DNA of 22,208 nt from positions 1-22,208 of the IMG/VR virus record IMGVR_UViG_3300025896_000204, one strand, 5' to 3'. The stretch's first letter is position 1. Each line of letters opens with the position of its first letter. The stretch is from a virus. Both the position numbers and the translations under genes were made by a program. The notes under the pieces are model-generated. The model searched no databases. It worked only from the letters and a program-made list of their open reading frames with translations, and was not told the origin of the DNA. Of the stretch, positions 1 to 22,208 are shown piece after piece.

Positions 1-58
1 CGTAACTCCGCCATCTATGCCAACAAAATAACCGCCTAATCCTTGTTGCGCACTTCAC
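1..58 (-). CDS. 5' end of a small gene, cut by window edge
   Basis: A GTG codon at 58-56 overlaps the TGA stop of the preceding gene (57-55) in the same GTGA arrangement used by three other gene junctions upstream. A G-rich SD-like stretch (GGGGAGGGG) lies just before it, and the frame stays open to the window edge for 19 codons. The visible peptide is basic and gives no clue to function. The call rests on the repeated junction architecture, not on similarity. It could be a chance open frame. Confidence 0.4.
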   Translation of the reverse strand, partial: MKCATRIRRLFCWHRWRSY

Positions 59-237
59 GTCCCCTCCCCGGCCCGCAGCAGTTCGGCGTTCATCGCCGGT
101 AACTCGTACTGCCATTTACAAGCGGAAAGTGCCTCGTTCCGCTGCTTGATGGATTTCTTGAGCATCGCGAGACATTGTTTCAGAGCCATCGGGTTCCATA
201 GTTCTTCCAATTCTTCAATCTTCTCTTCAATCGTCAC
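55..237 (-). CDS. Small coiled-coil-like phage protein
   Basis: A 60-residue acidic, helix-rich protein. Its N-terminus (IEEKIEELEELW) and a mid-helix rich in Lys/Gln suggest a short coiled coil. The GTG start at 237-235 overlaps the upstream TGA (236-234) in a GTGA junction, and AAAGGA with a G run upstream is the ribosome site. Its own last codons (AGEGT-stop) form the G-rich ribosome site for the next gene. It belongs to the chain of coupled small genes at 1-1781. No family is recognised and no enzymatic motif is visible. It is probably an accessory early protein. Confidence 0.6.
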   Translation of the reverse strand: MTIEEKIEELEELWNPMALKQCLAMLKKSIKQRNEALSACKWQYELPAMNAELLRAGEGT

Positions 238-548
238 GCCCCCCGTCCTTTCAGTGCTTCGCGGAGTTTGGTGTCCGCGCGACTCACCCTGTTTTCATCT
301 TTCGCAAAATTAAACATCTCTAATTGGTCGAGCGCGTATTCCATAGCCTCACGCAGATGCTCATTTTCAGCCTTAAGCGCGTCGTATGCGGAACACTCAA
401 TCATCTTGATCGGGCTTTCCCAAGCCAAGTTCGCTCCGGTTGGGTCTTGCGGACCGGTGATCTGCCCGGACCAGTCCGACATGTCTTCTGCGTAGTCTTC
501 AAGGATCATATATCCGATCAGCGGGTCATCCAGTCGTTTTTCGCTCAC
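234..548 (-). CDS. Small acidic phage protein with KGRG tail
   Basis: A 104-residue protein. The start is taken as the GTG at 548-546, which overlaps the upstream TGA (547-545). A longer frame to 644 would run far into the upstream gene, so it is rejected. The N-terminal half is acidic and the middle has an ENEHLREAMEYALDQL helix typical of short phage coiled-coil proteins. The C-terminus LREALKGRG nearly matches the tail of the next gene upstream (AREALKGRG). The AAAGGACGG codons in this tail are the ribosome site of the following gene. Function is unknown. Low-complexity helical proteins of this kind are common in accessory gene runs of Gram-negative phages. Confidence 0.65.
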   Translation of the reverse strand: MSEKRLDDPLIGYMILEDYAEDMSDWSGQITGPQDPTGANLAWESPIKMIECSAYDALKAENEHLREAMEYALDQLEMFNFAKDENRVSRADTKLREALKGRGA

Positions 549-922
549 GTCCCCCGTCCTTTCAGTGCTTCGCGCGCGCGTTTTCCACCTACAGAGAACC
601 CGTTTGCATGAACAAATGAATCGCCCGCAATCTGTTCTCGACAACCGTCAGTGCCATCAATCTCAAGCCAGTTTTCAAACGCGCCGTAAAACTCCAGCGC
701 CTCCCGCAGCCGTTTGATTTCCGCTTCCCGTTCTTCATATCCTTCGCGGAGTTTGATGACGCGTTCATCGTATTTCCATGCATCAGCGCGACCGGCGTCG
801 TAGCCACACTTATACGAATTGGTGCATGCTTCGTCGATTTCGTCTGCTTGTTCGCTTTCAGAAAAATCGTGACTTCGCTCATGCTTTTCCGCAAGTTCAT
901 CCCGTCGTTTGTTGTCGCTCAC
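545..922 (-). CDS. Charged helical phage protein with KGRG tail
   Basis: A 125-residue, highly charged protein starting with GTG at 922-920 and overlapping the upstream stop (921-919). Residues of the first half are rich in Glu, Asp, Lys and Arg. A coiled-coil helix (EREAEIKRLREALEFYGAF) is followed by a mixed C-terminal part ending AREALKGRGT. That tail is shared with the next gene and contains its SD sequence. No catalytic signature is seen. Paralogy with the 234-548 gene is suggested by the common RLREAL and REALKGRG elements but may be partly forced by the overlapping ribosome site. Confidence 0.65.
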   Translation of the reverse strand: MSDNKRRDELAEKHERSHDFSESEQADEIDEACTNSYKCGYDAGRADAWKYDERVIKLREGYEEREAEIKRLREALEFYGAFENWLEIDGTDGCREQIAGDSFVHANGFSVGGKRAREALKGRGT

Positions 923-1461
923 GTCTCCCGCCCTTCGAATTTGCGGAGCGCCTCAGCAAGCTTAGCCTGGATGCAGTCGCGAACAAAGATGACCAGAAAC
1001 TCGCGGTCGCGCATCTGTTCTTGAGTTGGCGTGGCGAGACACCACTTCACCGCCTCCACCAACTCGTTCACTCGCGGGTCGGGGTTCGCGTTCGACATAG
1101 AAAGCCCTGCGACCACACCTTGGTTGAACGCATCAGCGACGTCGTGACCGTCGAGCGGAGGACTCGCATCATTCTCATCGGGCAGCTTCGGGTTCTGGTC
1201 GCGGAAAAGTCCGGCGCTATCCTTGAAGTCCAGCGCGCAGTTAAAGCCGCTTTCAAATGACCGACGGTCCCAACCCTCTATTCCGCTCATCAATTTATCA
1301 TAGTGGTCGGCTGCCTTTTTCATCGCAGCCCTCTCGATCTTTTCAGCGTCGGTCATTTTTTCTCCCGTCTCGATTTCGTCCCCACACACGCAGACGTACT
1401 GCTGGCATTCTTCGCAATAAAAATCAGCCTCGTCGATATCTTCGTCGATTCCAAATCCCAT
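919..1461 (-). CDS. Unknown protein with N-terminal Cys cluster
   Basis: A 180-residue protein. The ATG at 1461-1459 shares one base with the TGA of the upstream gene (1463-1461), and GGGGAAGGG lies immediately before it, so this start is preferred to one at 1590. The N-terminus carries CEECQQYVCVC, a possible small zinc knuckle. It is followed by a helical stretch (MTDAEKIERAAMKKAADHYD) and a C-terminal helix ending RKFEGRET. The C-terminal codons include the ribosome site for the next gene. No known family is recognised. A fusion of a zinc-ribbon stub with a helical accessory domain is possible. Confidence 0.65.
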   Translation of the reverse strand: MGFGIDEDIDEADFYCEECQQYVCVCGDEIETGEKMTDAEKIERAAMKKAADHYDKLMSGIEGWDRRSFESGFNCALDFKDSAGLFRDQNPKLPDENDASPPLDGHDVADAFNQGVVAGLSMSNANPDPRVNELVEAVKWCLATPTQEQMRDREFLVIFVRDCIQAKLAEALRKFEGRET

Positions 1462-1781
1462 CACCCTTCCCCCTCGACGATTTCGGTCGCGACGATGCGC
1501 CAGCGTTTGCCTTTCATCTTCGTATACTGCGCATATGTCGGCCCTGTTTCCGGGTAATCCATCGCCTGAGCTGGCGACCTGCCTTTGCAATCCAGCACGA
1601 ACTCGACGACTTCTGGTGCGTTCGGCTTGAGGCGGAACTCATAGTGGGTTGTTCCGGACACGAACACGAAGACGTGGTCTTTCTCTACTTGGCTCCACCC
1701 ATCCACACCCAGCGATGTGGTCAATCGAAATTCAATTTGCTTACCTTCATCAAACGCCTTCAGTGCTTCCCAAAGTTTCAT
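1461..1781 (-). CDS. Small phage protein, MKLWEALKAFDEGK type
   Basis: A 106-residue protein with ATG at 1781-1779 and TGAGGG upstream, nine bases after the preceding stop. The opening MKLWEALKAFDEGKQI, a middle segment predicted as beta strands (HVFVFVSGTTHYEFRL) and a KP motif resemble the general plan of small phage proteins that begin 'F/W-x-EAL-x-x-L/F-x-x-GK'. I cannot assign a named family with confidence. The C-terminal part (MDYPETGPTYAQYTKMKGKRW) is basic. It shares a one-base stop/start overlap with the next gene, so the two are probably translationally coupled. Confidence 0.65.
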   Translation of the reverse strand: MKLWEALKAFDEGKQIEFRLTTSLGVDGWSQVEKDHVFVFVSGTTHYEFRLKPNAPEVVEFVLDCKGRSPAQAMDYPETGPTYAQYTKMKGKRWRIVATEIVEGEG

Positions 1782-1790
1782 TCAATGCCC

Positions 1791-2492
1791 TCACTTTATT
1801 TCAGAATGTTTGGCTACGACGTGCTTTAGAAAAGTCTCTTTAAGTTCGTCGCTTAAGTTGCTCGATACAATCTCCATCACGTCGTGTAAAAGCGGAAATT
1901 TTTTGCTGGGCCTCTCTTGCTCCTGCGGCGGGGGCGGGGGCGGGGGCGGGGGCGGGGAGGCAGGCTCTCTTATCCTACTTACGGATGTCGTATACTTTCC
2001 GTAAGCGGCCACCTTTGGTTGATATCCCCTTCTTGTTAACCACCCTGATAGATTGCCCATTTTGATTTCTCCCCCCGAGGGGAGCCTGTAGCCTTGGGCG
2101 TTTAAGATCGTACAAATTTCAGTGTAAGTTTTTCCCGCCTTATGCAAGTCTACCACGTACTGAAAGTCGACCTCGTTAATACTTTTCGTCACCTTCTCCT
2201 CTTCCTGCTTTTTGGCAGGGGTTACGACGACAGGGTTAAAAAGCTTGCGCTCTTTCCGCTCCTGTTCAGCGTCCTCGGCCAAAGGGTCATAGTTATGTGT
2301 CCGCAAAAAGCGCCGTACATCCGCGCGAAAATTTTTCTCAGCCCTCCAGTCGCTCGGCGTGAGCGGTACTGCCACGACGAAATGCCGGTTCGGGGCGAAA
2401 AGCTTCCCATGCGGACCGTCGCGCTTATAATCAAAGCCACGCTCCACTAGCTCAGTCACGATGTCGCTGATGACCTCGTTCTTAGAGTACAA
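1791..2492 (-). CDS. Putative DNA-binding protein with polyproline linker
   Basis: A 233-residue protein starting at TTG (2492-2490), with AAAGGGTGG upstream and the stop of the 44-residue gene directly adjacent. Residues about 1-70 form a mixed alpha/beta part with HFVVAVPLTPSDWR. Residues about 105-155 (VVDLHKAGKTYTEICTILNAQGYRLPSGG) resemble the helix-turn-helix-like repeat of serine-recombinase 'Recombinase' domains, where a helix and 'LNxxGxxTPxG' recur. No recombinase catalytic domain is present. A run of ten prolines near residues 178-187 separates a C-terminal helical segment. It sits directly downstream of the conjugation cassette, so it may be co-expressed as a regulator or adaptor, but that is inference. 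Confidence 0.7.
   Translation of the reverse strand: MYSKNEVISDIVTELVERGFDYKRDGPHGKLFAPNRHFVVAVPLTPSDWRAEKNFRADVRRFLRTHNYDPLAEDAEQERKERKLFNPVVVTPAKKQEEEKVTKSINEVDFQYVVDLHKAGKTYTEICTILNAQGYRLPSGGEIKMGNLSGWLTRRGYQPKVAAYGKYTTSVSRIREPASPPPPPPPPPPQEQERPSKKFPLLHDVMEIVSSNLSDELKETFLKHVVAKHSEIK
1927..1958. repeat. GGGGGC hexamer repeat encoding Pro10
   Basis: The + strand carries a tandem run of GGGGGC units (about 4.5 copies) that encodes alternating CCG/CCC proline codons on the - strand. Insertion or loss of a unit changes the proline number by two and keeps frame. The G5 runs spaced by single C match a G-quadruplex pattern on the + strand. Confidence 0.9.
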
Positions 2493-2627
2493 TCACACCA
2501 CCCTTTCTAGTTTCCCGTCGAGATGCCAAATGTACGCATCGTAGCCGGTACGTGGAGTGAATCCAGTACAGGTTACATGCACCATCAAGTCCGAATGCGT
2601 AAACGCATCCTCCAAAGAAGTAGGCAT
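2493..2627 (-). CDS. 44-residue unknown protein in the conjugation operon
   Basis: A short frame starting ATG at 2627-2625. GAAGGG, formed by the last codons of the E1-like gene, is positioned as its ribosome site. It ends with TGA at 2495-2493, directly abutting the TTG start of the next gene. The product begins MPTSLEDAFTHSD and continues with an alternating, beta-like segment (VHVTCTGFTPRTG, then DAYIWHLDGKLERVV). It fills exactly the gap between two genes that otherwise have almost no spacing. That packing, plus start and stop placement, supports a real gene. No family is recognised. The single Cys and compact beta pattern would fit a small binding partner. Confidence 0.6.
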   Translation of the reverse strand: MPTSLEDAFTHSDLMVHVTCTGFTPRTGYDAYIWHLDGKLERVV

Positions 2628-2631
2628 GGGC

Positions 2632-3336
2632 CTACCCTTCGGAACGTACAGGTACATCTTCACGGTACACCTTCATGTCCATGTTTTTGATCGACCAAAG
2701 AGTGATCCGAGGCGGAGCCTCTTTGGTGAGAATAGCTTTCACTGAACGCACGCACCAGCCGGAGATTAGCGCAGCGGTATAGCCCGTGGCTTTGGCGGTG
2801 CAAGGCGCTTGGACCGCATCTGCATCCGTATAGAGTGTTTTCCGGTAGGTCGCCGCATCTTTGGGGTTGTGCGGACGGACAGTGTACATGAGCGCTTCTT
2901 CGGCCCCCATGCGACAGTCGATGAACCACTCCACAAAGATGTGACTCTTGCAGATTTCTTCAAAGACCTGCTTTCGGACTTCCATGGAATCCACCGCACA
3001 AATCACAATGCCTTTCGTGGCGGGGTCCGGGGACCACTTCTCGGTGGCCACACGTAAACCGATTTTAGCCGAAAGCTTCTGCACAATCTTAGTGAGCGCA
3101 AAAACTTTTGGAACCCCCACGTCTTCTCTGCCGTAGAGTTGGCAGTTGACGTTTTCGATGGCGACCTTGTCGTGGTCGTACACCGTAATATCGGTCATTC
3201 CCATTTTTGCAAGAAGTAGAACGACCCACGACCCGATAGCCCCCGCCCCAACCACCGTGACCGGCGTGGAGAGGGTTTTCTCGGGTATGATGTCATATTG
3301 ACGGATGAGATGCGGCTTGTCTGATACCAAAGACAT
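2632..3336 (-). CDS. ThiF/E1-like ubiquitin-activating enzyme
   Basis: A 234-residue Rossmann adenylating enzyme of the ThiF/MoeB/E1 superfamily, which activates the C-terminus of a ubiquitin-like protein with ATP. The nucleotide loop GAGAIG is at residues 30-35, the acidic strand end YDHD at 53-56, Lys77 fits the conserved ATP Lys, and Asp116 (CAVDS) fits the Mg site. Cys179 in APCTAKAT lies where E1 enzymes keep the thioester-forming Cys. The usual 'NxxRQ' element reads ENVNCQ, so the ATP-contacting Arg is replaced by Cys65. No CxxC zinc pairs are present. The ATG has AGGAAGGA upstream, 12 bases after the JAB stop. It likely partners with the ubiquitin-like and E2-like proteins encoded just upstream. 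Confidence 0.9.
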   Translation of the reverse strand: MSLVSDKPHLIRQYDIIPEKTLSTPVTVVGAGAIGSWVVLLLAKMGMTDITVYDHDKVAIENVNCQLYGREDVGVPKVFALTKIVQKLSAKIGLRVATEKWSPDPATKGIVICAVDSMEVRKQVFEEICKSHIFVEWFIDCRMGAEEALMYTVRPHNPKDAATYRKTLYTDADAVQAPCTAKATGYTAALISGWCVRSVKAILTKEAPPRITLWSIKNMDMKVYREDVPVRSEG

Positions 3337-3348
3337 ATCGTGTCCTTC

Positions 3349-4230
3349 CTAGTCTTGCGACTCGGTGTAAAGAACCAGGTCAATTTCCTGATTCAGTTTT
3401 GTAACTTCCTCTAGGTCCCCATCGGCGTATATGTCGAGGAGCCTGCGCCAGGAGCGCTTAAGCACTCGGGCGTACTCTTTGATATCTTTGACCGCGTAGC
3501 TTAGGCCATCAGCGGCGGGGACCCAATCGTCGTCGCGCCAGCCGACTTCGCTTGTTTGCAGAAGATTCCCGCGATTGTCGTCATCGCTGGCGAAAGGCGA
3601 GCCCTTACCCGCGTAGTATTCCCAGTCGCGCGCTTCATAGTCCCAGCGGCGCCACTGATCTCCGTACTTAAACCAGGTTCCCTTCTCCGGAGTTCCGCCC
3701 CAGCGCCCGATAGCTTTCCAGGTGCGTTCGCGGACGTTATCCGTGAATTCTTTCTCCCAATCGGGATTAACCTCGTAGGAGGGGTCAATCACTTCAAAAG
3801 CGATGGAGTCACTCTCGAAGAGTTGCTTCACGCCAAGAGTGTTTTCGTACATGGCAGAATAAGCGGACCTACTCTCGCCAAGTTGGTTAAACACCGTTGC
3901 CACGCAAAAGCCGTTTTGCGCGAACTTTTGGATGGTCTGCTTATCCTGACCACTCCAAAACGCGGGCATTTTGACGTGCGAGTGCCACCACCAGTTGAGC
4001 ATTCCTTCGCGACCACTTTTGTGGACGTTGTACATGAGCTTGCCCATTGCGGCGGGGTCAATGTCGGTGTGAGCGGCGCCCCCCTCTTGCGAGGGTAAAA
4101 AGGCGTCGACCACCGTAAACGTATCCTTCCCGTCGAAAGTGACAAGGCCCATGCCACTGACCTCAAAGTCAGCCCGGTGGACCCAGTACATTACTTTTTG
4201 ATACACTTCTTTTAGTATGCAGATGCGCAT
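3349..4230 (-). CDS. JAB/JAMM-family isopeptidase
   Basis: A 293-residue protein with an N-terminal JAB/MPN metalloprotease domain. Glu23 (DFEVSG), His83-Ser-His85, Ser93 and Asp96 match the JAMM zinc site (E...H-S-H-x7-S-x2-D). In related systems such enzymes process a ubiquitin-like precursor or remove it from targets. Residues about 100-293 form a long, Trp/Tyr- and acid-rich extension (for example RRWDYEARDWEYY) with a helical C-terminus and no family I recognise. The start has AAAAGGAGAAAG upstream and lies 12 bases after the E2-like stop. Zinc-site completeness argues for an active enzyme. The ubiquitin-like protein carries one residue after its Gly, a possible trimming substrate. Confidence 0.9.
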   Translation of the reverse strand: MRICILKEVYQKVMYWVHRADFEVSGMGLVTFDGKDTFTVVDAFLPSQEGGAAHTDIDPAAMGKLMYNVHKSGREGMLNWWWHSHVKMPAFWSGQDKQTIQKFAQNGFCVATVFNQLGESRSAYSAMYENTLGVKQLFESDSIAFEVIDPSYEVNPDWEKEFTDNVRERTWKAIGRWGGTPEKGTWFKYGDQWRRWDYEARDWEYYAGKGSPFASDDDNRGNLLQTSEVGWRDDDWVPAADGLSYAVKDIKEYARVLKRSWRRLLDIYADGDLEEVTKLNQEIDLVLYTESQD

Positions 4231-4242
4231 GACTTTCTCCTT

Positions 4243-5568
4243 TTAGAAATACCCTTCTTCTTCGCTGTCGTAATCGACGGCCTCTTCAGTATCCTCGTCC
4301 GCTTCGTATGGGCGTAAAGCACTCACGCTGACGCTCGCGCTATAGGGACTTAAGAACCCGTAGGAGCGGAAAAACGAAGTTGCGTCTGAGGGGAACCGGA
4401 CAGCTTCCAACCAATTCTCAGCGTTCGTCACCTTCCGAAAATTCTCCGCAGGTCCTGCGGAATACATATGCCAGCCGCAGTCTCCATCTTCCTCAACCGC
4501 ATAGGAAAGTCCGATCCCCGTTTTAAACGCAGGAACAAGCTTCCACTCGTTTCCTTCGGCATCCTCGTGGCGCGCTAGAACGCACGAGGCATCCTCGTCC
4601 ACAACCCAGTGGAGCGCTTCAAGTTTTGTATCGTGCCCAATGATTCTCTCGGTAAGGCCGGGAGAGTTTGAGCCCCTCATTGCGGCGTATGACAGGGAGA
4701 AAAGCTTGGCGATGTCCAAGCCATTTAGATTCCTCCGGGATAAAATATCCATGGCAGTTTCAGTAAATCTCTCAAACTCCTGTAGGGCGCGCCCCCGATC
4801 CTGCTCCTCGTGATATCGGCTAAGATTCACGTAGGGAGAGGCGGGGTTGTAGGTGGTGAGAATCAGATGCAGCGCCTCGAATAGGGGTTCAACGTCGTAG
4901 GTCTCCACCGCCTTGGTGACGACTCCCGCCGCATTTCCCCAGCACACATTCCCTGAGCGGCTCACGTGAGGGTGAGGGTAATCAATCGGCATTTTGTGCT
5001 CGAAAGATACAACCACCCGCAAGGGGTTGAACTTAACCTTCACCGTCGCTTTGCCAAAGTCGACCGAGTAATCCACTCCCGCACCGTCATCTTTGTAGCG
5101 CATGACGATGGGATCTTTAGACACGAAAAAGGCATACTCCCCCGCGTTTGGGGAATACTCCCACTTGCCCTTGGCCAAGACTTTGGTGAGCGACTCTTCC
5201 AAAACTTGCAAAGGGTCAAACTTCAAAGCCTCGTAGTACGCAAGAGAAGCTTCAGAAAGCCCTTCAGCACGTGCAGCGTAGGAATCCCAAAAATACTCCA
5301 CCTCTCTTCGAGCGAGATTTAACTGATCGGTCGCGCGGTCGACGACGTGGTTCTGCGAAAATCCACCTTTCGCCAAATACTTTCTTAGGCCGTCAGGCAG
5401 TTCCACAGATACGTTATCCATAAGGCGCGGAAGCACCTCAGCGAAGAACTTCTTGTTTACGTCAAGCTTGGTCGCACAGTCAGCAAACGCCGGCGGCTCA
5501 ATATACTTGTAGGGAACCCCTACCTGCGCCGCAAGCAAACTTAGGTACAACTCTTTATCAAAAGACAT
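4243..5568 (-). CDS. E2-like ubiquitin-conjugating protein
   Basis: A 441-residue protein with a central UBC-like domain at about residues 120-250. Strands ending LRVVVSFEHKMP are followed by YPHPHV (residues 197-202) and Cys209 in GNVCWG. This mirrors the 'HPN...C' active site of E2 enzymes. A helix and ILTTYNPASPYV then match the 'LL-x3-NP-x2-P' element after the catalytic Cys in E2s. About 120 residues precede the domain. About 190 follow it, ending in an acidic tail (EADEDTEEAVDYDSEEE). A usual bacterial E2 is much shorter. The ATG has GGAG upstream. It would accept the activated ubiquitin-like protein from the E1-like enzyme. No RING or other E3 is seen. Confidence 0.85.
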   Translation of the reverse strand: MSFDKELYLSLLAAQVGVPYKYIEPPAFADCATKLDVNKKFFAEVLPRLMDNVSVELPDGLRKYLAKGGFSQNHVVDRATDQLNLARREVEYFWDSYAARAEGLSEASLAYYEALKFDPLQVLEESLTKVLAKGKWEYSPNAGEYAFFVSKDPIVMRYKDDGAGVDYSVDFGKATVKVKFNPLRVVVSFEHKMPIDYPHPHVSRSGNVCWGNAAGVVTKAVETYDVEPLFEALHLILTTYNPASPYVNLSRYHEEQDRGRALQEFERFTETAMDILSRRNLNGLDIAKLFSLSYAAMRGSNSPGLTERIIGHDTKLEALHWVVDEDASCVLARHEDAEGNEWKLVPAFKTGIGLSYAVEEDGDCGWHMYSAGPAENFRKVTNAENWLEAVRFPSDATSFFRSYGFLSPYSASVSVSALRPYEADEDTEEAVDYDSEEEGYF

Positions 5569-5584
5569 GGGTAACTCCAGGGTT

Positions 5585-5610
5585 AGGCCCCCCTGTCACC
5601 AAGGGGGCCT
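5585..5610 (-). terminator. Hairpin between ubiquitin-like and E2-like genes
   Basis: AGGCCCCC (5585-5592) and GGGGGCCT (5603-5610) form an 8-bp stem with a 10-base loop in the short gap after the ubiquitin-like stop. No U tract follows on the - strand. It is more likely a 3'-end stabiliser or partial attenuator than a full terminator, and could raise the amount of the small modifier over the enzymes. Confidence 0.5.
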
Positions 5611-5618
5611 TGTTGAGG

Positions 5619-5819
5619 TTAGGCGCCTTTGACCTGCTCGGTGAGGGCAACGAACTCATAATCGTTGAGTCCGCAGCTATCCTCATCTTCGGGCTCGCCG
5701 TTGATCGTCGCCGTGTATTTGACGCCGTCACGCGCGAACATACGCTTAAGCTCCCCCAGCGTGTTTGCTTCTTTTTGTTGGATGCTTCCACCCGCGACCT
5801 GTACGTTAACCTTAGCCAT
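5619..5819 (-). CDS. Ubiquitin-like modifier, MoaD/ThiS type
   Basis: A 66-residue beta-grasp candidate. The first strand (AKVNVQVAGG), the single helix (LGELKRMFARDG), then YTATINGEP and a final strand (YEFVALTEQVKGA) follow the ThiS/MoaD plan, where the ending is typically 'V-x-Q-G-G'. The ATG at 5819-5817 has AAAAGGAGAG upstream and is preferred to a start at 5897. It is the first gene of the cassette, 50 bases before the E2-like gene. Presumed role: a protein tag adenylated by the E1-like enzyme and passed to the E2-like protein. The C-terminus is Gly-Ala, not Gly-Gly. Sulfur transfer instead of conjugation is an alternative, but the E2 and JAB partners favour conjugation. Confidence 0.8.
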   Translation of the reverse strand: MAKVNVQVAGGSIQQKEANTLGELKRMFARDGVKYTATINGEPEDEDSCGLNDYEFVALTEQVKGA

Positions 5820-5866
5820 GAGGCTCTCCTTTTGGTTGTTCACACCATAATTGATGTGAGGCGGTT

Positions 5867-5878
5867 CTTGACTGAACC
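5867..5878. repeat. 12-base element shared with 7774-7785
   Basis: GGTTCAGTCAAG occurs here on the - strand, inside a small GGTTC/GAACC hairpin in the leader of the ubiquitin-like gene, and again on the + strand at 7774-7785. It may be a protein site or a chance match. Confidence 0.4.
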
Positions 5879-5916
5879 AAACTGTGAAATCAATCAAAAA
5901 TTACGTTTACACCAAA

Positions 5917-5932
5917 GGGGCCGTAAGGCCCC
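5917..5932 (-). other. GGGGCC/GGCCCC leader hairpin
   Basis: GGGGCC (5917-5922), four loop bases and GGCCCC (5927-5932) form a stem followed on the - strand by TTT. It lies about 100 bases ahead of the ubiquitin-like start and could act as a weak attenuator. Confidence 0.4.
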
Positions 5933-6032
5933 CGCCCCAGGGGCCGCGCCGCCAGGTTCAACGGCGGACGCGGTGGGATGCCCGAGGCGGGGTTAAGAAT
6001 TCAGCCAAATAATGAGCCACAAAACTAGACTC

Positions 6033-6055
6033 CAAGAGGCCCAAAAGGCCTCTTG
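6033..6055. other. Perfect 9-bp GGCC-core hairpin
   Basis: CAAGAGGCC (6033-6041), loop CAAAA, GGCCTCTTG (6047-6055). The stem is perfect but lacks a U tract on either strand. It belongs with the other GGCC-core hairpins of the region. Confidence 0.6.
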
Positions 6056-6180
6056 AGCCGATGCGTCGAAATGCATAAAATCTGCCTTTCTTTTGTGCGT
6101 TTATGCACGGGTCTTGCGGCGGGGGGCAAGACTCTAATATGAATGCGGTGGACAAATCAAGTGATAACGACTCTCAGTTG

Positions 6181-6229
6181 CCCAGGTAAAATTATTTTAC
6201 TTGGGTTTTACCTGGACATTACCTGGACA
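6181..6229. promoter_or_regulatory. Operator-like inverted and tandem repeats
   Basis: A 25-base inverted repeat, CCCAGGTAAAA with TTTTACTTGGG (6181-6205, one mismatch), is followed by two exact tandem copies of TTACCTGGACA (6208-6218 and 6219-6229). Related words recur at 6369-6378 and 6437-6446 (CCCAAGTAAA) and at 6564-6583 (TTTTACCTGGG, ACTTGGG). They abut the candidate - strand promoter at 6236-6265, a typical repressor or activator layout. They could instead be replication iterons. Confidence 0.6.
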
Positions 6230-6235
6230 GGCCCC

Positions 6236-6265
6236 CTTATATTCGATCTGACGAAGTATAAGCAA
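6236..6265 (-). promoter_or_regulatory. Candidate sigma70-type promoter for the conjugation operon
   Basis: On the - strand, TTGCTT (6265-6260) and TATAAG (6241-6236) are spaced by 18 bases. The start would fall close to the tandem TTACCTGGACA repeats. The -35 match is weak and the leader to the ubiquitin-like gene would be about 400 bases, so this is tentative. Confidence 0.35.
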
Positions 6266-6545
6266 ATCTTATAGTAGACTGGTGTTACATTGTCCCGCGT
6301 TATGCGTGTAAAAAAGGTAAAAAGTGCCTAATGTGCGGGACGTTACAGATTTATGCGGCGTGGCTCAACCCAAGTAAATACCCGAGTAACTTTGGTTTAG
6401 TCGGGTAGCGTTATCTTCAATGATTTCAACACTGGTCCCAAGTAAAATAGGTAAAACGGGTCTTTCTTTATAAATATATTGGCAAAAAAATCAGTTAAAA
6501 ATCGCTATTGGCACGGATTTTGCATGCCTCAAAAAATATATATAT

Positions 6546-6566
6546 CCAGAAAAGTTTCTGGCTTTT
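6546..6566 (+). terminator. Terminator-like hairpin on + strand
   Basis: CCAGAAA and TTTCTGG (6546-6561) form a short stem immediately followed by CTTTTT. No + strand gene precedes it. It could end a small RNA from the AT-rich region or be incidental. Confidence 0.4.
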
Positions 6567-6690
6567 TACCTGGGAGACTTGGGCAGCGAGCAATGCGTTA
6601 CGCAAATAACAATGAGAATCATTTACGCCGCTGCATAATTTCTGAAAAATTCTGCGCGCCAAGTTTTCGGCGCCTTGCCTCGCGAATCTG

Positions 6691-6713
6691 GAAAAGAGGG
6701 GGCTTACACCCCC
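6691..6713 (-). terminator. Rho-independent terminator of small-gene operon
   Basis: On the - strand GGGGG (6713-6709) and CCCCC (6702-6698) form a stem with TGTAAG in the loop, followed by TCTTTT. The loop contains the stop codon of the 79-residue gene. This would end the four-gene - strand operon. Confidence 0.7.
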
Positions 6714-6943
6714 GCCTTCCGGAGTATGACTCTTGGTTTAAACTTCGGGACTTTTGGTCTATTGGCCTTGAATGCCTTCTCTTGCCTCTGGAGTCCTACC
6801 TCGGCCCCTAGAGCCTTGAGCCTCATCCTCGTCGTGACCGGCGCCCGAATCATGGCGCGGGTTTCAATCCGGACCAACTCTTGGCGTTTCCTCTCACGAG
6901 TCACGTCATTAATGGACGTGTACCCTTTTGATCGTCGATGCAT
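6704..6943 (-). CDS. Small basic unknown protein
   Basis: A 79-residue, strongly basic protein (many Arg/Lys) with ATG at 6943-6941 and GAGAGGT upstream. The basic N-terminus (MHRRSKGYTSINDVTRERKRQELVRIETRAM) and the KANRPKVPKFKPRV stretch suggest a nucleic-acid-binding or ribosome-like role, but no family is recognised. Its stop codon lies in the loop of the terminator at 6691-6713, making it the last gene of the small operon. It follows the 66-residue gene after a hairpin-bearing gap. Confidence 0.6.
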   Translation of the reverse strand: MHRRSKGYTSINDVTRERKRQELVRIETRAMIRAPVTTRMRLKALGAEVGLQRQEKAFKANRPKVPKFKPRVILRKAGV

Positions 6944-6974
6944 TTAACCTCTCGATCTGAGTCTTAATGACTCA

Positions 6975-7012
6975 AGCGGAGGCCTCATGGCCCCCGCCTC
7001 AATCATTCTTCA
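6975..7012. repeat. Intergenic hairpin repeat, copy 1
   Basis: A 38-base element that matches 7495-7532 at 36 positions, exactly 520 bases apart. Its core AGCGGAGGCC-TCAT-GGCCCCCGC folds into a hairpin with one mismatch. The right end covers the last codons and stop of the adjoining - strand gene. It is also flanked by a GAGTC/GACTC inverted pair. Confidence 0.75.
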
Positions 7013-7203
7013 ATTTCTCGATCACACATCCCGCACAAACAGATTGGGAGAGCGTGCCGCTCGATGAGCGCCACTGCCGCATTGTCCGCGTACCGCGCGA
7101 CAGCCAACCAGCCTAGGGCTGCATAGAATAGAATTAAGTTTTGAGCCTTGTTTCGTAAGTCTAGACGGCCACTCGCGTGGCCGTTTCGTCGTTCCCGACT
7201 CAT
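7003..7203 (-). CDS. Small protein with C-terminal Cys motif
   Basis: A 66-residue protein whose ATG (7203-7201) lies seven bases after the preceding stop. No clear SD is visible, so translation may be coupled. The middle (NLILFYAALGWLAVARYA) is hydrophobic enough for one membrane segment. The C-terminus has CLCGMCDREIEE, a possible metal-binding Cys cluster. A perfect ACGGCCAC/GTGGCCGT hairpin lies inside its 5' part (about 7164-7183), which lowers confidence that the whole frame is coding. The stop is followed by the hairpin repeat also found after the 59-residue gene. Confidence 0.5.
   Translation of the reverse strand: MSRERRNGHASGRLDLRNKAQNLILFYAALGWLAVARYADNAAVALIERHALPICLCGMCDREIEE
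7164..7183 (-). other. Hairpin just after the 84-residue gene
   Basis: ACGGCCAC, loop TCGC, GTGGCCGT form an 8-bp stem 28 bases past the stop at 7211. On the + strand it is followed by TTCGTCGTT and on the - strand by TCTAGACTT, so it has no good U tract. It may be a transcription pause or 3'-end stabiliser. Confidence 0.5.
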
Positions 7204-7210
7204 CAGTAGA

Positions 7211-7465
7211 CTAGCGTTTCTTCGCTTTCAGCGTGGCCCCCGTGCCGTTCTTATTAAGAGAAACTTCCATGGCTTGGCATTTCTCGACCTCTTCCCCTTT
7301 CAAGGCGGCCTTGAATGCTTCCGCGTCGGATACTGCTTTGCCGTTGACGCGATAACTTTCGCCGATCTTACCTTGGTAAGGTTTGATCTCGAATGCTTCC
7401 GCGCGAGCGGCAAACGTGCAGAGTACAGTTGCAGCAATAGCGTGAGCGATTAAAAGCTTGAACAT
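7211..7465 (-). CDS. Small exported (periplasmic) protein
   Basis: An 84-residue protein with a classical signal peptide: MFKLL, a hydrophobic core (IAHAIAATVLCTFAA) and an ARAEA-FEI cleavage site near residue 24. The mature part (about 60 residues) has one Cys and ends with a basic KAKKR tail. The ATG at 7465-7463 has AAAGAGGT upstream. A 14-base palindrome (GGAGTTATAACTCC, 7481-7494) lies in its leader. Phage-encoded exported small proteins can act in lysis, superinfection exclusion or host-envelope change, but nothing here picks one. No lipobox is seen. Confidence 0.7.
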   Translation of the reverse strand: MFKLLIAHAIAATVLCTFAARAEAFEIKPYQGKIGESYRVNGKAVSDAEAFKAALKGEEVEKCQAMEVSLNKNGTGATLKAKKR

Positions 7466-7494
7466 AATGAACCTCTTTCCGGAGTTATAACTCC

Positions 7495-7532
7495 AGCGGA
7501 GGCCTCATGGCCCCCGCCGCAATTATTCTTCA
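7495..7532. repeat. Intergenic hairpin repeat, copy 2
   Basis: Second copy of the 38-base element at 6975-7012 (36/38 identical), again placed across the stop codon of a - strand gene. The two copies differ at 7519 and 7524. The second difference turns TGA into TAA. Confidence 0.75.
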
Positions 7533-7702
7533 GATAGATACGAGTAGCCGTTTTCTTGCTCAAAAATAACAGTGCACGCTGTATATAAGCGCGCATCGTT
7601 AACGTCATTCGCGAGCACATCCATACACGCTTCCGACGTTGACATATCAGCGGGAAGGTGAATAGATGAACTCACGAGTATCAATGCGACTAAGTAACTC
7701 AT
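7523..7702 (-). CDS. Small secreted or membrane-anchored protein
   Basis: A 59-residue protein. The start is taken as ATG 7702-7700 because CGAGGAG lies eight bases ahead. A GTG at 7711 would sit inside the SD. The N-terminus (MSYLVALILVSSSIHLPA) is a short hydrophobic signal or anchor. The rest is acidic with two Cys residues (EACMDV and TACTV) that could form a disulfide. It is the first gene of the - strand operon that ends at the terminator near 6.7 kb. Function is unknown. It resembles small phage-encoded envelope proteins only in general form. Confidence 0.6.
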   Translation of the reverse strand: MSYLVALILVSSSIHLPADMSTSEACMDVLANDVNDARLYTACTVIFEQENGYSYLSEE

Positions 7703-7727
7703 TGAGATCACTCCTCGTTGGTTTAGT

Positions 7728-7785
7728 CTTGACTCAAGATGCGCGACCTTGGGTGTGACCCCAAGGTCGCGCCGGTTCAGTCAAG
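7728..7785. other. Long two-part hairpin
   Basis: GCGCGACCTTGGG (7741-7753) pairs perfectly with CCCAAGGTCGCGC (7760-7772), and outside it CTTGACT (7728-7734) pairs with AGTCAAG (7779-7785). An alternative pairing AGATGCGC (7737-7744) with GCGCATCT (7785-7792) competes. No U tract follows. Confidence 0.7.
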
Positions 7786-7822
7786 CGCATCTCTGTAGTG
7801 ATTAACCACGTCCGCAGACAAG

Positions 7823-7919
7823 GCGCCGGTCGGCTCGCGGCGCTAAGTCTTGGAAGACTTACGGAACGCGGCCCTAGGCCTATCACCGTGCTTACGCTAA
7901 GCCCTAGGGCATCGGTGAT
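7823..7919. other. Cluster of helices with possible pseudoknot
   Basis: Stems: GCGCCG/CGGCGC (7823-7828, 7838-7843), TAAGTC/GACTTA (7844-7861), GCCCTAGG/CCTAGGGC (7871-7878, 7903-7910), ATCACCG/CGGTGAT (7882-7888, 7913-7919) and GCTTA/TAAGC (7890-7902). The third and fourth cross, giving an H-type pseudoknot or two exclusive folds. Confidence 0.5.
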
Positions 7920-7970
7920 CGCTAACAGCTACAGTCCCCGCCTATGATGCGTCCTAGTGGGCGCTTGGCG

Positions 7971-7994
7971 GTACGCCGGACACTATAGCGAGAG
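7971..7994 (+). promoter_or_regulatory. SP6/T7-like phage promoter core
   Basis: GACACTATAG (7979-7988) is identical to the core of the SP6 RNA-polymerase promoter and is followed by CGAGAG. CACTATAG is also shared with the T7 promoter. It faces the virion genes, about 360 bases ahead of the first. The upstream half matches poorly and only one copy was found, so it may be chance. Confidence 0.35.
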
Positions 7995-8351
7995 TCATGC
8001 CAATGTGGCGGGGGCATAGGTTCGATCTCATGCTGATACAGTGTAAATTCTGCTTCACCGTGTACCGATTATTTACAGGGGGGCGGGGGCGCTGCGGTCG
8101 CACTATTATATTGAGCGCGGTTTCTTTCGCTTCGATTGAATGCACCCCGCCCCCCGCCTCTCGATACGCGGGGCGGGGCGTGGTGAAGCGCGCGACCGGA
8201 TGCGCGACGCGCGGGGCGCGGGGCGGGGGCACCCCCCAAAATTCGAAGGCCGCCCCTCCCAGCGACAGGTCGCTTCTCCAACCGGCACAGTACCCCTATT
8301 AGGCGCACCGCGTCAATTGACACCCGCCTCAAAACCCCCGAACCTTGTCCC

Positions 8352-9074
8352 ATGTCACAACAAATTACTTTGGAAGACCTCACGCGCGATGGCGCGCACT
8401 ACGCGCGGCGGGGGCCAACCGGCCTCATCGAGATCGTCAACACCGCCACTGGCAGTGTCGTGCGCGCCCTGCGCTCTTTGCATACCCCTGGTGAAGTTCA
8501 AGAAACACTTGAAGGATACGTCACTCACGTCGCCTACGACCCCTTCGTCGTGGACCTGATCTGCGAAAGAGTCGCCAATGGTGAATCGGTCACGAAAGTC
8601 TGCAAAGAGCCTGGAATGCCCGCCTACGCGGTTTTTTCCAAATGGGTGGTTGACCACCCCGACGCTGCCAAAAAGCTGGAATTAGCCCGCGTGGCGCGAA
8701 CTGAGTACCTGCGCGACCTTGCCGTACAGACGGCCATGGAAAATGAAGACTTCAAGTTCCCGACTCAAGCGGCGAAGCTCAAGGTCGATACGCTCATCTG
8801 GGCCGCAGGGGTTGACAATCCGAAGTATTCCCCGAAAGCTAAGGTGGAAGCCACATTTTCAGCCCCGGTTCAGATCATCGTGAACACGGGAATCGACCGC
8901 ACCCCGGTCCAAGAACGGGAAGCCACGACGGCTCCCCCCTTGGTAACAGCGGCGGGGGCCACGGAGGAGGCGCGTGTCATCACAGACACTCAATCAGGGG
9001 CAGAGGATCATCGCGACGGGATACCAGCCTCGGCCATTACAGGCCCTGATCCACAGGAGCCTGAAGCGTTTTAA
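8352..9074 (+). CDS. Terminase small subunit
   Basis: A 240-residue protein resembling the Sf6-type small terminase family, which recognises phage DNA and delivers it to the motor. The segment VVDLICERVANGESVTKVCKEPGMPAYA (about residues 65-92), then SKWVVDHPD, is the family's helix-turn-helix region. It is followed by a helix (ARVARTEYLRDLAVQTA) that in relatives drives ring formation. The N-terminal 60 residues and an Ala/Thr/Glu-rich C-terminus are extra. No SD is visible before the ATG, unlike almost every other gene here. The 3' end overlaps the large-subunit gene by 101 bases. It is the first gene of the virion operon. Confidence 0.85.
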   Translation: MSQQITLEDLTRDGAHYARRGPTGLIEIVNTATGSVVRALRSLHTPGEVQETLEGYVTHVAYDPFVVDLICERVANGESVTKVCKEPGMPAYAVFSKWVVDHPDAAKKLELARVARTEYLRDLAVQTAMENEDFKFPTQAAKLKVDTLIWAAGVDNPKYSPKAKVEATFSAPVQIIVNTGIDRTPVQEREATTAPPLVTAAGATEEARVITDTQSGAEDHRDGIPASAITGPDPQEPEAF

Positions 9075-10320
9075 CGTCCTCAACCTGCATCGCCGCTTTG
9101 GTAAAACGCATCTTTCGTGCTCAGAAGTTTTGGACCAGGGGCTTCGCAATCAAAAAAGAAATCCGCAGTACGCTTACGTGGCGCCGACCTACGGGCAGGC
9201 CAAGCGCGTGGCGTGGGACATCTTTAAGGACTTGGTTAAAAATATCCCTGGTGTCACCATCAACGAGTCCGACCTTAGGATCGAAATTGCGCGGCCTCAC
9301 CTTGGTGATAAGGTGCGCATCTTACTCGTCGGAGCGGAAAACCCGGACTCTCTCAGGGGGCTTTACTTGGATGGAGTGGTGCTGGATGAGTATGCGGCGT
9401 GCGATCCGACCGTGTGGACGCAGGTGATTCGGCCTGCGCTTTCGGATCGGATGGGGTGGGCTATCTTCATTTCTACGCCTAAGGGGCAAAATCACTTCTA
9501 CGACGTCTACCAGTTTGCACTGCATGGCGATCCCGAAAACGGGGTGGCGCCGCCGGACGATTGGTATGTCGTCACCTACAGGGCTTCCGAGACGGGGATC
9601 ATTCCCATCGGGGAGCTTGAGGCGGCACGCGGGCTGATGTCGGAGTCGGAGTACGAGCAGGAGTTCGAGTGCTCCTTCTCGGCGGCACTCGTCGGAGCGT
9701 ACTACGGAAAAGAAATGGAAAAGGCCGAGCGCGAAGGGCGCATCGGAAAAGTCCCCTACGACCCCTCCGTCTTGGTGACGACGTACTGGGACCTTGGGAT
9801 CGACGACGCAACCGCCATCTGGTTCGGGCAGCGCGTAGGGAAGGAGATCCGCTGGATTGACTACGTCGAAGAGTCCGGCCAAGGGCTTGACTATTACGCA
9901 AAACTTTTGGAGCAGAAGGGTTACGTCTACGAAGCCCATGTCCTCCCCCACGACGCCAAAGCCAAAGAACTGGGGACCGGACGGTCTCGCGAGGAAACAC
10001 TTAAAAAATTGGGCCTTGCCCGGACGAGGGTCGTACCCCGGTCCGATGTGGCCGACGGGATCAACGCCTCCCGCCTCGTGATCGCTCAAAGCTGGTTTGA
10101 TGTCGAGAAGTGCAAGAAAGGTATTGACGCGCTCAAGAACTATGAGCGGAAATGGGACCCTAAGAACAAAGTTTTTCAACAACGCCCCCTGCATAACTGG
10201 GCGTCCCACGGGGCTGATGCGTTTCGGACCGGGGCGATGGGAATGGATAGGCTTGAAAAAGACGACCGTGACCAGCAAAAACTTCCGCGGTTTTCGCAGC
10301 ACAAGTTTTCCGTGGTGTAG
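8974..10320 (+). CDS. terL: Terminase large subunit
   Basis: A 448-residue packaging motor. The ATPase domain has Walker A-like HRRFGKT (residues 39-45), Walker B VVLDE (135-139) and coupling motif STPKG (168-171). The RNase H-like nuclease has Asp273 (YWDLGIDD), Asp327 (LPHDAKA) and Asp415 (SHGADAFR). The start is GTG at 8974 with GGAGGAGG upstream. It lies 101 bases inside the small-subunit gene, an unusually long overlap. The next ATG would remove the N-terminal adaptor region. Length is normal for podovirus terminases. It cuts concatemeric DNA and pumps it through the portal encoded downstream. Confidence 0.95.
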   Translation: MSSQTLNQGQRIIATGYQPRPLQALIHRSLKRFNVLNLHRRFGKTHLSCSEVLDQGLRNQKRNPQYAYVAPTYGQAKRVAWDIFKDLVKNIPGVTINESDLRIEIARPHLGDKVRILLVGAENPDSLRGLYLDGVVLDEYAACDPTVWTQVIRPALSDRMGWAIFISTPKGQNHFYDVYQFALHGDPENGVAPPDDWYVVTYRASETGIIPIGELEAARGLMSESEYEQEFECSFSAALVGAYYGKEMEKAEREGRIGKVPYDPSVLVTTYWDLGIDDATAIWFGQRVGKEIRWIDYVEESGQGLDYYAKLLEQKGYVYEAHVLPHDAKAKELGTGRSREETLKKLGLARTRVVPRSDVADGINASRLVIAQSWFDVEKCKKGIDALKNYERKWDPKNKVFQQRPLHNWASHGADAFRTGAMGMDRLEKDDRDQQKLPRFSQHKFSVV

Positions 10321-10328
10321 GAGAGTTG

Positions 10329-10751
10329 ATGGGACAACCTAAAGCTGAGTTTAAAGCCCCTGAAGTCCGCATCCCTGGTGTCCAGCAGAAGGACTACTGG
10401 GGCGAATTCACAAACAACGTGCGAAACGAGATCAACAACTTTCGGGACAACATCAACCGCTCCGACCTCAACGCTGACAACTGGAGCGAAGAGACCCGCG
10501 CACTGATCGCAAACGGCCCTGCCCCCGGCGCGGGGAACGGTACGGCGGCTGTGGCAACTGCTGTCGTGGAAGCCGCCGATGCGAGTATCGCTGAAGCGGA
10601 CGCCGCCGAAGAAGCCCGCCTCCAGCAGATTCGGAACTTTTTGGATAGCTTCGGGAAGCGCAAACAAGTTACTCCGGGCCGCAACCTTCTGCTCGCCAAT
10701 CCGAACCAGGATATGTTCCGCCTCCTCACCATCGGAGAACAGGGCAAATGA
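10329..10751 (+). CDS. Small protein between terminase and portal
   Basis: A 140-residue protein starting ATG at 10329 with TAGGAGAG upstream. Its stop overlaps the portal start as ATGA (10748-10751). The N-terminal half has a QQKDYWGEFTNNVRNEIN segment, the middle is Ala-rich (residues about 75-95) and the C-terminus reads TPGRNLLLANPNQDMF. No family is recognised. Position between terminase and portal in related podoviruses is often held by a small, poorly characterised head-assembly protein, which is the best guess. Confidence 0.75.
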   Translation: MGQPKAEFKAPEVRIPGVQQKDYWGEFTNNVRNEINNFRDNINRSDLNADNWSEETRALIANGPAPGAGNGTAAVATAVVEAADASIAEADAAEEARLQQIRNFLDSFGKRKQVTPGRNLLLANPNQDMFRLLTIGEQGK

Positions 10752-12391
10752 ACAAAGACAAAATGATCAAAGACGGGCGCCTGACCCCCGAAGCGCTCAT
10801 CGAGCGCTATGACACCCTGAAGGGGGAGCGGGGGGCGTGGGAGTCGCACTGGCAGGAGATTTGCGACTACATCCTCCCTAACCGCAACACGATCACTGCC
10901 GAAAAAACCGAAGGTGAAAAGAAGTTTGACAAACTCCTGGATAATACCGGCGTTCAGGCAAACGAACTTTTGACCGGCGCGATCAACTCCATGCAGGTCC
11001 ATACCGGAGGGGAGTTCTTCGGTCTCACAACTGGCGATGAGCGCTTGGACAATGAGGACGACGTTCGGCAGTGGATGCAGCGGACGGTTCGCTCCATGCA
11101 CAACGTGCTGACGAACTCCAACTTCTTCACCGAAAATCACGAGAAGGATCTTGACCAGTGCGCGATTGGAACTGCGTGCATGTCCATGGAGGCCGACGAC
11201 AAAGATGTCGTGCGGTTTTCGACGAAGTTCATTGGTGAGTATCTGATCGACGAAGACCACATGGGGCGCGTGAACCAAATCTATCGCGCATTTCAGTGGA
11301 GCGTGGAGAAGATCATCGGGAAATTCGGGTACGATGCGATGCCCGCTGACCTGAAAAAAGATTGGGACAAGGGCGAGTTCGGGAAGAAGTACACCGTGAT
11401 GCAGGGGATCTACCCCGCCTCTTTGGTGCAGGAGAAGCCCACCGGAACCGTCCGCAAGTTCATCGACCAGTACATCATTCGCGAAGCGAAGTTTGAAATC
11501 CAGCACGGGAACTTTGATACGTTCCCCTACTTGGTCCCCCGCTGGAGTAAAGCCGCTGGTGAGAAGTACGGGCGCGGCCCCGGCTCGGTGGCGCTTCCTG
11601 AGTGCCGCGTTCTCAACAAGATGAACGAGACCATGCTGATCGGTGCGCAGAAGGCTGTTGATCCGCCGGTTCAAGTTTCGGATGACGGATTCATTCTTCC
11701 GCTCATCACCACTCCTGGTGGCGTGAACTATCGCCGCTCGGGAGATCCGGATGACCTCATCCGTCCGATCTTCAACGATACCCGCCTCGACTTCGGGTAC
11801 CAAGCGCTCGAAGACCGCCGGAAGCGGATTCGCGATGCGTTCTACGTCGATCAGCTCCGCCTCCAACAGGGCGGGCCGATGATGACCGCAACCGAAGTCA
11901 TGCAGCGGACTGAAGAACAGCTCCGGCTCCTGGGACCTATCCTCGGGCGCCAACAGGCGGAATTTTTGAAACCCATGGTGGACCGCTTGTTCGACCTCAT
12001 GTGGAAGCGCGGGATGATCGAGCAGCCCCCGGCCATCTTGCAAGGACGCGACCTTGGTGTCCGCTACTCCTCGTTCATGGCAAAAGCGCAGCGCGCGACC
12101 GAGGGCCAGAGCATCATGCGTTGGCTGGAGGCCGTGTCTCCGTTCATCAACCTCAACAACGCCGTGTCGGATGTGATCGACACCGACGCCGCCCCCCGGA
12201 TCTTGGCAGGGATTTTCAATCCCCCACAGGAACTCATCCGCAACAAAGATGCGGTTGATAAAATGCGCCAGGAGCGCGCGGCTCAAGCGCAGCAAATGCA
12301 GCAGACTCAGCAGGCGCTGGCCGACGCCCAGGCCGGAGCACAGATTACTCAAGCGATGGGAGCAATGGGTGGCACTCAGCAAACAGGCTAA
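10748..12391 (+). CDS. Portal (head-tail connector) protein
   Basis: A 547-residue protein of the T7-like 'head-to-tail connecting' portal family, which forms the dodecameric ring at the capsid vertex for DNA entry and tail attachment. Family-typical features are the N-terminal 'ERYDTLKGERGAWESHWQEI' helix, DYILPNR, LLTGAINSMQVHTGG, the middle TACMSME and the Gln-rich C-terminal barrel region (QAQQMQQTQQALADAQ). Length is normal. It starts in an ATGA overlap with the previous gene. The following gene begins inside its last codons. Confidence 0.93.
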   Translation: MNKDKMIKDGRLTPEALIERYDTLKGERGAWESHWQEICDYILPNRNTITAEKTEGEKKFDKLLDNTGVQANELLTGAINSMQVHTGGEFFGLTTGDERLDNEDDVRQWMQRTVRSMHNVLTNSNFFTENHEKDLDQCAIGTACMSMEADDKDVVRFSTKFIGEYLIDEDHMGRVNQIYRAFQWSVEKIIGKFGYDAMPADLKKDWDKGEFGKKYTVMQGIYPASLVQEKPTGTVRKFIDQYIIREAKFEIQHGNFDTFPYLVPRWSKAAGEKYGRGPGSVALPECRVLNKMNETMLIGAQKAVDPPVQVSDDGFILPLITTPGGVNYRRSGDPDDLIRPIFNDTRLDFGYQALEDRRKRIRDAFYVDQLRLQQGGPMMTATEVMQRTEEQLRLLGPILGRQQAEFLKPMVDRLFDLMWKRGMIEQPPAILQGRDLGVRYSSFMAKAQRATEGQSIMRWLEAVSPFINLNNAVSDVIDTDAAPRILAGIFNPPQELIRNKDAVDKMRQERAAQAQQMQQTQQALADAQAGAQITQAMGAMGGTQQTG

Positions 12392-12647
12392 AGATCAACA
12401 CCGCAAAGCCGTCGAAAAAGTTCAGCGCTACAAAAATGTTTTCGACTCCGTCGAAGGGCGCTGGGTTTTGAACGACATGATGGCGGCGCACGGGATGCTT
12501 AATCCGCACCCGTCGGACCCTCATAAAATGGTACTTAAAGAAGGCGAGCGCTTGGTGATCTTGCGCATTTTGACCTTCCTGAAAGAAAACCCCGAACGTC
12601 TGAAGGAGCGGATTGAAGAGTATGAAAAATCTTTGGCAACATCTTAA
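12369..12647 (+). CDS. Bbp19-like phage protein
   Basis: A 92-residue protein starting at GTG 12369, inside the portal 3' end, with GGGAG upstream. Pattern: VFDSVEGRWVLNDMM (residues about 22-36), a Pro/His loop, then LKEGERLVILRILTFL. This matches the Bbp19-like phage family ('VF-x-GR-x-VL-x-DL ... EG-R-x-V-x-x-IL'), named after a Bordetella phage BPP-1 gene. Its molecular role is not established. It lies between portal and scaffold as in BPP-1-like genomes. An earlier start at 12249 would lie entirely within the portal gene and is rejected. Confidence 0.8.
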   Translation: MALSKQAKDQHRKAVEKVQRYKNVFDSVEGRWVLNDMMAAHGMLNPHPSDPHKMVLKEGERLVILRILTFLKENPERLKERIEEYEKSLATS

Positions 12648-13584
12648 GCTGGAAAAAGCGGGAGAAGGCAATGGTGGCGGAGGAAGTGGTGGAGGGGCAA
12701 CTGGAGACCTTCTTACTGGAGGTGACGGAGGGAGCGGGACTCCGCCCGGGACCCCGAGTCCTGGCGCTGGCGCAGGTGCCGGAGGCACGCCCCCTGATGC
12801 TGGTGGCGGTGGTACAAGTTCCGAAGGGACAGCCCCTACCGATTGGAAATCTCAACTGCCTGCTGAGCTTCAAGAAGATAAAACCATCGCTCGTTTCGGT
12901 AGTCCTGCGGACCTTGCAGCAGCCTACCGCAACCTTCAGCGACAGTTTAGCTCTGATAAACTGATCGTCCCCGGTAAACACGCCACCGACGACGACTGGA
13001 AGCAGGTCTACACCAAGTTGGGGCTTCCCGCCGAGGTGAAGGACTACCAGGTCAAGTTCCAAGAGGGTGTGACCGTCGATGAGAAGTTCGCCGAGGAGTT
13101 CCGCACGCTCGCGCACGCCGCAGGTATTCTCCCTAAGCAGGCACAAAAACTTGCCGACTGGTTTGGTGAGAAGAACAAAGGCGCTGAGGAGGCGTTCCGG
13201 CAGCAGATCAAGGCGAGCTTCGAGACTGAAGTGGCGAACTTGAAAAAAGAGTGGGGCGATGGGTTCGACAAAAAAGTCGGAACCGCAAACTTCATGTTTC
13301 GCCAGCTTCCGCCGGAGCTTCAGAAGACGATGAGCGATGCGGGCTTTGCGCGTAACACGCAGTTCGTCCGCGCGATGGCACATCTGGCGGATAAATACGC
13401 CGGGGAAAATGCTTTGGTCCAGGCCGACGGGGCCGCATCCAAGCAGCTTACCCCTGCCGAGGCCCGTAAACAGATCGACACCGTCATGGGGGATATGGCT
13501 CACCCGTACCACGTGAAGGACCACCCCGGACACAAGGGGGCGGTCGCGGAAATGCAAAAATTGTTCGCGTCCCTGCACAAATAG
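12622..13584 (+). CDS. Scaffolding (capsid assembly) protein
   Basis: A 320-residue protein placed directly before the capsid gene. Residues about 18-75 are a Gly/Pro/Thr low-complexity linker. Residues about 80-320 are charged and helix-rich (for example EEFRTLAHAAGILPKQAQKLADWF), the form of T7-type scaffolds that template procapsid growth and leave before maturation. The ATG at 12622 is taken as start. A TTG at 12613 with AAGGAG four bases ahead would add three residues and is a real alternative. It overlaps the Bbp19-like gene by 26 bases. Confidence 0.85.
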   Translation: MKNLWQHLKLEKAGEGNGGGGSGGGATGDLLTGGDGGSGTPPGTPSPGAGAGAGGTPPDAGGGGTSSEGTAPTDWKSQLPAELQEDKTIARFGSPADLAAAYRNLQRQFSSDKLIVPGKHATDDDWKQVYTKLGLPAEVKDYQVKFQEGVTVDEKFAEEFRTLAHAAGILPKQAQKLADWFGEKNKGAEEAFRQQIKASFETEVANLKKEWGDGFDKKVGTANFMFRQLPPELQKTMSDAGFARNTQFVRAMAHLADKYAGENALVQADGAASKQLTPAEARKQIDTVMGDMAHPYHVKDHPGHKGAVAEMQKLFASLHK

Positions 13585-13751
13585 GTCTTGACGACCGTGA
13601 AGCCCTTGCCTCAGGCTTGAGGTAAGGGCAACCTCAATGAAGATCCTCGCACGCTGACCAGCGGCTATGCGCTGTACGTGAATCCTCCACAGAGGGCATC
13701 TCACAAAATTTCGTTTACTCAAAATTTTGCAGACTCTCATTGGAGGAGAAT
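13585..13751 (+). promoter_or_regulatory. Leader of the capsid gene with two hairpins
   Basis: A 167-base gap, the longest in the virion operon. GCCCTT...AAGGGC with inner CCTC/GAGG forms one hairpin near 13600-13630. CAAAATTT (13704-13711) and AAATTTTG (13722-13729) form an AT-only stem just ahead of GGAGGAG. These may set capsid mRNA level by pausing, processing or an internal promoter. No clear -35/-10 pair was found. Confidence 0.5.
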
Positions 13752-14678
13752 ATGTCTCAACAAATCACTGAGGCGTTCGTCCAGCAGTACAACGCGAACG
13801 TCTACCACTTGTCCCAGCAAAAGGGGTCTTTGATCGCACCCTACGTGCGCAAAGAAACCCAAAAAGGAAAATCGGAGTTCTTCGACCGTATCGGACCTGT
13901 TGCCGCTCAGAAGCGCACTGGCCGCCACTCGCCGACTCCGCAAATCGACACTCCCCACTCGCGTCGGATGGTCACCATGGAAGACTACGAATGGGCTGAC
14001 CTGGTCGACGATCAGGACAAAATTCGTATGTTGGATGACCCTACGTCGGAGTACGCCATGGCGGCTGCTTGGGCGTTCGGTCGTACCAAAGACGACGTCA
14101 TCATCGCATCGGCACTGGGAACCGCTTACGCTGGCGAAACCGGCACGAGCACTGTCTCCCACCCGAATAGCCAGAAGATCGCAGCAAACGACGGCACGAA
14201 CTTCACCGACCTGAACGTCCGGACTCTGCGGAAAATCCGCACGATCCTGCGCCGTGGTTTGGTGGACAAGTCGCTTCCGTTGTACGCCTTGGTCGGATCG
14301 TCTCAGATCGAGTCGCTCTTGTCGCAGACCGAAGTGACCTCTTCGGACTACGCTAACGTGAAAGCGTTGGTGCAGGGTGAAGTGGACACCTACATGGGGT
14401 TCAAATTCCTGGAGACTGAGCGCCTCGGCCTCACCACCTCTTCTGCTGCTTCCGCTTCCACTGGTGCGGTTGGCTCGGGAAGTTCGGTGGTTGGTTCTCG
14501 CGCCTGCATCTTCTTCGCCGGCGACGGCGTGTTGATGTCGACCGGGATGGACTACCAGTCGAAAATCAGCGAGCGTGCTGACCTCGGCTACTCGACTCAG
14601 GTTTACAGCCGGATGTCGATTGGCGGGACCCGCATGGAAGAAGTGAAAGTCGTCGAAGCGATCTGCAAAGAGTCGTAA
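13752..14678 (+). CDS. Major capsid protein
   Basis: A 308-residue protein in the capsid position of the operon, with TTGGAGGAGAAT directly before its ATG. It has a plausible HK97-fold composition: an N-terminal arm (ITEAFVQQYNANVY), a long helix region (YAMAAAWAFGRTKDD), and a Ser/Ala-rich insert (about residues 230-250) before the final strands (RMSIGGTRMEEVKVVEAI). It resembles capsid proteins of podoviruses outside the strict T7 family. It forms the icosahedral shell on the scaffold encoded upstream. A strong hairpin follows its stop. Confidence 0.88.
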   Translation: MSQQITEAFVQQYNANVYHLSQQKGSLIAPYVRKETQKGKSEFFDRIGPVAAQKRTGRHSPTPQIDTPHSRRMVTMEDYEWADLVDDQDKIRMLDDPTSEYAMAAAWAFGRTKDDVIIASALGTAYAGETGTSTVSHPNSQKIAANDGTNFTDLNVRTLRKIRTILRRGLVDKSLPLYALVGSSQIESLLSQTEVTSSDYANVKALVQGEVDTYMGFKFLETERLGLTTSSAASASTGAVGSGSSVVGSRACIFFAGDGVLMSTGMDYQSKISERADLGYSTQVYSRMSIGGTRMEEVKVVEAICKES

Positions 14679-14685
14679 TTTCAAC

Positions 14686-14705
14686 GGCGCTCCTCGCGGG
14701 GCGCC
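14686..14705 (+). terminator. GC-rich hairpin after the capsid gene
   Basis: GGCGCTCC (14686-14693), loop TCGC, GGGGCGCC (14698-14705), followed by TAAATTTT. The U tract is broken, so it may be a partial terminator that lets capsid mRNA exceed the downstream genes. Confidence 0.6.
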
Positions 14706-14723
14706 TAAATTTTGGAGGATTCA

Positions 14724-15212
14724 ATGGCTACCTACTACGGAAATGAATGGCAGGACGCTTTCGTCGATGTTCCGACTTCGAAGATCGCTCCCGCAGATGA
14801 CAAAGGGCATGTGTACCACAAGCGGTTCTCGTACACCCTGCCGGGCACCCCGCTCACCACGAGCGACATCATCAAACTGGTGAAGATCCCTAAGGGCGCG
14901 CGGGTTTTGGACGTGGTGTTCTCTCACCCGGACATGGGCGACACGGGTGACTTGGACATCGGCTGGGCTGCTTCGGCAGAGTTGGATTCGGCTGGCTCGG
15001 CAGTTGTTGCTGCTTTGGCAGACGGCTTCTTCGCCGATGTGGACGTGAACGCTGCTGCTGGCATCAAGCGGATGTCGGCGGTTTCGGGCGCAGCCGCAGC
15101 CGGTTTCCTGAAGAAGTTCGACGCTGAGGTGGATATGCAAATCGCTATCCCCGAAGTTTGGACCGCTACTTCGGGCGCACTCGTCGGTTACGTTCTTCTC
15201 TCTCACGTCTAA
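14724..15212 (+). CDS. Probable head structural (decoration) protein
   Basis: A 162-residue protein right after the capsid gene. The ATG at 14724 has TTGGAGGATTCA upstream. The sequence is beta-rich with Ala/Gly stretches (AVVAALADGFFADVDVNAAAG) and a conserved-looking IIKLVKIPKGARVLDVVF strand pair. Position and composition fit a head decoration or vertex protein, but no catalytic motif or firmly recognised family is seen. It is expressed with the head and tail genes. Confidence 0.65.
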   Translation: MATYYGNEWQDAFVDVPTSKIAPADDKGHVYHKRFSYTLPGTPLTTSDIIKLVKIPKGARVLDVVFSHPDMGDTGDLDIGWAASAELDSAGSAVVAALADGFFADVDVNAAAGIKRMSAVSGAAAAGFLKKFDAEVDMQIAIPEVWTATSGALVGYVLLSHV

Positions 15213-15222
15213 GGGGTAAACG

Positions 15223-15792
15223 ATGGCGAGCGCCGTTACGATCTGTAACGGTGCTCTCATTAAGGTCGGCGCCCGGCGCATCACGTCTCTTAATGAGAAC
15301 ACCGTGGAAGCAAAGCTGTGCAACGACCGCTACGAGGAGAACCTCAAGGATCTCCTACGCTCGCACCCTTGGCGTTTTGCCGTCATTTGGGATTCTCCCG
15401 CTACGGTGGCGAACCCCACCTATGACACCAAGTACGAGAACGTCTACCAGGTTCCGGCAAACTGTCTGCGCGTCCTGGAGACCAACTGCCCCATTGATCT
15501 TTGGACTGTCGAAGGCGACTACATCTCTGCGGACATCGCGGATTTGAAGATTCGCTACATTCGCTACATCACTGACGCGAACTTGATGGACGAGAATTTT
15601 CGCGAGCTGCTTTCTCTGAAGCTGGCCGTGGATCTGAGCTACTCGCTCACACAGAACGCGACTTTGCGCGAGTCTTTGCGTACGGAATACAAAGAAACGC
15701 TCAAGCGCGCTCGTTCGTACAGCGCTCAGGAAGCTTCTCCTCCTCGCGTTTACGCCGACTCATGGCTTAACTCTCGCCGCAGCGGAGGGTAA
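15223..15792 (+). CDS. Tail tubular protein A (T7 gp11-like)
   Basis: A 189-residue head-tail adaptor of the T7 gp11 family, which joins the portal to the nozzle. It starts ASAVTICNGALIKVGA, typical of the family, with a conserved NDRYEENLKDLLRSHPWRFA segment and PANCLRVL. The ATG at 15223 has AAGGGG upstream. It comes directly before the gp12-like gene, as in T7-type genomes. Confidence 0.9.
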   Translation: MASAVTICNGALIKVGARRITSLNENTVEAKLCNDRYEENLKDLLRSHPWRFAVIWDSPATVANPTYDTKYENVYQVPANCLRVLETNCPIDLWTVEGDYISADIADLKIRYIRYITDANLMDENFRELLSLKLAVDLSYSLTQNATLRESLRTEYKETLKRARSYSAQEASPPRVYADSWLNSRRSGG

Positions 15793-15794
15793 CT

Positions 15795-18047
15795 GTGAAG
15801 TTTAACTTAGCCCTGAACAATTTTACCTCTGGCGAGTGGTCGCCGAAGATGATCGCGCGGACGGATGCTCAGCAGTATCCCCGCGCCTGCGTTCTTTTGA
15901 AAAACTACATCCCCCTGGTGCAAGGCGGAGCGTTCATGCGCCCCGGCACTTTCAACATGTCTCTTCCCGAGGTGACCTACAACTCAGAGACCATCAACAC
16001 CCAGGACATTCTGGACGCAGCGGGGTCCGCGCGGTGTTTTGCGTTCACTCTCTCCGACGGCAGCAAAAACTTCTTGTTCTACACCAACGGAACTCCTGAC
16101 GGGTCAGCTCCCTGGTTCGTGATTACTAACGTCACGGCCAATGGAGCGACTCGCGTGCGTTCCGTGGAAGCAACCACTGGAGCGAACTACGCAACCACCG
16201 CCAATCTCGACACCATCGAGGTGAAGCAGTTTGGGGATTTGATCTGGATTGTGGATGGAGAGAATCCTCCGCGCATCATGAGTATCCGCACCGACGGAAC
16301 TTATCGCGTGGATCTAAAGCTTTTCTACGAGCAAGCCTACGCGGGCTCCGAGTGGAATGCTTTTCCTTTTACAGACCTTGTGTCTTTGGGCTCTGGCCCT
16401 ACGCTGACGGTGACCGGAACTTTTACCGTGGGGGGTTCGGTAACGGTTGTGGCATCGTCAGCATTTTTTAATGCCACCATGGACGATGGCGCCAACTTCG
16501 GAAAAGGGACTCTTTTCCGCATTACAAAATCGGGTAACACAGGTGTCTTTGAAGTCACCGGGTACACCAGCACCACTCAAGTCACGGGGACTGTGCGCGC
16601 AGAACTTCCCGGGTCTTCTGGTGATGTGTACGGACTGGCTTCTGGGACAGCCTGGGATATGGCGATGTGGGGTGGTGGCCAAGGATGGCCCCGGACAATC
16701 ACGGGATTCCAGGGGCGTGTCTACTACGGAGGAAGTTCGCGGTATCCGGATACGTTCTGGGCTTCGCGCATCGGGAACGTCTTTCAGATGATGGAGCTTC
16801 CGTTCGCGCAGGCGGATAATTTCACGACTTACGCCGACGATAACTCCCGCCCCTGGCAGAAAGTGGTCAATTCCGAACAAGTGTCGGAGATCGTGACGAT
16901 GTCTTCGTCGAAGATGCTCGCAATCCTCACGCGCAACGCGGAGATTGTGGCCTATGGCTCTAATGGGGCTCTCGGCCCTAACGACTTTGCGTTTGAGTCG
17001 TCGACCTACTTTGGCGCGGAGAAAGTCCAGGCTTGTCGCGTGGGGAACTTCCTGACCTTTATCCAAAAGGGTGGGAAGATGCGGGATCTCATCTTTTCGT
17101 TTGACGAGTATCAGTACAAGTCGAGCGACCTGGCGTTTGTTGCGGACCATCTGTCGACTCCAGCAAAAATGATCTCGGCGGAATTTTCTTCGTCGATTGT
17201 TTTTGTGAAAACTCAAGACGGCGGGCTCAACACTCTCACCCTTGACCGCGATTACCAAATCGTGGCGTGGGCTCGCCAGGAGTTTGGTGGGGGTCACGAA
17301 GACGCAACCATTGAAGTGCTCGACATCGCCGTCAGCGACAAGACCGAAGTTTACTTTTTGATCAAGCGCACCTACGACGGTGACTCGCGCGTGTCGCTGG
17401 AGAAGCTGAGCCCATTTTATTTTGGGGACAGTGTCGTGCGTACCTATGCGGTGGACTCAAATACTAGGTCAGAGCCCCCATACGCTTACATGGATTGTGT
17501 GACTTCGTACAACCGGGTTGCGCTCGGGTTTATTCCGAGTGACACAATTGACGGCGTCAACGCGGACATCTACGGCGGGCGCACCGTTCACGTCTTTGGG
17601 GTTTCGTACACCGACGCCAGCACCACGGGGTGGGTGTACCTTGGTGAGTTTGACGTGGAGGATGATGGTACACTTTCGGACCCAAGCTTTGAAAACTACC
17701 AGTCCTTCGCCTACGGGTTTCTCTATACCGCCCGCCTTGAGCCCGTTCCCATCGAAGCGGGTAGCCAGTATGGGTCGGCAGCTCCCGCAAAGAAGCGCGC
17801 CCACAACCTGGTTGTGCGGCTCTACAACACCCTGGGGTTTAAGTACGGTGACCTCCGCGATCTTTACGAGGAGTCGTTTGTGACGGACGCGACTCCCCTT
17901 GGGACCGCCCCGGATCTTTTTTCTGGAGTCCGCGTGGTGGCGATGCCTGGCGGGTACGGTGAGGACTATCGCCTGGCGTTTGAATCTTCGGGGCCTGTGC
18001 CCTGTAATATCCTGTCCGTCGCTGTTGAGGGACAGGCGCATGAGTGA
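15795..18047 (+). CDS. Tail tubular protein B (T7 gp12-like nozzle)
   Basis: A 750-residue tail nozzle protein. The opening FNLALNNFTSGEWSPKM and KNYIPLVQGGAFMRPGTF are hallmarks of the gp12 family. The length matches it. Further blocks include FGDLIWIVDGENPPRIM and YGSNGALGPNDFAFES. The start is GTG at 15795 with GGAGGG upstream, two bases after the gp11-like stop. It forms the hexameric tube below the adaptor. The stop overlaps the next start by eight bases. Confidence 0.93.
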   Translation: MKFNLALNNFTSGEWSPKMIARTDAQQYPRACVLLKNYIPLVQGGAFMRPGTFNMSLPEVTYNSETINTQDILDAAGSARCFAFTLSDGSKNFLFYTNGTPDGSAPWFVITNVTANGATRVRSVEATTGANYATTANLDTIEVKQFGDLIWIVDGENPPRIMSIRTDGTYRVDLKLFYEQAYAGSEWNAFPFTDLVSLGSGPTLTVTGTFTVGGSVTVVASSAFFNATMDDGANFGKGTLFRITKSGNTGVFEVTGYTSTTQVTGTVRAELPGSSGDVYGLASGTAWDMAMWGGGQGWPRTITGFQGRVYYGGSSRYPDTFWASRIGNVFQMMELPFAQADNFTTYADDNSRPWQKVVNSEQVSEIVTMSSSKMLAILTRNAEIVAYGSNGALGPNDFAFESSTYFGAEKVQACRVGNFLTFIQKGGKMRDLIFSFDEYQYKSSDLAFVADHLSTPAKMISAEFSSSIVFVKTQDGGLNTLTLDRDYQIVAWARQEFGGGHEDATIEVLDIAVSDKTEVYFLIKRTYDGDSRVSLEKLSPFYFGDSVVRTYAVDSNTRSEPPYAYMDCVTSYNRVALGFIPSDTIDGVNADIYGGRTVHVFGVSYTDASTTGWVYLGEFDVEDDGTLSDPSFENYQSFAYGFLYTARLEPVPIEAGSQYGSAAPAKKRAHNLVVRLYNTLGFKYGDLRDLYEESFVTDATPLGTAPDLFSGVRVVAMPGGYGEDYRLAFESSGPVPCNILSVAVEGQAHE

Positions 18048-18414
18048 GGTCACGCTTTTTTCTCCTGAAGACCTGCTTGAGATGGGCGGCTCCAAGAATG
18101 CTGACAGGAGCGGTGTGTACGCTGCCCTTCAGATGAAGGGTGACCGCGCGTGGACGATCCGCGCCCCGGGCCTTACCCTCGTGTTCGGATTGGTTTCTCG
18201 CCCGAAGGGGGAGTTTTTGCTGTGGTCCATCCTCCCAGTGAACTTTAAGCCCTTTCACGCACGGATCGTGAAGCGCGTTCTGGACCAGGCCCTAGCCGCT
18301 GTCCCCCTGTCTTTGATAATTCAAGTTGATCCGGCCTTCCCTGAGAGGGAGAATTTGGCTAAATTTTTAGGATTCAAACCAGTAAGCAGCAACTACTGGC
18401 GGAGGACATCGTGA
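18040..18414 (+). CDS. Internal virion protein A-like (T7 gp13 position)
   Basis: A 124-residue protein starting ATG 18040, eight bases inside the gp12-like gene. A start at 17899 would overlap that gene far more and is rejected. The pattern ALQMKGDRAWTIRAPG, GEFLLWSILPVNFKPF and ENLAKFLGFKPV fits the GNAT-like fold described for some gp13-type proteins. Acetyltransferase activity is not implied. It lies between tail tube and gp14-like genes and ends in a GTGA overlap with the latter. Confidence 0.65.
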   Translation: MSEVTLFSPEDLLEMGGSKNADRSGVYAALQMKGDRAWTIRAPGLTLVFGLVSRPKGEFLLWSILPVNFKPFHARIVKRVLDQALAAVPLSLIIQVDPAFPERENLAKFLGFKPVSSNYWRRTS

Positions 18415-19001
18415 CCCCGTTGATTATCGCTGGAGCGGCCCTCGGCGCGGCTGGGACGCTTTGGGGGAACAAGGCTAAAGCCGAGCAAGAAGCGCTAAAC
18501 GCCTGGTTCTACAAGAAGCAGGGCGAGTATGCGCTTGAGGCCATGCGCCGGGAGCTTAACCTCTCGGGCATCCGCTACGCCCAGCTCATGGGGCAGCAGA
18601 CCTCCGCGATGGCTAAGGGCGGTGGGGACATTGGCTCCGGCTCCTCGGCGGGAATCCTGGCGACGACCGCCGCCCGCGCCCTGGATGCGGCTGAAGCTAT
18701 TCGTAAAAAAGGGGAACTCGAATCCGCCCTGGCATTTGCGCGCGGGGAGGCAGCGCAGGGGCAAGCAGATATGTACAACTCACTTGGGTACAACCTTTTG
18801 ACGGGGGTGACCGCAGGGGCTTCCGGCGCGATGGCGGCCTACAACCTGTCAGGGGTGTTTACAGGCTCCGCTACTCCCACCACCGTAGGGGCGAATGCTA
18901 CTCCTACGGGGGGAGGATTCATGCAGGGACCAGGATGGAGCGTGTCTAATGGTAACGACTTTTACGGTCGCGGGGGCTACGCCCAAGCGATGTCTTTTTA
19001 A
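18411..19001 (+). CDS. Internal virion protein B-like (T7 gp14 type)
   Basis: A 196-residue, Ala/Gly-rich protein starting GTG 18411 (overlap with the previous stop). An N-terminal hydrophobic helix (PLIIAGAALGAAGTLWG) and a long helix with EQEALNAWFYKKQGEY and ALDAAEAIRKKGELE match gp14-type core proteins. These are ejected and form a channel in the outer membrane at infection. The C-terminal part is Gly-rich with GGGFMQGPGW. Order gp13-14-15-16 is kept. Confidence 0.75.
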   Translation: MTPLIIAGAALGAAGTLWGNKAKAEQEALNAWFYKKQGEYALEAMRRELNLSGIRYAQLMGQQTSAMAKGGGDIGSGSSAGILATTAARALDAAEAIRKKGELESALAFARGEAAQGQADMYNSLGYNLLTGVTAGASGAMAAYNLSGVFTGSATPTTVGANATPTGGGFMQGPGWSVSNGNDFYGRGGYAQAMSF

Positions 19002-19011
19002 GGGGTAACTG

Positions 19012-20598
19012 ATGCCAGTCATTCCGATGTCTAACGACTCGCAAATTTTGAACGCAGGATCTCCTGTTCCGATTGCGTCCGCGAGCAAAGCTGCGGGGAT
19101 GGCGGGAGCGTTGACTGATTTTGGAAACACACTCGCAAAAGTGGGGCAGGCCCTTGGCCAAGCAAACCGCCAGGCGTATGAGCGGAAGCAAAAGCTCGAC
19201 ATCGAAGAGGCATCGAACACCTATGCCGAGAGGCTTACCCTTGCGCAGATGCAGCTCCAGAACGAACCCCTGATTGAGGATGACGTTGACGGGACCAAGA
19301 CCTATGGGGCGTTCCGCGACCGCATGCGGGAACCCATGCAGCAGATTTCAGAGACCATCGCTGACCCCGAAACCCGCCGCGCGTTTCTCGCTCAAGCGGA
19401 GAAGATGAGTCAATCTCAAGCGCTTCATGTGTACGCGGACATGACTAAGCGGCGGCTGAAGCAAAACGAGCAACAGTTCACCCGCATCATGGGGAGCTAC
19501 TCGAACTCCGCGCGCGTGAATCCTGAAGCGCTCGATGACGTTTTGGGGAAGATGGAGATTTCTGTTCGGCAAGACCCTGACCTCACCGACGACGCCAAGG
19601 CTACCATCTTGGAGAATGGCCGTAAGGACCTGGCGTTTGCCGCGTTCAACGGAATGGTGGACCGCGCCGCTGATGGTAACGGTGATTTTGCGAGCGCGCG
19701 GAAATTCCTGGATGAACGTGGGGGAGAGTTCTTCTCCTCGGAAAAGCTCGTGCAGTACGTGGACCAAGTCCGCCGGGGCGAAGACCAGTATGTGGCAAAG
19801 CTCGTGCGCGAAGAGAACCGCGCCGAAGCTTCCGCACGCCGGGCAATGCGTAAAACAACCGATGAAGCCATCCAGCGGTTCGAGGCGGTTAAACTCTATG
19901 GAAGCGCTGGCGAAGTGCTTGCTGCCCAAGCGGATCTTGAGGCCGACGCCGCCGCAGGTCTTTTGGATATTTCGCGCGTTCAGCGCGTGGTGCGCTCGCG
20001 GGATAACAAGAAAGCCATCAACAATGCTTTCGTGGCTGACGTTTCCGCGCGTGCGGTGCAGGACATTCTCAATAACGGCGCGGGTAATTACTCCGCAATC
20101 GTCGGCGAGATCGACGCCATGGAGCAGAAGGGGTTCATCGACCAAGAGCACCTTGCGATCAAAACAAAACTGGAAAGTCTCCGCGTAAACTTGCAGGAGC
20201 CCGAGTACGCCAACAAAGTGCGCCAGGCGGTTGACGCCATTGAGGCGCATTCCACCCCGATCTTCGGATCGGCGGCTTCAAAGTTGGATCAAAATAATCG
20301 CAAGCAGCGGATTCTTTCTGACTTTTACATGGGCCTTTCTTCGAGCCTCAATAAACCTGATCCCATCGCACTGGCGAGGGGCGTGATGGTGCGCGCGGGG
20401 ATCTCTTTTAATGCCGCTCCTGTTGACAGCGGGGCCGAATCGGCGTCTGCTTTGGATAAGCAGCTCAACGCTACTTATAAGCAGTGGAAGAGGGAGCGGT
20501 CCTCGGGAGCACTTACTCCCGATGGTGAGAAGGTTTTTCAGCAGCGCGTGAATGAGCTGTACCAGAAGAAAAAAGCTCTCGAATTGAAGGGGCAGTAA
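19012..20598 (+). CDS. Internal virion protein C-like (T7 gp15 type)
   Basis: A 528-residue, almost entirely helical, charged protein in the gp15 position. It has long repeats of helices (NRQAYERKQKLDIEEASNTY, AEASARRAMRKTTDEA) and no enzyme motif. gp15-type proteins form part of the periplasmic conduit for DNA ejection. The ATG at 19012 has AAGGGG upstream. It is shorter than T7 gp15 (about 750 residues). Confidence 0.7.
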   Translation: MPVIPMSNDSQILNAGSPVPIASASKAAGMAGALTDFGNTLAKVGQALGQANRQAYERKQKLDIEEASNTYAERLTLAQMQLQNEPLIEDDVDGTKTYGAFRDRMREPMQQISETIADPETRRAFLAQAEKMSQSQALHVYADMTKRRLKQNEQQFTRIMGSYSNSARVNPEALDDVLGKMEISVRQDPDLTDDAKATILENGRKDLAFAAFNGMVDRAADGNGDFASARKFLDERGGEFFSSEKLVQYVDQVRRGEDQYVAKLVREENRAEASARRAMRKTTDEAIQRFEAVKLYGSAGEVLAAQADLEADAAAGLLDISRVQRVVRSRDNKKAINNAFVADVSARAVQDILNNGAGNYSAIVGEIDAMEQKGFIDQEHLAIKTKLESLRVNLQEPEYANKVRQAVDAIEAHSTPIFGSAASKLDQNNRKQRILSDFYMGLSSSLNKPDPIALARGVMVRAGISFNAAPVDSGAESASALDKQLNATYKQWKRERSSGALTPDGEKVFQQRVNELYQKKKALELKGQ

Positions 20599-20599
20599 C

Positions 20600-22208
20600 G
20601 TGGAAAATTTTGATGCAGAATTGAAGGATCATTTTGCGAACGAACCCCTCGTCGATATCGACGATGCCGCCGCTAAGATGGGCGTCACGCTCGATCAAGA
20701 GCCCGTTTTGACAAAGATCCCCGAAGCAGACTTCGCAGCTCTTGATGCTGAAGCCACGGCTCAGCAGGAAGCGGAGCAGGCCCCGCCGAAGCCCGGCCTT
20801 CAAAACGCTAAACCGCCCGAAAAGTTTGGCGATAGTATGGTGAACGTCGGGAAGGGGATGGTTACCGGAACTGCTCAGGCTGTGAAGAACATGTATCACG
20901 GAGCCCTTGACGTGACCGACTTCGTTTCGAAGTGGGCGGGCCAATCCGCTCCTGAAACGGGTGGGGCACGTTTTACGCCGGAGCAGCTTCAGAAAATGCG
21001 CCCCCCGGAGAATGCTCCTCTTGAGCAGCGCGCAGGGCACATGATTGCTGAGTACGGACTTCCCGTTTTGACAGGGATGGGAGTGGGCGGTAGCGCTCTT
21101 CGCGCGGCAGCGATTGGGGCGGGCATTGATTTTTCAATGATGGACCCGAACCAAGAGCGTCTGTCTACGATGATTAACGAGAAGTACCCCGAATTCCGCG
21201 ACGTTGCCGTGGTGGGTAACTTCATTCATTGGCTCGGTGAGAACAACCCAGAGGTTCAGACCGAACTTGAGGGGCGCTTCAAGAACATGATCGAAGGTCT
21301 TGGCGTCGGAGCCGCTGTGGCGGGGGCTTTCAACGGAATCCTCAAGTTGAGTCGTGGTGCGAAGGCTTACCAAAAAGCCGCTGCCGGGATGGCTGATGAC
21401 GTCGAAAATCTTTCTCCTGCCATGAAAGCGCTGGATGAAGCGGACAATGTTGCAGTTGCCGCTAAGAGCGCTCCTGATGCTCCTCCGATGCGTGTACGCC
21501 CTCCGACGGATGAGGAGCTTTCCGTGGCACAACCTCTGGCTGAAAAGGCTGCTAAAGGGGATGTTGCGGCGAAGGCTGAACTTCAGCGCATGGCGGAGGC
21601 TCGCCTTGAGCCCGCCCCGAGCTACCAGATGTTCGACAACAACCCCACGATTAAAAATGTCGACGGGTCAACGCAAAGCCTGAACATCAGCTCTGACATC
21701 CTCGACGAAGTCCTGGGGAAAGTGGACCGCCTTAACAAGCTCTACAAGCCCAAGACTTTTGACGACTACCTGTACGCCGCCCGCCTCGCGGGTATGAGCG
21801 ATGATTCTGGACGTTACCTGGCAAACATTGCCGAAGCGGTACAGGCAGGGCGTGCTCCTACTCCGGAGGAGACGGCCTTTTTGGCGCGTGAGATTCTCCC
21901 TCAAGCAGAAAAGAACCTGGACGCTGCTATGGAGCTTATTCGGACTGCGGGGACCAAAGACGATCTCCGTATGGCGGCCCTTAACCACAAGGCCGTGGCG
22001 AACCGCTACGCCGCTCTGACCAACGTCATCGACAAGGGGCGCTCCGAGGCGGGGGCCTCGCTGAATGCGCAGAAGCTTTATGATTTTGCGTTTCAAGAAG
22101 CGGATTACGTGAAGTCCTACGCACTGATGAAAAACGCGGATGGATCAACAGGCGTGCGTGAAGTGCGCACGGTTCCTGAGGTGGTCCGCCAGGCGCGCCT
22201 GGATGCCA
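20600..22208 (+). CDS. Large internal virion protein (gp16 position), N-terminal part
   Basis: An open frame from GTG at 20600 (GGGGCAG upstream) to the window edge, at least 536 residues. Residues about 1-75 are acidic. Hydrophobic segments at about 150-180 (GLPVLTGMGVGGSALRAAA) and 230-255 (GLGVGAAVAGAFNGIL), separated by MDPNQERLSTMINEKYP and EGRFKNMIEGL, resemble the core of very large, multi-domain phage ejection proteins. No lytic transglycosylase motif is seen at the N-terminus. Such a domain could lie beyond the window. Its position matches T7 gp16, which enters the host inner membrane. Confidence 0.75.
   Translation, partial: MENFDAELKDHFANEPLVDIDDAAAKMGVTLDQEPVLTKIPEADFAALDAEATAQQEAEQAPPKPGLQNAKPPEKFGDSMVNVGKGMVTGTAQAVKNMYHGALDVTDFVSKWAGQSAPETGGARFTPEQLQKMRPPENAPLEQRAGHMIAEYGLPVLTGMGVGGSALRAAAIGAGIDFSMMDPNQERLSTMINEKYPEFRDVAVVGNFIHWLGENNPEVQTELEGRFKNMIEGLGVGAAVAGAFNGILKLSRGAKAYQKAAAGMADDVENLSPAMKALDEADNVAVAAKSAPDAPPMRVRPPTDEELSVAQPLAEKAAKGDVAAKAELQRMAEARLEPAPSYQMFDNNPTIKNVDGSTQSLNISSDILDEVLGKVDRLNKLYKPKTFDDYLYAARLAGMSDDSGRYLANIAEAVQAGRAPTPEETAFLAREILPQAEKNLDAAMELIRTAGTKDDLRMAALNHKAVANRYAALTNVIDKGRSEAGASLNAQKLYDFAFQEADYVKSYALMKNADGSTGVREVRTVPEVVRQARLDA

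Follow-up and report, generated by a model that had tools for sequence, protein, structure and literature searches.

The window, here the whole 22,208-nucleotide stretch of viral DNA that was analyzed, contains four open frames between positions 2632 and 5819, all on the minus strand. In reading order they encode a ubiquitin-like modifier (Ubl; 5619–5819), an E2-like protein (4243–5568), a JAB/JAMM metalloprotease (3349–4230) and an E1-like adenylating enzyme (2632–3336). The intergenic gaps amount to 50 bases for Ubl/E2 and 12 bases each for E2/JAB and JAB/E1, and stretches resembling Shine-Dalgarno sites (AAAGGAG, GGAG, AAGGAG and GGAAGGA, as read from the sequence) precede each ATG. The frames are present exactly as described in an earlier sequence-only reading, which had reported four adjacent minus-strand genes with gaps of 12–50 bases, and profiles independently backed its assignment as Ubl, E2, JAB and E1 for each of the proteins. 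Another contig, 26,054 bases long, encodes an E1 and an E2 identical (100%) to those of the window and agrees with window positions 8–22 kb at 14,207 of 14,208 compared bases. The junction between cassette and phage is thus no one-off assembly error, and both contigs may be drawn from one population.

The modifier comprises a single domain of 66 residues, similar to the beta-grasp proteins SAMP2, MoaD and ThiS. The profile built from its relatives (A6) matched best the archaeal SAMP2 in its JAMM1 complex (5lda_B, E 2.6e-10), followed by PF1061 (6e-10) and MoaD (5e-3). An AlphaFold2 model reached a mean pLDDT of 87.6 with the strand order of a beta-grasp, and Foldseek matched this model to SUMO, ISG15 and ubiquitin (prob 1.00, TM about 0.7, E 2e-3). 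Profile, model and structure search all identify the beta-grasp fold, in line with the proposed MoaD/ThiS-type modifier. The window Ubl ends in ...EQVKGA (KGA, 5622–5630) without Gly-Gly, whereas most relatives carry a carboxy-terminal Gly-Gly or Gly, mostly as KGG plus 0–5 residues; among the short Ubls, nearly all have a glycine plus few residues at the end. KGA recurs in L100, while L009 ends in KAGA and both L095 and L098 in KAG. In eukaryotes, ubiquitin with a terminal alanine is a poor substrate, and the window Ubl may hence either mature to an end at ...KG or represent an altered copy. The Ubls of the crAss001/FpV4 type differ from the window protein in that a long carboxy-terminal extension follows a KSG, which would be expected if they are precursors processed by the JAB. 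In the Xanthomonas jumbo phages the tag ends in GG and the set has no JAB gene.

The E2-like protein (441 residues) consists of a helical amino-terminal part (1–118), a UBC-like core spanning about 119–255 and a carboxy-terminal part that is helical with an additional low-confidence beta-rich region. Its active-site motif HPHVSRSGNVC (residues 199–209; 4942–4974) is conserved in relatives, with Cys209 directly following HPHVSRSGNV, and H199, P200, C209 and G211 are invariant in the alignment (A5). The resulting HPH-x7-C has the same spacing as the eukaryotic HPN-x7-C (HPNINSNGSIC in UBC). As the full-length profile was swamped by chance coiled-coil matches, we trimmed it to the core. Of the 60 best PDB matches to this trimmed profile (A8), almost all were ubiquitin-conjugating enzymes, led by UBE2L3 (E 0.001) with the catalytic cysteine aligned. 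The predicted structure showed pLDDT values of 85–95 for the core, yet a Foldseek search with the 441-residue model matched no PDB entry significantly, the best E2 being UFC1 at a weak E of 0.2, and nothing informative among viral models. The assignment as an E2-like protein with Cys209 behind an HPHV motif is supported by these data; support for a UBC fold comes from the profile and the motif, as the Foldseek match is not significant. An H-x-H...C-x-G pattern is conserved among the phage E2s. In a divergent group of 600-residue E2s the cysteine and glycine are likewise invariant, and this group aligned to the window-type core with an hhalign E of 6e-7, while the alignment of the window core with the crAss-type E2 was weak (probability 48%, E 2e-4). 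We propose that the variable amino- and carboxy-terminal parts choose the target.

The JAB protein (293 residues, with a tryptophan-rich carboxy-terminal extension) displays the complete ligand set E23, H83-S-H85, S93 and D96 of a JAMM metalloprotease (E-xn-HSH-x7-S-x2-D, corresponding to the JAMM pattern E-xn-HxH-x7-S-x2-D), where residues 83–96 form the metal-site motif HSHVKMPAFWSGQD (3943–3984) and E23 provides the further ligand. All five residues are kept in 60 of 60 sequences. Although PF14464 matched the window protein only weakly (E 0.004), the profile of its relatives (A7) retrieved the archaeal Rpn11-like protein 6fjv at E 1.2e-11, along with human Rpn11, CSN5 and JAMM1. The claim of a JAMM-type protein, a putative isopeptidase, with all metal ligands is corroborated.

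The E1-like enzyme (234 residues) is a single ThiF domain, which PF00899 recognized at E 3e-25 and 89.1 bits (cut-off 28.1). It carries the glycine-rich loop GAGAIG, the ATP-site residues K77 and D116 typical of the superfamily, and Cys179 (codon at 2800–2802), a putative thioester cysteine that is conserved in relatives and had been singled out beforehand. C179, K77, D116 and R121 are present in 80 of 80 sequences, and G30 and G32 are conserved. The best match of the E1 profile (A1) was UBA5 (E 9e-13), with further matches to Uba1, NAE, MccB, TcdA, ThiF, MoeB, Cap2 and BubCD, and a weak second HMMER alignment segment sets Cys179 against the cysteine of EGVCAASLPTT in UBA5. The arginine of the N-x-x-R element, part of the ATP site in MoeB, ThiF and UBA5, is missing in 80 of 80 phage E1s: position 65 holds V, G, N, C or S, compared with arginine in PaaA and UBA5. 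As the PF00899 cut-off is far exceeded, we regard this as a departure within the superfamily and not as an exclusion from it.

The viral contigs scanned contained 197 E1 relatives. An intact JAMM motif was encoded by the gene just upstream of E1 at 58 of the 59 loci with upstream sequence, compared with 1 in 11,800 for shuffled proteins, and the pairwise distances of E1, JAB and E2 correlate at 0.79–0.90 over 43 cassettes. In relatives the cassette genes overlap or abut, and nearly all cassettes conserve an E2 that keeps the catalytic cysteine. The order Ubl-E2-JAB-E1 is common to crAss001 (gp76–gp79), the Flavobacterium phage FpV4 and metagenomic phages; the Xanthomonas jumbo phages have Ubl-E2-E1. 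Dozens of divergent phages have this arrangement, so that chance can be excluded. The presence of a whole set in a phage, as originally noted, is thus confirmed, but it is not confined to the window phage and extends to isolates, with the gut phage crAss001 (Bacteroides intestinalis), FpV4 (Flavobacterium psychrophilum) and PhiXhv-12 (Xanthomonas) as cultured carriers. The crAss001 and FpV4 sets match the window in gene content and order; apart from the Ubl extension, they differ in the E2, which carries HSH at a greater distance from the cysteine. In the isolates' annotations the genes appear as 'thiamine biosynthesis', 'metalloprotease' or 'hypothetical', and the cassette went unrecognized. 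Searching the isolated phages by tblastn for E2, JAB and Ubl returned nothing, since sequence divergence hides proteins that synteny shows to be present. Similarly, single E2 and Ubl sequences yielded nothing useful against Pfam, NCBIfam, PADLOC and PHROGs; only profiles built from relatives identified these two proteins. Among the plasmids searched there was no match to E2 or JAB, and the bacterial genomes searched contained one E1 relative.

The profiles for all four proteins, together with the conserved catalytic residues and order, make it very probable that the window set is a phage-specific cassette for reversible ubiquitin-like conjugation. We infer the individual reactions and the direction of transfer as follows. 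The JAB would trim the Ubl to its carboxy-terminal glycine, upon which the single-domain E1 would adenylate it with ATP and take it over as a thioester on Cys179. The Ubl would then move on to Cys209 of the E2, which, without a separate E3, may join it to lysines of target proteins, and the JAB could take the tag off again. An alternative role of the set would be sulfur transfer, where a ThiS/MoaD-type Ubl receives a thiocarboxylate from the E1 for the thiolation of tRNA, a nucleotide or a cofactor and the JAB only trims the carrier. The Ubl profile indeed also matches MoaD and SAMP2, both capable of sulfur transfer, the cassettes are located near nucleotide-metabolism genes, and bacterial sulfur pathways contain ThiF-Ubl-JAB sets without an E2 (Iyer 2006, PMC1779556). 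The E2 with its catalytic cysteine, however, is retained in nearly every cassette, the flanking genes searched included no rhodanese, desulfurase or thiolase gene, and the KSG-plus-extension precursors suit conjugation at least as well, leaving a sulfur carrier quite improbable.

Conjugation systems of eukaryotes and archaea offer the closest profile matches. The minimal E1 UBA5 is the best PDB match of the phage E1 profile, and its partner UFC1 in the UBA5-UFC1-UFM1 system ranks first, though weakly, among E2 folds; the protease acting on UFM1 does not belong to the JAB family. This similarity is remote and may perhaps reflect simple E1s in general. From the archaeal SAMP2/JAMM1/UbaA system, JAMM1 is matched by the phage JAB profile just as SAMP2 is by that of the Ubl. 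That system is not a four-gene cassette and, to our knowledge, has no E2.

The plasmid PRTRC loci (PRTRC_C, B, A and ThiF), which resemble type 6d of Iyer 2006, likewise comprise separate genes for Ubl, E2-like protein, JAB and a ThiF-type E1. In CP114554 the order is Ubl (C) – x – E2-like (B) – JAB (A) – ThiF, the same relative order as in the phage set apart from the extra gene between Ubl and E2-like, which contradicts the view of the sequence-only reading that this order differs from the known forms. A captured PRTRC-type module serving plasmid-like maintenance of the phage genome would account for this order, and the L031 phage has a ParB-like gene close to its cassette. PRTRC loci are plasmid-borne, however, whereas the cassette occurs in lytic-type phages. 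The window E1 scored 41.1 bits against PRTRC_ThiF (TIGR03736, cut-off 144.75) and the JAB 14.7 bits against PRTRC_A (TIGR03735, cut-off 101.8), while a true PRTRC locus passes both cut-offs. In the tree, the phage E1s form a group that does not include PRTRC ThiF and has a support as a single clade of only 87/66; hhalign comparisons of single sequences with profiles were uninformative for the PRTRC proteins. The 6d E2-like protein was reported to lack the classical histidine (PMC1779556), a residue present in the HPH of the phage E2. Membership in PRTRC, considered for the shared gene order, was rejected on scores and tree, and the captured module, already disfavored, is highly improbable.

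Among bacterial systems, Bil (BilABCD), a host defense, also combines Ubl, E2, JAB and E1, and its Ubl precursor is processed. BilA carries a pair of Ubl domains, BilD two adenylation modules and a Cys domain, and BilB a CEHH motif (PMC11354881), whereas the phage set encodes a single-domain Ubl of 66 residues, an E1 of one 234-residue domain and an HPH-x7-C motif; by these features it does not belong to Bil. Type II CBASS (Cap2/Cap3) and Bub share E1/E2 chemistry and a JAB with the phage set, but Cap2 (600 residues) and BubCD (458 residues, matched by the E1 profile at E 7e-7) are larger proteins, while the phage E1 and E2 are separate genes accompanied by a stand-alone Ubl. As the set has no E2-E1 fusion and the window proteins searched included no CD-NTase, it was not assigned to type II CBASS. 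PMC13373217 covers both Bil and Bub, the latter without shown protection. Host tagging systems work against phages (PMC10097602, PMC11153139), and undoing this tagging would benefit a phage, raising the alternative that the set mimics or takes apart the tagging by host Bil, CBASS or Bub, for example by a JAB stripping host tags or by E1, E2 and Ubl acting as decoys. The JAB does, by its sequence, resemble an active isopeptidase. Yet a decoy needs no strict conservation of E1 and E2 active sites, the joint retention of E1, E2 and tag is left unexplained, the host systems differ in architecture (fused or two-module E1), and occurrence in many unrelated phages does not suggest a narrow antagonist. 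We therefore consider counter-defense unlikely.

Analysis of the genes next to the cassette in crAss001, FpV4, PhiXhv-12, L014, L015, L017, L018 and L026 revealed primase, helicase, Sak4, DNA glycosylase, ribonucleotide reductase, ligase or topoisomerase. The usual neighbors are DNA-metabolism genes (replication, recombination, nucleotide) and not virion genes. These data bear on a possible modification of virion or assembly proteins of the phage itself, for maturation or quality control. In favor of it, phage tail clusters of the lambda and T1 type encode TAPI, which is Ub-like, and TAPK, which bears a JAB (PMC1779556). The window contig also holds a virion operon, beside which the cassette had been placed at the outset. 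This operon, however, lies on the opposite strand at a distance of about 2.5 kb, relatives including crAss001, FpV4 and PhiXhv-12 house the cassette in DNA-metabolism regions, and the carriers' capsids are unrelated, the window's capsid family occurring in only 2 of 17 records. Virion tagging thus appears improbable. For the conjugation cassette, our best guess at the target, a tentative one, is a protein, encoded by host or phage, that acts in DNA replication, recombination or nucleotide metabolism before virion assembly; host-defense proteins are the next guess, with a smaller chance.

We know of no virus that brings its own whole E1-E2-Ubl-protease cascade; eukaryotic viruses carry single pieces of the ubiquitin system. 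In the open-access literature we found no description of a phage Ubl-E2-JAB-E1 set, an earlier mention being possible. With moderate confidence we favor a complete virus-encoded Ubl pathway. It would constitute a phage lineage of its own, pass between phage groups that are not related, and control the infected cell through post-translational tagging of proteins from host or phage. Bacteria turn related tagging against phages, and a conserved cassette owned by phages would show the other side of an arms race using this chemistry. If true, it is probably a general tool of infection. As the profiles lie nearer to SAMP2, Rpn11 and UBA5 than to the known bacterial defense forms, the cassettes add diverse material on the evolution of ubiquitin-like conjugation, and the hypothesis is directly testable in the cultured carriers.

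A proteasome-like reading, based on a link to AAA unfoldases, was dropped because AAA neighbors occur in too few lineages. As separate observations, L017 alone has a ClpA-like gene adjoining the cassette, and one group of large phages carries a Cdc48-like AAA gene nearby.

The window spans the 22,208-base virus record end to end, with the packaging and virion operon on the plus strand of its right part (8.3-22 kb), encoding an Sf6-type small terminase, large terminase, portal, major capsid and tail proteins. The major capsid protein is ~50% identical to that of Pelagibacter phage HTVC010P and its kin. Genes in the left part (0-7.7 kb) run leftward and include the cassette, where the minus-strand genes for Ubl (5619-5819), E2 (4243-5568), JAB (3349-4230) and E1 (2632-3336) are separated by 12-50 bases. 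The four adjacent genes described in the sequence-only reading are confirmed. Another contig of 26,054 bases carries an E1 and E2 identical to those of the window and agrees with its 8-22 kb region at 14,207 of 14,208 compared bases. On its downstream side E1 is adjoined by the gene of a 233-aa protein (1791-2492, minus strand) with a phrog_3655-type N-terminal part, a recombinase-like middle and a run of ten prolines, for which a G+C-rich repeat around 1926-1953 codes. The region between cassette and virion operon has a direct repeat of 46 nt (6967-7012 and 7487-7532, with 91% identity), and there is a 26-nt inverted repeat at 7728-7785; both are possibly regulatory, and short direct repeats near the 3' ends of successive small leftward genes (227-273, 538-584, 912-935) suggest duplication of these genes.

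A Pfam profile search placed the window E1 in the ThiF family (E 3e-25), and among solved structures the E1 profile matched UBA5 first, followed by Uba1, NAE, MccB, ThiF, MoeB, Cap2 and BubCD. Residues C179, N62, K77, D116, R121, D140 and R142 were found in 80/80 phage E1s, all of which lack the Arg of the N-x-x-R motif. The window JAB by itself yielded a weak family match (E 0.004), and a profile built from 18 relatives retrieved an archaeal Rpn11-like protein (1.2e-11) along with human Rpn11, CSN5 and JAMM1; E23, H83, H85, S93 and D96 are present in all 60 sequences. As lone queries in family searches, neither the window Ubl nor the window E2 gave any match. The profile of 12 Ubl relatives identified SAMP2 (2.6e-10), PF1061 and MoaD, and the structure predicted for the Ubl (pLDDT 87.6) has a beta-grasp fold, with SUMO, ISG15 and ubiquitin as Foldseek matches. 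For E2, the core profile of 14 relatives retrieved almost exclusively ubiquitin-conjugating enzymes (best UBE2L3, E 0.001, catalytic Cys aligned), and in the window motif HPHVSRSGNVC the His and the Cys are as far apart as in HPNINSNGSIC, the motif of UBE2D-type enzymes. Together, these data support the proposed MoaD/ThiS-type modifier, putative JAMM isopeptidase with all metal ligands and E1-like enzyme with Cys179; the E2-like protein with HPHV and Cys is backed by the core profile and a confident predicted core (pLDDT 85-95), but in Foldseek its match to UFC1 falls short of significance (E 0.2).

A tblastn search with E1 returned 82 phage records, isolate or uncultured, including crAss001, other crAss-like phages, Flavobacterium FpV4 and Xanthomonas PhiXhv-12. 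Reading the neighbouring genes revealed the window order also in crAss001 (gp79 Ubl, gp78 E2-like, gp77 JAB, gp76 E1), cr85_1, bajarodcaudo virus 1 and FpV4. In the cultured crAss-like and Flavobacterium phages (crAss001, FpV4) the E1 gene is labelled 'thiamine biosynthesis protein'; no further thiamine genes are annotated nearby, and the label appears to be a misannotation of an E1 enzyme. Scanning viral contigs with a profile brought up 197 relatives of E1, 80 of which were kept, and a second scan with closer relatives as query found 33, adding 13 window-type loci (L095-L107). The gene preceding E1 encodes an intact JAMM motif at 58 of the 59 loci having enough upstream sequence (shuffled versions, 1/11,800). 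At the added loci with upstream sequence (L095-L106) JAB precedes E1 in 12/12, with an E2-sized gene before JAB whose active-site pattern matched in 11/12. Pairwise distances of E1, JAB and E2 correlate (0.79 to 0.90; 43 non-redundant cassettes), thus the three genes seem to have moved as a unit, and since only 2/17 cassette-bearing records contain the window's capsid family, the cassette resides in phages with unrelated virions.

Outside phages, 84,980 bacterial and archaeal species genomes scanned with one peptide pattern yielded one relative, located on a contig of 3.7 kb; this count is a lower bound. In plasmids E2 and JAB had no matches, and E1 matched only distant ThiF proteins, one inside a PRTRC locus. 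A tree set 64 viral E1s apart from MoeB, ThiF, TcdA and PRTRC ThiF, with weak support for their unity (87/66). PRTRC loci share the relative gene order of the phage cassette, whose proteins nevertheless score far under PRTRC cut-offs. CBASS type II differs in its E2-E1 fusion and CD-NTase, E1 and E2 being separate genes here, and in Bil the Ubl is double and the E1 consists of two modules (PMC11354881). Among the systems treated in a 2006 survey of prokaryotic ubiquitin systems are Ubl-JAB pairs in phage tail clusters and E1/E2/JAB sets in bacteria (PMC1779556). No description of the phage cassette was found in the open-access papers searched. With profiles for all four proteins, conserved active sites and a recurring order, the core reading of a phage Ubl/E2/JAB/E1 conjugation cassette is supported; judged from sequence, the set represents a new form of ubiquitin-like conjugation operon that is specific to phages, is broadly distributed and can be tested in cultured phages.

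At the C-terminus, most short Ubls have KGG, RGG, KTGG or KAG followed by a few residues, and crAss-type Ubls have SG (commonly KSG) and then a long extension. Such ends next to a JAB gene fit a precursor that JAB would trim to its glycine end. In agreement with this role, the PhiXhv-12 set comprises an already GG-ending Ubl, a protein of 892 aa that carries an HPH...C motif, and E1, and no JAB gene was found among the neighbouring genes read. Trimming would not be the whole role of JAB, as the Ubls of L017, L028, L095, L098 and L105 end in glycine and their loci retain JAB, which there would remove the tag. The window Ubl ends in VKGA (elsewhere KGA in L100, KAGA in L009, KAG in L095 and L098); either its last Ala is a tail of one residue, or the mature protein itself ends in Ala. 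As E1 and E2 both possess their cysteines, relay of Ubl by thioester from one to the other would be the natural reading. No E3-like gene was recognised, and the E2, whose core is constant, varies in length between 206 and more than 800 aa, which suggests that targets are chosen per lineage.

The Xanthomonas jumbo-phage set (L007:6010-6693, L007:3319-5997), with its GG-ending Ubl, its E1 and a large protein that has HPH...C and a tail rich in Cys, but without JAB, is a possible irreversible variant. In crAss/FpV4-type Ubls (L003:2262-2939, L006:2607-3476 and kin) the first part of the post-KSG extension is conserved across crAss-like phages (MSRAEAYNAIK...CKTxDLIxL), and the extension is perhaps a small separate domain freed by JAB.

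The cassette had been placed beside the virion operon. The window does contain both, but the cassette is transcribed away from that operon and its relatives adjoin DNA-metabolism genes in several phage groups. The crAss001 cassette has genes for primase, uracil-DNA glycosylase, exonuclease and ribonucleotide reductase as neighbours, that of FpV4 a Toprim protein and a glycosylase, that of PhiXhv-12 a ligase and topoisomerases, those of L014 and L015 a primase and a helicase, that of L026 Sak4 and a DnaB-like helicase, and those of L017 and L018 ribonucleotide reductase. Such neighbours favour a role in takeover or replication over one in assembly. The cassette might serve to counter host tagging defences, yet this purpose leaves the conservation of the forward pathway unexplained.

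Further genes lie near individual cassettes. A ClpA/ClpC-like AAA+ protein (L017:7263-9794; Clp_N, AAA, AAA_2, ClpB_D2-small) is encoded ~0.6 kb downstream of the cassette on a 152-kb phage contig. A phage group with longest contigs of 155-181 kb (L031, L032, L033, L061, L062, L063, L074) encodes, a few kb beyond E1 on the downstream side, a Cdc48-like AAA ATPase of ~525 aa, preceded in L031 by a ParB-like gene. Near the L013 cassette, a gene of a phage adenylosuccinate-synthetase-like family (L013:9407-10618; phrog_1211, PurZ-type name) hints at a phage with modified adenine.
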